DNA of 64,000 nt, from assembly GCF_002079305.1 (NCBI RefSeq), contig NZ_CP015039.1, forward strand, positions 1,633,501-1,697,500, in the 5' to 3' direction. The position numbers and the translations under genes were made by a program. The DNA comes from Rhodovulum sp. P5. GTDB taxonomy: Bacteria; Pseudomonadota; Alphaproteobacteria; Rhodobacterales; Rhodobacteraceae. The notes under the pieces were generated by a model, which was given only the letters and a program-made list of their open reading frames with translations, made no database searches and was not told where the DNA came from. This document shows positions 1 through 64,000 of this stretch, in pieces; within the stretch, counting starts at the first letter, position 1; each line of letters begins with the position of its first letter.

Positions 1-506
1 GGTCTCCTCGAAGAACTTGGGTGAGCCTTCTCGCAACCTCGCGAGCAGTTCGGATGCCAAGCCGGAACGAATTTCCTCTTCGGCCTCAGCCATAATCTCA
101 TCAGGCGTGGCTTGCGTCACGCTTTCCGCGGACGAGGCCTCTACTGGGTCTTCTCCTGCACGGCTCGCTTTCTTCCGCGTCTTGAACTCAAGAAATGACG
201 GGTAGCGTTCAAGATACTTGATCGTTATCCGCTCAGGTGCTTCGGCAAGTGCGCGGCGGCCTTCCTCAGTCGTCTCGAAAAATCCGCGGCGCGTCGCACG
301 CACAAGACCTGCCTGCTTGAGGTACCCCCGCGCCCAGTGAACCCGGTTGGCCATACGGGTCTGCCGACCACTGGAGAGCAGTTCGGAACGCTCTGCCTCA
401 GTCAAGCCGAACTGGTCGCACATGTCTTCGATGACGTCCGAGACACGCCGTTCTCCAGTCTCGGCCGACTGGAGAACGGGTCGCATCAAGGTTTGGAAAT
501 CCGGGA

Positions 507-510
<4 letters not shown>
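1..510 (-). CDS. Mrr-like restriction endonuclease, N-terminal part (cut by window edge)
   Basis: This open frame has no stop from a GTG at 508-510 down to base 1, giving the first 170 residues. Its start (VIPDFQTLMRPVL, then DQFGLTEAERSELLSSGRQ and NRVHWARGYLKQAGL) matches what I know of the Mrr N-terminal winged-helix domain (about residues 1-105). An acidic linker follows. The last visible residues (LLARLREGSPKFFEE) look like the beginning of the Mrr catalytic domain, which lies outside the window, so nuclease residues cannot be checked. Mrr proteins are usually about 300 aa and cut modified DNA (type IV restriction). The GTG overlaps the pccA stop as GTGA, so translation is probably coupled to pccA. 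Base composition looks lower in GC (about 58 percent in the first 60 bases) than the neighbouring genes, which suggests acquisition. Confidence 0.8.
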
Positions 511-2507
<1,997 letters not shown>

Positions 2508-2994
2508 GTCTGTCCCTTCCAGCGTTCGGCCGCGCCGTTTCCGGCCCGACCCTTACAAGATAAGGGAGCGCCGGGGCCGGATGCCCCGTCGGTCCCGATA
2601 GGAGTGATGGTGGAGAGGTGCGGCCGCCGCGCCCGCGTCATCGACGCCGTGCATGCCCGTGCGGACGGCCACGCAGCCCCCGCCCCATGCATGGGCCGAG
2701 GCTCGATGAAACGCGGGCCCGACAACGGGGCCCCGGTGTGAGATGAAAGCCCGCGGGCATGGCGGCCCGACCGGCCACCCACGCCCGAACGCCCAAATCG
2801 AGGCCTGACCCGTATGGGGCCAGACCTCGGGGTTGGGGAAGGGTAACGGTAGAAATAATCAACGAGACCGAGGGGAAAACGATCCCGCTGACATTTATTA
2901 TTGTTCACGATTTCGAGACGAAAAGAAACCCCACAACCATCGGGCGAACGATAAATCGGGAAATTTCTTTTTAATTTGCCTAAATTTCGCGCAA
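2508..2994. other. 487-bp stretch without a credible gene, upstream of pccA
   Basis: Short frames exist on both strands but none shows family resemblance or a good ribosome site. The part next to the 119-aa gene (about 2870-2995) is AT-rich compared with the flanking genes and probably holds a promoter for pccA on the minus strand. The middle contains a strong hairpin at 2799-2829. No Rho-independent terminator with a T run was found. Confidence 0.6.
2799..2829 (-). promoter_or_regulatory. Hairpin in the pccA leader region
   Basis: Read on the minus strand, two 13-base arms pair completely around a 5-base loop (CATAC), using two G-U pairs. On the plus strand the same two positions become A-C mismatches, so the structure is only perfect as minus-strand RNA, the direction of pccA transcription. 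No T run follows. It may be a leader RNA element or a processing/stability hairpin about 290 bases upstream of pccA. Function is inferred only from structure. Confidence 0.45.
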
Positions 2995-3354
2995 TCACAG
3001 GTCGTCCTCCCCTTCGAACAGTTCGGGGAAGGACGATCTTGCCGCAGCGAAGTCGATTCGCAACAGCGCCTCATAGCTTTCCGGATCGAACGGATCCTCG
3101 GCGGCAACGACCTCGCGTCCGAAGAACCATGACAGACGGCCGGCATCGAGATTTCCGCGTTCGAAAGGCTCCTCGCCGAAATACGCGATGAGCGCGGCAA
3201 GAAACCCTGCATCGGCCCGACAGTCCGCCGACCGGCGATCCCGGTAACGTTCCCGCGCCACAAGCGGCGTCGCCCCCGCCTTGTTCGCGCGCCGAATGGT
3301 GAACTGGAAATCGGTTCCTGGCAGGCGACTGGGAAAACCGCGATGTTTCAGCAT
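2995..3354 (-). CDS. Conserved-looking hypothetical protein in the pcc cluster
   Basis: This gene encodes 119 aa that I do not recognise as a named family. It starts MLKHRGFPSRLPGTDF behind a good ribosome site (GGGAGG, 8-10 bases upstream), and the C-terminal third is acidic (ending FEGEDDL). There is no signal peptide or membrane segment. It is the fifth of five closely spaced genes starting with pccB, 43 bases after the DUF6497-like gene. The position suggests co-transcription with pccB, but gives no direct function. Codon use resembles its neighbours. Confidence 0.7.
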   Translation of the reverse strand: MLKHRGFPSRLPGTDFQFTIRRANKAGATPLVARERYRDRRSADCRADAGFLAALIAYFGEEPFERGNLDAGRLSWFFGREVVAAEDPFDPESYEALLRIDFAAARSSFPELFEGEDDL

Positions 3355-3397
3355 GTCGCCGCCTCCCGTCCGATGCGCCTTTGGTCGTGTCCCATGT

Positions 3398-3802
3398 TCA
3401 AAACCCCGCCAACACGCAGCGATCGCCCTCGGGGCGGTAGGCTTCGAAGAATTGCGTGGCCTCGGGCATCACGGTGCCAAACGGTACCGGGCGGTCCATC
3501 AGCGTGATGACGATCTGGCCCGCCTGCGGCCCCATCTCGGGCAGACGCGGCAGGGCGTAGGTCTCGCACAGATATTCCATGTCCGCCTGTGCCGTCACGA
3601 AGGGCATGGCGTCCCCATCCCGTGCGATTTGCGGCGCAAGAAACCGGAAGCGGAGCGTCAGGCCCGCGGCCCCCGGTTCGCCCGAAACCGTATCGTGAAA
3701 CGTGATCGGCTGGCCCGAGGGCACGTCGATCAGGTCTTGCGCCACAGCGCCTGCCGCCACCAACGCCGCCGAGATTGCAAACGGTGTCCCGACCCAGATC
3801 AT
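3398..3802 (-). CDS. DUF6497-like exported protein
   Basis: The product is 134 aa. The chosen ATG (3800-3802) overlaps the ridA stop as ATGA and gives a typical signal peptide (MIWVGTPFAISAALVAAGAVAQ), so the mature protein should be periplasmic. The rest (DVPSGQPITFHDTVSGEPG, FRFLAPQIARDG, YLCETYALPRLP) resembles a small Rhodobacteraceae family that I recall as DUF6497, of unknown function. A longer in-frame extension exists upstream but would overlap ridA and bury the signal peptide. It is translationally coupled to ridA inside the pccB gene string. Confidence 0.75.
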   Translation of the reverse strand: MIWVGTPFAISAALVAAGAVAQDLIDVPSGQPITFHDTVSGEPGAAGLTLRFRFLAPQIARDGDAMPFVTAQADMEYLCETYALPRLPEMGPQAGQIVITLMDRPVPFGTVMPEATQFFEAYRPEGDRCVLAGF

Positions 3803-4197
3803 CGCTCGGGCCTCCGGGCGAGGCAGTCGATCTCCACCAGCGCACCCACGGCCAGCGCCGTGACCCCGACGGTGGTGCGCGCCGGCAGACGGTCCGTGGG
3901 GAAATGGGCGGCATAAGTGTCGTTGAAGGTGGAGTAGTCGCGTTCGAATTCCGTCAGGTAGCAACGGCATTGCACGATGTGCGACAGATCGAGGCCCACG
4001 CCCTTCAACACGATTTCAAGGTTGCGCATCACCGCGCGGGTCTGCGCCACGATGCCCTCGGGCAGGGGCGCATCCGGGGCCGCGGGGTCGGTCGGCATCT
4101 GGCCGGTCAGGACGACCCAGCCATCGATCTCCACCGCATGGGAAAACGGGGCGACGGGGCGCGGGCCGTCCGCGATCATGTGGAACACCGGGGTCAT
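3799..4197 (-). CDS. RidA family protein (enamine/imine deaminase fold)
   Basis: The 132-aa protein has the RidA/YjgF fold pattern: AVEIDGWVVLTGQMPTDP near the start, then TRAVMRNLEIVLKGVG and a C-terminal LPARTTVGVTALAVGALVEID containing the conserved arginine region. RidA proteins clear reactive enamine/imine intermediates released by PLP enzymes. Family members within catabolic gene clusters often have specialised roles, so a role tied to propionate metabolism is possible but unproven. The ATG at 4195-4197 overlaps the upstream gene's stop (ATGA), and its own stop overlaps the DUF6497-like start in the same manner. This is a tightly coupled run of three genes. Confidence 0.88.
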   Translation of the reverse strand: MTPVFHMIADGPRPVAPFSHAVEIDGWVVLTGQMPTDPAAPDAPLPEGIVAQTRAVMRNLEIVLKGVGLDLSHIVQCRCYLTEFERDYSTFNDTYAAHFPTDRLPARTTVGVTALAVGALVEIDCLARRPER

Positions 4198-4544
4198 GCG
4201 CCGTCTCTCCGCCGGGCATGGGCCAGCCACCGGGCGCGATGGCCCGCATCGGACAAAAGCGCGTTCAACTGCGCCTCGGCCTCCGCCTTCGGAAAGGGCC
4301 TGGCCGCGCGCCCGCCTGCGGTGACGCGCAGGTTCGCGCCGTCCTCTTCCACCCGCACCACGGGCGAAAAACCGCGAAGGGTTTGCAACAGCCGCCACAT
4401 ATCCTGCCGAATCTGGTGGGCAAGGCGCAGCTTGCGCGCGGGCGGAAAGACCGCCTGCACGCAAAGATCGAACCGGACGGGCATCTGCCGCGCAAGCGTC
4501 AGCGCGCCGTCCTCGGCCACGATATGCCACCCGCGCCGCGCCAT
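4194..4544 (-). CDS. Hypothetical protein between pccB and ridA
   Basis: This 116-aa protein is not assigned to a named family. It starts MARRGWHIVAEDGAL only 4 bases after the pccB stop, and its stop overlaps the ridA start. It is basic, with a central stretch LAHQIRQDMWRLLQTLRGFSPVVRVEEDG followed by LRVTAGGRAARPFPKAEAEAQL. No signal peptide or membrane segment is present. I recall similar small proteins directly after pccB in related genomes. Coupling to pccB supports a shared transcript, and the function is unknown. Confidence 0.75.
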   Translation of the reverse strand: MARRGWHIVAEDGALTLARQMPVRFDLCVQAVFPPARKLRLAHQIRQDMWRLLQTLRGFSPVVRVEEDGANLRVTAGGRAARPFPKAEAEAQLNALLSDAGHRARWLAHARRRDGA

Positions 4545-4548
4545 CGCC

Positions 4549-6081
4549 TTACAACGGGATGTTGTCGTGCTTCTTCCACGGCCGCGCCATCTTCTTGTTG
4601 CGCAGCGCGGCGAAGGCACGGGCCACCCGGCGACGGGTCGAACGCGGCTGGATCACCTCGTCGATGAAGCCACGTTCGGCCGCGACGAAGGGGTTGGCGA
4701 AACGATCCTCGTAATCCTTGGTGCGCCGCGCGATCTTGTCGGTATCCCCCAGTTCGGAGCGATAGAGGATCTCGGTCGCGCCCTTGGCACCCATCACCGC
4801 GATCTCGGCGGTGGGCCAGGCATAGTTGAAATCGCCGCGCAGATGCTTGGACGACATCACGTCATAAGCCCCGCCATAGGCCTTGCGGGTGATGACCGTG
4901 ACCTTCGGCACCGTTGCCTCGCCATAGGCGAACAGAAGCTTCGCACCGTGCTTGATGACGCCGCCATATTCCTGGCCGGTGCCGGGCAGGAAGCCGGGCA
5001 CGTCGACCAGCGTCAGGATCGGGATCTCGAACGCATCGCAGAACCGCACGAAGCGCCCGGCCTTGCGCGAACTGTCAATATCCAGACAGCCCGCCAGCAC
5101 CATCGGCTGGTTCGCGACCACACCCACCGTCCGACCTTCCAGCCGGATGAAGCCGGTGATGATGTTCTTCGCGAAATCGCCCTGAATCTCGTAGAAGTCG
5201 CCCTCGTCGGCGATCTTCGTGATCAGTTCCTTCATGTCGTAGGGCGTGTTGGGGTTGTCCGGGATCAGCGTGTCGAGGCTTTCATCGATCCGCTCGGGGT
5301 CGTCGAAGAAGGGCCGGACCGGCGATTTCGAGCGGTTGTTGAGCGGCAGGAAATCGACCAGCCGGCGCACCTCGTAAAGTGCCTCGACGTCGTTCTCGAA
5401 CGCACCATCGGCGACGGAGCTTTTCTTGGTGTGGGTGGAGGCCCCGCCAAGTTCCTCGGCCGTGACGACCTCATTCGTGACGGTCTTCACCACGTCGGGG
5501 CCGGTGACGAACATGTAGGACGAATCACGCACCATGAAGATGAAGTCGGTCATCGCGGGGCTGTAGACCGCACCACCTGCGCACGGCCCCATGATCACGC
5601 TGATCTGCGGGATCACGCCGGAGGCCTCGATATTCCGCATGAAGACCTCGCCATAGCCGGCAAGGCTGTCCACGCCTTCCTGAATCCGGGCCCCGCCCGA
5701 GTCGTTCAGCCCGATCACCGGCGCGCCGTTCTGTACGGCCATATCCATGATCTTGCAGATCTTCTGGGCATGGGTGGCAGACACCGACCCGCCCAGAACG
5801 GTGAAGTCCTGGCTGAAGACATAGACCTGACGGCCGTTGATGGTGCCCCATCCGGTCACGACGCCGTCACCATAGGGGCGGTTTTCCTCCATCCCAAAAT
5901 CGGTGCAACGATGGGCAACGAACATGTCGAACTCTTCAAAGCTGCCCTCGTCCAGCAGCAGCTCGACCCGCTCGCGCGCGGTCAGCTTGCCCTTCTTGTG
6001 CTGGCTGTCGATCCGCTTTTCACCCCCGCCCATGCGGGCGATGTCACGGCGGCGTTCGAGTTCGTTGAGGATGTCTTTCAT
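4549..6081 (-). CDS. pccB: Propionyl-CoA carboxylase, carboxyltransferase beta subunit
   Basis: The 510-aa protein transfers carboxyl groups from biotin on PccA to propionyl-CoA. It shows the acyl-CoA carboxyltransferase pattern: [20 protein letters not shown] start, [37 protein letters not shown] (first oxyanion glycines), [23 protein letters not shown] and [13 protein letters not shown]. The start at 6079-6081 follows GGAGGGG. An in-frame extension to 6195 was rejected because it runs through the promoter region. It heads the minus-strand cluster and faces the Bcr/CflA-type gene across about 190 bp that contain TTTGCAAA-like boxes, probably PccR targets. Confidence 0.97.
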
Positions 6082-6154
6082 CGGCGCAGGTCCCCTCCGC
6101 AAAATTTGCGGCAACCTAGCGGTCGCGCCCCGGCGGAAAAAGAGCAAAACGGCT

Positions 6155-6166
6155 AATTTGCAAATT
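6155..6166. promoter_or_regulatory. Palindromic TTTGCAAA box upstream of pccB
   Basis: Bases 6155-6166 form a perfect 12-bp palindrome, AATTTGCAAATT, 74 bp upstream of the pccB start. PccR of Rhodobacter sphaeroides is known, as I recall, to bind paired TTTGCAAA motifs, and a pccR-like gene lies 1.4 kb away. Binding is inferred from the motif and context. Confidence 0.6.
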
Positions 6167-6187
6167 ATTGGCAGGCGCCGAACTGCG

Positions 6188-6205
6188 AATTGCAATTATG
6201 CAAAT
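6188..6205. promoter_or_regulatory. Second TGCAA-type double box upstream of pccB
   Basis: This stretch contains TTGCAA and TGCAAA separated by three bases (6190-6204), 24 bp from the first palindrome. It resembles two imperfect TTTGCAAA units but with tighter spacing than the four-base gap I recall for R. sphaeroides. It lies between the divergent pccB and transporter genes and could serve either. Confidence 0.5.
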
Positions 6206-6272
6206 CCCGCCTCGGGCATCCTGCACGTCGACGGGAATGGACAAGACGCCCGTTCGCCCCTAGGTCGGTATC

Positions 6273-7529
6273 ATGCCCGACACGCCCAAGGTGCGCTTTC
6301 TCGACCGCACCACGCCACCCCATATCGCGACGCTTGTCCTGCTTGCGGGGCTGTCTGCGCTGTCGATGAACATCTTCCTGCCGTCCCTGCCCAACATGAC
6401 GGCACATTTCGACACCGAATACCGGCTGATGCAACTGTCGGTGGCGCTCTATCTTGCGGTGAACGCGGTGCTGCAACTGGTGATCGGTCCGATCTCCGAC
6501 CGCTACGGGCGGCGCCCTGTTCTGCTTGTCTCGATCTTCCTTTTCCTGCTGACAACGGTGGGCTGCATCTTCGCCCCGACGGCCCAGGTCTTCCTTGCCT
6601 TCCGCATGGCGCAGGCGGTGATCGTCACGGGCATGGTGCTGAGCCGCGCGGTGGTGCGCGACATGGTGCCCGATGCACAGGCGGCCTCCATGATCGGTTA
6701 CGTCACCATGGGCATGGCGCTGGTGCCGATGATCGGGCCGGCGATCGGCGGGGTTCTGGACCAGGCCTTTGGATGGCAGGCGAGTTTCGCGATGCTGCTC
6801 CTTGCCGGTATGGGCGTTCTTTATATCGTCTGGGCCGATCTTGGCGAAACGGCGAAACCTCAACCGATCAGCCTGCTGGCGCAGTTCCGTCTGTACCCGG
6901 AGCTTTTCAGCTCCCGCAGGTTCTGGGGCTATGCACTGGCGGCCAGCTTTGCCTCGGGCGCGTTCTTCGCCTATCTCGGCGGCGCGCCCTTCGTGGGCTC
7001 AGAGGTCCTTGGCCTGCCGCCGGCTGCCCTTGGGCTATACTTCGGGCTGGTCGCGCTTGGCTACATGGCCGGCAATTTCATCTCCGGCCGGTTCTCTGTG
7101 CGCGTCGGAATCAACGGGATGCTGTTTCGCGGCGCCGTGACGGCGGGGTTGGGGCCGGCCTTGTCCATGCTGCTCTTCGGGCTGGGCATCTTCCACCCGC
7201 TGTCGTTCTTTGGGCCGATGATGCTGGTGGGGCTTGGCAACGGAATGGTCTTGCCCAATGCCACCGCAGGCATGTTGTCGGTGCGCCCGCATCTGGCCGG
7301 CACCGCCAGCGGTCTGGGCGGCGCCATCATGATCGGCGGCGGCGCGGGGCTGTCGGCATTGGCCGGTGCTCTGCTGGTCCCCGGAACCGGGGCATGGCCG
7401 CTTTTGGCGATCATGGTCACGACCTCTGTCATGGCTGTATTTGCCACGGTCTATGTCGAACGGATCGACCGGCGCGAAGGTCCGCTATCGGGCCGCCTCC
7501 CCCCGAAAGCACGGCCGCCCCGGGCCTGA
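6273..7529 (+). CDS. Bcr/CflA-type MFS efflux transporter
   Basis: The 418-aa protein has about 12 hydrophobic segments and belongs to the major facilitator superfamily, in the drug:H+ antiporter (12-TM) branch. Diagnostic features are the early MNIFLPSLPNMTAHF stretch, the motif-A loop GPISDRYGRRPVLL between TM2 and TM3, and motif C (GPAIGGVLDQAFGWQASF) in TM5. It probably exports small toxic compounds across the inner membrane. It is divergent from pccB and 70 bp upstream of pccR on the same strand, so it might share transcription with pccR. The substrate cannot be read from the sequence, and the ribosome site is weak. Confidence 0.9.
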   Translation: MPDTPKVRFLDRTTPPHIATLVLLAGLSALSMNIFLPSLPNMTAHFDTEYRLMQLSVALYLAVNAVLQLVIGPISDRYGRRPVLLVSIFLFLLTTVGCIFAPTAQVFLAFRMAQAVIVTGMVLSRAVVRDMVPDAQAASMIGYVTMGMALVPMIGPAIGGVLDQAFGWQASFAMLLLAGMGVLYIVWADLGETAKPQPISLLAQFRLYPELFSSRRFWGYALAASFASGAFFAYLGGAPFVGSEVLGLPPAALGLYFGLVALGYMAGNFISGRFSVRVGINGMLFRGAVTAGLGPALSMLLFGLGIFHPLSFFGPMMLVGLGNGMVLPNATAGMLSVRPHLAGTASGLGGAIMIGGGAGLSALAGALLVPGTGAWPLLAIMVTTSVMAVFATVYVERIDRREGPLSGRLPPKARPPRA

Positions 7530-7548
7530 CGACAGCTTGCGGGCGTGC

Positions 7549-7556
7549 TTTGCAAA
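7549..7556. promoter_or_regulatory. TTTGCAAA box upstream of pccR
   Basis: A perfect 8-bp TTTGCAAA lies 44 bp before the pccR start. A weaker CTGCAAA half-box follows at 7580-7586, immediately before the start. The same core occurs in front of pccB, which supports autoregulation by PccR. Inference from motif and context. Confidence 0.55.
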
Positions 7557-7599
7557 GGCTAGAACGCAAGATGGCTAAACTGCAAACCGGACGGGCACG

Positions 7600-8991
7600 A
7601 TGGCGACACCCAAACTCTATGCCGGGGTCAAGCTGCGCGAGACGCGGATGCGGCTGGGCCTGACGCAAAAGGACTTCGCGGCCAAGCTGGGGATCTCCCT
7701 GCCCTATCTGAACCAGATGGAAAACAACCATCGGCCGGTGTCCTCGGCGGTGTTGCTGGCGCTGGCCTCCGAATTCGGGTTCGACGTGACGGAGTTGTCG
7801 ACGGGCGATGCCGAACGTCTTGTGTCGGATATGCGGGAGGCCCTGGCCGACCCGGTCTTCGGCGACCTCGCCCCACCCGTGGCCGACCTGCGCCTTGCCG
7901 CGTCGAACGCCCCGGCGCTGGCCCGCGCCTTTCTGGAACTGCACCGGGCCTATCGCCAAAGCCACGAGCGGCTCGCCTCGCTGGACGAGGCGCTGGGGCG
8001 GGAGGATGCCAGCCTCAGCCCCTCGCCATGGGAGGAGGTGCGGGACTTCTTCCACTATTGCGACAACTATATCGATGCCGTGGATCGGGCGGCAGAGTGG
8101 TTCATGCGCCAGGCGGGGGCCGAGGCCGATGCCGAACAAGCCGCCGCCGCGGCGCTGGCGGCATCCGGTATCACCCTGCGCCGGGCGGATATCGCGGGCC
8201 TGCGGCATTTCGACGGGGAATCCCGGACCCTGACGCTCTCCTCCCGCCTGCAGGGGCCGACGCGGCGGTTTCAGCTTCTGCATCAACTGGCACTCATCAC
8301 CCAGTCGAAGCTGCTGGAGGCCACGCTCGACCTTGCCCGGTTCCAAAGCCCCGAGGCCCGCGCCATCGCCCGCATCGGAATGGCCAACTATTTTGCCGGT
8401 GCCGCGCTTTTGCCCTATGGCCGGTTTCTGGAGGCCGCGCAGGAAACCCGCCACGATCTGGAACTGTTGGCCGACCGGTTCGGGGCGTCCATCGAACAGG
8501 TGGCCCATCGGCTGTCCACCCTGCAACGGCCCGGCGCCAAGGGCGTGCCGTTCTTCTTCGTCCGGGTCGATCAGGCGGGCACGATCACCAAGCGGCACTC
8601 GGCCACGCGCCTGCAATTCGCACGCTTCGGGGGGGCCTGCCCGCTCTGGTGCGTACATCGCGCATTCGAAACACCGGGGCGGTTCCTGCGGCAACTGGCC
8701 GAGACGCCGGACGGGGTGCGTTATTTCTGCCTCGCCTGCGATGTGTCGAAACGCGGCGGCGCCTGGGGGGCACCGGTGCGCCGCTTTGCCATCGGGCTGG
8801 GCTGCGAGTTGCGCCATGCCGGGCAACTTGTCTACACCGACGATCTTGACCTAGCAAACTCCGCGGCGTTCGAACCGATCGGGATTTCCTGCCGCATTTG
8901 CGAACGCCGAAACTGCCCGCAACGCGCCGTCCCCCCCATTGGAACGGCGGCTGAGCGTCGATGCGAACCGCCGGGGCGTTCTGCCCTATGA
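7600..8991 (+). CDS. pccR: PccR-type short-chain acyl-CoA transcriptional regulator
   Basis: The 463-aa protein has an N-terminal Xre-type helix-turn-helix (about residues 8-65: VKLRETRMRLGLTQKDFAAK, then LPYLNQMENNHRPVS). A long middle/C-terminal region follows, of the IrrE-like/DUF2083 type, with PYGRFLEAAQETRHDLELLADRFGAS near residue 270 and conserved cysteines near the end (ISCRICERRNCPQRA). That architecture matches ScfR regulators that sense short-chain acyl-CoAs. PccR is known to activate pccB in Rhodobacter sphaeroides. The neighbouring pcc cluster and the TTTGCAAA boxes in front of both genes support the same assignment here. Related members (MccR, RamB) have other targets, but context favours PccR. 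Confidence 0.88.
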   Translation: MATPKLYAGVKLRETRMRLGLTQKDFAAKLGISLPYLNQMENNHRPVSSAVLLALASEFGFDVTELSTGDAERLVSDMREALADPVFGDLAPPVADLRLAASNAPALARAFLELHRAYRQSHERLASLDEALGREDASLSPSPWEEVRDFFHYCDNYIDAVDRAAEWFMRQAGAEADAEQAAAAALAASGITLRRADIAGLRHFDGESRTLTLSSRLQGPTRRFQLLHQLALITQSKLLEATLDLARFQSPEARAIARIGMANYFAGAALLPYGRFLEAAQETRHDLELLADRFGASIEQVAHRLSTLQRPGAKGVPFFFVRVDQAGTITKRHSATRLQFARFGGACPLWCVHRAFETPGRFLRQLAETPDGVRYFCLACDVSKRGGAWGAPVRRFAIGLGCELRHAGQLVYTDDLDLANSAAFEPIGISCRICERRNCPQRAVPPIGTAAERRCEPPGRSAL

Positions 8992-9015
8992 AGTCGCGGA
9001 ATAGCGCCAGCGCTG

Positions 9016-9264
9016 TCAGGCGTCTTCCTGATGGTTCAGGATATGCGCGATCTCGTCCTTCAGATGCATCCGCTGCTTGCGCATCTCTGTCAGGTGCAGG
9101 TCGTCCGTCGGCTCGATATCGGTTTCCGCCCGGTGCACGGCGCCGTTGATCTCGTGATACTCGTCGAAAAGCTTTGCGAAATGCGCGTCTTTCTCTTTCA
9201 ACGTGTGGATCAGATCGACCTTGTCGGGGAAATCCTCGGCCAGTTCATGGGGTGTGTTGGACAT
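9016..9264 (-). CDS. YdcH-like (DUF465) small protein
   Basis: This 82-aa acidic, helical protein starts MSNTPHELAEDFPDKVD after a strong GAGGAGG site. Features such as DLIHTLKEKDAHFAKLFDEYHEIN and LHLTEMRKQRMHLKDEIAHIL match the DUF465/YdcH family: short helical-hairpin proteins of about 70-80 aa and unknown function. A longer frame upstream was rejected because the ribosome site points to this ATG. It stands alone between pccR (convergent) and the EamA exporter. Confidence 0.88.
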   Translation of the reverse strand: MSNTPHELAEDFPDKVDLIHTLKEKDAHFAKLFDEYHEINGAVHRAETDIEPTDDLHLTEMRKQRMHLKDEIAHILNHQEDA

Positions 9265-9351
9265 CCCGTCCTCCTCGATGCGTTTTTCGGGTTTGACCAC
9301 GTTAGGAGTCGCCCGCAAGCGCCGTCCTTGACCCCGATCAAACCGGGTCGT

Positions 9352-10254
9352 TCATCCGGCGATCTCTTCGCCCCGCCGTTTCAACACCGCCTCCCGCCAT
9401 GTGATGAAGACCACGGCGCCCACGATCATCGCCCCGCCCAAGAGCACCCAGCCATCGACCCCTTCGCCGAACAGCAGCCAGCCGGCCAGCGTCGACCAGA
9501 CCAGTTGCAGGAAGGTCACCGGCTGCGTGACCATCAAGGGGGCCGCCCGGAAGGCGCGGGTCATCGTGTAGTGACCCGCCGTCGCGAAGAAAGCCACAAG
9601 GAAAAGCCAGAACACCTGCACCGGCGTCGGTGTCACCCAGACCGCAAGGGCGAGGGGCGCCAGCAACAGCGTGACCGTCACCGACAGCATCGCCACCACC
9701 ACCGCGGCGCTGTCCCGCTCGCTCAGCTTCTTCGCGGTGAGGTAGGACGCGCCGAAGAACAGGGCCGTGAAGAGCATGGCTATATGCCCGTCGGAGATTT
9801 CCCGAAAGCCGGGTCGCAGGATCACCAGAACACCGGCAAAGGCCAGCGCGATGGCAAGGATACGGCGGGCGGCCAAGCGTTCCCCGAATACAAGCGCCGC
9901 CCCGATGGTGACGTAAACCGGGTTGAGGTAGTTCATCGCCGTCACCTCGGCGATGGGAATGCGGGTCATGGCGTAAAACCAGCAGATCACGCCAAACGCA
10001 TGCGCAAGCCCACGGCCCGAATAGAGCATGAGCGCCCGGCCGTTCAGCCCCGCACGCATCAGCGGCCCCAGAAACGGGATCAGAAAGACAAGCCCCAAGA
10101 GATAGCGCAGGAACGCCGCTTGCGGTGCGGGAACACCGTCTCCGACAAGCTTCACAAGAGAGATGACAGCGACGAAATTGGCCCCCGTCGCCAGCATCCA
10201 AAGGATGCCGGCAATCGGCCTGTCTTGCGTTGGAATGTCCCGCCCTTCCGCCAT
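9352..10254 (-). CDS. EamA/DMT-family exporter
   Basis: The 300-aa integral membrane protein has two EamA repeats of five predicted membrane helices each. The first runs from about residue 15 to 148 (GILWMLATGANFVAVISLVK, NYLNPVYVTIGAALVFGERL) and the second from about 160 to 288 (PVTFLQLVWSTLAGWLLFGE). The repeated ...GERL/FGE end-of-repeat signature is typical of drug/metabolite transporters. The substrate is unknown. A longer frame (to 10267) is in another reading frame and is a shadow. Confidence 0.9.
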   Translation of the reverse strand: MAEGRDIPTQDRPIAGILWMLATGANFVAVISLVKLVGDGVPAPQAAFLRYLLGLVFLIPFLGPLMRAGLNGRALMLYSGRGLAHAFGVICWFYAMTRIPIAEVTAMNYLNPVYVTIGAALVFGERLAARRILAIALAFAGVLVILRPGFREISDGHIAMLFTALFFGASYLTAKKLSERDSAAVVVAMLSVTVTLLLAPLALAVWVTPTPVQVFWLFLVAFFATAGHYTMTRAFRAAPLMVTQPVTFLQLVWSTLAGWLLFGEGVDGWVLLGGAMIVGAVVFITWREAVLKRRGEEIAG

Positions 10255-10331
10255 TGGCGGACTTCACCCCAAGACCGTTCGGAAGACAAGCGGTGGCGTG
10301 GCGTCACGCGCCGGCAAGCACCCCTCGTCGC

Positions 10332-11072
10332 CTAGAGCTGCGCCAGAACCTCGTCACTGGCTTCGAAATTGGTCGTCACGCGCTGCACGTCGTCGTCGTC
10401 TTCCAGCGCATCGACCAGTTTCATCAGCTTCTGCATGCCGTCCAGATCCAGTTCCGTCGTTGTCGTGGGTTTCCAGATCAGCTTGGTCGACTCGCTTTCA
10501 CCAAGCTCTGCCTCAAGCGCCGTGGCGACCTCGTTCAGGTCGGTATCGGCGCAGATGATGCTGTGCCCGTCTTCAGAGCTTTCCACGTCTTCTGCGCCCG
10601 CCTCGATCGCGGCCATCATCACGGTGTCGGCGTCGCCAACCGTGGCCGGATAGGTGATTTCACCCTTGCGCTCGAACATGAAGGCGACCGATCCGGTCTC
10701 GCCCAGGTTGCCGCCGTTCTTGGTGAAGGTGGAGCGCACGTTCGACGCGGTACGGTTGCGGTTGTCGGTCATCGCCTCGACGATCACCGCCACGCCGCTG
10801 GGGCCATAGCCCTCGTACCGGATTTCCTCGTAATCCTCGCTGTCGCCGCCGGTGGCCTTCTTGATCGCCCGGTCGATCACGTCCTTGGGGACGGAGTTCG
10901 ACTTGGCTTCCTTCACCGCCAGCCGCAGACGCGGATTCTTTTCAGGATCGGGGTCGCCCATCTTGGCCGCAACGGTGATTTCCTTGCTGAGCTTGGAAAA
11001 CAGCTTTGACCGCGCCGCATCCTGCCGGCCCTTGCGGTGCTGGATGTTCGCCCATTTTGAATGGCCTGCCAT
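10332..11072 (-). CDS. YebC/PmpR-family protein
   Basis: The 246-aa protein starts with the invariant family sequence [19 protein letters not shown] and continues with [20 protein letters not shown] and [21 protein letters not shown]. YebC proteins were described as transcriptional regulators. More recent work assigns some of them a role in translation of proline-rich stretches, which is relevant because this window also encodes EF-P and proteins with long proline-containing tracts. The length is standard. The gene stands alone, divergent from the degenerate GGDEF gene. Confidence 0.95.
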
Positions 11073-11277
11073 GGAACCCTCTCCGACATCTGACTGCGAC
11101 GGCGCTGTCTATATGTCAGCCGCGCGGGCGCGCGCAAGCCCGTGCGGGTCGCACGGGTCAAGCCGATGCAACGGGCCGTTGCGCGTGAAACGGAGCCAAA
11201 GGCCAGTTTTAACCATGCGATCCTAGCCTTTTCGCCGTCCGACCGGCAGCGGTCGTTTCGTTCGGAGAACCCCCAAG

Positions 11278-12630
11278 ATGTCTGCCATTGCCGCCAGACC
11301 GGCGCGCCTCTCGCTCACCTCGACGCCGAATCTGGTCTTCGGCCTGCTGATCTTTGCGCTGGTCGCGGCCGGGATCGTCCACAGTTTCGTTATCGCGCCC
11401 AGAACCGGCGCGCCATCGCTCCACCCGCTTGCCGCCTTTGGCTTTGCCGTTCTGGCCGCGCATTTCATGTTGCGCGAACGCGTGCATGGCTGGGCCTCGA
11501 TCTGGACGGTCCTGCACGCACTGGTGCTGGCCTACTCGGTCCTCGACCTGCTAGAGACGTTTGTACCCGGATGGCCCGCCCTGATCCGCCACCCCATTCT
11601 TCTGGATGCCAAGGCAGACATCGGGGTGCAGGGGTCTTTCTCTATCGAAACCGCGCTTGGGTTGAGCTTCCTTCACCTCGCCTTTCTCGTCAAACCGCTG
11701 GGGCGGACCGCTGCGGTCATCGCCTTTCTGGCCGCGGCCAGCGTTGCCATCCTCGCGCTGCTGAAGGCGGCGTTTCACATCACGCTTTGGGGGCAGAATT
11801 TCTCGATCTTTTCGCTGGGCTGCATTCTGACCGCCACGATGGCGCTGGCCTATCGCCTGCGCGACACCATACCGCTTCAGCCGTTCTTCACGAGTGGCCG
11901 GCAGGCGCTGGTGCTGCGCGCCCTGGTGATCCTGGCGCTCACCATCCCGTGGCTGGGCGGCTACCTGTTCTTCAGGGTCAGCAATCTGGATTTCTACACC
12001 CATGCCATCGCGGAGAACGTATTCCGCATGATGGGCTGGGTGATGGTCCTGATGGTGATGGCCGTCGGCTATTTCATGGAAAAGTCGCGCAAGCACCTTC
12101 GGCGGGCCTCTGAACTCGACCATCTGCGCGATCCCCGCACCGGCGCCCTGAACCGCGCCGGGCTGTTCGCGGCGACAGACGACATGACCGCGGCGCGCGG
12201 CGTGGTCCTGTTCGATCTCGACGAATTTCAGCGGCACAGCGAGTTGCTTGGCCGCCGAGACGCGAAGCGGGTGCTGAAAGAGGTGGTCGATGCGGTAACC
12301 GACGTGCTGGAACCGGGGGAAGCACTGGCGCGCTGGGGCGCCGACGAATTCCTTGTTGCGGTGGAAGCCCCGGAAGAGACCGCGCTGAGTGCGGCTGCCG
12401 AAAGGGTGCGGGCCGCGGTCGACGGGATCCCGCCGCGCGTCGTCTCCCGGCGCACGATCCCGGTCTCGGCCACCTTTGGGATCAGCATGGCCGGCCCCGG
12501 TCGCGACGGGATCGAAAAGGCCATCGGCCATGCCTATCTGGCGATCTTCGAGACACGCGAAGCGCAAAAACAGGCCAGTCGCCCGCCTGACGCCATGTTC
12601 TCGCTGCCCGCCGCCGAAAGCCGCGGCTAA
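11278..12630 (+). CDS. Membrane protein with degenerate GGDEF domain
   Basis: The 450-aa protein has a membrane sensor-like N-terminal half with about seven to eight hydrophobic segments (residues about 15-270). A cytosolic GGDEF-fold domain follows at about 285-430. The opening motif DPRTGALNRAGL and the metal-binding DLDEF match diguanylate cyclases, but the active-site loop reads RWGADEF instead of GG(D/E)EF and the DxLTGLxNR region is altered. It may be weakly active, catalytically dead, or a GTP/c-di-GMP sensor. The stop codon overlaps the stop of the convergent aminotransferase gene by a few bases. Confidence 0.85.
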   Translation: MSAIAARPARLSLTSTPNLVFGLLIFALVAAGIVHSFVIAPRTGAPSLHPLAAFGFAVLAAHFMLRERVHGWASIWTVLHALVLAYSVLDLLETFVPGWPALIRHPILLDAKADIGVQGSFSIETALGLSFLHLAFLVKPLGRTAAVIAFLAAASVAILALLKAAFHITLWGQNFSIFSLGCILTATMALAYRLRDTIPLQPFFTSGRQALVLRALVILALTIPWLGGYLFFRVSNLDFYTHAIAENVFRMMGWVMVLMVMAVGYFMEKSRKHLRRASELDHLRDPRTGALNRAGLFAATDDMTAARGVVLFDLDEFQRHSELLGRRDAKRVLKEVVDAVTDVLEPGEALARWGADEFLVAVEAPEETALSAAAERVRAAVDGIPPRVVSRRTIPVSATFGISMAGPGRDGIEKAIGHAYLAIFETREAQKQASRPPDAMFSLPAAESRG

Positions 12631-13835
12631 CGCCCGGAGGCCCCGGCCACAACCCGCGCCGCGGCCTCCAACGCACCGGCCCCATGCGGAATGTCGAGGG
12701 CGGCAAGCCCGGCCTCGATCGTGCCAAGGGCCCCCAGCACCATATGCGCGTTGACATGGCCCATATGGGCGATGCGGAAGAACCCGTGCCAGGCGGGGTC
12801 GTCCGGCTCTGCCATGCCCAGACCGATGCCAAGGGTCACGCCCGCGACGTCGCTTAACCACTCGCGCAGCGCCGTGCCCTGTGGCGCGCCCACCCGGACC
12901 GACGTCACCGCATGGCTGCGGCAGGCCGGATCGGCAACGTTCAGGTCCATCGGCCCGTCCTGCCCCCAGGCTTCGATGGCGGCCCAGACTGCACGGGCAA
13001 GGGTTTCGTGGCGCGCCCAGGCGGCCTCGATCCCCTCTTCATGGACCAGCATGTCAAGCGCGGTGCGCAGCCCGAACAGGTGATGGGTGGGCGCCGTGCC
13101 CCAGAAATACTGGTAGAACTGGTCGGGATCGGCCCGCATCCGCCAGTCCCAGTATTGGGTGACCAGATCGGCGCGGGCCCGTGCCTCTTCCGCCCGCGGG
13201 CCGAAATAGACAAAGCCCATGCCCGGCGGCACCATCAACCCCTTCTGACAAGCCGAGACCATCACATCGACGCCCCAGTCGTCCATCTCGAACCGGTCGC
13301 AGGCAAGCGAGGCAATGCAATCCACCATCAAGAGTGCGGGATGCCCGGCATCGTCCAGCGCCGCGCGCACGCCTGCCACATCGTTCCGGACGCTGGTCGC
13401 CGTATCGACATGGACAAGCGTCACCGCCTTGATCTGGTGCGCCTTGTCGTCGGCCAGCCGCTCGGCCACGCGGGCAAGATCGACCGGGGAGCGCTTGCCG
13501 AAGTCCATCACCTCGACATCGACGCCCATCGCCGCGGCTGTCTCGGCCCAACCATGCCCGAACCGTCCCGTGGCCAGCGACAGGATCCTGTCGCCCCGCG
13601 ACAGGCAGTTGGCGACCGAGGCCTCCCAAGCGCCGTGACCGTTGGCGATATACATGGCCACCTTGTGCTTGGTCCGCGCCACCGCCCGCAGATCGGGCAG
13701 CAGGCTTTCCAGCAGCCCCACCATCGCGCCGCCGTGGATTTCGGGCGCCGGCTGGTGCATCGCCTGAAGCACACGGTCGGGGATCACCGACGGGCCGGGA
13801 ATGGCAAGATACGGACGGCCATGACTAAGCGGCAT
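12627..13835 (-). CDS. Class V PLP aminotransferase (alanine/serine-glyoxylate type)
   Basis: The 402-aa protein shows the fold type I class V pattern: early PGPSVIPDRVLQAM, then NGHGAWEASVANCLSRGD, VHVDTATSVRNDV, VDCIASLACDRFEMDDWGVD and SACQKGLMVPPGMGF, where the lysine of SACQKGL is the expected PLP lysine. Such enzymes move amino groups from serine, alanine or aspartate to glyoxylate or related keto acids in the cytosol. The start at 13833-13835 follows AGGAGG. A long in-frame extension to 14690 was rejected because it crosses the phosphatase gene. The exact substrate is uncertain. Confidence 0.9.
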   Translation of the reverse strand: MPLSHGRPYLAIPGPSVIPDRVLQAMHQPAPEIHGGAMVGLLESLLPDLRAVARTKHKVAMYIANGHGAWEASVANCLSRGDRILSLATGRFGHGWAETAAAMGVDVEVMDFGKRSPVDLARVAERLADDKAHQIKAVTLVHVDTATSVRNDVAGVRAALDDAGHPALLMVDCIASLACDRFEMDDWGVDVMVSACQKGLMVPPGMGFVYFGPRAEEARARADLVTQYWDWRMRADPDQFYQYFWGTAPTHHLFGLRTALDMLVHEEGIEAAWARHETLARAVWAAIEAWGQDGPMDLNVADPACRSHAVTSVRVGAPQGTALREWLSDVAGVTLGIGLGMAEPDDPAWHGFFRIAHMGHVNAHMVLGALGTIEAGLAALDIPHGAGALEAAARVVAGASGR

Positions 13836-13958
13836 CTGGAAACCTCCTGCAAACCACCAGCCTGTGTTAGGTCTGCCCCCGGGGGCCGTCAATCGCTTGT
13901 CAGACCGCGGGTTTCGGGCTATCCCGCCGCCCTGCATGCTGTGGGCCAAGGGGGCGCA

Positions 13959-14645
13959 ATGTTCAGCCAGCTCAAATCCCGCTTCGACCAGTTCGAAAAG
14001 AAGATGCGCCGCAGCTATGGCAGCGATATTTCGACACCGGCGGCCCGGCGCGCGGCCTTCTGGCATTTCCAGTTGATGGATCATGCCTTCCTTCGGACGT
14101 TCTGGACCAATCTTGACGAGATCGCGCCGGGGGTCTGGCGCTCCAACCAGCCCGACCCGAAGCGGCTGGAACGCTATCGCGACATGGGGATCAAAACGGT
14201 GATTTCTCTGCGCGCCGACAACGGCGCCAGCCCCATCCTGTTCGAACAGGAGGCCTGCCGCGACCTTGGCCTGACCCTGATCACCGCCCCGCTTCAGGCC
14301 CGCAAGCTTGTGCCGGCCGACGACCTGCTGGCCGTACTCGACCTGTTCGAGACGGTAGAACGACCCTTCGTCATGCATTGCAAGTCGGGATCGGACCGGG
14401 CGGGCCTCGCCTCGGCGCTTTATCTTTTGCATGTCGAGGGAAAACCGCTGGCGGAGGCGAGAAAGATGCTGTCGTGGCGCTACATCCACTTGCGGAATTC
14501 GCCCACGGGGATTCTGGATCATATTCTGGATGCGTATGAGGCCGATACCGCGGTGCAGCCCATGCCGATCAAAGACTGGATCGCGACGAGATACGACAAA
14601 GACGCGCTGGAGGCCGAATTTCGCCAGTTGCGCGCCAAGAACTGA
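13959..14645 (+). CDS. Dual-specificity/tyrosine phosphatase-like protein
   Basis: The 228-aa protein has the cysteine phosphatase loop HCKSGSDRAG (C-x5-R) near residue 141, preceded by GVWRSNQPDPKRLERYRDMGIKTVISLR, which is typical of bacterial DSP/PTP-like phosphatases. The start (MFSQLKSRFDQFEKKM) lies after a purine-rich GGGGG stretch. No signal peptide was seen, so it should be cytosolic. It is followed after 26 bases by the YgfZ-like gene and may be co-transcribed. The substrate is unknown (protein phosphotyrosine or a small phosphoester). Confidence 0.88.
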   Translation: MFSQLKSRFDQFEKKMRRSYGSDISTPAARRAAFWHFQLMDHAFLRTFWTNLDEIAPGVWRSNQPDPKRLERYRDMGIKTVISLRADNGASPILFEQEACRDLGLTLITAPLQARKLVPADDLLAVLDLFETVERPFVMHCKSGSDRAGLASALYLLHVEGKPLAEARKMLSWRYIHLRNSPTGILDHILDAYEADTAVQPMPIKDWIATRYDKDALEAEFRQLRAKN

Positions 14646-14671
14646 TAACCGGAACGGGAAAGAGGGGCAGC

Positions 14672-15430
14672 ATGCAAGCAGAGGCAGCAACGGACCGGAC
14701 GGTCTTTCGGATCACCGGGGCGGACCGGGTGCATTTCCTGCAAGGGCTGGTCACCAATGACGTCTCCAAGCTCGACGGGGGTCTGATCTACGCCGCGCTG
14801 CTGAGCCCGCAGGGCAAGTACCTGTTCGATTTCTTCCTTGCCGGGCACGACGACTGCATCCTGCTGGATGTGAAGACGGATCTTGCCGACGCGCTTCTCA
14901 AACGTCTGACGATGTACAAGCTGCGGGCCGATGTCGCGATTGAGCCCAGCGGCCTGTCCGTGCAGCGCGGGCTTGGCCCGGCGCCCACGGACGCGTGGCC
15001 CGATCCGCGCGACCCGGCGCTTGGCTGGCGCGCCTACACCGACAGCTCTGTATCGGCGGACACCACGGATTGGGAAGCGCTTCGCGTGGCCCATTGCATC
15101 CCCGAGACCGGCATCGAACTGATCCCGGACGCGACCTTCATCCTGGAGGCCGGCTTCGAACGGCTGAACGGCGTCGATTTCCGCAAGGGCTGCTATGTCG
15201 GGCAAGAGGTAACGGCCCGGATGAAGCACAAGACCGAGTTGAAGAAGGGCCTTGTCACCGTCGCCATCGACGGCGCCGCCCCCGTAGGCAGCGAAATCAT
15301 GGCCGACGGCAAATTCGCAGGCACGCTTTACACGCAAGCGAACGGGCAGGCACTGGCCCTGTTGCGTTTCGATCGTGCCGCCGGGCCGATGACAGCCGGG
15401 GATGCGACCGTCACCTGGGATAATGGCTGA
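14672..15430 (+). CDS. ygfZ: YgfZ/GcvT-like folate-binding Fe-S repair protein
   Basis: The 252-aa protein has the GcvT-like fold start (TVFRITGADRVHFLQGLVTNDV) and the YgfZ signature KGCYVGQEVTARMKHKT at about residues 170-186, including the key cysteine. YgfZ proteins use folate to help assemble or repair Fe-S clusters. It is distinct from the true GcvT in this window, which is longer and belongs to the glycine cleavage operon. The start follows AGAGGGG. The stop overlaps the next gene by 8 bases, so the two are probably coupled. Confidence 0.92.
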   Translation: MQAEAATDRTVFRITGADRVHFLQGLVTNDVSKLDGGLIYAALLSPQGKYLFDFFLAGHDDCILLDVKTDLADALLKRLTMYKLRADVAIEPSGLSVQRGLGPAPTDAWPDPRDPALGWRAYTDSSVSADTTDWEALRVAHCIPETGIELIPDATFILEAGFERLNGVDFRKGCYVGQEVTARMKHKTELKKGLVTVAIDGAAPVGSEIMADGKFAGTLYTQANGQALALLRFDRAAGPMTAGDATVTWDNG

Positions 15431-16223
15431 CCGCGCCACGATCGAATCCCTGCTCGGCGCCACGGTCCGGCAGATATCTCCGTTGCATGGTGGCGACCTG
15501 TCCGAAGTCACCCTTGTCATGCTGGACGATGGCACACGCGTCGTTGCAAAGACCGGCCCTTTGGTCGCCGCGGAGGCACGCATGCTGCGGGCCATCGACC
15601 GTGCGGGGGCCCCGGCGCCCAAGGTTCTGGCGGTCTCCGGCACGCTGCTGATCCTGGAATACTTGGCGGAGGCTGCCGCATCGCCATCGGGATGGGCGGC
15701 ACTGGGGCACGCCTTGGCCACCCTTCACGCGGACGAGGGGCAAAGCTATGGCTGGGGGGAGGACTACGCCTTCGGCCAAGCGACCCTGCCCAACACATAT
15801 TCTGACGACTGGTGCCAGTTCTGGGGTGCGCGCCGCCTGTTGGCATGGCCGGACAAGATACCAAGCGACATTGCACACCGGGTAGAACGGCTCGTGGCCC
15901 GGTTGCCTGATTTGCTGCCACCGCACCCGCGCCCGGCGCTGCTGCATGGCGATCTTTGGGCGGGCAATGTCCTGTTCACCGGCACGGGGGCGGCCTTTAT
16001 CGACCCGGCCTGCTATTACGGACATGGCGAGGTCGATCTGGCGATGCTGACGCTTTTCGGCAGCCCCGGCCCAAGCTTCATGGACACCTATGGCCCGCCT
16101 GAAAGCGGCTGGCAGGACCGGCGGGCCATCTATCAGCTTTGGCCCGCGCTGGTGCATCTGCGCCTGTTCGGCGGCGGGTATCGCAGCATGGTCGACCGCT
16201 GCCTGACCGCGGTCGGGGCATGA
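15423..16223 (+). CDS. Fructosamine kinase-like protein
   Basis: This 266-aa kinase-fold protein begins MADRATIESLLGATVRQISPLHGGDLSEV and carries the phosphotransferase pattern LLHGDLWAGNVLF (catalytic Asp and metal-binding Asn) and AFIDPACYYGHGEVDLAML, characteristic of the fructosamine kinase family. Members phosphorylate glycated protein or ribulosamines and so help deglycation. The ATG at 15423 overlaps the ygfZ end. The upstream in-frame ATG at 15402 is less likely. The gene converges on efp with an 18-base gap. Confidence 0.88.
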   Translation: MADRATIESLLGATVRQISPLHGGDLSEVTLVMLDDGTRVVAKTGPLVAAEARMLRAIDRAGAPAPKVLAVSGTLLILEYLAEAAASPSGWAALGHALATLHADEGQSYGWGEDYAFGQATLPNTYSDDWCQFWGARRLLAWPDKIPSDIAHRVERLVARLPDLLPPHPRPALLHGDLWAGNVLFTGTGAAFIDPACYYGHGEVDLAMLTLFGSPGPSFMDTYGPPESGWQDRRAIYQLWPALVHLRLFGGGYRSMVDRCLTAVGA

Positions 16224-16241
16224 TCTCCGCGACGCGCCAAG

Positions 16242-16805
16242 TCAGGCGCGTTCGGCGTATTCCATCGTTTCGGTGTTCACCACGATGTCTTCGCCGGTTC
16301 CCACGAAGGGGGGCACCATGACGCGAACGCCGTTGTCAAGAAGCGCCGGCTTGAAGCTGTTGGCCGCGGTCTGCCCCTTCACCACCGGTTCGGTCTCTTC
16401 GATCTTGCAGACGACCTTTTGCGGCAGCGTGGCGTTCAGCGCCTCGCTTTCATAATACTCGATCACCACCTGCATCCCGTCCTGCAGGAACGGGCGACGG
16501 TCCCCCAGAAGATCGGCGGGAAGCTCGATCTGCTCGTAGGTTTCGGTGTCCATGAAGACCAGCATCCCGTCGGTTTCGTACAGGAACTGCTGGTCCTTCT
16601 GCTCCAGCCGGACGCGTTCCACCTTGTCGGCGCTGCGGAAGCGTTCGTTGAGCTTCGACCCGTTGCGCAGATTGCGCAATTCCACCTGGGCGAAGGCACC
16701 GCCCTTGCCCGGCTTGACGTGATCGACCTTCACGACGGACCACAGGCCGTCATTGTGTTCAAGCACGTTCCCGGGGCGGATCTCGTTTCCGTTGATCTTG
16801 GGCAT
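16242..16805 (-). CDS. efp: Translation elongation factor P
   Basis: The 187-aa protein has the full EF-P three-domain length. The start [20 protein letters not shown] leads to the tip loop VKPGKGGAF with K34, the residue that is modified in many bacteria. EF-P relieves ribosome stalling at proline runs. The window itself encodes two proline-tract proteins (45285-45728 and the cytochrome). A longer frame to 16898 lies upstream but lacks family similarity. No modification enzyme (EpmA/EarP) is visible in the window. Confidence 0.97.
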
Positions 16806-16827
16806 GGCTGCGACCCTTAACGAGTGG

Positions 16828-16857
16828 TTGATCGTGATTTTCGCGCACCTATATATT
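16828..16857 (+). promoter_or_regulatory. Possible promoter for the DUF6280-like gene
   Basis: TTGATC (16828-16833) and an AT-rich TATATT (16852-16857) are spaced 16-18 bases apart, depending on the register chosen. They lie in the AT-rich 214-bp gap between efp and the DUF6280-like gene. The match to a sigma-70 promoter is partial, and the same tract could also drive efp in the other direction. Confidence 0.35.
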
Positions 16858-17019
16858 GGCAGTGCTGGGCTGACAAGACGACTAGATCCGGTGGCCACAC
16901 TCGGGAGGTATGCATTTCCTGCATGGAAGCCATTCCAAATGGGAAATACCGAATCGCAATAAAACCGTCATATTCACCGGCATGCCCGAAATGCAAGAGC
17001 AAGAATAAAGGACGACGAG

Positions 17020-17340
17020 ATGGCCGATTTCGTTGATGGAACAGCTTTCAACCACGAACAGGGGCATCGTGCCCGAAAACTGTTCGCTGCCGTCGTGCTT
17101 GCCGCGTTGGATGATGCCATTGCTGACGACAAGAAATATGGCAACGGTCCGGAGCAGATCGCCCGCTGGGCGCGCTCACGCGACGGGCGCGAGGTTCTCT
17201 CCTGCGCCGGGATCGACCCGAACGAGCGCGTGGTCAGCGGCCTGATGGAATTCGTGGCCCGTGGCGTGCGGACATCGGTGGCCCTGTCGCGCGAAGAAAG
17301 CGAACGGCGCCAGTTGCAGGAACGCGCCGAAGCGGCCTGA
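17020..17340 (+). CDS. DUF6280-like conserved protein
   Basis: This 106-aa protein begins MADFVDGTAFNHEQGHRARK and contains NGPEQIARWARSRDGREVLSCAGIDPNERVV. I recall almost the same sequence as a very conserved small Rhodobacteraceae family (DUF6280) of unknown function. It is cytosolic and mostly helical, without membrane segments. It is a single-gene unit: an AT-rich promoter region lies before it and a clear Rho-independent terminator lies 20 bases after the stop, suggesting independent and possibly strong expression. Confidence 0.85.
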   Translation: MADFVDGTAFNHEQGHRARKLFAAVVLAALDDAIADDKKYGNGPEQIARWARSRDGREVLSCAGIDPNERVVSGLMEFVARGVRTSVALSREESERRQLQERAEAA

Positions 17341-17360
17341 TCCGTTCTACCCTATCGAAC

Positions 17361-17388
17361 AAAGCGCGCCGAACGGGCGCGCTTTTTC
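17361..17388 (+). terminator. Rho-independent terminator after the DUF6280-like gene
   Basis: A perfect 10-bp stem (17361-17370 with 17376-17385, AAAGCGCGCC/GGCGCGCTTT) with a 5-base loop runs into a T tract. It sits just after the stop at 17340. Confidence 0.85.
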
Positions 17389-17425
17389 GTTGCGCCATGC
17401 GCCCGTCACACAGGAAACGTTGGTG

Positions 17426-18061
17426 TCAGTCGGTCTCGCCGTTCTTGACGGCCAGCGCGCGCCGGATCTCGGTCCGGATCAGCTTCCGCAGATTGCGGGT
17501 GATGCGCGCGCCGAGGTCCCCCTGAAGCTCCTCCCGAACGATCCGGGTGATGAGGCTGCGCAACTCGTCTTCCGAAATCTCGTCGGGCCCTTCGGTGCCA
17601 CGATGCGCATGACCGTTGGGCGCGCCCTTCCCCTCCGGTGCGGGCTGCACCGTCGCGGCCCTGCCCGCGGCCGGGGCGGCTTCGGCAGACAGCTTGCCCA
17701 GGGCGGCGGCCACCCGCGGGGTGACTTCGGCCTCCCATGAGGCATCCGCCCGGGCGATCACGGCCTCCAGTTCGGCAATCCGTTGTTCAAGGGCATCGCC
17801 CTCCGCACCCGCAGGTCGGGCGGTCTTTGGCACCGCCCCGGCCGGCCGGCCGTTCTGGGCCGGACGATCCGCACCCACAGGCGTACCGTTTTCGGGGGCA
17901 GCAGCGTTCCCGTGACCGCGGCTTTCGGGGGACGCAGGCGGAACCCGCAGGGCGGGGGTCAGGATCAGACGCTGACGCCGCGCAGGCGCACCCTCACCAA
18001 CGATCCTTCGGATCGAGGTCAGAACCTGCTCCACATCCTGAGACGGCGACGAGTCAGCCAT
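17426..18061 (-). CDS. PopZ/DUF2497-like protein with Pro/Ala-rich middle
   Basis: The 211-aa protein has a short conserved start (DVEQVLTSIRRIVGE, residues about 9-23), a long low-complexity Pro/Ala/Gly middle, a short coiled coil (LEQRIAELEAVIARADASWE), and a conserved end (SLITRIVREELQG, then RNLRKLIRTEIRRAL). This arrangement resembles PopZ-like polar scaffold proteins, whose two ends carry the conserved interaction and oligomerisation helices. Orthology to Caulobacter PopZ is unproven. The start chosen (MADSSPSQDV) avoids ten unlikely extra residues. It lies 70 bases downstream of the TolC-like gene on the same strand. Confidence 0.65.
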   Translation of the reverse strand: MADSSPSQDVEQVLTSIRRIVGEGAPARRQRLILTPALRVPPASPESRGHGNAAAPENGTPVGADRPAQNGRPAGAVPKTARPAGAEGDALEQRIAELEAVIARADASWEAEVTPRVAAALGKLSAEAAPAAGRAATVQPAPEGKGAPNGHAHRGTEGPDEISEDELRSLITRIVREELQGDLGARITRNLRKLIRTEIRRALAVKNGETD

Positions 18062-18131
18062 TCGACATGCCGATCTTACCTGCATCCACAAGTGTAGCGG
18101 CAGATTGCCGCTTGCTCAATATCCGCGACGG

Positions 18132-19544
18132 TCAGTTGCGACCGATCTTCTCAAGCACGCGGTCAAGCTTGCGGCCCTGAATGCTTTTGGCCGGGGCGTT
18201 GCTGACGGCGTTGTAGTAGTCCAGCGGATCATAGGTCGGAATGCCAAGGCCCAGATGCTTGACCGTCATCAGCCCGGCCGCGGCCAGCACCGAATAGACG
18301 GCCTTGTACTGCGAAGTCTGCGCCTCGATCCGGGCGATCCGGGCGTCCAGCAATTCCTGCTCGGCATCCAGAACATCCAGCGTCGTGCGCGCGCCAAGAC
18401 GCGCCTCTTCCTCGGTCCCCTCAAAGGCCAGCTGCGCCGCCTCGACCTGCCGGGCCGTCGCCTCGATCTGCGCGCGGGCAACGGCAAGGCTGGCCCAGGC
18501 ATTGCCGGCCTCCTGATCGATCAGCCGCACGTTTTGCAGCAGTCCGGCGCGGGCCTGCTGAACCCCGGCACGGGCCTGACGTTCCGCCGCATAAAGCCCC
18601 CCGCCAGCATAGAGGCGTTGATTGAGCGTGATCCCCAAGCTGGCATCTTGCGAGTCGCGACGGATCAGGCCGCTTGACGATTCAGAGGCCGACACCGACG
18701 CGGACCCCGTGATCGTCGGCCCGTAATTCGCCTTGGCACGGGCGAGGTTGAGCTCCGACGCCGTGACATTGTGCTGCGCCTGAAGAATGTCGGGATGGCT
18801 GCGGACCGCCAGATCGCGCAACGCGTCGCTGGTTTTCGGGATTTGCGGCAGGCGGGGCAGACCGCTCAACGCACCCGGATACCGCCCGACGGCCAGTTTG
18901 AACGCCTCCCGCGCCGTGGCAAGGCTGCCCTGCGCAGCCACGAGGTTGGAGCGACCTGCCGCCAGACGGGATTCCGCCAGCGACACATCGGTGCGCGTGA
19001 CCTCGCCCACCTCGAACCGGTCGCGCGTCGCGCGCAAGGCGGTGGTCAGCACCCGCACGTTGTTCTCGGCCACGCGAACGCTTTCAAGGCTGGCGAAGAC
19101 GTCCATATAGGCCTGAACGGTGTTCAGGAGGATATCCTGCTCAACGCCCATCAGACCGGCCCGGGTGGCAAGAACCACTTCCTTGGCGGCATCGATGGCA
19201 AGGCGCGTGCGCCCGTGATCGTAAAGCGTCAACTGCGCGGTCAGTTCGGCCGTCGCAGTGCGCGAATAGGTGTCGATGCTGCTGGTGGTTTCCGGGTTTA
19301 CGTTTGTCTGGCCATAGCCCGCATTGATCGTGAAGTCGATCACCGGCCGCAACCCGGCAAGAGCCTGCGCCACGTCTTCGTCGGCAGAGCGCAACACGGC
19401 CCGGTTCTGCTCCAGCAGATGCGAGTTCTTGTAGGCGTCGATCAACGCGTCGCTCAGCGTCTCCGCAGAGGCCAGCATCGGCCCCATGGTCAAAGCCGCG
19501 GCAGCAAGGGCCGCGCGGCTCAGTCTTCCAACAATCCTGCTCAT
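18132..19544 (-). CDS. TolC-family outer membrane channel
   Basis: The 470-aa protein starts with a signal peptide (about residues 1-27, ending MLASAETLSDAL) and has two OEP repeats of long helices with beta strands, the TolC trimeric exit duct for type I secretion and efflux. Typical pieces are DALIDAYKNSHLLEQNRA, ETTSSIDTYSRTATAELTAQ, SVRVAENNVRVL, QRLYAGGGLYAAERQARAGV and GARTTLDVLDAEQELLDARI. No inner-membrane partner (HlyB/D or RND) is adjacent. It follows pcm on the same strand by 65 bases. Confidence 0.92.
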   Translation of the reverse strand: MSRIVGRLSRAALAAAALTMGPMLASAETLSDALIDAYKNSHLLEQNRAVLRSADEDVAQALAGLRPVIDFTINAGYGQTNVNPETTSSIDTYSRTATAELTAQLTLYDHGRTRLAIDAAKEVVLATRAGLMGVEQDILLNTVQAYMDVFASLESVRVAENNVRVLTTALRATRDRFEVGEVTRTDVSLAESRLAAGRSNLVAAQGSLATAREAFKLAVGRYPGALSGLPRLPQIPKTSDALRDLAVRSHPDILQAQHNVTASELNLARAKANYGPTITGSASVSASESSSGLIRRDSQDASLGITLNQRLYAGGGLYAAERQARAGVQQARAGLLQNVRLIDQEAGNAWASLAVARAQIEATARQVEAAQLAFEGTEEEARLGARTTLDVLDAEQELLDARIARIEAQTSQYKAVYSVLAAAGLMTVKHLGLGIPTYDPLDYYNAVSNAPAKSIQGRKLDRVLEKIGRN

Positions 19545-19609
19545 CGTTTCTTCTCGCCTCTTGCTGGCCGCGACCTGCCTGCGCGGCATTCGTCCTTATT
19601 GCGAACGTT

Positions 19610-20263
19610 CTAGAATTCGAAGGCCCGCTCCCGCGCAAAGCCCGGCAGCACCGGCGCGCTTGCATTGAACAGGAACCGCCATGTCACAGCCCCACCGACC
19701 TTGTAGCCGATCCGCACGATGCCAAGGCTGTCTTCCATGAAAAGCGCGACGATCCGGCCGTCTTCTTTCAGTTGGTCCAGAATGGCGTCGGGGATTTGCT
19801 CTACCGCGCCCTCGACCACGATCGCGTCATAGGGGCCATGCTTGGGCGCGCCCTCGGTCAGCGCCGCCTGCTCCACCGCGACATTGTCGACACCGTGTTC
19901 GGCAAGGATCGACTCGGCCTCGGCCGCCATGGCGGCATCTTCCTCGACCGCCACGACCGCATCGGCCATCCGCGCGATCACCGCAGCGGAGTAGCCAAGC
20001 CCGCTGCCGAGATCGAGCACCAGATCGCCGGGCCGGGGGTCCAGCGCCTCTAGCATCTTGGCGAAGGTCCGAGCCTCTAGCACCGTGCGCCCCGGGCCAA
20101 GCGGAAGGTTTTCCCCGACATAGGCGGCCTCGCGCAGGGCGGCCGGCACATAGGCCTCCCGCGGTACGGCCATAAGCGCCTCGATAATCGGCAAACGGGT
20201 CACGTCGGACGGACGGACCTGCGTATCCACCATAGCCTCGCGGCGCGCTACGTAATCGGGCAT
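19610..20263 (-). CDS. pcm: Protein-L-isoaspartate O-methyltransferase
   Basis: The 217-aa SAM-dependent methyltransferase repairs isoaspartyl residues in damaged proteins. It begins [21 protein letters not shown] and contains the SAM-binding motif [37 protein letters not shown] and [12 protein letters not shown] follow as in the PCMT family. The ribosome site (GGGAGG) is good. The canonical PCMT substrate motif is partly altered, as in the alphaproteobacterial branch often placed upstream of tolC, so activity on isoaspartate is probable rather than certain. Confidence 0.87.
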
Positions 20264-20563
20264 TCCGCCTCACCCTCCCACAGTTAATTCACTAATTTTG
20301 TGATGCCACAGAAGACCACAACCGGCAATGGCAAGAGGGGTGGATGCCCCTGAACTATGGCAGCTATGGTACAAGTGCCGCGCATTGCGGCCAGAGGGTC
20401 GGCAGCTAGACAGCCTCGATCCGGCGCCGACGGGATGCCCGAGAACCGGGGCGGCCATGCCCAGGCCAAGCCAAGGGCGCACTTCCACCACATTTTCGTG
20501 CCATCACAACCGCGGGGCGTACGCGACCCAACCCCAGTACGAACAACGCCCCGGACCGGCCCG
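20264..20563. other. 300-bp divergent intergenic region, pcm / GT2
   Basis: No convincing gene is seen. The pcm-proximal end is AT-rich and holds TCAC-N7-GTGA (20289-20303), a weak inverted repeat that could be an operator. The rest is GC-rich. An in-frame extension of the GT2 gene reaches back to 20357 but shows no family similarity. Confidence 0.5.
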
Positions 20564-21625
20564 ATGACATACACCTATCGACAGTTCGAAAGTGACGGTC
20601 TGGCCTCCAGCCTGTCGCGGCCCTCATCCGGTTTGGCGCCTGCGAGTTCCCTAAAACTGGTCGTGCAGATTTCGTGCCACAACGACCAAAGCTCGCTTCC
20701 GGTCATTCTCGACAGCATCCCGCAGCAGATCGACGGGGTCGGCAAGGTCGAGATCCAGTTGATCGATGACAGTTCCACCGATGCGACCGTCGACATCGCC
20801 CTGTGCTACGGCGTCGAACACATTGTGCGGCACAAGGCGCACTCGGGTCTGTCCCACAGTTTCCAGACGGGCCTCGACAACGCGTTGGCCGCCGGGGCCG
20901 ACATCATCGTGACCATCGACGGCGGCAACCGGTGCGGGGGACGTGGCGTTCCCGAACTCGTGCGCCCGATCGTCGAGGGCCGCGCCGATATCGTGATGGG
21001 CCACCGGGACGGCGGCGACGCCTCCGGCTGCACGACCACAGACGGGGCGCTTTCACCGAACGATTCCGGCCCGCTGCGCCGCTTCCCCTGGGTCAGACGG
21101 CGTGACGCTGCGGCAGGCCCCCGGGCGTATTCCCGCGACGCCGCGCTGGCCATGACGGTCATGCCGCGCACCAGCGACGCCGATACGCTGATACATGCGC
21201 GCCAGCATGGGTTAAGCGTCATCTCGGCCCCCTTGCAGACCATTTCAGCCCCGCGCCGTCGGCAACTGCTGCCGCTGCGCCCGTTTCGCGTTCTCGGTGC
21301 CGTCACCTCGCTGAAGGGCGCGCTGTACCATCGGCCGGCGGCCGCCTTGCTGGCCGCGGGACTCGTCTTGCTGATCCTCGGCGCCGCCGCATGTGTCGCG
21401 CCATTGCTTGTTTCGTCCTACAGCAGCAATCCTGTCGCCTTCGCGGTTCTGGGCGGCGCACTGGTACTGGCCGGATATCTGACGCTGGTGGCGGCCTATC
21501 TTGGGACTGCGCTGGCTGCGAACCGGCGGCTGACGGAAACGCTCCTGATCCGGTTGCGGCAGATGGAAACGGCACCGCGCCCGGCTGGACGCGCACACCA
21601 GAACCGGACCAAATCCGAAGCCTAA
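20564..21625 (+). CDS. Membrane-bound family 2 glycosyltransferase, altered DxD motif
   Basis: The 353-aa protein has an N-terminal GT-A domain of the dolichol-phosphate-mannose-synthase type (VVQISCHNDQSSLPVILDSI, VEIQLIDDSSTDATVDIA, GLSHSFQTGLDNALAAGADIIV). Two hydrophobic segments follow near the C-terminus (ALLAAGLVLLILGAAACVA and VAFAVLGGALVLAGYL). Where the DxD/DADG metal motif is expected it reads IDGGN. Activity may be lost or use another ligand. The start is uncertain because no good ribosome site precedes 20564. The stop overlaps the convergent AI-2E-family gene by 4 bases. Confidence 0.75.
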   Translation: MTYTYRQFESDGLASSLSRPSSGLAPASSLKLVVQISCHNDQSSLPVILDSIPQQIDGVGKVEIQLIDDSSTDATVDIALCYGVEHIVRHKAHSGLSHSFQTGLDNALAAGADIIVTIDGGNRCGGRGVPELVRPIVEGRADIVMGHRDGGDASGCTTTDGALSPNDSGPLRRFPWVRRRDAAAGPRAYSRDAALAMTVMPRTSDADTLIHARQHGLSVISAPLQTISAPRRRQLLPLRPFRVLGAVTSLKGALYHRPAAALLAAGLVLLILGAAACVAPLLVSSYSSNPVAFAVLGGALVLAGYLTLVAAYLGTALAANRRLTETLLIRLRQMETAPRPAGRAHQNRTKSEA

Positions 21626-22659
21626 ACCTTGCCGCTGGCCGACAGCATGATCGCGGCGGGCCGCGTGGCCGGGATTTCCGCCAGAACGATGACAAGGCTC
21701 GATGTCAGCGGCACCGCAAGGATTGCCCCCGGCACACCCCACAGCGTCCCCCAGAACGCCAGTGCAAGAAGCACGACCAGCGGGCTGAGGTTGAAGGCCC
21801 GTCCCATCAGCCGCGGTTCAAGATACGCGCCCACATAGACCTGCACCGTGGTCAGGGCGACAAGCGTCAGTGCCGCGGTCCAGAGCGTGCCGAACTGCGC
21901 CAGCGACAGCAGCACCGGAAACAGCACGCCGATCAGCGAACCGAAATAGGGGATGTAATTCAGCACGGCGATCAGGATCGCCCAGAACAGGGCGAACTCG
22001 ATCCCGATGGCCCTGAGCAGAAGGTAGGACAGGACGCCAAGGATCACGTTGATCGTCGTCTTCACCAGAAGATAGTCGCCGATGCGTTCGTTGATCCGCT
22101 CCAACAAGCCCAGCGCATGTTCGGTGCGCCCGGTACTGCCCAGCGCCAGGTGGAACTTGGAGGCGAACTGCATCCGCTCTGCAAACAGGAACGAGGCGTA
22201 GAGCACGATGAAGAAAAGCGTTCCGCCGAAACCGCGCACCGAATTGAGCAAAAAGGAAATCCACCGGCGGGTATCGATCCGGCCGATGGTGGAATCCCGG
22301 ATCGTCGCCCAGTTGGGTTCGTCCCTCAGCCCCATCAGTTCCGCGATGCGGACGACAAGGGCATCGATATTCGTCTCATACCGTGGCAGGGCCGCGGCGA
22401 CGCGCGCGAAATTCGCCGTCAGCAGAAGGCCCAGCAACAGGATCGCGACCGTGAACCCCAACAGCACAACCATCCGCAGCATCCATTGCGGCGCCAGCCG
22501 CAGGACCGGAAGCCCCGACAGCGCATGCACCCCGGCCGACAGGATGTACACCGCGATCACCGCCGCCAGCACGGGCAGAAGCACCGGCTTGCCGATCCAC
22601 AACAGCCATCCGATCATGATGGCAAGGGCCGTCCCGTGGGTGAGTGTCGTCAGGCGCAT
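21622..22659 (-). CDS. AI-2E/PerM family membrane permease
   Basis: The 345-aa protein has eight predicted membrane helices and the AI-2E transporter family layout: two N-terminal helices (TLTHGTALAIMIGWLLWIG, VLPVLAAVIAVYILSAG), a central soluble loop, and a conserved second half with LNYIPYFGSLIGVLFPVLL and PRLMGRAFNLSPLVVLLALAFWG. Family members export autoinducer-2 or act as Na+/H+ antiporters. The substrate is not evident. The start at 22659 leaves 58 bases after the upstream PAS-GGDEF-EAL gene, so the two may be co-transcribed. Confidence 0.9.
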   Translation of the reverse strand: MRLTTLTHGTALAIMIGWLLWIGKPVLLPVLAAVIAVYILSAGVHALSGLPVLRLAPQWMLRMVVLLGFTVAILLLGLLLTANFARVAAALPRYETNIDALVVRIAELMGLRDEPNWATIRDSTIGRIDTRRWISFLLNSVRGFGGTLFFIVLYASFLFAERMQFASKFHLALGSTGRTEHALGLLERINERIGDYLLVKTTINVILGVLSYLLLRAIGIEFALFWAILIAVLNYIPYFGSLIGVLFPVLLSLAQFGTLWTAALTLVALTTVQVYVGAYLEPRLMGRAFNLSPLVVLLALAFWGTLWGVPGAILAVPLTSSLVIVLAEIPATRPAAIMLSASGKV

Positions 22660-22717
22660 GCCGGTTGTCTGGCAGATCGGCCGCGCAAATGCGACGATTC
22701 CATCGGCGATCGCAACG

Positions 22718-25642
22718 TCAGGCGCGGCGGACGGACAGGCGCGGCGCAAAATCCAGAAGCTGTGCCTCACTCAGCGGCATCGCGAAATGATACCCCTGCA
22801 GCACCTGGCATCCCAGGGCGGCAAGAATGGCGACATGGTCCCGGGTTTCGACGCCTTCGGCGATGATGCCGATGCCAAGGGTTTCGGCGATTTCAACGAT
22901 GGCGTTGACAAGATGGCGCGACCGCTCGTCATGAACCACGGGCAGGGCGATGCGTCGGTCGATCTTCAGGGCCGTTGGGGCAATTTCCATCAGGCCCACG
23001 ATCGAGGCGTGACCAGACCCGAAATCGTCGATCTCGATATCGATCCCGGCACTCCGGATCATCTCCAGATGGGCCTTGAAGGCGTCGCTTTCCTCTTCCA
23101 CCAGGATCGATTCAAGCAACTCGAACGTGACGCGCGTATCGCCCTTCGCGATCTCCTTGGCGGCGCGCACCACGTCGGGGTCGTGCATCCGCCCGGAACT
23201 GACGTTGAAGCTGATCTTGGGCACGATCACCCCCCGGTCGCGCCATCGCGCAAGGGCCCCGCGCGACTTTTCCATCACGATCCGGTCGATCTCGGGCACG
23301 ATGCGCATCTGTTCGGCGACATGCATGAAACTGTCGGGTGTCTGTATCCCCCGCTCGGGATGATCCCAGCGCAACAGCGCCTCCACCCCGAACAGCGCGC
23401 CGTCGTCGGCCCGGATCTGGGGTTGGAAGAAGGGGACGAATTCGTCATTTTCCAACGCGTCCTGAAGTTCCGCGGCAAGCCGGCGGTCGTGCAGGATATC
23501 CCGGTGCAATTCCGCGGTGAACAACTCCACCCGGTTGCGGCCACCATCCTTGGCACGGTAGAGCGCGGCATCGGCGAACAGCTGCAATTCGCCGCCCACC
23601 TCGGTCATGTCCTCGGCATGGGCGATGCCGAAACTGGCCCCGAACCGGCAGGGGCGCCCCTTGTACAGCAACGGTTCCGCCAGCCGGTCCTTGATACGCT
23701 TCACCGTCTCCTGCGCATCGGACACCGAATGGCCCGCCCCGAGGATGATCGAGAACTCGTCGCCGCCGATCCGCGCGGCGAAGTCCACGCGCCGGATGCA
23801 GCGCCGAAGGACCTCTCCCACCCGGATCAGCACCTGATCGCCCGCCTCGTGCCCCAGCGTGTCATTGACACTCTTGAAATGGTCAAGGTCGATCCTGATC
23901 AGAACGCAGTCGCCCGGCATGGTGCCGTCTGCGGCATCCTGCATCCGCTGCGCGATCATCTGGTCGTAATACCGCCGGTTCGGCAGGCCGGTCAGACCGT
24001 CATGCAGCGCCTGATGTTCATTGCGGATGCGCATGTCTTCGGCCAGCCGGTGGGCCCGCGCCAGCGAGGTCTCACGTTCCACATCCTTTGTCACATCGGT
24101 CAGCGCACCGGTGAAGACGACCGTGCCATCCTCCTTGCGCCGCGGGATCGCCGAACCGGAGATCCAGTGAATCTTGCGCGCACGCCCGACGATGCGAAAG
24201 CGGCAGGTCCAGGGCTTCAGCGTGTGGGCGGAGTCCTTGATGCTTGCCATGAAGCTTGGAAAGTCCTGCGGCAGAACCTTTGAAAACGCCGCCGGGCGCG
24301 GCACGGTCGCGGCCGGTCCGGAATTGCCGACCAGTTCCTCGAACCGGGCGCTGGTATATCGCAGCTCGCCATGACCGTCGGGCAAAAGCCAGTATTCGAA
24401 GATGCCTGCCGGCGCATTGTCGGCAATGGACGTCAGCCGTTCATGCGCGGCCTGCAGGGCCTGCGTCGCCTCGGCGACCTGCGCTTCCGTCTGCACCCGG
24501 TCGGTGATGTCCTGAAGATAGCCGAACCAGACCGTCGCCCCATCCGGTTTCCGGAAGGGCAGAGCCGATACCGACAGCCAACGCGCCCCGATGTCGGGAT
24601 GGTCGAGCCGGAACCGGCAATTCAGGGGCGCAAGCGTCTGTTTGGAGACGCGTATCCCGGCCTCAACCCGTTCGCGATCCTCCGGATGGACGTGGGAGAG
24701 TATCGTGCCCGCGTCATCGGCCATACCGGAAGGGTCGAGACCAAGAAGTTCGGGCATCTTCGCGCTGGAATAGGGCAGCGAGACCGAGCCGCTGACGCTT
24801 TCCTGACGTTCGAACAATGCGCCGGGCAGATTGTCGGCAAGGGTATTCAGCCGTTCGCTGACAGCCCTGCGCGCGGAAATGTCGATCAGGCTGCCGCAGA
24901 TGACATTGGTTCCGGGCGACCCGGGCAGGAATGCCCGCTGGACGCAGTTCTGAAACCACCGCCACGTCCCGTCCTTGCAGCGCATGCGGTAGTCGTCACG
25001 GCGCACGCCGACGCTTTCGGCGATCAGGCCGTCGATCGCGGCTTCGGCGACGTGCCGGTCGTCGGGGTGTATCCGGGACAGGAACCACGGCAGATCCAGA
25101 TCGATCTTTTCCGGCTGATAGCCCAGCATGCGGAACAGGGTATCGGTCGCCTTGATCCGCTGCGTGCCGGTGTCGAGATACCACTGCCCGAACCCGGCGG
25201 TTTCGGCCGCCATCTGAAGCAGTTCGTATTGCTGCAGCTTCAGGCAGGTGCCCGTCCGTATATCGGGGATCGGGGGCAAACGCGGCACACACACCGCGCG
25301 CGGTTCGCCGAAGACCAGAACGGCCGCGATCCTGCCTTCCTCTTCAACCGGGCTGAAATCGAGATCGAAGGCCGGTTGCGCCGCCGGACCGCGTAGCCGG
25401 ATATCGGGCAGGGCGAGCGCCTGTCCGGAGGCCACCCGATCACAGCAGGTGGCGATGCGGGCAGCGTCCTCTGGATGGAAAAGGGCCGGGGCGGACTTGC
25501 CCTCAAGGGCCTCCCCCTCACGGGCGAAAATCCGCCGCGCGGCGTCATTGGCGCACAGCACCGTGCCATTAAGGCCCAACAACATGGCCGGTCGGGCAGA
25601 CTGCCCGAGAAACTGGTGAAAACGGTTTGTGGAACGGTCCAT
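22718..25642 (-). CDS. Multi-PAS GGDEF-EAL cyclic-di-GMP protein
   Basis: The 974-aa protein contains about four PAS modules (roughly residues 10-120, 135-255, 265-390 and 400-525), a GGDEF domain (about 545-705) and an EAL domain (about 715-965). No membrane segment is seen. The cyclase site is intact (RIGGDEFSIIL, with DLDHFKSVNDTLGHEAGD). The phosphodiesterase domain has EALLRW, FNVS, DDFGSGHAS and IAEGVET, also largely intact, so it may both make and degrade c-di-GMP depending on the PAS signal. The PAS cofactors (heme, FAD) cannot be determined from sequence alone. Confidence 0.93.
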   Translation of the reverse strand: MDRSTNRFHQFLGQSARPAMLLGLNGTVLCANDAARRIFAREGEALEGKSAPALFHPEDAARIATCCDRVASGQALALPDIRLRGPAAQPAFDLDFSPVEEEGRIAAVLVFGEPRAVCVPRLPPIPDIRTGTCLKLQQYELLQMAAETAGFGQWYLDTGTQRIKATDTLFRMLGYQPEKIDLDLPWFLSRIHPDDRHVAEAAIDGLIAESVGVRRDDYRMRCKDGTWRWFQNCVQRAFLPGSPGTNVICGSLIDISARRAVSERLNTLADNLPGALFERQESVSGSVSLPYSSAKMPELLGLDPSGMADDAGTILSHVHPEDRERVEAGIRVSKQTLAPLNCRFRLDHPDIGARWLSVSALPFRKPDGATVWFGYLQDITDRVQTEAQVAEATQALQAAHERLTSIADNAPAGIFEYWLLPDGHGELRYTSARFEELVGNSGPAATVPRPAAFSKVLPQDFPSFMASIKDSAHTLKPWTCRFRIVGRARKIHWISGSAIPRRKEDGTVVFTGALTDVTKDVERETSLARAHRLAEDMRIRNEHQALHDGLTGLPNRRYYDQMIAQRMQDAADGTMPGDCVLIRIDLDHFKSVNDTLGHEAGDQVLIRVGEVLRRCIRRVDFAARIGGDEFSIILGAGHSVSDAQETVKRIKDRLAEPLLYKGRPCRFGASFGIAHAEDMTEVGGELQLFADAALYRAKDGGRNRVELFTAELHRDILHDRRLAAELQDALENDEFVPFFQPQIRADDGALFGVEALLRWDHPERGIQTPDSFMHVAEQMRIVPEIDRIVMEKSRGALARWRDRGVIVPKISFNVSSGRMHDPDVVRAAKEIAKGDTRVTFELLESILVEEESDAFKAHLEMIRSAGIDIEIDDFGSGHASIVGLMEIAPTALKIDRRIALPVVHDERSRHLVNAIVEIAETLGIGIIAEGVETRDHVAILAALGCQVLQGYHFAMPLSEAQLLDFAPRLSVRRA

Positions 25643-25765
25643 TCAGGTCAAACCCCAGCCGGCGGATTCGTGACGTCGCCGGGACCCTTGGTGGCACCAA
25701 TGCCCTAACACTTGCCTGATAATTCGGCTTTGCCTTGCATTCTAAGGGTTTTGGGCGGCCCCGTC

Positions 25766-25784
25766 CGCAGGCTGGACGCCTGCG
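25766..25784. terminator. Hairpin after the MORN gene
   Basis: A perfect 7-bp stem (CGCAGGC / GCCTGCG) with a 5-base loop lies 24 bases after the MORN gene's stop. It has no T tract on either side, so it may only be a 3'-end stabiliser. Confidence 0.35.
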
Positions 25785-25808
25785 CAATAGGACACAAGCA
25801 GTCGGTCG

Positions 25809-27233
25809 TCAGTCCGCCCGAACCTCGGCCGGGGTGGCCGTGTCTTCCACCGGCTCGCCGTTGCGCCACATGCCCTCGCGCACCGCACCAGAGGCATATT
25901 GCATCCTGCCCTGACCGTCGATGACACCCTTCGCGAACATACCTTCGTACCGGTCGCCGTTGGAATAGGTCGCAACGCCCGGCCCGTCGAACTTGCCGTC
26001 CTTCCAGCCACCGGTATAGGTGAAGCCGTCGGGCATGGTGATGGTCCCCTGCCCCTCACGCTCCCCGTTGACGAAGTGGCCCGAATAGACCGACCCGTCG
26101 GGATAGGTCGCGGTCCCCTCCCCGTCGCGCAGCCCGTTCTTCCACTCGCCGGTGTAAAGATAGCCGCTTTCGTGGGTCATCGTGCCAAGGCCGTCATAGG
26201 TGGCGTTCTTGAACGCGCCCTCATAGACAAGGCCGTTGAGGAACGTGGCCTTGCCCTCCCCTTCGATCACGCCGGCGGCCCAGTTGCCCTCATAGGTGGA
26301 CCCGTCGGCATAGGTGACCTTGCCCTTGCCCTCTGGCAGGTCGTCGCGGAATTCGCCGACATAGACCGCGCCATCGGGGTAGGTCAGACGCCCTTCGCCC
26401 TCGATCCGGCCAGCGACCCAGTCGCCTTCATAACGATAGCCGTCGATCCCCAGAAAGACCCCTTTGCCGTGCCGCTTGTCGTTGCGATAATCGCCCTCGT
26501 AGACATCGCCGTTGGCATAGGTGACCTTGCCGGTCCCGTGCCGTTCGCCATTGACGAATGTCCCTTCATAGGTGTCGCCATTGGGCTGGGTCAGGATGCC
26601 GAGACCGTTCATCTCGCCATCTTCCCACGTCCCGGCATAGGTCAGACCCTCGGGCGTGGTCAGCGTCCCCTGTCCTGAACGCTTGTTATCCTTCATCTCG
26701 CCTTCATAGACCCGGCCGCCGGGATAGGTGATCTTGCCCTTGCCGTCCTTGGCGCCGTCCACCCATGTTCCTTCGTAGACGTACCCGTTGGGGCTGGTCA
26801 CCACGCCGACGCCGTGATGCATGGCGTTGCGAAATTCGCCCTCGTACCGCATGCCGTTGGCATAGACCGCCACACCCTCACCGGTGATCTTGCCGTCCTG
26901 CCAGGCGCCCTCATACGTACCACCATCGGCGAATGTGATCTTGCCGCGACCGTCGGGCTTTCCGTTCGTGAACTCGCCCTCGTAGACCGACCCGTTGACC
27001 AGCCGGGCCACGCCCGTGCCCTCGATCCGGCCCTCGACCCACTGCCCGGAATACTCATATCCGTTGGGCAGGCGATAGGTGCCCTGCCCGTGCTGCTGAC
27101 CGTCCTTGAAGGTGCCCTCGTAAATCGCGCCGTCGTCATACTGGCGGGTGACGATCTCGCCATTGTCCTGCGCGGATGCCGTACCCGCCGCAATCAGCAT
27201 GGCACAAGATAATACGATCCCTGCTCTGAGCAC
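25809..27233 (-). CDS. MORN-repeat exported protein
   Basis: The 474-aa protein is almost entirely MORN repeats of 23 residues (pattern YEGxFxNGxxxGxGxxxYxxG). I count 18 complete copies and one partial copy, from QYDDGAIYEGTF to AVREGMWRNGEP. The chosen GTG start (27231-27233) follows a GGGGG site and yields a signal peptide ending ASAQDNG, so the protein is probably periplasmic or surface-exposed. A longer frame to 27338 has an ATG but hides the signal peptide. MORN arrays form extended beta structures that bind lipid or protein partners. The gene is divergent from nadE, and no partner is evident. Confidence 0.85.
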   Translation of the reverse strand: MLRAGIVLSCAMLIAAGTASAQDNGEIVTRQYDDGAIYEGTFKDGQQHGQGTYRLPNGYEYSGQWVEGRIEGTGVARLVNGSVYEGEFTNGKPDGRGKITFADGGTYEGAWQDGKITGEGVAVYANGMRYEGEFRNAMHHGVGVVTSPNGYVYEGTWVDGAKDGKGKITYPGGRVYEGEMKDNKRSGQGTLTTPEGLTYAGTWEDGEMNGLGILTQPNGDTYEGTFVNGERHGTGKVTYANGDVYEGDYRNDKRHGKGVFLGIDGYRYEGDWVAGRIEGEGRLTYPDGAVYVGEFRDDLPEGKGKVTYADGSTYEGNWAAGVIEGEGKATFLNGLVYEGAFKNATYDGLGTMTHESGYLYTGEWKNGLRDGEGTATYPDGSVYSGHFVNGEREGQGTITMPDGFTYTGGWKDGKFDGPGVATYSNGDRYEGMFAKGVIDGQGRMQYASGAVREGMWRNGEPVEDTATPAEVRAD

Positions 27234-27386
27234 CTGAGCCCCCGTCGGCCGACCTGAATGCGGTTCTTGTGAAGACGTGCCAAACCCTAGTTGACGCCTG
27301 CGGGGCTTACAACGCTTTTCACAGGTCCCGGCTTTCACTTGCCTGTCAGTCTGCTAAGACGCGGCAGAATTCAGACGGGGGCACCG

Positions 27387-29045
27387 ATGGCCGAAAGGTT
27401 TCGCCTGACACTGGCCCAGCTCAACCCCACCACGGGGGCGCTGGACGACAACGCCGACACGGCGCGCAAGGCGTGGGAGGAGGCGCGCCGCGCGGGCGCC
27501 GACATGATCGCCTTCCCCGAGATGTTCCTGACCGGCTATCAGGTGCAGGACCTCGTGATGAAACCGGCTTTCACCGCCGACGCGATGGCCCATGTCGAAC
27601 GCCTTGCCCGCGATTGCGCGCAAGGGCCCGCCCTTGGCATCGGGGCGCCCTATGCCGCGCACGGGCATCTTTATAACGCCTACTACATCTGTCAGGGCGG
27701 GCAGGTCACCGCCCGGGTGTTCAAGCACCACCTGCCCAATGACGGCGTCTTCGATGAAAAGCGCGTCTATGACAGCGGGGCGATCAACGGGCCCTACGCG
27801 GTCGGCCCGATCCGGATCGGCACCCCGATCTGCGAAGACGCATGGTTCGACGACGTGACCGAGGCGCTGGCCGAGACCGGGGCCGAAATCCTTCTGGTTC
27901 CCAACGGCTCCCCCTATCACCGGGGCAAGTTCGAACAACGCCTGTCGCTGATGGTGGCCCGCGTTGTCGAAACCGGGCTGCCGCTGGTGTATCTCAACCT
28001 CACCGGCGGGCAGGACGATCAGGTGTTCGACGGCGGCTCTTTCGTGCTGAACACCGGGGGCAAGCTGGCGCTGCAGATGCCGGTGTTCGACGAAGGGCTT
28101 GCCCATGTTGATTTCGTCCGCACGGCCGAGGGCTGGCAGGCGGAGGACGGCACGAAAGACACCCTGCCCGACGCTTGGGAGCAAGACTACCGCGTCATGG
28201 TCACCGCCCTGCAGGACTATCTGCGGAAAAGCGGGTTTTCGAAGGTACTGCTGGGCCTGTCCGGCGGGATCGACTCCGCGCTTGTGGCAACCATTGCCGC
28301 CGACGCCATCGGGCCTGAGAATGTACGCTGCGTGATGCTGCCGTCGGAATACACCTCGGCCCATTCGCTGGAGGATGCCGCCGCCGTCGCCCGCGCACTT
28401 GGCTGTCAACTGGACGAGGTGCCGATCGACGGCCCCCGCGCGGCAGTCACCCAGGCACTGGCCCCCCTCTTCGAAGGCCACGCCGCGGATATCACCGAGG
28501 AGAACATCCAGTCGCGGCTGCGCGGGCTGATCCTGATGGCGCTGTCCAACAAGTTCGGGGAAATGCTGCTGACCACCGGCAACAAGTCGGAGGTCGCAGT
28601 GGGCTATGCCACGATCTATGGCGACATGGCCGGGGGCTACAACCCGATCAAGGACCTTTACAAGACGCGCGTGTTCCAGACCTGCCGCTGGCGCAACGAC
28701 ACCCATCGCGACTGGATGATGGGTCCGGCGGGCGTGGTGATCCCGCCCCGAGTGATCGACAAGCCGCCCAGCGCGGAATTGCGCGCCGATCAGAAGGACG
28801 AGGACAGCCTGCCCCCCTATGACGTGCTGGACGCGATCCTTGAAGGACTGATCGACGACGAGAAATCGGTGGCCGACCTGGTGGCCGCCGGGTTCGACCG
28901 CGACACCGTCAAGCGTGTCGAGCACCTGATCTATATCAGCGAATACAAGCGCTTTCAGTCCGCGCCCGGCGCAAGGCTGACGAAACGCGCCTTCTGGCTC
29001 GACCGGCGTTATCCCATCGTCAACCGCTGGCGCGATCCGTCCTAG
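27387..29045 (+). CDS. nadE: Glutamine-dependent NAD+ synthetase
   Basis: The 552-aa protein makes NAD+ from nicotinic acid adenine dinucleotide, ATP and glutamine-derived ammonia. The N-terminal nitrilase-type amidotransferase domain has the triad E45 (FPEMFLTG), K113 (KHHLPNDGVFDE) and C149 (GTPICEDAW). The C-terminal synthetase domain (from about residue 270) has the ATP loop LLGLSGGIDSALVAT and TTGNKSEVAVGYATIYGD. The start MAERFRLTLAQLNPTTG was chosen over the upstream extension because it begins at the domain edge. The stop codon abuts the left end of the small inverted-repeat element. Confidence 0.96.
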   Translation: MAERFRLTLAQLNPTTGALDDNADTARKAWEEARRAGADMIAFPEMFLTGYQVQDLVMKPAFTADAMAHVERLARDCAQGPALGIGAPYAAHGHLYNAYYICQGGQVTARVFKHHLPNDGVFDEKRVYDSGAINGPYAVGPIRIGTPICEDAWFDDVTEALAETGAEILLVPNGSPYHRGKFEQRLSLMVARVVETGLPLVYLNLTGGQDDQVFDGGSFVLNTGGKLALQMPVFDEGLAHVDFVRTAEGWQAEDGTKDTLPDAWEQDYRVMVTALQDYLRKSGFSKVLLGLSGGIDSALVATIAADAIGPENVRCVMLPSEYTSAHSLEDAAAVARALGCQLDEVPIDGPRAAVTQALAPLFEGHAADITEENIQSRLRGLILMALSNKFGEMLLTTGNKSEVAVGYATIYGDMAGGYNPIKDLYKTRVFQTCRWRNDTHRDWMMGPAGVVIPPRVIDKPPSAELRADQKDEDSLPPYDVLDAILEGLIDDEKSVADLVAAGFDRDTVKRVEHLIYISEYKRFQSAPGARLTKRAFWLDRRYPIVNRWRDPS

Positions 29046-29242
29046 CAGGCTGCTGAAAAACCAGAAACCCCAGCTTCGCAAGAGAAAACCGTTCCTTGTC
29101 AGCAACGATGCCGCAAGGCAAGCAGTGCCGCGCCCGACCCTGGGTGGGCGCGGCCCGGGCTGATCGCCCGGACCAGCTTCGGGACGATGGTCCGAAAGGT
29201 TGCGACCGTCGGCGCATGTCATGTGCTTTTTCAGCAGCCTGC
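29045..29242. mobile_element. MITE-like inverted-repeat element, copy 1
   Basis: This 198-bp element is bounded by perfect 16-bp inverted repeats (29045-29060, GCAGGCTGCTGAAAAA, and its complement at 29227-29242). The ends resemble those I associate with IS1182/IS5-type elements (GGCTGCTGAAAAA). It has no credible transposase gene, so it looks non-autonomous. A related, shorter and more diverged copy lies at 58443-58605. It inserted exactly at the nadE stop. The large hairpin it could form may serve as a terminator. No clear target duplication was found. Confidence 0.75.
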
Positions 29243-29272
29243 CAGGCTTTCGCGGGCAACGGCCTGCACAAG

Positions 29273-29303
29273 AAAAAACCGCCCCGGAGATTGTCCGGGG
29301 CGG
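29273..29303 (-). terminator. Rho-independent terminator after the cytochrome gene
   Basis: On the minus strand a perfect 10-bp GC-rich stem (29279-29288 with 29294-29303, loop of 5) is followed by six T residues (complement of 29273-29278). It lies 45 bases after the cytochrome stop. Confidence 0.88.
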
Positions 29304-29348
29304 GGAATGCGTCAGGCATGGGGCGCGCTGACCGCGCGCCCGTCAGCC

Positions 29349-30929
29349 TCAGTTCTCTTCCGAGATCGTGTGGAGGAAGGCGGCGATGTCGCGCACTTCT
29401 TCCGGATCGCGGGCGTTGTAGGTCATGTTGCCGCGCGCCTTGGGATCGTCGAGGAATTTGCGCAGGAACTCGGTCGGGTTCTGGGCGTATTCGACGACGT
29501 TCTCTTCCGTCCAGACAAGGCCCTTCTCGCCGGCTTCCTTCATCGACTTGGAGTAGCGGAAACCTTCGATCCGACCGGCAACGGCGCCCATCGTGCCGTA
29601 CTGGTTCGGGCCAACGCGGGCCGCCTTGCCGGCCAGCGTTTCACCAGCAGGGCTGACGACGACGTGGCAGGTGGCACACTGGTTGTAGGCCTTTTCACCG
29701 GCAGCCGGATCGCCGGTGAACGCGGCGGCTACGACAGCGGCTTCTTCAGCCGGGGCTTCTTCCGCAGCAGCTTCTTCAGCCGGGGCTTCTTCCGCAGCGG
29801 CTTCTTCAGCCGGGGCTTCCTCGGCAACGGCTTCCTCAGCCGGGGCTTCTTCAGCAACGGCTTCCTCAGCCGGAGCTTCCTCGGCAGCAGCTTCTTCAGC
29901 CGGGGCTTCCTCGGCAGCGGCTTCCTCAGCCGGGGCTTCTTCAGCGGCGGCTTCCTCAGCCGGGGCTTCTTCAGCGGCAGCTTCCTCAGCCGGGGCTTCT
30001 TCCGCAGCAGCTTCTTCAGCCGGGGCTTCTTCGGCAACAGCTTCTTCAGCCGGGGCTTCTTCGGCAACAGCTTCTTCAGCCGGGGCTTCTTCAGCGGCAG
30101 CTTCCTCAGCCGGGGCTTCCTCGGCGGCAGCTTCTTCAGCCGGGGCTTCTTCCGCAGCGGCTTCCTCAGCCGGGGCTTCTTCCGCAGCAGCTTCTTCGGC
30201 CGGGGCTTCTTCGGCAACGGCTTCTTCAGCCGGGGCTTCTTCAGCGGCAGCTTCCTCAGCCGGGGCTTCTTCGGCAACGGCTTCTTCAGCGGCGGCGGCG
30301 ATTTCGCCGAACGCTTCTTCGGCGGTCGGCGCTTCGGCTTCTTCTTCGCCGGCCAGAGCGGCGGACTTGCCGGCCAGTTCGGCGGCCTTTTCAGCCAGCG
30401 CGGTGTATTCGGCGGCAAGGGCAGCGGCCTGCTCGGCCAGCGTCAGCGCGTTGGAAACGTCTTCCGGCGTGTCGACCGCGGGTGCCTCGACAGCTTCTTC
30501 GACCGGGGCTTCTTCCGCAGCGGCTTCCTCAGCCGGGGCTTCTTCAGCAGCGGCTTCTTCGGCCGGGGCTTCCTCGGCTACAGCTTCTTCAGCCGGGGCT
30601 TCTTCAGCAGCAGCTTCCTCGGCCGGGGCCTCTTCGGCGGCGGCTTCCTCGGCCGGAGCTTCTTCCGCAGCAGCTTCCTCAGCCGGGGCTTCCTCGGCGG
30701 GGGCTTCCTCGGCAACGACTTCCTCGGCCGGGGCTTCTTCGGCCGCGGCTTCTTCGGTCACCGCTTCCTCGGTGGTTGCCGCCTCGGCGACTTCCTCGGC
30801 GGGCGCCTCGATTGCCGGGGCCGGCGCGGGCTCCTCTTTGCCGCTATAGGCAACGGCGTACAACGCAATCCCGATTGCCGGCGCGGCGACGATGAGTCGA
30901 ACCAGGTTGGTGGAATTATTCTCGGCCAT
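29349..30929 (-). CDS. Membrane-anchored cytochrome c with very long Glu/Ala/Pro linker
   Basis: The 526-aa protein has one N-terminal membrane helix (about residues 9-28), a linker of some 375 residues made mostly of E, A and P, and a C-terminal class I cytochrome c domain (406-526). The heme site is CATCH at 418-422, with RVGPNQYG and a likely Met ligand in RGNMTYN. The linker has 18 exact-length 10-residue units (217-396, type [10 protein letters not shown]), a looser first block (about 51-145) and a heptad-like segment (152-194). The plan recalls anchored cytochromes cy/c552 (CycM), which carry electrons to oxidases, but those linkers are far shorter. A downstream terminator indicates a monocistronic gene. 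Confidence 0.9.
29742..30281 (-). repeat. Tandem 30-nt repeat array inside the cytochrome gene
   Basis: Eighteen consecutive 30-nt units encode the residues 217-396 repeats. Only A/V alternation in one residue and synonymous changes distinguish the units, so the DNA is nearly but not perfectly repeated. A shorter, less regular block encodes residues about 51-145 (roughly 30495-30779). Such arrays readily vary in copy number and are prone to misassembly. Confidence 0.92.
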
Positions 30930-31340
30930 CTTTCATCCTTTTCGTTCCGCTGCCACCGGACGGGACCACCCCCTCCGCGGCAGGACGTCCTCCTGCGGGT
31001 TCCCGCGGGAGCCCCTGAATGCCTCCCGCATCTGGCGGCACGGCACACCCGTTCGTGCGGGCAGACCTGTGCCGCTGACCACCACCGCGGACAATAACGT
31101 GCCTGTGATCCCTGACCAGCCCCCGATCGGCTGCCTGCGACGCTGATACGCGGGCCAGAGCCTTGCCACCCCGCCGGAAATCGATCTGCGGCGCGGTTTC
31201 GGCAAGCTCTTGCCAAACAAAGCCGCCCTAGCGCCCACCAGCAAGGCGAATCGCCGCTCCGAATCAGCCCTCGCCCAGGCCGGTGAGCGCGGATCGGTGG
31301 CTGCATTTCGGCGTACAATCCGGGCGCAGGACCACCCCGA
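30930..31340. other. 411-bp region without a credible gene
   Basis: Frames on both strands lack ribosome sites and family similarity. The region probably contains the cytochrome promoter (minus strand) and the 3' end of the acyltransferase fusion transcript. One palindrome, GGCAAGCTCTTGCC (31201-31214), was noted. Nothing else was recognised. Confidence 0.55.
31201..31214. promoter_or_regulatory. Palindrome upstream of the cytochrome gene
   Basis: GGCAAG and CTTGCC are separated by two bases. It is 270 bp upstream of the cytochrome start. It could be an operator or a short hairpin. There is no regulator next to it. Confidence 0.3.
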
Positions 31341-33971
31341 TCACACAAGCGGCTCCTTCCGCTCCAGGTCCAGCCCGTACGCCGCCGCAAGGGACAGAAG
31401 CTCCCGCTCGATCCGGGCGGCGATATGCTGCGCCCGGTCATCCGCCGACCCGGCCCCCTTGATCAGGTCGTCAGCGGCCAGAGGCGGACCGAAGATCACC
31501 CGCACCCGCCGCGGACGCGCCAGACGGGCATCCCTTGGCATCGCGGCAAAGGTGCCGTCGATCACCACGGGGATGACGGGCGCTCGGGATTGCAGGACCA
31601 CATGCCCGACGCCCACCTGAAAGGGCAGCAGCTTGCCATCGGGTGTCAGCCACCCCTCGGGATACCAGACCTGCGCCATCCCGTGGTTCAGCGACGCGAC
31701 CCCCAGACCGATGGCGGCCATCGGATCGGCCTCATCGACCGGCAACATGCCAGCGGGGCGCGCAATGGCACGCCGCAACCATGTATCGAAGGTGCGCGCG
31801 CGCGACCCGCTCCACCGCAGGCGCCGCCGCAGGCGCGGGAGACAGGCCGCGGCCACGGCCAGCGAGTCAAGAATACTGGAATGGTTGGGACACAGGATCA
31901 CCGGGCAGTCGCGCACCGCACCAAGGTTTTCGCGCCCCTCGACCCGAAGCCGGAAATAGGTGCGCATCAGGACAGCATCGGAGCGATAGAGAAGCGCCCC
32001 GAGGATCCGTTCGCGCAAACTGTGCGGGGCCAGCCATTTTGCGGCATCCATGGCAAGCCCGGCGTCGGATGCCTGTTCGCGGGCACCGGCCCCGTGTCGC
32101 TCGCTCACCAGCCGCATCAGATCGCGCAATGTCATGATGCCGGCGATATCCGAGCCCGACAGGCGCACACCGGTTGCGTTTTCGATGGCGAGGGCAAGGT
32201 TCATCCAGCCGAACGAGTCGAGCCCCAGATCGTAGCCGACAAAGCCGTCCAGCGTGTAGGGACGGCCCGGGTATTCCTGTTCAAGAACACGCCAGACCGC
32301 ATCCCGCGGCGGCTGGGCGATCCAGGCCGCGTCCTGTTCGCTCAATTCCGATGAGGTCGAGGACGTCCCGCGCGCGCGCAACCGGTCATAAAGATCGGGC
32401 AACAGGAACCGCCGCAATTTCATCAGGCGCGTGCGCTCCATCGGTTCGTTCGACAGAACGAAGGCGCTGATCCGCCATGTGCTGGGCAGATCGCGCGCAA
32501 TCGTGGCCACCGCGATGGAAACCGCATGCGCGGGGTTGGCGACCTGAATGCGCGCGATCTCGAACATGTCGGGCACGATGACCGCGACAAGGGTCCCCTC
32601 CCGCTCCAACACGCCGATCTCGGCGATCACAGGGCTGGCGAGATAGCGGTCCTCTATATCCTCGGGGTTGAGGTTGTCGCCGCCGGACAGCACGATCACC
32701 TCTTTCGCCCGGCCGGTCACATACAGAAACCCGTCCTTGTCCAGCCAGCCCAGATCGCCGGAGCGGAAGAATCCGTCGCGCGTAAAGGCCGTGGCGTTGG
32801 CGGTCGGATCGTCCAGATAGCCGGAGAAGACCACCGGCCCCTTGAGCAGGATCTCCCCGATGCCGTCTTCGTTCGGCCGGTCGATGCGGATCTCACATCC
32901 CGGGATCGCCTGCCCGTTGGAGCCTGCACGCCTCCGCCTCAAGGGTGCGGCGACCGAGGCGGCGGTTTCCGCCATGCCATAGCCCCCCCGCGCATCCCAG
33001 CCGAGGGCGGTCAATTCATCCTCCACCCTGCGGGAAAGATGGGCCCCGCCGGACACCATGATCCGAAGCCCCGGCGCGATGCGGCGGCGGAAGGGCACCA
33101 TGAGAACGCGGCCGGCCAAACCGCCGGTAACCGGCGCAAGGCGCAAGGACAGCCACAGCAGGCTCTCGAACCCCAAAGCCAGCGCCGCGCCCTCCGCCCG
33201 AAGGCGGGTCCGGATACCGGCCAGCATCGCCTCGAAAAGCCGCGGCACGCCGATCAGGATGCTCGGCCGCGTCAGGTGCATGGCCTCGGCGACATGGCGA
33301 CCGGTGGGGCCTTGCGGCAAGATCAGAACGGCCCCGACCGTTAGCGCGCTGAGCGCTGCCGTGATCCACGGAAACACGTGATGCAAGGGCAGAGGCAGCA
33401 AAACCCGAGAGGTCGGACGCACAAAACCGCTGTCGCTGATCGCGCGCACATTCCATCCGACATTGCCAAGGTTGAGATGGAACTTCTTGGGCGCGCCCGT
33501 CGTTCCGGAAGTATGGAACAGGGCAATCGGCACGTCCGGCGCAAGATCGATCTCGGGCATGGGGCGGGTGGAGGGTTGCAGCGCCTCCAGCGCCAGAACC
33601 CCGACACCGGGCGGCACCTTGGCCGCGCCCTCGCGCGCCAGGAATATCGCGCGCGCACCGGATCCTTCGACCTGTGCCATGGCCTCCTGCTCCGGCAAGG
33701 CGGCGTCGATCGGCGCAAGGACAACGCCCAGAAGGTGGCAGGCCAGACCCGCAGCGATCCATTGGGGCGAGTTCGGCGCCCAGATCGCCACCGGATCACC
33801 CGCGCCGATCCCCAACCTGTCCAGCAGCGCCGCGACACCGCGGATCAGCCCGACCAGATCGTCGCCTGTGACGGTGGAAACCACCCCATCCCTGACGGTC
33901 AGGACAACAGGCCTGTCGCCGGCGGCGGTCGCCTTGGCCAAGACTTCGAGCGGCGACCAAACCAAACCCAT
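31341..33971 (-). CDS. Acyl-CoA/ACP synthetase - carrier - PlsC acyltransferase fusion
   Basis: The 876-aa protein has three domains. An N-terminal AMP-forming ligase (about 1-530) shows HTSGTTGAPKKF, GGYGMAETAASV and YVTGRAKEVIVLSGGDNLNPEDIE. A phosphopantetheine carrier (about 555-635) has DLGLDSFGWMNL with the attachment serine. A C-terminal PlsC-type acyltransferase (about 670-860) has CPNHSSILD (NHx4D) and WYPEGWLT. It could activate a fatty acid, load it on its own carrier domain and esterify it to a lysophospholipid or similar acceptor. The order differs from E. coli Aas (acyltransferase first). The ATG at 33971 is chosen; a TTG at 33989 is possible. No membrane helices are obvious. 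Confidence 0.88.
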   Translation of the reverse strand: MGLVWSPLEVLAKATAAGDRPVVLTVRDGVVSTVTGDDLVGLIRGVAALLDRLGIGAGDPVAIWAPNSPQWIAAGLACHLLGVVLAPIDAALPEQEAMAQVEGSGARAIFLAREGAAKVPPGVGVLALEALQPSTRPMPEIDLAPDVPIALFHTSGTTGAPKKFHLNLGNVGWNVRAISDSGFVRPTSRVLLPLPLHHVFPWITAALSALTVGAVLILPQGPTGRHVAEAMHLTRPSILIGVPRLFEAMLAGIRTRLRAEGAALALGFESLLWLSLRLAPVTGGLAGRVLMVPFRRRIAPGLRIMVSGGAHLSRRVEDELTALGWDARGGYGMAETAASVAAPLRRRRAGSNGQAIPGCEIRIDRPNEDGIGEILLKGPVVFSGYLDDPTANATAFTRDGFFRSGDLGWLDKDGFLYVTGRAKEVIVLSGGDNLNPEDIEDRYLASPVIAEIGVLEREGTLVAVIVPDMFEIARIQVANPAHAVSIAVATIARDLPSTWRISAFVLSNEPMERTRLMKLRRFLLPDLYDRLRARGTSSTSSELSEQDAAWIAQPPRDAVWRVLEQEYPGRPYTLDGFVGYDLGLDSFGWMNLALAIENATGVRLSGSDIAGIMTLRDLMRLVSERHGAGAREQASDAGLAMDAAKWLAPHSLRERILGALLYRSDAVLMRTYFRLRVEGRENLGAVRDCPVILCPNHSSILDSLAVAAACLPRLRRRLRWSGSRARTFDTWLRRAIARPAGMLPVDEADPMAAIGLGVASLNHGMAQVWYPEGWLTPDGKLLPFQVGVGHVVLQSRAPVIPVVIDGTFAAMPRDARLARPRRVRVIFGPPLAADDLIKGAGSADDRAQHIAARIERELLSLAAAYGLDLERKEPLV

Positions 33972-34194
33972 CTCGTCTTCAGATTCCAACCGCCCGGCGC
34001 CTTTTTAATGAACCTTAAGGAATAGATAGGGGCAATAACAACCCGCGGTAGTGAAGCAAACCAGACTTGCGAAGTTCGAACCGATCAGTACCATTCGTCG
34101 GGCCGTTTCGGCTGGGCTCCGCAGCTTTACAGACGCGAAATATCCCACCCCCACAACAGGGCCGCCCAGTGAATGTGCACGCGCATGGTGCAGC

Positions 34195-34209
34195 GCGATC
34201 ATTGATCGC
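34195..34209. promoter_or_regulatory. 15-bp palindrome upstream of the acyltransferase fusion
   Basis: GCGATCA-T-TGATCGC is a perfect 7+1+7 inverted repeat about 225 bp upstream of the fusion gene's start. The size fits a dimeric repressor operator (for example TetR type). There is no regulator gene nearby. Confidence 0.4.
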
Positions 34210-34264
34210 AGGTTCAGATCCGTTCCGGCAGCCCGTGACGCTGGCCCACGTCGCATCAGCCCAC

Positions 34265-34290
34265 AAAAAACGGCGGCCCGAAGGCCGCCG
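34265..34290 (-). terminator. Rho-independent terminator after the VPLPA-CTERM gene
   Basis: On the minus strand an 8-bp GC stem (34271-34278 with 34283-34290) around a TTCG tetraloop is followed by six T residues (complement of 34265-34270). It lies 27 bases after the stop of the gene at 34317. Confidence 0.9.
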
Positions 34291-34316
34291 CGGAAAACCC
34301 AGCGCCGATTGCCTGA

Positions 34317-34991
34317 TCAGGTGCGCGGACGACGCAGAAGGCCGAACGCTGCGATGCCACCGGCCAGAAGCGGCAGCCCGGCGGGCAGCGGAACCGCCGG
34401 TGTTGCGTCTGTCGTCACGACCAGATTGTCGATGGCCCAGAATTCATCCGCACCGCCCTGCCAGCCGGCGCCATCGGCAAAGAAATCAAGCGTCAGCGAA
34501 GAGCCGGAATGCGCGAAGCTGAGCGAAACGGTGTAGACGCTCTCGCGATAGCCGCCACCATAGTATTCACCCAAGCTTTCGTCGGTGGCCGTCGACGGGA
34601 CGTCGGGCAAGCCGCCGGTGTTGTCGGCGGAAATCTGGAACTGCTCGACGCCGTCGGCCTCCATGTTGAAGTAGTCGGGCGAGTAGCCGCCATCCGGTCC
34701 ATCCCACGAATTGATCGCCGCAAAGCCAAAGCTGACAGAGACCGTGCCATGCGCCGCTAGCCCCGACAGCGACAGGATCGCATCGGTGCTGCTGACCAGC
34801 ATGTCCCCGTCAAAGCCGTTGATGCCGGACAGCCCCAGAACGGCAGTCGTCGACCCCGCCCCTGAAAAGCCCGCCGGCAAACCGCTATCGAAGTCGAAGC
34901 TGAAGGTTTCCGCCGCCGCGGATGTTGCAAAGACCGCAGCGATGGCAAGAACCGATGCGCCAACATTCTGTCTGATGTCAAAGGTGTTCAT
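34317..34991 (-). CDS. VPLPA-CTERM sorting-domain protein 1
   Basis: The 224-aa secreted protein begins with an N-terminal signal peptide (MNTFDIRQNVGASVLAIAAVFATSAAAE) and has a beta-rich body (FSFDFDSGLPAGFSGAG, VSVSFGFAAINSWDG). The C-terminal sorting signal has the order VPLPAGLPLLAGG, a hydrophobic stretch and RRPRT. VPLPA-CTERM signals are processed by an exosortase/archaeosortase-type enzyme and are associated with extracellular polysaccharide. No such sortase is in the window. The start follows GGGGGAGAG. Function of the body is unknown. Confidence 0.87.
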   Translation of the reverse strand: MNTFDIRQNVGASVLAIAAVFATSAAAETFSFDFDSGLPAGFSGAGSTTAVLGLSGINGFDGDMLVSSTDAILSLSGLAAHGTVSVSFGFAAINSWDGPDGGYSPDYFNMEADGVEQFQISADNTGGLPDVPSTATDESLGEYYGGGYRESVYTVSLSFAHSGSSLTLDFFADGAGWQGGADEFWAIDNLVVTTDATPAVPLPAGLPLLAGGIAAFGLLRRPRT

Positions 34992-35127
34992 AGTCTCTCC
35001 CCCACATAAACCACGGCCAAAAGGTACCGCGGACACCGGCGTGCGGCAACATCGTTCGTCCGCCTGCCCGCTAAAGGCATGTCATTTTCGCATGAATCGG
35101 CCTGTACCCCACGATTCCAGCCGGACA

Positions 35128-35137
35128 TTAGCGCTAA
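35128..35137. promoter_or_regulatory. LacI-type operator-like palindrome upstream of prpE
   Basis: TTAGCGCTAA is a perfect 10-bp palindrome, extended to CATTAGCGCTAACAG. It matches the TGTTAGCGCTAACA form I associate with LacI/GalR-family regulators in most positions. It is 91 bp before the prpE start and 137 bp from the divergent VPLPA-CTERM gene. There is no LacI-type gene in the window. Confidence 0.45.
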
Positions 35138-35182
35138 CAGTGACATACCGTCCGGGTTTCGATCTTGCGAAATCCATGCGCG

Positions 35183-35208
35183 CTGCGTAACAGAATTTCC
35201 CAACGCAG
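35183..35208 (+). promoter_or_regulatory. Inverted repeat in the prpE leader
   Basis: CTGCGT (35183-35188) and ACGCAG (35203-35208) flank 14 bases, ending 19 bases before the prpE start. It could form a 6-bp hairpin near the ribosome site (AGAGGGA). Weak evidence. Confidence 0.3.
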
Positions 35209-35227
35209 TGCAGAGGGACCGAAGACC

Positions 35228-37122
35228 ATGAGCTACGCCGAGGTATATGACGCCTGGAAATCCGACCCGGACGGGTTCTGGATGAAAGCCGCAGAAGCCA
35301 TCGACTGGGACAAGAAGCCCTCCAAGGCGCTGTTCGACGAGAACGCCCCCGAATACGAATGGTTCGCGGACGGGATGGTGAACACCTGCTGGAACGCCGT
35401 CGACCGCCATGTCGAAAACGGCCGGGGCGACCAGACCGCGATCATCTATGACAGCCCGATCACCGGCACACGGAAATCCATTTCCTATGTCATGCTGCGC
35501 AACCGCGTGGCGCAACTTGCCGGCGCCCTGCGCGCCAAGGGCGTGGAGAAGGGCGACCGGGTCATCATCTACATGCCGATGATCCCCGAGGCGCTGGAGG
35601 CGATGCTGGCCTGCGCCCGCCTTGGCGCGATCCACTCGGTGGTGTTCGGCGGGTTTGCCGCGCACGAACTGGCCGTCCGGGTCGATGACGCCAAGCCCAA
35701 ATGCATCATCGCCGCCTCCTGCGGGATCGAGCCGGGCCGCATCGTCCACTACAAGCCGCTTCTCGACGGCGCGCTGGCACAATCCGAGCATCAGCCCGAT
35801 TTCTGCGTGATCCTTCAGCGCGAGCAGGAGGTGGCCCATCTGGAAGAAGGCCGCGACGTGAACTGGCACGGCTTCCAGTACGGTGTGGAACCCGCCGACT
35901 GCGTGCCGGTCGAGGGCAACCACCCGGCCTATATCCTGTATACGTCCGGCACGACCGGCCAACCCAAGGGCGTGGTGCGCCCACCGGCGGCCACCTGGTC
36001 GCGCTGAACTGGACGATGAAGAACATCTATAACGTCGATCCGGGCGACGTGTTCTGGGCGGCCTCTGACGTGGGCTGGGTCGTCGGCCACAGCTATATCT
36101 GCTATGCGCCGCTGATCGCCGGCAACACCACCATCGTGTTCGAGGGCAAGCCGGTGGGCACGCCCGATGCGGGCACATTCTGGCGCGTGATCTCGGAACA
36201 CAAGGTGAAGAGTTTCTTCACCGCGCCCACCGCCTTCCGTGCGATCAAGCGCGAGGATCCCAATGGCGAGTTCCTCAACAAATACGACCTGACGGGGCTG
36301 AAGGCGCTGTACCTTGCCGGTGAACGCGCAGACCCCGACACGATCAAATGGGCGCAGCGCATGCTGGGCGTGCCGGTGATCGACCACTGGTGGCAGACCG
36401 AAACCGGCTGGGCCATCGCCGCCAACCCGCTGGGGATCGAAAAGCTGCCGGTCAAGATCGGCTCGCCCTCTGTCGCGATGCCGGGATACGACATCCACAT
36501 TCTCGACGAAGGCGGACACGAAGTCGAGGCCGGAACGCTTGGCGCCATCGCGATCAAGTTGCCGCTGCCGCCGGGCACCCTGCCGACCCTGTGGAACGCA
36601 CCGGAGCGGTTCCAGAAGTCTTACCTGAACCACTTCCCCGGCTACTATGAAACCGGCGATGCGGGCTACAAGGACGAAGACGGCTATGTCTATATCATGG
36701 CCCGCACCGACGACGTCATCAACGTGGCCGGGCACCGCCTGTCCACCGGCGCGATGGAGGAAGTGCTGGCCAGCCACCCCGACGTCGCCGAATGTGCCGT
36801 GATCGGTATTTCGGACGATCTGAAGGGCCAGTTGCCGATGGGCTTTCTGTGCCTGAACACCGGGACGGACCGGCCCCATGGCGAGATCGTGAAGGAATGC
36901 GTCGCCTTGGTGCGCGACCAGATCGGCCCGGTCGCCGCGTTCAAACTGGCCTGCGTCGTGGATCGCCTGCCGAAGACGCGTTCGGGCAAGATCCTGCGCG
37001 GCACCATGGTCAAGATCGCCGACGGGGAAGAGTTCAAGATGCCCGCCACCATCGACGACCCCGCCATCCTTGACGAGATTGCCGGCGCGCTGAAGAGCCT
37101 GGGCTTCCCCAAAGCGGCCTGA
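35228..37122 (+). pseudogene. prpE: Propionyl-CoA synthetase, frameshifted
   Basis: Two adjacent frames together encode about 631 aa of a propionate-CoA ligase of the acetyl-CoA synthetase-like family, matching the usual PrpE length. The first frame (35228 to about 35982) ends shortly after the ATP-binding motif YTSGTTGQPKGVV, followed by RPPAA instead of the expected RPTGGH. The second continues with GGHLVALNWTMKNIYN, WWQTETG and a C-terminal domain with the expected KTRSGKILRG (catalytic lysine). One missing C in the run at 35980-35982 explains the shift. This is either a real pseudogene or a sequencing error in a C run. It activates propionate to propionyl-CoA, the substrate of PccAB in this window. 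Confidence 0.88.
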
Positions 37123-37146
37123 CACAGGCACCGCCCCTGACATTTG

Positions 37147-37179
37147 AATGCGGCGCGAGTCATCGCGCCGCATTTTTTT
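37147..37179 (+). terminator. Rho-independent terminator after prpE
   Basis: A perfect 12-bp stem (37147-37158 with 37163-37174, AATGCGGCGCGA/TCGCGCCGCATT) with a GTCA loop leads into a run of T residues, 24 bases after the prpE stop. Confidence 0.92.
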
Positions 37180-37233
37180 CTCGGAATTGCGCCCATGCTG
37201 ACTTTTTGACAGGTTTGAGTTGTGCGCGAACAC

Positions 37234-37253
37234 GCGTAGAAGTGTGTCTACGC
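37234..37253. promoter_or_regulatory. Inverted repeat upstream of the hybrid kinase gene
   Basis: GCGTAGA and TCTACGC form a perfect 7-bp repeat with a 6-base spacer. A TTGACA lies at 37206-37211, 22 bases before, but no good -10 hexamer follows at normal spacing. It may be an operator near the promoter, or a leader hairpin. Confidence 0.4.
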
Positions 37254-37316
37254 AACTCTTGCGGGTACAAATGGACTGTCCGACACGTAAGGACGACGGT
37301 TAGCGAGGCAAGGCAC

Positions 37317-38846
37317 GTGCCTTTCCCAGACGACGCGACAGGCTCTGCTTCCCACAAATCGCGGCGCAAGCGCGCGGCGATGCTGGGCCATGACATGCGC
37401 GCGGCGATCTCCGACATCCTGGGCGGTCTGGCGCTATCGGACCTGTCGTCCCTCGACCCCGATTCCCGGCGGCAGCTGCAGCGGGTGGAAAGCGCGGCCG
37501 AACAACTGGCCCGCCTGACCGACGAAACGCTGGCGCTTGTGACCGGAGAGACCGAGAAGCGCGGCGCGCCCGCCCATCACTCCCGGCTCGGCCCGTTCCT
37601 GTCGCGCATATCGGCGCGGTGGCAGGCCCATGCAGAGGAACGGGGCCTCGGCTTCCGGCTGGAACTGGGGGAGGATCTGCCGGGCACGATCGGAACAGAC
37701 GCGGCGGCGCTTGAGCGAATCCTGTCGAACCTGATCAGCAACGCGGTGAAATACAGCGGCGCGGGCACGGTCACCCTGCGGGTTCACATGGGCCCGAAAG
37801 AGGCACTTTGCCTGCATGTGATCGACACCGGCCCCGGCTTCTCGGACGCGGCGATTTCCCAGCTCTTTGAATTCGCAGGGCGGCCCGCCGACAACAGCAT
37901 CCCCGGTACAGGGCTGGGGCTGCATATCGTGCGGGAGTTGTCACAGCGGATTCGCGGGCAGTTGCAGGTTGAAAACGTGCGGGGCGGAGGGGCCAAGGTC
38001 TCTCTCGTACTGCCGCGAACGGCCTGGGCTCCGGGCGTGGAAGCCCCCGGCCGGTTCGACGACCTGCCCGATCTGTCCGGTTGCCCGGTGCTGCTGGCCG
38101 AGGACAACGAAACCAACCAGCTTCTGATTCGGCAGATGCTGGAGACGCTGGGCGCGGACTGCACGCTGGTATCGGACGGGCAGGCCGCGGCAGAAGCGCT
38201 TGAGACAGGCCAATACGGGCTTGCGCTGATCGACATCGAAATGCCGCGCCTGTCGGGCATCGATGTGATCCGACGCCTGCGCACCGGGCAAGGGCCCTGC
38301 AACTCGATCCCCGTGCTGGCGGTCACCGCCTTCGTGCTGTCGGCGAACCGTGACCAGATCTATGCCGCCGGTGCGGACGGGATCCTTGCGAAACCGATCA
38401 TGAGCCTTGAGGCCTTCGGCGAAGCGATCAGCCGTGTTCTGAGCAAGCGGGTCTGCCGTGGCTGCGGCCCCCGCGTGCGGGAGGATGCCCCGTTCGACCG
38501 GGTTCACCTTGACCGGTTGCTGGCGCTTGCGGGGCCAGATCGCGGGCTGGAACTTCTGACCCGGATGCGGGAAGATTTCCACACGGTTCGCAAGGGGCTG
38601 GAAGAGGGATGCACCAAGGGCGATACGGCCATGATCCGCGCCCGGACCCATGTTCTGATTTCCCTTGCCGGTGCCATCGGGAATGAATCGCTCCTGGCCC
38701 GGGCCGAACAACTGAACGGGGCGGCACGCCGGCAGATGCCGGTGGACTATATCAGCCTCTGCCCACCGGTCATGCGCCAGATCGGCGTCCTGTGCGACGC
38801 GCTGAGCGCCGAGGCCGCCAGCCGTTATGGCGAGCTTGCCTCATGA
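37317..38846 (+). CDS. Cytosolic hybrid histidine kinase with receiver and Hpt domains
   Basis: The 509-aa protein has a histidine kinase core (H-box LGHDMRAAISDI near residue 23; ATPase with NLISNAVKYS, DTGPGFS and GTGLGL), a receiver (PVLLAEDNETNQ to about residue 375; phospho-Asp in LALIDIEMPRLSG) and a C-terminal Hpt-like module with RARTHVLISLAGAIGN. No sensor domain or membrane helix is visible, so the input may be a partner protein. The GTG start at 37317 follows a GAGG/AAGG stretch; upstream in-frame TTG codons are less likely. The stop overlaps the next gene's start by ATGA. Together they form a phosphorelay operon. Confidence 0.85.
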   Translation: MPFPDDATGSASHKSRRKRAAMLGHDMRAAISDILGGLALSDLSSLDPDSRRQLQRVESAAEQLARLTDETLALVTGETEKRGAPAHHSRLGPFLSRISARWQAHAEERGLGFRLELGEDLPGTIGTDAAALERILSNLISNAVKYSGAGTVTLRVHMGPKEALCLHVIDTGPGFSDAAISQLFEFAGRPADNSIPGTGLGLHIVRELSQRIRGQLQVENVRGGGAKVSLVLPRTAWAPGVEAPGRFDDLPDLSGCPVLLAEDNETNQLLIRQMLETLGADCTLVSDGQAAAEALETGQYGLALIDIEMPRLSGIDVIRRLRTGQGPCNSIPVLAVTAFVLSANRDQIYAAGADGILAKPIMSLEAFGEAISRVLSKRVCRGCGPRVREDAPFDRVHLDRLLALAGPDRGLELLTRMREDFHTVRKGLEEGCTKGDTAMIRARTHVLISLAGAIGNESLLARAEQLNGAARRQMPVDYISLCPPVMRQIGVLCDALSAEAASRYGELAS

Positions 38847-40270
38847 CGACCCCGCTCCTGCTGATCGAGGATACGCCGTCGCTTCAGATGGTCTACGAGT
38901 CGGTTCTGCGGGGGGCAGGACATGAGGTTGTCTCTACCGGCACCGCGGAAGAGGGACTGGCCGCTTTCCACGAGCTTGACCCCGAGGTTGTGCTGCTGGA
39001 CCTGATGCTGCCGGACCGTCCCGGTCAGGTCCTGCTACAGGAAATGCTGGAAGAACGGCCCGACACGCGGATCATCGTGATTACCGCCAACGGCTCGATC
39101 AACCGCGCGGTCGAGGCGATGCGGGCCGGGGCCTACGAATTCCTGCTCAAGCCGTTCAACGAACAACGTTTCCTGCACGCGGTGGAAACCGCGTTGGCAG
39201 AGGGGACGACGTCGCCGGCAACGACCCCGGAACCGCAGGGCACCGTCGCCCGTGCGATCGGCCACGGCGATTTCGTCGGCAGTTCCACACAGATGAGCGA
39301 GGTCTACGACCGCATCACCTCCGTTGCGCGCTCCATGGCCACGGTGTTCATCACCGGGGAAAGCGGCACGGGGAAGGAGCTTTGCGCGCAGGCCGTCCAC
39401 GATGCCTCGACCCGCGCGGAAGGGCCGTTCGTTCCCCTCAACTGCGCCGCGATCCCGCGGGATCTGCTGGAATCGGAAGTCTTCGGCCATCTGAAGGGGT
39501 CGTTCACGGGCGCCCTGTCCGACAAGCCCGGCGCCGCCGCTGTCGCCGATGGCGGGACGCTGTTTCTGGATGAGGTCTGCGAGATGGACCTTGGCCTGCA
39601 GACCAAATTGCTGCGCTTCCTGCAGACCTCCAGCATCCAGCCCATCGGCGCCTCCCACCCGCGCAAGGTGAACGTGCGCATCGTCTGCGCGACCAATCGT
39701 GACCCGCTGGAGGAAGTCCGCGCCAACCGGTTTCGGCAGGACCTCTACTACCGCCTTCATGTGGTCCCGATTCACCTGCCCCCGCTGCGCGAACGCGGCG
39801 GCGACGTGATCGAGATCACGAATGCGGCGCTTGAACGCCTGTCCGCCGAGGAAGGCCGGTCTTTCATCGGGCTCACCCCCGAGGTGGAGGAATTGTTCCG
39901 CCGGTTGCCCTGGCCCGGCAATGTGCGCCAGCTTCTGAACGTGTTGCGTCAGGCCGTGGTGCTGAACGAAGGCCCACAGGTAACGCTGGACATGTTGCCC
40001 CCGGCCCTGCGCGAAGAAACCTCGGTCGCGCGCCCCGAAGCCCCTGTCATCCCGCCGCCTGAGACGCTTCCCCCCGTCAGGGAAGACGCGGCCGAGGCAC
40101 TCTTCGTCGACGATCTTCTGGGGCGGTCGCTTGCCGAGATCGAGCAGATCGTGATCGAGAAGACCATCGACAGCGTCGGTGGATCGCTGCCCCGGGCAGC
40201 CAAGATCCTCAACGTCTCTCCCTCGACGCTTTATCGCAAGCGGGAGGCCTGGGGCCGCAAGGATATCTGA
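38843..40270 (+). CDS. Sigma-54-dependent response regulator (LuxO/NtrC type)
   Basis: The 475-aa protein has a receiver domain (residues 1-118; phospho-Asp in VVLLDLMLPDRPG), an AAA+ activator domain (about 143-370; Walker A GESGTGKE, Walker B GGTLFLDEVCEMD, sensor R-finger region LPWPGNVRQL) and a C-terminal Fis-type helix-turn-helix (LPRAAKILNVSPSTLYRKREAW). The sigma-54 contact loop reads GSFTGA instead of GAFTGA, a mild variant. The C-terminal helix-turn-helix resembles Vibrio LuxO. It is coupled to the hybrid kinase gene, so the kinase-to-Hpt relay probably ends here. The target promoters are unknown. Confidence 0.92.
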   Translation: MTTPLLLIEDTPSLQMVYESVLRGAGHEVVSTGTAEEGLAAFHELDPEVVLLDLMLPDRPGQVLLQEMLEERPDTRIIVITANGSINRAVEAMRAGAYEFLLKPFNEQRFLHAVETALAEGTTSPATTPEPQGTVARAIGHGDFVGSSTQMSEVYDRITSVARSMATVFITGESGTGKELCAQAVHDASTRAEGPFVPLNCAAIPRDLLESEVFGHLKGSFTGALSDKPGAAAVADGGTLFLDEVCEMDLGLQTKLLRFLQTSSIQPIGASHPRKVNVRIVCATNRDPLEEVRANRFRQDLYYRLHVVPIHLPPLRERGGDVIEITNAALERLSAEEGRSFIGLTPEVEELFRRLPWPGNVRQLLNVLRQAVVLNEGPQVTLDMLPPALREETSVARPEAPVIPPPETLPPVREDAAEALFVDDLLGRSLAEIEQIVIEKTIDSVGGSLPRAAKILNVSPSTLYRKREAWGRKDI

Positions 40271-40302
40271 GGCTTGCGTCAGGCGGTGGTGGAAGAACGC
40301 CG

Positions 40303-42492
40303 TCAGAAGAAACTTTGCGGGTCGATATCCACCGTCAGCCGAAGGTTCGAGGGCAGTTTGACCGGGGCCAGCCACGCCCGGATCGCTGCCTGCAGCGGCG
40401 TCCCCTTGCCCGCCTTGATCAACAGGCGCACCCGATGGCGGCCGCGAATGCGGGCGATGGGCGCCGGGGCGGGCCCGAAAACCTGTGCCCCGATACTGCG
40501 CAAGGGGCCGTCATTCCGGGCCAGACGGTTGCCCAGATCGAAAGCGGCCTTTGCCTCTGGCGCTGAGATGATGATGCCGGCCATCCGGCCATAGGGCGGC
40601 ACACCGGCGGCGCGGCGCTCGGCCGCCTCGGCCCGCCAGAATCCTTCCTCGTCACCGGTCAGAATGGCGCGGATCACCGGGTGCTCGGGCTGGTAGGTCT
40701 GCATGAGCGCCAGCCCCTTTTCCTCGCCCCGACCTGCGCGGCCCGCAACCTGCCGCATCAACTGGAACGTCCGTTCCGCCGCCCGCAGGTCGGACCCTTG
40801 CAGGCCCAGATCGGCATCGATCACGCCGACCAGCGTCAGCAGCGGGAAGTTGTGTCCCTTGGCCACCAGTTGGGTACCGATGACGATGTCGGCCGCGCCG
40901 CCTGCGATGGCCTCGATCTGCGCCTTCAACTCCCGAGCCGACGCGAAAAGATCCGAGGACAAAACCGCGATCCGGGCCTCCGGAAACAGCTCCGCCGCCT
41001 CTTCGGCCAGCCGTTCCACCCCGGGCCCCACGGGCGCCAGTTTGCCCTCCACCTTGCAGGAGGGGCAGGCCTCGGGGATGGGTTTGCTTTCCCCGCATTG
41101 ATGGCAGACCAGCCGTTTCTGGAACCGGTGCTCGACCATCCGCGCATCGCAATGGTCGCAACCGATCATCTGCCCGCAGGCCCGGCAGACGGTGACGGGC
41201 GCATAGCCCCGGCGGTTGAGAAACAACAGCGACTGCCGCCCGGCGCCCAGCCTGTCAGCCACCGCCGCGCGCAGGCTGGGTGAGATCCAGCGCCCCGCGG
41301 GCACATCCTCTGCCCGCATGTCGATGGTGTCCATTCGCGGCAATTCGGCCGCCCCGAAGCGTGCGGAGAGATCAAGGCGCGCATATTTCCCCGCCTCGGC
41401 ATTGGCCCAGCTTTCAAGGCTTGGCGTGGCCGAGGCCAACACCACCTGCGCGGAGCATAAAGAGGCCCGCAAGACGGCCATGTCACGCGCGTTGTAAAGC
41501 ACCCCGTCTTCCTGCTTGTAGGAACTGTCATGTTCCTCATCCACCACGATCAGCCCCAGATCGCGGAACGGCAGGAACAGGGCGGACCGCGCGCCCACCA
41601 CCAGTTGCGCCGCCCCCTGCCCGACCATGCGCCACAAGCGGCGGCGTTCGGCCATGGTCACACCGGAATGCCATTCGGCCGGGCGGGCGCCGAAACGCCC
41701 CTCGACGCGCGACAGGAACTCCGCCGTCAGGGCGATTTCGGGCAACAGCACCAGCGCCTGCCGTCCTTTGGACAGACAGGCCGCGACCGCCTCCAGATAG
41801 ACCTCGGTCTTGCCCGACCCGGTGACGCCTTTCAGCAGCGTGGTGCCGTAGTCGCCCGCCGTCACCGCGGCACGCAGACGGTCGGCCGCGGCGGCCTGAT
41901 CTGGCGACAGGGCCTTACCCGGTCGTGCGGGGTCCAGCCGGGGATAGGGCCGGTCGCGCGGCATGTCCTCTTCCAGCACGGCGCCCGAGGGCAAGAGCCC
42001 CTTGATCACCGAGGTCGACACCCCCGCCTGTGCAGACACCTCGCCCAGCGTGAAGGCCAATCCACCGTAGCTTTCCAGCACGTCCAGAACGCGGGCGCGG
42101 GCGGGCGTCATCCGGTCCGGCGCCCCCGTCCCCCGGCGATAGATCTTCTGCATCGACGGGGGATCGCCCAGCCCTGGCGCGCGCGTGGCCAGCCGCAGCA
42201 TCGCCGGCAGCGGCGTCAGGGTATAGTCCGCCGCGCGGGTCAGGAACTGGCGCATCTCCTCCCGCATCGGGGCGGCATCCAGCACCCGCGCCACCGCCCG
42301 CAGTTTCGCTGCGTCAAAGTCGCCCTCCCCCGGCCCCCAGACCACGCCGACCACGCGCCGCGGGCCCAACGGCACCTCGACGAAATCGCCGATGCCGCAG
42401 CCGCCCGCGGGCGCGAGATAGTCAAGCGGCTTGCCCAGGGGTTGCGTTGTCAGCACGCCCACCCGGTCGCCTTCGGCAAACGGCCCGCTCAC
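40303..42492 (-). CDS. priA: Primosomal replication-restart helicase PriA
   Basis: The 729-aa helicase restarts stalled replication forks. It has the N-terminal DNA-binding domain, a Walker A loop ([15 protein letters not shown]), DEEH ([14 protein letters not shown]), helicase motif V/VI ([39 protein letters not shown]), and a zinc-binding Cys cluster ([24 protein letters not shown]). Length and order are normal. The gene converges on the sigma-54 regulator with a 32-base gap. Confidence 0.97.
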
Positions 42493-42582
42493 CCCGTCGC
42501 CCCCGCAAACCGGGCTTTCGCCGCAGCGCAGCTTCGGCTATCACCGGCGCGACATGTCGCAGCCAAGCAAAGGACCCGTGCA

Positions 42583-43236
42583 ATGAAGTTCTTCGTCGAT
42601 ACCGCCGATGTGGAGGCCATCCGTGAACTGGCAGAGCTGGGCATGGCCGACGGGGTCACCACCAACCCCTCGCTGATCCTGAAATCGGGGCGCGACATCC
42701 TTGAGGTGACCAGGGAAATCTGCGGCATCGTGGATGGCCCCGTCTCGGCCGAGGTCGTGGCGACAAAGGCCCCGGCGATGATCGATGAGGGCCGGAAGCT
42801 GGCCGAGATCGCACCGAACATCGCGATCAAGGTGCCCTTGACCTGGGACGGGCTGAAGGCCTGCAAGGTGCTGTCGGGCGAAGGCCGCATGGTCAATGTC
42901 ACGCTGTGTTTCTCCGCCGCGCAGGCGCTTCTGGCCGCCAAGGCCGGGGCAAGCTTCATCTCGCCCTTCATCGGGCGGCTCGACGACATCAACCTCGACG
43001 GGATGGACCTTATCGCCGACATCCGCACGATCTATGACAATTACGGGTTCGAGACCGAGATACTGGCCGCCTCGATCCGCTCGGTCAACCATATCACCGA
43101 GGCCGCGAAGATCGGCGCCGATGTCGCCACCGCCCCGCCCGCAGTGCTGAAAAAGATGGCCGAACACCCGCTGACCGACAAGGGTCTTGCCACATTCATG
43201 GCCGATTGGGAAAAAACGGGGCAGAAAATCCTGTAG
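42583..43236 (+). CDS. Transaldolase / fructose-6-phosphate aldolase-like
   Basis: The 217-aa protein is of the small (about 215 aa) transaldolase/FSA class, starting [20 protein letters not shown]. It has the family motif [13 protein letters not shown] and the Schiff-base lysine in [17 protein letters not shown] (K83), and ends with [13 protein letters not shown] [12 protein letters not shown]. It moves three-carbon dihydroxyacetone units in pentose phosphate metabolism. Substrate choice between transaldolase and FSA is not certain from sequence. It is divergent from priA and followed by the DUF484 gene after 43 bases. Confidence 0.93.
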
Positions 43237-43279
43237 GTCTGGTGTAAGCTCGTGAAAACGGCCGAAAAACGAGGCAGAC

Positions 43280-43975
43280 ATGAGCAGCACCCCCGCAATC
43301 GCGGATGATCTTCGCGCGAAGATCATCGCGGAACCCACCGTCATTCTGGATGACCCCGACCTGATGCGCGCCCTGGTCGCAGCCAATGAGCGCAAGATGG
43401 GCGGCAACATCGTCGACATGCGCGGCATCGCGATGGAACGGCTGGAAACCCGGCTGGACCGGCTGGAGGAAACCCACCGGTCCGTCATCGCCGCGGCCTA
43501 TGAAAACATCGCCGGCACCGGCCAGATCCAGCGCGCGGTGCTGCGGCTTCTGGAACCTGTGGATCTTCCATCGTTCCTGACCTGCCTTGCCGACGAGGTC
43601 GCGCCGATCCTGCGGGTGGAGGCACTGCGCATCGTGCTTGAGGCCGGAGAGGATGCGGCGAACGCCCGCGCGCTTGGCCCGGTGCTGGAGCTTGCCCCGG
43701 CGGGCTTTTGCGATGCCTATATCGGCCCCGAACGCCCCGGCCGCACGGTGATCCTGCGGGAAACGACGCCCGGGCCCGGTACACTGTACGACACCGCCGC
43801 GCGCGCCGTCCGGTCAGAGGCGCTGATCCGGATGTCGGTGGGCCGCGATGGCACGGCGGGCCTTCTCGCGCTCGGCTCTGCCGATCCGATGCAGTTCGCG
43901 CCCAATCAGGGCACCGATCTGCTGACCTTCTTCGGCGGTGTGGTCGAACGCGTGCTGCACCGTTTCGTGGCGTGA
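43280..43975 (+). CDS. DUF484 family protein
   Basis: The 231-aa protein has the DUF484 pattern: an N-terminal coiled-coil part (ILDDPDLMRALVAANERKMGGNIVDMRGIAMERLETRL) and a GAF-like C-terminal half. In many proteobacteria it sits upstream of xerC, as here. It has been viewed as a helper gene without a proven function. The stop overlaps the XerC start as GTGA, so translation is coupled. Confidence 0.88.
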   Translation: MSSTPAIADDLRAKIIAEPTVILDDPDLMRALVAANERKMGGNIVDMRGIAMERLETRLDRLEETHRSVIAAAYENIAGTGQIQRAVLRLLEPVDLPSFLTCLADEVAPILRVEALRIVLEAGEDAANARALGPVLELAPAGFCDAYIGPERPGRTVILRETTPGPGTLYDTAARAVRSEALIRMSVGRDGTAGLLALGSADPMQFAPNQGTDLLTFFGGVVERVLHRFVA

Positions 43976-44895
43976 GCCTGGCGCTCAGCCCCGCGGCCCG
44001 CGATGCGCTGGAACAATGGCTGGCCGAGGAACGGGCGCTAAACGCCGCGTCGGAAAACACGATCAAGGCCTACGCCGCGGACGTGACCGGCTTTCTGGCC
44101 TTCCTGGCCGAATATGACGGGGCCGCGGCAGGCCCAACCCGGCTGGCGGGTATAGAGTTGCGCGACCTGCGCGCATGGATGGCGCATGAGCGCGGTCGGG
44201 GGCTGAGCGCCCGGTCGCTGGCGCGCGCCCTGTCGGCGGTGAAGGGATTTTTCCGCTGGCTCGGCCGGCGGGAGGGGTTCGAACCCACCGCCGTCCTGTC
44301 CGCCCGCGCGCCAAAATTCCAGCGCAAGCTGCCCCGCCCCCTGCCGGAGGATGCGGCGCGCGCCGTCCTGACCGATGTGGGCGAAGGCGCGCGCGAGGCC
44401 TGGGTGGCCACCCGCGACACCGCGGTGGTCACGCTGCTTTATGGCTGCGGGCTACGGATTTCCGAGGCGCTTGGCCTGACGGGCCGCGATGCCCCCCTGC
44501 CCGAGACCCTGCGCATTCGCGGCAAGGGCGGAAAGGAGCGGATCGTGCCCGTTCTGCCCGCAGCGCGGGCCGCGGTCGACGCCTATGTCCGGGCCTGTCC
44601 CCATGATCTTGGCCCCGACGGACCGCTGTTTCGCGGCGTCCGCGGCGGGGCACTGAACGGGCGGCAGGTCGCCCGCGCGATGGAGTTGACCCGCGCCCGG
44701 CTGGGCCTGCCGGCCTCGGCCACGCCCCATGCGCTGCGCCACAGTTTCGCAACGCATCTGCTGAGTGCAGGTGGCGACCTGCGCGCGATTCAGGAACTCT
44801 TGGGCCACGCCTCGCTGTCGACGACACAGGCCTATACGAGTGTCGACACCGCCCGGTTGATGGAGGTCTACGCCGCCGCCCATCCCAAGGCGTGA
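43972..44895 (+). CDS. xerC: Tyrosine recombinase XerC
   Basis: The 307-aa site-specific recombinase resolves chromosome dimers with XerD at dif. The catalytic residues are visible: R162 (CGLRISEAL), a Lys in GKGGKER (185-190), H253 and R256 (PHALRH), H279 (LGHASLSTTQAYT) and the nucleophile Y288. The N-terminal SAM-like DNA-binding domain covers about residues 10-100. The GTG start at 43972 overlaps the DUF484 stop. A longer frame upstream is only the continuation through that gene. Its length matches the XerC norm of about 300 aa. Confidence 0.95.
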   Translation: MSLALSPAARDALEQWLAEERALNAASENTIKAYAADVTGFLAFLAEYDGAAAGPTRLAGIELRDLRAWMAHERGRGLSARSLARALSAVKGFFRWLGRREGFEPTAVLSARAPKFQRKLPRPLPEDAARAVLTDVGEGAREAWVATRDTAVVTLLYGCGLRISEALGLTGRDAPLPETLRIRGKGGKERIVPVLPAARAAVDAYVRACPHDLGPDGPLFRGVRGGALNGRQVARAMELTRARLGLPASATPHALRHSFATHLLSAGGDLRAIQELLGHASLSTTQAYTSVDTARLMEVYAAAHPKA

Positions 44896-44899
44896 GAGG

Positions 44900-45163
44900 T
44901 CACGGCCCAAGGCCAAGCCGGATCGGTCCCCTGGCCGCCAAGGGATCCACAGGGGTCCCGCGCTGGTAGGCCCGAAGCCTGCCCTCCGCCTTTAGTTTCG
45001 CCGCCACCTGGCGGAGTCGCGGCAACAGGGGGCGCCAGTCGGGCGACAGCGCACGGGCGACCTCTGATGGGCAGACGGTCGCGGACGGACCGCGGCGGTG
45101 GGCAAGCGCCATCATCTCGCCCCGGATCACGTCATCGCTGGGCTGTCGGGCCTCCGTTTCCAC
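44900..45163 (-). CDS. DUF3253 family small protein
   Basis: This 87-aa protein with a winged-helix-like pattern (VIRGEMMALAHRRGPSATVCPSEVARALSPDWRPLLPRLRQVAAKL) and the ending GTPVDPLAARGPIRLGLGP matches the DUF3253 family as I recall it. The GTG start at 45163 follows AAGACGA; an internal ATG is possible. The gene converges on xerC with a 4-base gap. Function is unknown. Confidence 0.85.
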   Translation of the reverse strand: METEARQPSDDVIRGEMMALAHRRGPSATVCPSEVARALSPDWRPLLPRLRQVAAKLKAEGRLRAYQRGTPVDPLAARGPIRLGLGP

Positions 45164-45284
45164 TCAATCGTCTTCAAACGCCACGTCGTGGCCATATTCA
45201 CATCCGGTTTGCATGTTTCGCTGAACCTCGCGATTTGCAGGATCGTGCCGGTCCTGCAAGCTGATCAGTCCAGAAGGAACCCCT

Positions 45285-45728
45285 ATGAATATCTCGATGA
45301 GCACGCAAACCACCGCGAGCCCCCTCGGCACCGCCCGGTCGGCCCCGCCGCCACCCCCTCCGCCGCCGCCAGAAAAGGCCAATGGCGCCGAGGAAACCGA
45401 AGACAGGCTCCTTTCCCTATTCGAAACCGAAGAGACCGAAGAAAGCGAAGAGACAGAGAGTTCTCTTGAACTCGGCACCACGGAAAGCGACTCCAGCAGT
45501 TCCGAAGGCGTGCTGCTGAGCCTGTTCGAAGCCGTCCCCGACAGCACGGAAACCGACGACGAAACGCCACCGCCGCCCCCTCCGCCGCCGTCGCAGGCGG
45601 AATCCATCGTGCAGGGGATGATGGCCGATGCCAGCGGACAGGTCGGCAGCACGACGCAGCAGGCCTCCGACTATGCCGAAGCGCTCTACACCGCGATGCA
45701 GCAGGCCCTGACGGAAAACGCAGCCTGA
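45285..45728 (+). CDS. Acidic small protein with two poly-proline tracts
   Basis: I do not recognise this 147-aa protein. It contains a run of nine prolines (about residues 21-29) and one of eight (about 95-102), an E/T/S-rich acidic stretch, and two LLSLFE motifs (RLLSLFETEE, VLLSLFEAVP) followed by acidic tails. The C-terminal end is Gln/Ala-rich and helical (DYAEALYTAMQQAL). There is no signal peptide or membrane helix. A good ribosome site (AAGGA) and a terminator-like hairpin after the stop support a real, self-contained gene. The poly-proline runs should make it dependent on EF-P. Confidence 0.7.
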   Translation: MNISMSTQTTASPLGTARSAPPPPPPPPPEKANGAEETEDRLLSLFETEETEESEETESSLELGTTESDSSSSEGVLLSLFEAVPDSTETDDETPPPPPPPPSQAESIVQGMMADASGQVGSTTQQASDYAEALYTAMQQALTENAA

Positions 45729-45734
45729 TCGACG

Positions 45735-45757
45735 ACGGGCCGGGATGACCGGCCCGT
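45735..45757 (+). terminator. Terminator-like hairpin after the poly-proline gene
   Basis: A perfect 9-bp stem (ACGGGCCGG / CCGGCCCGT) with a 5-base loop and only three T residues follows the stop by 7 bases. It separates this gene from the convergent VPLPA-CTERM gene. Confidence 0.6.
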
Positions 45758-45807
45758 TTCGCCATTCACCATCGCCGCTGCGCCGCAGTCTCGCCCTCAG
45801 ACGAGGG

Positions 45808-46410
45808 TTAGCGGCGGCGCAGCGCGCCCAACGCCCCGAAACCGCCCAACAGCAGCAACGCGGCAGAGGGCAGCGGCACCGCCGGCGCGGCAGTCGCCCA
45901 GCCGATATTGTCGATCGCAAGCAGATCGCCCGCCTGCGGTGTGACCACCAAGCGGGCAATGTCGCCCTCGGCGCGCATCACCCCGGTATAGGTCGAGAAC
46001 ACACCGCCCGTCGGCCCTTTGTCGGGATAGACCGTCTCAATCAGCGTTCCGCTTCGATCATAGGCCATCACGCGCGTGTTCGCGTAGTTCGGGTCGAACA
46101 GCCCCAGACCGACCGCCGCCATGTCGACGGCGAAATCCAGATAGAACGTCACCACGCCGAACCCGTAGGACTTACCTTCGTAAATTCCGGCATACTGGGT
46201 GTATCCGCGTGTGCCAACCGTCTGGTTTGGCGAGGACGACACGGTCAGCGGCCCGAAGGTCAGCGGGCCGGTGGTTCCGTCGGCCACATCCTCGAACGTG
46301 ACAACGGGTGCTGTTGGCGTGAAGTCACCAAGGGCGGTGACAGGCGTGGCACCTGCTTGCGCGCCAAACCACGCCGTGGCGATAGCCGCCATGAAGATAT
46401 GTTTGGACAA
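45808..46410 (-). CDS. VPLPA-CTERM sorting-domain protein 2
   Basis: The 200-aa secreted protein carries a signal peptide (LSKHIFMAAIATAWFGAQAGA), a beta-rich body (VVTFEDVADGTTGPLTFGPL, YGFGVVTFYLDFAVD) and the C-terminal signal AVPLPSAALLLLGGFGALGALRRR, a VPLPA/PEP-CTERM-like sorting motif with one change (VPLPS). The TTG start at 46408-46410 follows GGGGG; the next ATG would remove the charged start. It is the second such protein in the window, with low similarity to the one at 34317. The sorting enzyme is elsewhere. Confidence 0.8.
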   Translation of the reverse strand: MSKHIFMAAIATAWFGAQAGATPVTALGDFTPTAPVVTFEDVADGTTGPLTFGPLTVSSSPNQTVGTRGYTQYAGIYEGKSYGFGVVTFYLDFAVDMAAVGLGLFDPNYANTRVMAYDRSGTLIETVYPDKGPTGGVFSTYTGVMRAEGDIARLVVTPQAGDLLAIDNIGWATAAPAVPLPSAALLLLGGFGALGALRRR

Positions 46411-46463
46411 AGTAACCCCCTTCGAAATCAAAGTAATGCCGAAGGAGGTTAACAGAGTCGGGC

Positions 46464-49370
46464 CTATTTTCCCAGCGCGTCGTTGCACCGTCCGCAGGTT
46501 GCCGGATGGGCATGGCGGCCGACATCGGGCAGGATCTTCCAGCAGCGCTGGCATTTCTCGCCCTCGGCCCGTTCGAAGACCACGCCGACGCCGTCGATTT
46601 CCGGAAGGCGGAAGGCCTCTTGCGGGCGGGGGTCGGTGGTCAACTGGATGTCGGAGGTGATGCAGATATCCTCGAAGTCGACCGATTTCAGAGCTTTCAG
46701 CACGTCCTCGTCCCGTAAATGAACAACCGGCGCGGCCTCCAAACTCGCCCCGATCACCTTGTCCCGGCGCTGGATCTCCAGCGCGGCGGTCACCACGCGG
46801 CGCACCTGACGGACATCGGCCCATTTCGCCGCCAGCGCATCATCGCGCCATGCCGCCGGGGTTTCGGGAATGTCGGTCAGATGGACAGAGCTTGCCTCGC
46901 CTGGGAAGCGTTCCAGCCAGACCTCCTCCATCGTGAAGACGAGGATCGGCGCCAGCCATGTCGTCAGCCGGTGGAACAGGATATCCAGCACCGTGCGCGC
47001 GGACCGGCGGCGCAGGCTGTCATCCGCGTCGCAGTAAAGCGCGTCCTTGCGGATGTCGAAGTAGAACGACGACAGGTCCACGGTGCAGAAGTTGAAGAGC
47101 GCCTGGAACACACCTTGGAAGTCGTAGTCGTTGAACCCCGTGCGCACGGTTTCGTCCAGTTCGGCCAGCCGATGCAGGACCCAGCGTTCCAGTTCTGGCA
47201 TGTCCGCGGGGTCGACCTTTTCGGCGTCGGAGAACCCGGTCAGGTTGCCCAGCATGAACCGCATCGTGTTGCGCAACCGGCGATAGCTGTCGGCCACCCC
47301 TTTCAGGATCTCCGGGCCAATGCGCAGGTCTGCGGTATAGTCCGACTGCGCCACCCAAAGCCGCAGGATATCGGCGCCGTATTGTTTCGTCACATCCTCG
47401 GGCGCCACGGTATTGCCAAGCGATTTGGACATCTTGTTGCCCTTCTCGTCCAGCGTGAAACCATGGGTCAGCACGCCGCGATAGGGGGCCCGGCCGATGG
47501 TGCCGCAGGCCTGCAGCATCGAGGAATGGAACCAGCCGCGGTGCTGGTCGGTGCCCTCCAGATACAGATCGGCAATGCCGTCCTCTGACCCGTCCGGGCG
47601 GTCGCGCAGCACGAAGGCGTGGGTGGAACCGGAATCGAACCACACATCCAGCACGTCGAAGATCTGCTCATACGCGTCAGCGTTGTGATCGTTGCCGAGG
47701 AAGCGCTCCTTGGCGCCGGGGTTGTACCAGGCATCCGCCCCCTCTTCCTCGAAAGCCGCGGCGATGCGGGCATTGACGGCGGGATCGCGCAACAGAAAGT
47801 CCGCGTCGTCAGGCTTCGCGCCCTTCTTGACGAAGCAGGTCAGCGGCACGCCCCAGGCGCGTTGACGGGACAGAACCCAGTCCGGCCGCGCCTCGATCAT
47901 CGAGTAAAGGCGGTTGCGCCCGGTCTGCGGCGTCCATTTCACCAACTGGTCGATGCTGGTCAGGGCCCGTTGGCGGATCGTCGCGCCGTAGGTGTCCATG
48001 CCATCGTCCAGTTCCTTGTCGATGGCGGCGAACCATTGCGGCGTGTTGCGATAGATCAGCGGTGCCTTGGACCGCCAGCTATGGGGATAGCTGTGTTTCA
48101 GCCGCCCGCGGGCGATCAGCGCGCCCACCTCGATCAGCTTGTCGATGACGCGGCGGTTGGCGTCGCCTTCCTTGCCGTTCGGCTTGGTGATGACCGCCCC
48201 GCCGAAAAGCGGCAGGTCAGGGCGGTAGGAGCCGTCCTCCAGCACGTTATAGGTCATCGGCAGACCGAATTTCAGACCGATCTGGTAGTCGTCATCGCCG
48301 TGGCTGGGCGCGGTATGCACGAACCCGGTACCCGCGTCGTCGGTGACATGGTCGCCCGGCAGCATCGGCACGTCGAAGTCCCATTCGCCTTCACCGCCCT
48401 CGGCGCCACGGAACGGGTGCGCACAGGTCAGCGCGGCCAGTTCGTCGGCCGACACATCGCCCAGACGGCGATACATGCTGTCCTCCAACCGCGCACTGCC
48501 CAGCACATCGGCCGCCAAGGCGTCGGCCAGGATATAGCGATCGCCGATCCGCGCCCAGCATTCCTCTGGCCGGCCGGTGACCTCATAGAGGCCATAGGCG
48601 ATGTCGGGCCCGAAGCAGACCGCGCGGTTCTGCGGGATGGTCCAGGGGGTGGTGGTCCAGATCACCACCTTGGCACCCTCAAGCTGTTTGCTCGCCCCCT
48701 CCACGATGGGAAACTTCACCCAGATCGTGTGGCTTTGATGGTCGTGATATTCGACCTCGGCCTCGGCCAGCGCGGTCTTTTCCACCGGCGACCACATCAC
48801 GGGTTTCGACCCCTGATAGAGCGTGCCGTTCATCAGGAACTTCATGAATTCCTCGGCGATCACCGCCTCGGCATGGTAGTCCATCGTGAGATACGGATCG
48901 GCCCAGTTGCCGGTGATGCCCAGCCGCTTGAACTCACTGCGCTGGATGTCGATCCAGCCCTCGGCAAACCGGCGGCATTCCTGCCGGAAATCGACGACAT
49001 CGACCTTGTCCTTGTCCAGCCCCTTGGCGCGGTACTGTTCCTCGATCTTCCACTCGATCGGCAGGCCGTGACAGTCCCAGCCGGGGACATAGCGCGCATC
49101 CTTGCCCATCATCTGCTGGCTGCGCACGATGAAGTCCTTCAGGATCTTGTTCAGCGCGTGCCCGATATGCAGGTGCCCGTTCGCATAGGGCGGGCCGTCA
49201 TGCAGGGTGAAGGGCGCCCGGCCCTCTTTTTCGCGCAGGCGGTCATAGACGCCGATCTCTTCCCACCGCGCCAGCCAGGCGGGTTCGCGCTTGGGCAGGC
49301 CCGCGCGCATCGGGAAATCGGTTTCGGGCAGGTTCAGCGTGTCTTTGTAGTCGGGCATGTCGGCGCACAT
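46464..49370 (-). CDS. ileS: Isoleucyl-tRNA synthetase
   Basis: The 968-aa class I synthetase has GPPYANGHLHIGHALNKIL (HIGH motif), KMSKS (ATP site), and a C-terminal zinc site (KCQRCWKI...CGRCNDAL). Further domains are the editing CP1 insert (from about residue 200) and the anticodon-binding domain. Length fits IleS. The start at 49370 follows AAGGA with about 9 bases spacing; a second ATG lies four codons downstream. Confidence 0.97.
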   Translation of the reverse strand: MCADMPDYKDTLNLPETDFPMRAGLPKREPAWLARWEEIGVYDRLREKEGRAPFTLHDGPPYANGHLHIGHALNKILKDFIVRSQQMMGKDARYVPGWDCHGLPIEWKIEEQYRAKGLDKDKVDVVDFRQECRRFAEGWIDIQRSEFKRLGITGNWADPYLTMDYHAEAVIAEEFMKFLMNGTLYQGSKPVMWSPVEKTALAEAEVEYHDHQSHTIWVKFPIVEGASKQLEGAKVVIWTTTPWTIPQNRAVCFGPDIAYGLYEVTGRPEECWARIGDRYILADALAADVLGSARLEDSMYRRLGDVSADELAALTCAHPFRGAEGGEGEWDFDVPMLPGDHVTDDAGTGFVHTAPSHGDDDYQIGLKFGLPMTYNVLEDGSYRPDLPLFGGAVITKPNGKEGDANRRVIDKLIEVGALIARGRLKHSYPHSWRSKAPLIYRNTPQWFAAIDKELDDGMDTYGATIRQRALTSIDQLVKWTPQTGRNRLYSMIEARPDWVLSRQRAWGVPLTCFVKKGAKPDDADFLLRDPAVNARIAAAFEEEGADAWYNPGAKERFLGNDHNADAYEQIFDVLDVWFDSGSTHAFVLRDRPDGSEDGIADLYLEGTDQHRGWFHSSMLQACGTIGRAPYRGVLTHGFTLDEKGNKMSKSLGNTVAPEDVTKQYGADILRLWVAQSDYTADLRIGPEILKGVADSYRRLRNTMRFMLGNLTGFSDAEKVDPADMPELERWVLHRLAELDETVRTGFNDYDFQGVFQALFNFCTVDLSSFYFDIRKDALYCDADDSLRRRSARTVLDILFHRLTTWLAPILVFTMEEVWLERFPGEASSVHLTDIPETPAAWRDDALAAKWADVRQVRRVVTAALEIQRRDKVIGASLEAAPVVHLRDEDVLKALKSVDFEDICITSDIQLTTDPRPQEAFRLPEIDGVGVVFERAEGEKCQRCWKILPDVGRHAHPATCGRCNDALGK

Positions 49371-49549
49371 GGGACGGGGTCCTTGGGCAAACGGAATTGG
49401 ACGATGTCTTGAAAGCGGCGGCGCGAAGGGTCAAGCGCCTTTTCCCGGCGGCTCAGGCTTGGAGCGCCGGGCCGGTAATTCGGGCGATGAAGGCACGAAG
49501 ATACGGCATGGTCGGGCTTATAGGGCGCGCAGCCGGCTTGGTAAAGGCG

Positions 49550-51343
49550 TCAGTCCTCGGCCTTGCGGAAGACGCCCGCAAGCGCACGTTTCAGCACCGC
49601 GCTGACCGAGGGGCGCTTGAGCTCGCGGAAGGGCAGCGGGCGACAGACCTCCATCGCGGCGATACCGACGCGGGTTGTCAGCGCGCCGTTGACCACGCCC
49701 TCACCAAAGCGGCGGGAAACACGGGCCACCACGCCGCCCCCGGCGATCGAGCCGATCATGTCGTCACCCACGGCCACCACGCCGGTGGCGACCAGATGGG
49801 TCAGCACGGATCGGGCAAGACGGATGCTGCCCAGCACCCCGCCGCGCCCGCCATAGATTTCCGCGATCCGGCGGATCATCCGCAGGTTCGCGGTCAGCGC
49901 GACCAGAAGGTCGGCCAGCGTGATCGGGACCAGCGCGGTGATGGTGGCAACGGAGCGGGCCGCGCTCTCGATCTCGCGGGTGGCGGCGGTGTCCAGCGGG
50001 GTCAGCAATTCGCGTTCGGTCAGGGCCAGCAGGGCATCGGCGTCCAGCACCTCATCCCGACGGTCGGTCAGGTTCTGCCGACCCCAACGGGTATCGTCGC
50101 GCTTGCCGTAGAAAGCCAGCAGGTGATCCAGCACCGTGCGCGCCTTGGCCAGATCGTGGGAGGCGATGGCCGCGTCCGCCTCCTTGTGCAGCGTATCCAG
50201 CCGGCGCAGGCGCCCGAACGCGGCCAGTTCTTTCAAAACGACCAGAAGAAGCGCCGCCCCGACCATCGCCACAAGCGCCAGCGCGACCGTGCCGATGATC
50301 GAACTTCGGTCCAGCAGCGAGGTCACGAAATCCCAGATCGCGACGGACAGGATGAACCCCAAAAGCGCGCTGAGGGACGACCAGAAGAACTTCGCAAGCC
50401 GCGACGGGCGGCGGGCGGCAAGGGCCATCACGGTCTGCATCGCGCGCCCCTCGGGCCGGGGGATTTCCCCGGTTTCAAGGTCGGGCACAGGCGGGGCCGT
50501 GGCCGGGGTCAGGGGTTTTTCAGGCGCCGCTTCGGTGTCGAACAGCACCGGCGCGCGGGCCGTCCGGCGCACGGGATCTGCCTGCGGCGGCGATGACATC
50601 GCCGGGCCACGCGCCATCCGCTCCCGTTCCTCTTTCTCGCGATTCATCCGCTCTCGCTCTGCATTCTCACGCTCTGCGCGCTCCCGCTCAGCCGTTTCGC
50701 GCGCCAAGCGTTCCTGTTCGGCCTTCTCACGCGCCACCCGTTCCCGGTCGGCTCTCTCGCGTTCCAACCGCGCGCGCTCGGCCTTCTCACGCGCCGCACG
50801 CTCCTGTTCCGCACGCTCACGTTCCAGACGCTCTCGTTCGGCCTTCTCGCGCGCCAGACTTTCCTGTTCGGCGCGCTCGCGTTCCACCCGTTCGCGCTCC
50901 GCCCTTTCGCGCGCCAACCGATCCTGCTCGGCTTTCTCACGGGCCGCGCGCTCCTGTTCCGCACGCTCGCGCTCCAGACGCGCCCGTTCGGCCTTCTCGC
51001 GCGCCAAGCGGTCCTGTTCGTCCTTCTCACGGGCCGCCCGTTCCCGCTCGGCCCTCTCTCGCGCGAGGCGTTCCTGTTCAGCTCTCTCGCGCTCTACCCG
51101 CTCGCGTTCGGCTTGCTCTCGCGCCAAACGCTCCTGTTCGGCGCGCTCCCGTTCCGCCCGGTCCCGATCGGCTTTTTCACGCGCCGCGCGGTCCCGTTCG
51201 GCCTGAACGCGTTCCGCCTCGTCCCGTTCCGCCTGCTCGCGCTCTGACGGTGTCCTCTCTTCCGCCGCCGGGCCTGCCTCGGCCGGCTGATCCCCGGTCT
51301 CGTCCTCTCCCCCAAGGTCGAACAGAACCGGACGGCGGATCAT
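49550..51343 (-). CDS. YcjF-like membrane protein with 10-residue-repeat helix
   Basis: The 597-aa protein begins MIRRPVLFDLGG and then holds about 21 units of exactly 10 residues (about 31-246, type ERLAREKAER), a highly charged E/R-rich stretch. The C-terminal 270 residues carry two membrane helices (KFFWSSLSALLGFILSVAIW and IIGTVALALVAMVGAALLLVVL) and the DUF697/YcjF domain (DTLHKEADAAIASHDLAKAR, LTANLRMIRRIAEIYGGRGG). Such YcjF proteins accompany YcjX, which overlaps this gene by ATGA. Known YcjF proteins are about 350 aa, so the repeat insert is unusual. Confidence 0.85.
   Translation of the reverse strand: MIRRPVLFDLGGEDETGDQPAEAGPAAEERTPSEREQAERDEAERVQAERDRAAREKADRDRAERERAEQERLAREQAERERVERERAEQERLARERAERERAAREKDEQDRLAREKAERARLERERAEQERAAREKAEQDRLARERAERERVERERAEQESLAREKAERERLERERAEQERAAREKAERARLERERADRERVAREKAEQERLARETAERERAERENAERERMNREKEERERMARGPAMSSPPQADPVRRTARAPVLFDTEAAPEKPLTPATAPPVPDLETGEIPRPEGRAMQTVMALAARRPSRLAKFFWSSLSALLGFILSVAIWDFVTSLLDRSSIIGTVALALVAMVGAALLLVVLKELAAFGRLRRLDTLHKEADAAIASHDLAKARTVLDHLLAFYGKRDDTRWGRQNLTDRRDEVLDADALLALTERELLTPLDTAATREIESAARSVATITALVPITLADLLVALTANLRMIRRIAEIYGGRGGVLGSIRLARSVLTHLVATGVVAVGDDMIGSIAGGGVVARVSRRFGEGVVNGALTTRVGIAAMEVCRPLPFRELKRPSVSAVLKRALAGVFRKAED
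50606..51253 (-). repeat. 30-nt period repeat encoding the charged helix of the YcjF-like protein
   Basis: About 21 consecutive units of 30 nt (10 codons) encode alternating Glu/Arg-rich residues. The 10-residue period differs from the 7-residue heptad, so it fits a charged single alpha helix rather than a classical coiled coil. The period equals that of the cytochrome array at 29742-30281 although the sequence is unrelated. Confidence 0.85.
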
Positions 51344-52776
51344 GTCAGGCGATCCCCGATCAGGAAGTCGGCGGCCTTGTCCAGCCGGATATGCGGCGGC
51401 CCATCGCCGGGCTTCAGCGTCAGCCGGGCCGGGGCGAAGTTCATGATGTTGTAATCGGCCTCCAGCCAGTGGTCTGCGCCCCCCCGCGCCGGTTCCAGCA
51501 AGACCGCCGGATCCTCGGGAAGTTCCCCGGGATAGAGCGCCGCCTGCCGCCCGGTCGACAACAGCCGCCCGCGCACGCAATGCAGCGTCTCTCCCTGATG
51601 CTGGCGCTCTTCCTCCACCGTGGCGCGGAGCGAGGCGATAGCCATCGCCGCGGTCTCTGCCCCGGCGAAATCCGCCCGGCGGCGCGCATCGCGCATCAAC
51701 GCCTGCATGATCGCGGTCAGCCGCGCGTGCTGGGTGTGGTGCAGGTGATCGGCCTTGGTCGCGGCGAACAGGATCCGCTCCACCCGCTTGCCGACCAGAA
51801 GCGAAGACAGCCAGGCATTGCGACCCGGCCGAAACGCCCCAAGGATTTCCGTCATCGCCCGGCGCAGATCCTCCACCGCCCGCGGCCCGGCATGGATCGC
51901 GCCCAGCGCATCCACCAGAACCACCTGCCGGTCGATCTTGGAGAAATGATCGCGGAAGAACGGTTTGACCACCTCGGATTTATAGGCCTCATACCGCCGC
52001 TCCATCTCCCGGTACAGGCTGCTACGCGGCGGCACCCGATCGGGCTTGGGCAGGGGCGCAAAGGTCAGGACGGGCGATCCCGCCAGATCGCCGGGCAAAA
52101 GGAACCGCCCCGGCGAGCAATCGGAGAACCCGGCCTCCCGCGCGCCGTTCAGATATTCGGTGAACGACCCTGCCAGCGCCTGTGCCACGGGTTCGGACAG
52201 CTCCGCCGTGATGTCGGTTTCCGACAGCACCGCGCGGAATCCTTCCGACCCGCTGCGCTCCTCCATCCGGGCAAAGGCATCGGCGGCCCATTCGTCATAA
52301 CTCTTGTCCAGCAGGGCAAGGTCCAGCAGCCATTCGCCGGGATAGTCGACGATGTCCACATGCAGGGTCCGCGGCCCCGTCACCGCGCCAAGGATGCCAC
52401 CCAGACCGCCCTGCCGCACCTTCAGCGACAACCGCAACTCCGACACCGACCGGGTCGACTCCGGCCAATGCGGATCGGTGCCCGTCAGCGCGGACAGGTG
52501 CGTTTCATAGTCGAAGCGCGGGATCGTGTTATCGGGCTGCGGCTTCAGATAGGCCGCGGCGATGGCACCGTAGGCCGCGCCCCGCAATTGCGGCATCCGC
52601 CCCCGGTCAAGGATATTCGCGACCAGCGAAGTGATGAACACCGTCTTGCCCGCGCGGGACAGGCCGGTCACGCCCAGCCGGATCACGGGTTCGAAAAATG
52701 CCTCGGACACAGAGGCCGAAATCCCCTCGACCCCGCGTGTCATGCTGTCGGCTATGTCGCCTATGCGCAATTGCAT
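51340..52776 (-). CDS. YcjX-family P-loop GTPase-like protein (DUF463)
   Basis: The 478-aa protein shows the YcjX features: Walker A GLSRAGKTVFITSL near residue 35, LHVDIVDYPGEWLLDLALL (switch/Walker B-like) and RILFAATKADHLHH (NKxD-like TKAD). These stress-linked proteins have a GTPase fold. The stop overlaps the start of the YcjF-like gene (ATGA), so both are made together. Confidence 0.9.
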   Translation of the reverse strand: MQLRIGDIADSMTRGVEGISASVSEAFFEPVIRLGVTGLSRAGKTVFITSLVANILDRGRMPQLRGAAYGAIAAAYLKPQPDNTIPRFDYETHLSALTGTDPHWPESTRSVSELRLSLKVRQGGLGGILGAVTGPRTLHVDIVDYPGEWLLDLALLDKSYDEWAADAFARMEERSGSEGFRAVLSETDITAELSEPVAQALAGSFTEYLNGAREAGFSDCSPGRFLLPGDLAGSPVLTFAPLPKPDRVPPRSSLYREMERRYEAYKSEVVKPFFRDHFSKIDRQVVLVDALGAIHAGPRAVEDLRRAMTEILGAFRPGRNAWLSSLLVGKRVERILFAATKADHLHHTQHARLTAIMQALMRDARRRADFAGAETAAMAIASLRATVEEERQHQGETLHCVRGRLLSTGRQAALYPGELPEDPAVLLEPARGGADHWLEADYNIMNFAPARLTLKPGDGPPHIRLDKAADFLIGDRLT

Positions 52777-52878
52777 ACCTCTCGCAGACTCAGGGGCCAG
52801 TTAAGCACGCGTTGAGGGTTCTGCCAGCCCCTGCCATGCAGATTGCCAAGGAAGGATTGTCGCGGTAACGGGGGCGCC

Positions 52879-53670
52879 ATGCCCAGATATGCACTGAAGA
52901 TCGAATATGACGGCGGGCCGTTTTCCGGCTGGCAACGGCAGGCCGACCAGCCCTCCGTGCAGGGCGCGGTAGAGGCGGCACTGACCCGGCTGGAACCCGA
53001 CGTGCCCTCCATCGCGGCGGCGGGGCGCACCGATGCGGGCGTCCATGCGCTGGGGCAAGTCGCCCATTGCGATCTGGCGAAGGACTGGGATCCGTTCCGC
53101 CTGTCGGAGGCGTTGAACTATCATCTCAAACCCGCCCCCGTGGCCGTGGTCGCCTGCGACCGGGTTGGCGATGACTTTCACGCGCGGTTTTCAGCGCTCG
53201 AACGGCGCTATCTCTTTCGCCTTGTCAGCCGCCGTGCGCCCCTGACGCATGACCGCGGCAAGGTCTGGCGGGTACCGCATGAGCTGGCCCTTCCCCCGAT
53301 GCAAGAGGCCGCGCGCCACCTGCTGGGCAAGCATGACTTCACAACCTTCCGCGCCTCGATCTGCCAGGCGGCGTCGCCGGTGAAGACGCTGGATGCCCTC
53401 GACATCGAGGAGGTCGACTATCCTTCCGGGCGTGAGTTCCGCTTCCATGTCCGCGCCCGCAGCTTCCTGCACAACCAGGTGCGCAGTTTCGTCGGCACGC
53501 TGGAACGGGTCGGCGCAGGCGCGTGGGCGCCCCAGGATGTGAAAACCGCGCTGGACGCCTGCGACCGCGCCGCCTGCGGGCCGGTCTGCCCGCCCGATGG
53601 CCTTTATCTGGCCGGGGTCGGCTACGAAACCGCCCCCTTCGCGGCCGCCCAAGACGGCACCTTGGCATAG
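52879..53670 (+). CDS. truA: tRNA pseudouridine synthase A
   Basis: The 263-aa enzyme makes pseudouridine at positions 38-40 of tRNA anticodon arms. The motif [14 protein letters not shown] carries the catalytic D52, and the start [19 protein letters not shown] is a TruA hallmark. [20 protein letters not shown] and [13 protein letters not shown] also match. An upstream ATG (52843) gives 12 unsupported residues. It is divergent from ycjX and convergent with the phosphoglucomutase gene. Confidence 0.95.
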
Positions 53671-53794
53671 CCATCCGCAAACCGCGTGCGCCACGTCACT
53701 TCAACGACGATGTCCACCCAGCCAAACAGGCCCCCCGTACGCCGACGACCTGCCGCGTCCTTCTTCTTGGTTCCAATACCCCCGCCGGAGGCCC

Positions 53795-53810
53795 GCGGCC
53801 CTCAGGCCGC
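53795..53810. terminator. GC-rich hairpin between truA and pgm
   Basis: GCGGCC-CTCA-GGCCGC forms a 6-bp stem inside the 198-bp gap between the two convergent genes. There is no T tract, so it is only a possible bidirectional 3'-end structure. Confidence 0.35.
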
Positions 53811-53868
53811 GCCCGGCCCAACGCCGGACAAGCGGGCAAGGCCCGCGCCGGCCCGGGGGCGGGAGGGT

Positions 53869-56129
<2,261 letters not shown>

Positions 56130-56133
56130 GCCC

Positions 56134-58374
56134 ATGTCCCGCATCGGCAAGATCGCCCGCCGCACCTTCCTGATCGGCAGTGCCACCGTCACGGGCGGGT
56201 TCGCTGTCGGCTATTACGCCTACCGGAAACCGCCGAAGAACCCGCTGCCGACCGACCCCGCGGGCGATGCGGTGGCGCTGACCCCTTATGTCCTGATCGA
56301 CGGCAGCGGGGTCACCCTGATCACGCCGCGCGCCGAGATGGGACAGGGCGCGATGACGGTGCAGGCCGCGCTGCTGGCCGAGGAGATGGACATCGCCTGG
56401 GCGGATATCCGCACCGATCCCGGCCCGCCCGCGGCGGCCTATTACAATGCCTATGTGGTGGCCAACGGGGCAGCCGCCGCAACCGATGAGGTCTGGCAAG
56501 CCGATCTGAAACGGACCTTCGGCACCGGCATCAGCAAGGTCATGGGCCTTCAGATCACCGGCGGGTCCTCGACCGTGCCCGACAGCTATGATCGGCTGCG
56601 GCGGGCCGGGGCCACGGCGCGGGCGATGCTGGTCGCCGCGGCGGCCAAGCGGCTGGGGGTCGACACAGACAAGCTGCGCACGGAAGACGGGGCCGTGCTG
56701 GCGCCGGATGGCACGCGCCTGCCCTATCCCGACCTTGCGGCAGAGGCCGCCGGGATCACGCCCCCCCGCGCGGTGGCGCTGAAGGACCAGGCAGACTGGC
56801 GCTATCTGGGCCGACGGATCGACCGGCTCGACATCGTGGCGAAGTCCACCGGCACGGCGCAGTACGGGCTGGACCAGACGGCGCCGGGCATGGTCTTTGC
56901 CTCCGTCCGCACCAATCCGCACCGCGGGGGCGGCATGACCGGGTTCGACGCCAGCGCGGCAGAGGGCACGCCGGGTGTTCTGAAGGTCGTTCCCATCACC
57001 GACGGGGCCGGCGTGATCGCCACCAACACCTGGGCCGCCATCGAGGGCGCGAAGGCCATCGCGTTCGATTGGGGGGCTGCGCCTGCCCCGGCGGACAGCG
57101 CGGGGCTGTGGGACGCCATCGCCGCCTCCTTCGCCGAGGAGACGCGGGACCACCGGCTGAAGGATGACGGCGATGTGGAGGCGGCCCTTGCCGCCGGAAT
57201 CGATGTCGCGGCCGAATACCGCGTTCCTTTCCTCGCCCACGCGCCGCTTGAGCCGATGACCGCGTTCGCGTGGTTGAAGGATGGGCATCTGGACATCCGC
57301 GCCGGTACGCAGATCCCGCGCTTTTCGCTGAAGAAGGCCGCAAGGATCAGCGGCCTGCCCGAGGATGCCATCACGCTGACCGTACTGACCATGGGCGGCA
57401 GTTTCGGACGGCGGCTGGAGGATGACTTCATCGCACAAGTCGTGGAACTGGCCATGGCGATGGAGGGCACACCGGTCAAGCTGATCTGGGCGCGAGAGGA
57501 AGACATGACCCACGACTTCCCCCGCCCCGCCGCCATCGCCCGCGGGCGCGGTCGGGTCGCGGATGGACAGGTGCAGGCGTTCGACCTGTCCATCGCCGCA
57601 CCCTCGGTCCGCGCGTCGCAGATGGGGCGGCTGGGGCTGTCGACCGGCGGCGCGGACAGCACCATCACCGAAGGGGCGTGGGACCAGCCCTTTGCCATCC
57701 CGCACTATCGTGTCACGGGCTATCGCACGCCGCCTGTCGTTCCAGTCAGTTCGTGGCGCTCGGTCGGCGCCTCGGGCAACGCGTTTCTCCACGAATGCAT
57801 GCTGGACGAACTGATCCATGCCGCGGGCGCCGACCCGCTGGCGGAACGGCTGCGGCTGTGTACCCATCCGCTGTCCGCGCGGGTGCTGGAAACCGTGGGC
57901 GAGATGTCCGGTTGGGGAACACCGCTGGAACCAGGACGCGGCCGCGGGCTGGCCTATTGCCTGTCCTTCGGCGTGCCCTGCGCAGAGGTGGTGGAGGTCA
58001 CGGCAACCGACCGGGGCATCCGCATCGACCGGGTCTTCGCCGTGGCAGAGGTCGGCCGCGTCCTCGACCCCGTCAATATCGAGAACCAGATGCAGGGCGG
58101 CGTGATCTGGGGGCTGAGCCATGCCATTCATGCGGAACTGACCTATGCAGATGGCCGCCCCGATCAGGAGAACTTCGACACCTACCCCGCACTGCGCATC
58201 ACCGAATGCCCCGATATCACCGTGCGGGCGCTGGAAAACGGCGACCAGATCCGCGGGATCGGAGAACCGACCGTGCCCCCGGCCGCCCCGGCACTGGCCA
58301 ACGCGATCTTTGCCGCGACCGGGCGGCGGATCAGGGCATTGCCGCTGAACAAGGCCGTCGATTTCGTGGGATGA
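56134..58374 (+). CDS. Molybdopterin-binding large subunit (IorB-like)
   Basis: The 746-aa protein begins with a twin-arginine-like region (ARRTFLIGSATVTGGFAVGYYAY), so it is probably Tat-exported and membrane-anchored in the periplasm. The xanthine dehydrogenase-type pieces include LITPRAEMGQGAMTVQAALLAEEMD (cofactor binding), HAPLEPMTAFAW, GGSFGRRLEDDF, WRSVGASGNAFLHE and VPPAAPALANAIF near the end. It hydroxylates or oxidises heteroaromatic or aldehyde substrates with a Mo cofactor. Paired with the 2Fe-2S gene just upstream. Confidence 0.92.
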   Translation: MSRIGKIARRTFLIGSATVTGGFAVGYYAYRKPPKNPLPTDPAGDAVALTPYVLIDGSGVTLITPRAEMGQGAMTVQAALLAEEMDIAWADIRTDPGPPAAAYYNAYVVANGAAAATDEVWQADLKRTFGTGISKVMGLQITGGSSTVPDSYDRLRRAGATARAMLVAAAAKRLGVDTDKLRTEDGAVLAPDGTRLPYPDLAAEAAGITPPRAVALKDQADWRYLGRRIDRLDIVAKSTGTAQYGLDQTAPGMVFASVRTNPHRGGGMTGFDASAAEGTPGVLKVVPITDGAGVIATNTWAAIEGAKAIAFDWGAAPAPADSAGLWDAIAASFAEETRDHRLKDDGDVEAALAAGIDVAAEYRVPFLAHAPLEPMTAFAWLKDGHLDIRAGTQIPRFSLKKAARISGLPEDAITLTVLTMGGSFGRRLEDDFIAQVVELAMAMEGTPVKLIWAREEDMTHDFPRPAAIARGRGRVADGQVQAFDLSIAAPSVRASQMGRLGLSTGGADSTITEGAWDQPFAIPHYRVTGYRTPPVVPVSSWRSVGASGNAFLHECMLDELIHAAGADPLAERLRLCTHPLSARVLETVGEMSGWGTPLEPGRGRGLAYCLSFGVPCAEVVEVTATDRGIRIDRVFAVAEVGRVLDPVNIENQMQGGVIWGLSHAIHAELTYADGRPDQENFDTYPALRITECPDITVRALENGDQIRGIGEPTVPPAAPALANAIFAATGRRIRALPLNKAVDFVG

Positions 58375-58699
58375 CGGGCGGCCCCGCCGCCCCCGCACGA
58401 AACGGCAGGATAGTGCAGGGCCATTCGGCGGTTCGCCATCTAGCAAGGTGCTGAAAAACCAGAAATCCCACTGTGGCAATCGAAAACCGTTCCTCGTGAG
58501 AAACGATGGTGAAGGCAAGTAGAGCCGCGCCCGGACCAGCGTCGGGACGATGTTCCGAAAGGTCTCGACCGTAGGCGCATGTCAAATGCCTTTTCATCAG
58601 CCTGCCGGGCGCCCCTTTTCACAATTCCTTCACCTGTCGTCCACGCGCGCGTCGCATCGACCGTTGACCAAGGGACGTCTGTCCTTGGAACCCCGATCG
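58375..58699. other. 325-bp gap containing MITE copy 2
   Basis: Between the IorB-like gene and the cytochrome gene. It contains the degenerate inverted-repeat element at 58443-58605 and about 95 bp of leader before the cytochrome. The small frames in it are products of the element. Confidence 0.6.
58443..58605. mobile_element. MITE-like inverted-repeat element, copy 2 (degenerate)
   Basis: This 163-bp stretch is clearly similar to the element at 29045-29242: left end ...GTGCTGAAAAACCAGAAA, middle GAAAACCGTTCCT, and right part GACGATGTTCCGAAAGG then GGCGCATGTCA, ending CAGCCTGC. It lacks about 35 bp in the middle relative to copy 1, and its ends no longer pair perfectly (CATCAGCC in place of CAGCAGCC). 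It has no transposase gene. It sits between an oxidoreductase operon and its possible cytochrome partner. Confidence 0.75.
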
Positions 58700-58966
58700 A
58701 TGACCCGCGCCCTGGCTCTCTTGCTGCTCCTTCTGACCCTCACCCCACCTGCCGTCGCCGCAGACGACGCCGGCGCCACGCTGTACCGGCGGAATTGCTC
58801 GGCCTGTCATGGCCGGCCCGCGGACAACCCCAACGCGCCCGACGTGGCCTGGGCGACCCTTGCCGACATCCGCGCCGCCCGCCGGGAGATCGAGGAAATG
58901 CGCAAACTGCGCCTGTCGCACGAAGATGAAGCCGCAATCGCGGACTATTTCGCCAGCCTGCGCTGA
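58700..58966 (+). CDS. Small exported cytochrome c
   Basis: The 88-aa protein starts with a signal peptide (MTRALALLLLLLTLTPPAVAADD) and has a single heme site CSACH near residue 34 and a short C-terminal helix. There is no obvious Met ligand after the heme, so the sixth ligand is uncertain. It lies downstream of the IorAB-like genes on the same strand, and small cytochromes often serve such hydroxylases as electron acceptors; that role is inferred from position. A longer frame to 58550 is MITE sequence. Confidence 0.82.
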   Translation: MTRALALLLLLLTLTPPAVAADDAGATLYRRNCSACHGRPADNPNAPDVAWATLADIRAARREIEEMRKLRLSHEDEAAIADYFASLR

Positions 58967-59069
58967 GCCCGCGATGCGGATCGCCCATCACCGAAACTTC
59001 ACGCAGACATCATGCACGCTTCACAGGGATCGGTGACGTCTCGGCATCGATCAACCGACGGAGCCTCCA

Positions 59070-60022
59070 ATGCTTAAACGACTTCTTGCCGCCACTGCGA
59101 TCTGCGCCGCGGGCACTGCCGCGATGTCCGAGCAGTTCAACTTCGTCCTTCTGGGCGACGTGCCCTACGGCAAGCCCGAAACGGTCTTCCCGCCCTTCGA
59201 GGCGCTGATCGACCAGATCAACGCGACCAACCCCGATCTCGTCGTGCATATCGGCGACACCAAGTCCGGCTCGACCCTGTGCGACAACGCCATGCTGGAT
59301 GCGCAACTGGGCTATCTCAACAGCTTCACCGCGCCCACGCTCTACAGCCCCGGCGACAATGAATGGACCGATTGCCACCGCCCCAAGGCCGGCGGTTTCG
59401 ACCCGCTGGAGCGTTTGGACTACATCCGCACGACCTATTACACCGAGCCGGGCAAGAGCTTCGGGCCGTCAAGGCGGATATCGAAAGCCAGGCTGACAAG
59501 GGCTATCCCGAAAACACCCGCATGATGCACAAGGGCGTCATGTTCGTGACGACCCATGTGATCGGGTCCAACAACAACCTTGAAGCGCGCGACATCAAGG
59601 CGGTGGAAGAGTTCTTTGCCCGCAACGCCGCCGATATCGACTGGCTGAAGGAAAGCTTTGCCGCCGCCGGCGATGCCGAGGCGCTGGTTCTGGCGATCCA
59701 TGCCGACATGTTCGAGTTCGACTTCGCCCTGCCGTGGGATTCCGAAGGATACTTGCGCCATTCCGGCTTCAAGGCCTTCGCCGAGACGCTGATGGCCGAG
59801 GCCAACGCCTTTGGCAAGCCGGTGCTGCTGATGTTCGGCGACAGCCACAAGTTCCGCATGTTCCGGCCCTTCCCGTCGAAATCCCCCCATGTGATGGCCA
59901 TTGAAACCTTCGGATCGGCCGACATGCATGCCGTCGAGGTGATGGTCGATACCGACGCGTCCTATCCGTTTGGCGCGCGCCCCTTGATCAACGCCGTTCA
60001 GCCGATCGAGTGGAAAGAGTAA
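59070..60022 (+). pseudogene. Metallophosphoesterase-like exported protein, frameshifted
   Basis: Two overlapping frames together encode about 317 aa. The first (59070 to about 59465) has a signal peptide (MLKRLLAATAICAAGTAAMS), then the calcineurin-type motifs LLGDVPYG, VVHIGDTKSG and PGDNEWTDC. The second continues AVKADIESQADKGYPENTR and adds LAIHADMFE and MFGDSHKF, the later metal ligands. Inserting one G in the run at 59463-59465 restores a single frame. It is either an assembly error or a recent pseudogene. Family members hydrolyse phosphoesters in the periplasm. The substrate is unknown. Confidence 0.8.
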
Positions 60023-60036
60023 CCCGCGAACCGTCC

Positions 60037-60060
60037 GGGGCGCCCCTGATCGGGCGCCCC
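60037..60060. terminator. Hairpin between the phosphoesterase and GGCT genes
   Basis: GGGGCGCCC-CTGATC-GGGCGCCCC is a perfect 9-bp stem in the 42-bp gap between the two convergent genes. It is not followed by a T tract on either side but is well placed for bidirectional termination. Confidence 0.5.
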
Positions 60061-60064
60061 GCCC

Positions 60065-60634
60065 TTACTCCCGTTCGATCAGGTTCGCGTCGCGCCGGCG
60101 CAGCGCGTCATCGACAAAGGCACGCTCGTCCCCGCGCAGCACCTGATGGCGGCTGTAGATCGGGTGGGCCCGGTCGTTCAGGATCGGCGCGTCCCAACCA
60201 TCGGTCGTGTCGAAAAACCGGCGCGCGCCCTCGGGCCCGAACTCCCGCAGATAGCCCTGCACCACCACGTCGATATAGCTCAGCAGGATCGGGTGGCGGA
60301 TATCCGGTGCTTCGGCATGGGACGCCGGGATCGCATAGATCTGGATGTCGACCGGATGCCCGACAGTATGCTCGACCGCATGGCTGACCTCGTGCCGGTC
60401 ATAGGCGTGTTCGCGTTCGTCCAGCGCCGCCCAGTCATGGCCCGGCACCGCGGCGATCAGCCCCTCGATCACCTCGCCTTCGGCGGGCACGGCCGACAGG
60501 AACGCCCGCTGGCGCAGCTTCGTGTGCATCCATGCCCGGCGCCATCCGGTGATCCGCGCCCGGGAAGCATGGGGGAAGCTGTGGGTGGCCCGGTTCACCA
60601 GCGAACCGTAGCCGAAAAAGAACGGGTCATGCAT
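60065..60634 (-). CDS. Gamma-glutamylcyclotransferase-fold protein
   Basis: The 189-aa protein (start MHDPFFFGYGSLVNRATHSF) has the GGCT/AIG2 fold: the start loop FGYGSLV, GWRRAWMHTKLRQ, then VIEGLIAAVPGHDWAALDEREHAYDR with the expected catalytic Glu region. The start is chosen at the fold's first strand. A GTG at 60712 would add 26 residues but run close to the riboswitch. Such enzymes cleave gamma-glutamyl peptides or related amides. Its substrate is unknown, and it is divergent from gcvT. Confidence 0.85.
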   Translation of the reverse strand: MHDPFFFGYGSLVNRATHSFPHASRARITGWRRAWMHTKLRQRAFLSAVPAEGEVIEGLIAAVPGHDWAALDEREHAYDRHEVSHAVEHTVGHPVDIQIYAIPASHAEAPDIRHPILLSYIDVVVQGYLREFGPEGARRFFDTTDGWDAPILNDRAHPIYSRHQVLRGDERAFVDDALRRRDANLIERE

Positions 60635-60714
60635 GGCATCAGACAATGCGTGCTGCACCTGCGAATGCAAGCCCTTGCCCGAAAGCGACGCATGATCTAG
60701 CTTCCGCGGCACCC

Positions 60715-60872
60715 GTCCCGGGAGAATCCGGCCCCCGCCGGTGCCGAAGGAGCAACCGCCCCGGTAAACTCTCAGGCCTCAGGACCGCGGACGGAACTGG
60801 AACTCTGGAGAGAGGCGCATGCGGGCGTCCGCCGAAGGGATAGCGATCTCAGGCAGAAGGACAGAGGGGGCA
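60715..60872 (+). ncRNA. Tandem glycine riboswitch upstream of gcvT
   Basis: This leader shows the two-aptamer glycine riboswitch pattern. The first aptamer (about 60718-60795) has GGGAGA, GCCGAAGGAGCAA and AAACTCTCAGG. The second (about 60799-60872) has CTCTGGAGAGA, GCCGAAGGG, ATCTCAGGCA and AAGGACAGAGGGGG. It precedes gcvT by about 75 bases on the same strand. Glycine binding normally switches on expression of the cleavage operon. Boundaries are approximate. Confidence 0.9.
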
Positions 60873-60946
60873 TCGGAGTGGGCGGCCGTGTGTGCGCCCG
60901 TAATCGGTGCCGGCGGCGTGACGATCCGGCAAGTGGAAGGAACGAC

Positions 60947-62077
60947 ATGTCGGATTTGAACCGCACCGCGCTTTACGATCTGCATCTGGAACTGGGCGCA
61001 AAGATGGTGCCCTTCGCCGGCTACGAGATGCCGGTGCAGTACTCATTGGGCGTGATGAAGGAGCATCTGCATTGCCGCGCCGCGGCGGGCCTCTTCGATG
61101 TCAGCCACATGGGGCAGGTGATCCTGCGGCCGCTGTCGGGCGATGTGGCCGATGCCGCCGCCGCGCTGGAACGGCTGGTGCCCGTCGATGTGCTTGGGCT
61201 GCAAGAGGAGCGCCAGCGCTATGCGCTGTTCACCAATGACGAGGGCGGCATTCTGGACGACCTGATGGTCGCGAACCGCGGGGATCACCTGTTCCTCGTC
61301 GTCAATGCCGCCTGCAAGGGCGACGACATCGCCCATCTGCGCGCCCATCTGGCCGACGCCTGCATGGTCAAGGAAATCACCGACCGGTGTCTTCTGGCCC
61401 TGCAAGGTCCGGGGGCCGAGGCCGCCCTTGCAACCATCGCCCCCGGGGTGGACGCGATGCGCTTCATGGACGTGGCGACGTTCGAGGGGGCTTTCGGTCC
61501 GCTTTGGGTGTCGCGCTCCGGCTATACCGGCGAGGACGGGTTCGAAATCTCGGTGGCTGCCGATCAGGGGCCGGCCCTCGCGCGCGCCCTGCTCGACGAC
61601 GAAACCGTGCAGCCCATCGGCCTTGGCGCGCGGGACAGCCTGCGGCTGGAGGCCGGGCTTTGCCTTTACGGCAACGATATCGACACCCAGATCACGCCGG
61701 TCGAGGCGGACCTGACGTGGGCGATCCAGAAGGTGCGCCGCACGGGCGGGGCGCGGGCGGGCGGATTTCCGGGGGCGGAGCGTATCCTTGCAGAACTGGA
61801 AAACGGCGCGGCGCGGCGCCGGGTCGGGCTGTTGCCACAGACCAAGGCGCCGATGCGCGCGGGCACCCCGCTTTTCGCGGATGAAAACGGCGGGGCGCCC
61901 ATCGGCGCCGTCACCTCCGGCGCCTTCGGCCCGTCGGTCGAGGCGCCGGTCTCGATGGGCTATGTGCCTGTTGACCTGAGCGCCCCCGGCACGACGATAT
62001 ACGGGGAGGTCCGCGGCAAGCGCCTGCCCGCAAAGATCACCGCCCTGCCATTCCGGCCGGCCACCTACAAACGTTGA
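60947..62077 (+). CDS. gcvT: Glycine cleavage system T protein (aminomethyltransferase)
   Basis: The 376-aa protein transfers the methylene group of the aminomethyl intermediate to tetrahydrofolate, releasing ammonia. It starts [32 protein letters not shown] and includes [22 protein letters not shown] and [20 protein letters not shown]. The chosen start follows GGAAGGAA; an upstream in-frame ATG at 60878 lies inside the riboswitch leader. It is first in the gcvT-gcvH-gcvP operon. Confidence 0.95.
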
Positions 62078-62088
62078 GGGATATCGAG

Positions 62089-62448
62089 ATGAAATTCACC
62101 GAAGAACATGAATGGCTGCGGGCCGAGGGCGACCTTGTCGTCGTCGGCATCACCGAACACGCCGCCGAGCAACTGGGCGATATCGTCTTCGTGGAACTGC
62201 CCGAACCGGGCACGACCGTGTCCAAGGACGACGAGATCGTGGTGATCGAAAGCGTCAAAGCGGCCTCTGACATCCTCGCCCCCGTCGATGGCGAGATCGT
62301 GGAGGTCAACGAGACCCTGCCCGACAACCCCGGCCGCGTGAACGAGGACCCGCTGGGCGAGGCGTGGTTCTTCAAGATGAAGATCGAGGACATGTCCGTT
62401 CTCGACGATCTCATGGACGAGCCCGCCTACAAGAGCTTCATCGGGTAA
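62089..62448 (+). CDS. gcvH: Glycine cleavage system H protein
   Basis: The 119-aa lipoyl carrier protein shuttles the aminomethyl group between P, T and L proteins. The lipoylation lysine is K57 in [13 protein letters not shown]. It starts [15 protein letters not shown], 11 bases after gcvT, and ends 12 bases before gcvP. Length matches the family (about 120-130 aa). Confidence 0.96.
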
Positions 62449-62460
62449 CCGGATATTTGC

Positions 62461-64000
62461 ATGACCTACACACCCAGCACCTACCTGCCCTACGACTTTG
62501 CCAACCGCCGCCATATCGGCCCCTCGCCCGAGGAAATGGTCGAGATGCTGGAGGTGCTGGGGCTGACCACCCTTGAAGGGTTGATCGACGAAACCGTGCC
62601 GCAAAGCATCCGTCAGGCCGAGCCGCTGGATTACGGCAAGCCGAAGTCGGAGCGCGAGATGCTGTGGTACATGCGGCAGATCGCCAAGAAGAACAAAGCC
62701 TTCACCACGATGATCGGGCAAGGGTTCTATGGCACGGTCACGCCGCCGGCGATCCAGCGCAACATCCTGGAAAACCCGGCCTGGTACACCGCCTATACCC
62801 CCTATCAGCCCGAGATCAGCCAGGGTCGGCTGGAGGCGCTTTTGAACTATCAGACCATGGTCAGCGACCTGACCGGGCTGGAAATCGCGAACGCCTCGCT
62901 TCTGGATGAACCCACCGCCTGTGCCGAGGCGATGACCATGGCCCAGCGCGTGGCCAAGTCGAAGGCCAAGGCCGTGTTCGTGGACCGAGATTGCCACCCG
63001 CAGAACATCGCGCTGGTCCGCACCCGGGCGGAACCCTTGGGGATCGAGGTGATCGTGGGCGACCCGTTCTCCGATCTGGAGCCGGAAAAGGTTTTCGCCG
63101 CGATCTTCCAGTATCCCGGCACCTATGGCCATATCCGCGACTTCACCGACCCGATCGCGCGGCTGCACGAAACCGACGCGCTGGGGATCGTCGTGGCCGA
63201 CCCGATGGCGCTGGTCGTGCTGAAGGAACCGGGCGCGATGGGCGCCGATATCGCCGTGGGCTCGACCCAGCGGTTCGGGGTGCCGATGGGTTATGGCGGG
63301 CCGCATGCGGCCTATATGGCCTGCCGTGGCGCCTATAAGCGGGCGATGCCGGGCCGGATCGTGGGCGTGTCCATCGACAGCCACGGGCACAAGGCGTTCC
63401 GGCTGGCGCTGCAGACGCGGGAACAGCATATCCGGCGGGAAAAGGCGACCTCGAACGTCTGTACCGCGCAGGCGCTGTTGGCGGTGATGGCCAGTTTCTA
63501 CGCGGTGTTCCACGGCCCCAAGGGGCTAAAGGCCATCGCCCAGCGCATCCACCGCAAGACCGTGCGCACCGCCCGCGGTCTGGAAGAGGCGGGCTTCACC
63601 GTCGACCCGGCAGAGTTCTTTGACACCTTCACCGTCGAGGTCGGCCCGATGCAGGGCGTGATCTACAAGGCCGCGCTGGCCGAGCGGATCAACATCCGCA
63701 AGGTGGGCGAGACCAAGCTGGGGATTTCGCTGGACGAAACCACCCGCCCCGCCAGCATCGAGGCGCTGTGGCGCGCCTTCGGCATCGACAAGAAAGACAC
63801 CGGTGGCGACCGCCAGTACCGCTTCCCCGCGGGGATGGTGCGCACGACCGACTACCTGACCCACCCGGTCTTTCACATGAACCGGGCCGAGACCGAGATG
63901 ATGCGCTATATGCGCCGGCTGGCCGACCGCGACCTTGCGCTGGATCGCGCGATGATCCCGCTGGGCTCTTGCACGATGAAGCTGAACGCCGCGGTGGAAA
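62461..64000 (+). CDS. gcvP: Glycine dehydrogenase (decarboxylating), 5' part
   Basis: The frame is open from ATG 62461 to the window edge, 513 complete codons. It begins [20 protein letters not shown] and has the P-protein N-terminal half: [53 protein letters not shown] and, near the end, [10 protein letters not shown]. The PLP lysine of the C-terminal half lies beyond the window. A full-length GcvP is about 950 aa, so about 45 percent is missing. It decarboxylates glycine in the operon with GcvT and GcvH. Confidence 0.95.

Follow-up and report, generated by a model that had tools for sequence, protein, structure and literature searches.

A cytochrome c2m orthologue of Rhodovulum sp. P5 with a long acidic tether around a conserved, probably helical island

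Judged by its sequence, a gene on contig NZ_CP015039.1 of Rhodovulum sp. P5 (assembly GCF_002079305.1) is an orthologue of the known electron carrier cytochrome c2m. The gene is located at 29349..30929 (-) of the window, which is the whole stretch of 64,000 nucleotides analysed here (positions 1,633,501 to 1,697,500 of the contig) and to which coordinates refer unless stated otherwise. Very probably, its product represents a membrane-anchored duplicate of cytochrome c2, which carries its heme domain on an acidic tether, donates electrons to the photosynthetic reaction centre and probably pairs with itself or docks on a partner through a helix within the tether. Since the gene encodes a known carrier, it is the tether that is of interest. 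Which partners an anchored cytochrome can serve is known to depend on the length of its tether, and throughout the genus Rhodovulum an acidic tether of 300-420 residues is kept, with its repeat units swapped and one probably helical island fixed. The Rhodovulum c2m proteins accordingly form a natural series, in which reach, charge and pairing of a carrier can be compared with photosynthetic electron flow.

The open reading frame is intact including its stop codon and encodes 526 amino acids (53.0 kDa). A hydrophobic stretch at residues 9-28 (30846..30905 (-)) forms the putative N-terminal membrane anchor; from the heme site we infer an N-in/C-out topology. The linker comprises residues 31-403, i.e., 373 amino acids with 162 alanines, 131 glutamates and 34 prolines, and carries a net charge of -130. 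It is composed of an N-terminal E/A/P arm with approximately nine loose decamers (residues 31-148; 30486..30839 (-)), a conserved mid-linker island (residues 149-192; 30354..30485 (-)) and a C-terminal arm of 18 decamers of the type EEA(A/V)AEEAPA (residues 215-394; 29748..30287 (-)). The c2-type heme domain (residues 404-526; 29352..29720 (-)) harbours a single CXXCH motif, CATCH (29664..29678 (-)), as well as Met502 (29424..29426 (-)), which is present in all 16 Rhodovulum copies, aligns with a methionine of the structure 1cxa and is the likely axial heme ligand. A cytochrome c anchored via a long E/A/P linker had been proposed in a sequence-only reading of this DNA, and the finding of anchor, 373-residue linker and heme domain in one intact frame bears this out.

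In database searches, the isolated heme domain matched the Pfam family Cytochrom_C (25.5 bits; cut-off 21.3), and its best match among solved structures was the cytochrome c2 1cxa (E 9.4e-36), presumably the protein of Rhodobacter sphaeroides. Two Pfam matches of the complete protein, to Extensin_1 (59.9 bits, short of the cut-off of 105) and to HC2 (41.9 bits with a cut-off of 40, no single stretch passing), were attributed to amino acid composition. NCBIfam yielded only sub-cut-off matches for the full protein, the best being cytochrome c-550 CycA (41 bits; cut-off 240). A protein database queried with the heme domain for proteins of 289-920 amino acids returned five, none of which exceeded 51% identity or showed the c2m layout, and the N-terminus of R. 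sulfidophilum c2m found no match there, although the genomes carry the gene. The database apparently does not contain c2m, and therefore both negative results are uninformative.

Kimura and colleagues reportedly described c2m of Rhodovulum sulfidophilum in 2007 (J Biol Chem 282:6463) as a membrane-bound electron donor to the reaction centre. The protein is said to combine a c2-like heme domain with a cy-like layout and to have a deduced mass of about 50 kDa and an apparent mass of about 100 kDa on gels; phototrophic growth was reportedly abolished when c2 and c2m were both lost. One of the genomes compared here (G001) is R. sulfidophilum DSM 1374: the first 15 kb of a 102,180-bp contig are 100% identical to plasmid NZ_CP015420.1 (102,180 bp). 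Its orthologue of 504 amino acids (G001:C1:158872-160386; 49.9 kDa, 352-residue linker) fits the published c2m by species, mass and layout, not by accession. The window protein shares with R. sulfidophilum c2m an N-terminal anchor, a mass of roughly 50 kDa and a C-terminal heme domain, which is closest to c2 and contains CXXCH and the methionine; tree grouping, anchor and island link the two genes as orthologues. The proteins differ in species, in their heme domains (66% identical) and in their linker units, which are EEA(A/V)AEEAPA decamers in the window, whereas R. sulfidophilum c2m contains EEPAAEEPAA-like units plus a TREAITGSEEPVIGGDA insert. As R. sulfidophilum c2m is the closest described protein, not all known anchored cytochromes are short-linkered, and the earlier claim that their linkers are far shorter overlooked this case.

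Other carriers are more distant. Cytochrome cy (CycY) of Rhodobacter capsulatus likewise consists of an N-terminal transmembrane helix, a flexible linker and a C-terminal class I heme domain, and connects bc1 to the reaction centre or oxidase, yet its linker measures 69 residues according to excerpts of PMC7876108, compared to 373 here. While the window protein displays the anchor-linker-heme topology of cy, its heme domain groups with c2 (in a tree that contains no cy sequence). The window genome harbours a separate gene for an anchored cytochrome with a short linker, cy-like as judged by eye, the heme domain of which starts at residue 68. Cytochrome c552 (CycM) of Paracoccus denitrificans is also a membrane-anchored electron carrier (PMC7876108, excerpts). 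Chains named c552 match the window heme domain less well than 1cxa (8ed4, E 1.2e-12; 1c7m, E 5.3e-8). One of these two chains is presumably the Paracoccus protein, whose linker we assume to be short. The nearest relative of the c2m heme domain is the soluble Rhodovulum c2 (55-63% identical), which differs by a signal-peptide-like start and has no long linker.

The comparison covered 16 Rhodovulum genomes including that of the window (G000, 4.47 Mb); G011, G014, G003 and G010 are R. adriaticum, R. kholense, R. euryhalinum and R. robiginosum, respectively, and G015 is Rhodovulum sp. MB263. All 16 encode c2m, in 14 cases as a complete copy; in G002 the gene is spread across two contigs, and in G010 a run of 100 N interrupts it, both breaks lying inside the repeats. 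The heme motif is kept in 16 of 16, and orthologues devoid of it, which would have spoken against the earlier reading, were not found. The anchor, NL(I/V)RLIVAAPA(I/L)G(I/V/L)A-like in most copies and diverged in G009 and G010, was detected in 16/16 Rhodovulum and 0/85 other genomes (E 0.01). Among 394 genomes of the family, the sole anchor match outside the genus (G105, E 0.007) lies in a 705-aa acidic frame without CXXCH and was put down to composition. This frame (L144, from another genus) combines a weakly similar anchor with a long acidic A/E/D stretch and possibly is another membrane-tethered acidic protein.

A tree was built from 70 heme domains, namely 16 c2m, 16 soluble Rhodovulum c2 and 38 loci of genomes other than these 16. 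The 32 Rhodovulum sequences all cluster together (support 100/99), and hence c2m is most simply explained as a genus-specific duplicate of c2. The tree left out L067-L081 (15 of 43 loci); L039-L042 duplicate genomes already included. The split between c2m and c2 is weak: its support is 61/81, with one group in 59% of the bootstrap trees, and the tree drawing puts the G009 soluble c2 within the c2m sequences.

At the DNA level, Tandem Repeats Finder (TRF) reported a 30-bp unit repeated 18.5 times at 29735-30290, with 89% matches. The earlier count of 18 decamers is correct, but the units described as exact fall into two variants, 12 of one and 6 of the other; the second, shorter block also recorded at that time corresponds to residues 54-150 with about nine looser units. 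The 18 array units are encoded by 13 distinct DNA units, and most differences between them are synonymous (pS 0.374, pN 0.021, ratio 0.055). This points to selection acting on the array at the protein level; on these values, the array does not look like decaying DNA.

The repeat period differs between species. It amounts to about 10 residues in the window genome, G005, G011 and the C-terminal fragment of G010, to 20 and 10 in G012, to 13 in G006-G008, to 14 in G009, to 15 in G013 and the fragment of G002, and to 5 in G001, G003, G004, G014 and G015. Nevertheless, a comparison of linker lengths between orthologues, as the sequence-only reading had proposed, revealed that each of the 14 complete copies has a long linker (303-422 residues, mean 356, sd 32) with a net charge of -89 to -136. 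As periods and units change while length and charge hold, the units have been replaced and the bulk properties kept. Five species (G001, G004, G013, G014, G015; loci L082, L085, L094, L095, L096) contain a second linker insert seen by eye, TREA(I/L/V)TGSEEP(V/L)IGGD, which is located before the island in G013 and after it in the other four.

The island between the two repeat blocks is non-repetitive and was overlooked by the sequence-only reading. Its Leu-heptad stretch (residues 164-189; 30363-30440 (-)) contains leucines at positions 164, 171, 178 and 185; a fifth, Leu192, is less constant, and some species have Ile, Met or Ala at this position. Leu171, 178 and 185 are kept in 16/16 Rhodovulum copies and Leu164 in 15/16 (Val in G002). 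A search with residues 164-189 retrieved 15/16 Rhodovulum and 0/85 other genomes, and among the 394 family genomes only two matches, both Rhodovulum. The remaining island, in G010, is diverged and occupies the same place, retaining 10/12 a/d/e positions and 4/15 others (one-sided P 0.005). By a shuffle test, the fall of all five window leucines into a single heptad register has a P of 1.5e-5. Conservation in at least 15 of 16 copies applies to 8/8 a/d positions compared to 11/19 others, a modest difference (P 0.03), and full invariance to 5/8 compared to 5/19 (P 0.09). The register and the a/d/e grouping were chosen after the sequences had been seen, and therefore these P values are guides only. 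In 14 aligned copies Leu164/171/178/185 and A168/Y175/A182/S189 are all invariant and constitute a hydrophobic a/d heptad pattern, which is no classical zipper, because the a positions are small or polar.

AlphaFold2 (single chain, 14 sequences) places a helix at residues 155-198, with block pLDDT values of 55-74 for residues 151-190, and a second helix at 203-218, and leaves both repeat arms unstructured almost throughout (pLDDT mostly 34-48). The model as a whole is poor (mean pLDDT 49), and therefore the assignment of helix and arms is supported, not proven. The six linker windows with the highest hydrophobic moment start at residues 171-203, in the island or the non-repeat stretch after it, their values being modest (0.32-0.35). 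On this view, the linker has two arms, both probably disordered, on either side of a conserved helix in which every seventh residue is a leucine.

A tentative extension is that this helix zips c2m into a dimer or oligomer with at least two anchors and at least two heme domains on acidic arms, a notion we consider possible but hardly the likelier outcome. Across the copies, the free acidic arms that carry the heme domain measure 131-217 residues. If true, the oligomer would be a multi-headed electron carrier held at the membrane, and it would explain why c2m reportedly runs near 100 kDa on gels versus 50 kDa deduced, although acidic proteins also migrate slowly. Within the parts of the literature consulted, which did not extend to the 2007 report of Kimura et al., no island or coiled coil in c2m was found, so this does not establish the feature as unpublished. 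The genus-wide comparison, the turnover of units at near-constant length and the conserved, probably helical island may go beyond that report.

Genomic context and literature indicate the photosynthetic reaction centre as first partner of c2m. In 13 of the 15 other Rhodovulum loci, c2m is arranged tail-to-tail with the RuBisCO genes cbbL and cbbS, which fits a phototrophic role. Two further genes belong to this neighbourhood, one ATPase-like and the other with a VWA match slightly below the Pfam cut-off (22.4 bits; cut-off 23.8); we take them to be cbbQ and cbbO. The intervening gap spans 75-98 bp in 11 of the 13 loci and approximately 1.1-1.2 kb in G001 and G015. The neighbourhood is missing at c2m in G009, G010 and the window genome. 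In the window genome, these genes lie about 280 kb from c2m and are followed by other genes: after cbbO (G000:C1:1943500-1953000; L139), frames resemble the hydroxyaspartate (BHAC) pathway, being by eye iminosuccinate reductase-, aldolase- and dehydratase-like. The window genome further contains two Photo_RC genes, a soluble c2 (C1:1878560) and a PufC-type gene with 3 CXXCH motifs; the latter agrees with the triheme subunit that is described as an unusual feature of R. sulfidophilum (PMC3738892).

In the reading that we favour, a duplicate of soluble c2 would have acquired a long acidic linker and, at its N-terminus, a membrane anchor that is not cleaved off, and its heme domain would be exported and loaded with heme in the periplasm. 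Anchored carriers of this family pass electrons from cytochrome bc1 to the reaction centre or an oxidase. The c2m heme would accordingly be reduced by cytochrome bc1 and deliver electrons to the photosynthetic reaction centre, probably via the bound triheme PufC and in parallel with soluble c2. The two arms, strongly negative and probably disordered, may act as a flexible tether, which would allow the carrier to sweep between complexes that do not contact each other and yet stay on the membrane, and the central Leu-heptad helix probably joins at least two chains or docks on a partner. By a scaling law, the 373 residues would roughly reach ~16 nm as an rms coil, 56 nm as a helix and 134 nm as contour length; 69 residues would yield a coil of 6 nm rms versus ~16 nm, and charge would swell such coils.

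According to excerpts of PMC7876108, cy of R. capsulatus requires its entire 69-residue linker for rapid electron transfer to the reaction centre, whereas respiration works with about 45 residues. A long tether therefore makes sense for work at the reaction centre, but as 373 residues far exceed the 69 that suffice there, simple reach does not explain the length. An unlikely alternative is that the tether mainly serves respiration (bc1 to oxidase, as for cy or c552) and that its length reflects neutral repeat drift. The short-linker cy-like protein of the same genome demonstrates that anchored carriers coexist, and the diverse periods (5, 10, 13, 14, 15 and 20/10 residues) are expected of a slippery array. 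Yet, drift alone should also give short, decayed arrays, and therefore the length and charge held despite unit replacement, together with the low pN/pS ratio of the window array, count against it.

We regard as still less probable that the tether carries the heme domain across the periplasm to electron-uptake partners at the outer membrane, as the sequence-only reading had considered; its notion of a long reach is best retained for complexes within the membrane, and the outer-membrane part found no support. The rough dimensions given above would permit such a span, c2m adjoins RuBisCO genes in most other Rhodovulum, and isolates of the genus take up extracellular electrons, for which carbon fixation acts as the sink (PMC9230146, excerpts). 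However, Pfam revealed no outer-membrane or peptidoglycan-binding family in the protein, and the cytochromes in the excerpts of PMC9230146 differ from c2m, since they carry two or five heme motifs or are of another length; c2m is therefore none of those discussed there. It is very improbable, finally, that misassembly produced the repeat length and that the real linker is short or variable. Two of the 16 assemblies do break within the array, but 14 of 16 (the window's included) contain full-length genes with similar linkers, and, besides the window's, three complete copies stem from assemblies of 2-3 contigs (G001, G013, G015).

A terminator-like hairpin with T run (29279..29303 (-)) starts 46 bp after the stop codon and comprises 10 pairs, 9 of them G-C; a terminator scan gave 2 sites in the region versus 4.2 in shuffles and by itself does not support the hairpin. 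The 5' leader (30930..31030 (-)) is conserved in sequence among the 13 of 16 copies aligned (without G002, G009 and G010) and possibly forms hairpins. Support for structure is weak: 2 of 16 consensus pairs are changed on both sides (covariation term +0.13), the single-sequence z is -1.64, with 11 of 200 shuffles as good, and no Rfam family matched at gathering score. Within 300 bp upstream, a PpsR-like TGTN12ACA site occurs in 2/14 species and an FNR-like site in 0/14, which makes no case for a shared site.

Between the NAD synthase gene and the c2m terminator lies a MITE-like element of about 206 bp (29041-29246) with 23-nt inverted ends (91% complementary). At least 31 matching stretches, itself included, occur in its own genome (40 of 60 candidates scored), and some copies have about 90 bp more in the middle; its involvement in the relocation of c2m is no more than conjecture. 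The window neighbours of c2m (MORN protein, NAD synthase, AMP-binding/acyltransferase) showed synteny at 0/15 other loci. The MORN protein, which adjoins the NAD synthase, is encoded at 25809-27338 (-) and has 13 MORN repeat matches (Pfam). Elsewhere in the window, a 676-aa frame (49550-51580 (-)) contains a long E/R/A repeat block with a 30-bp period (50554-51273) before a probable membrane domain, and adjoins a YcjX-like GTPase frame at 51340-52776 (names by eye). A tandem glycine riboswitch with two aptamers (54.6 and 39.7 bits) is located at 60709-60874, directly 5' of a 399-aa frame at 60878.
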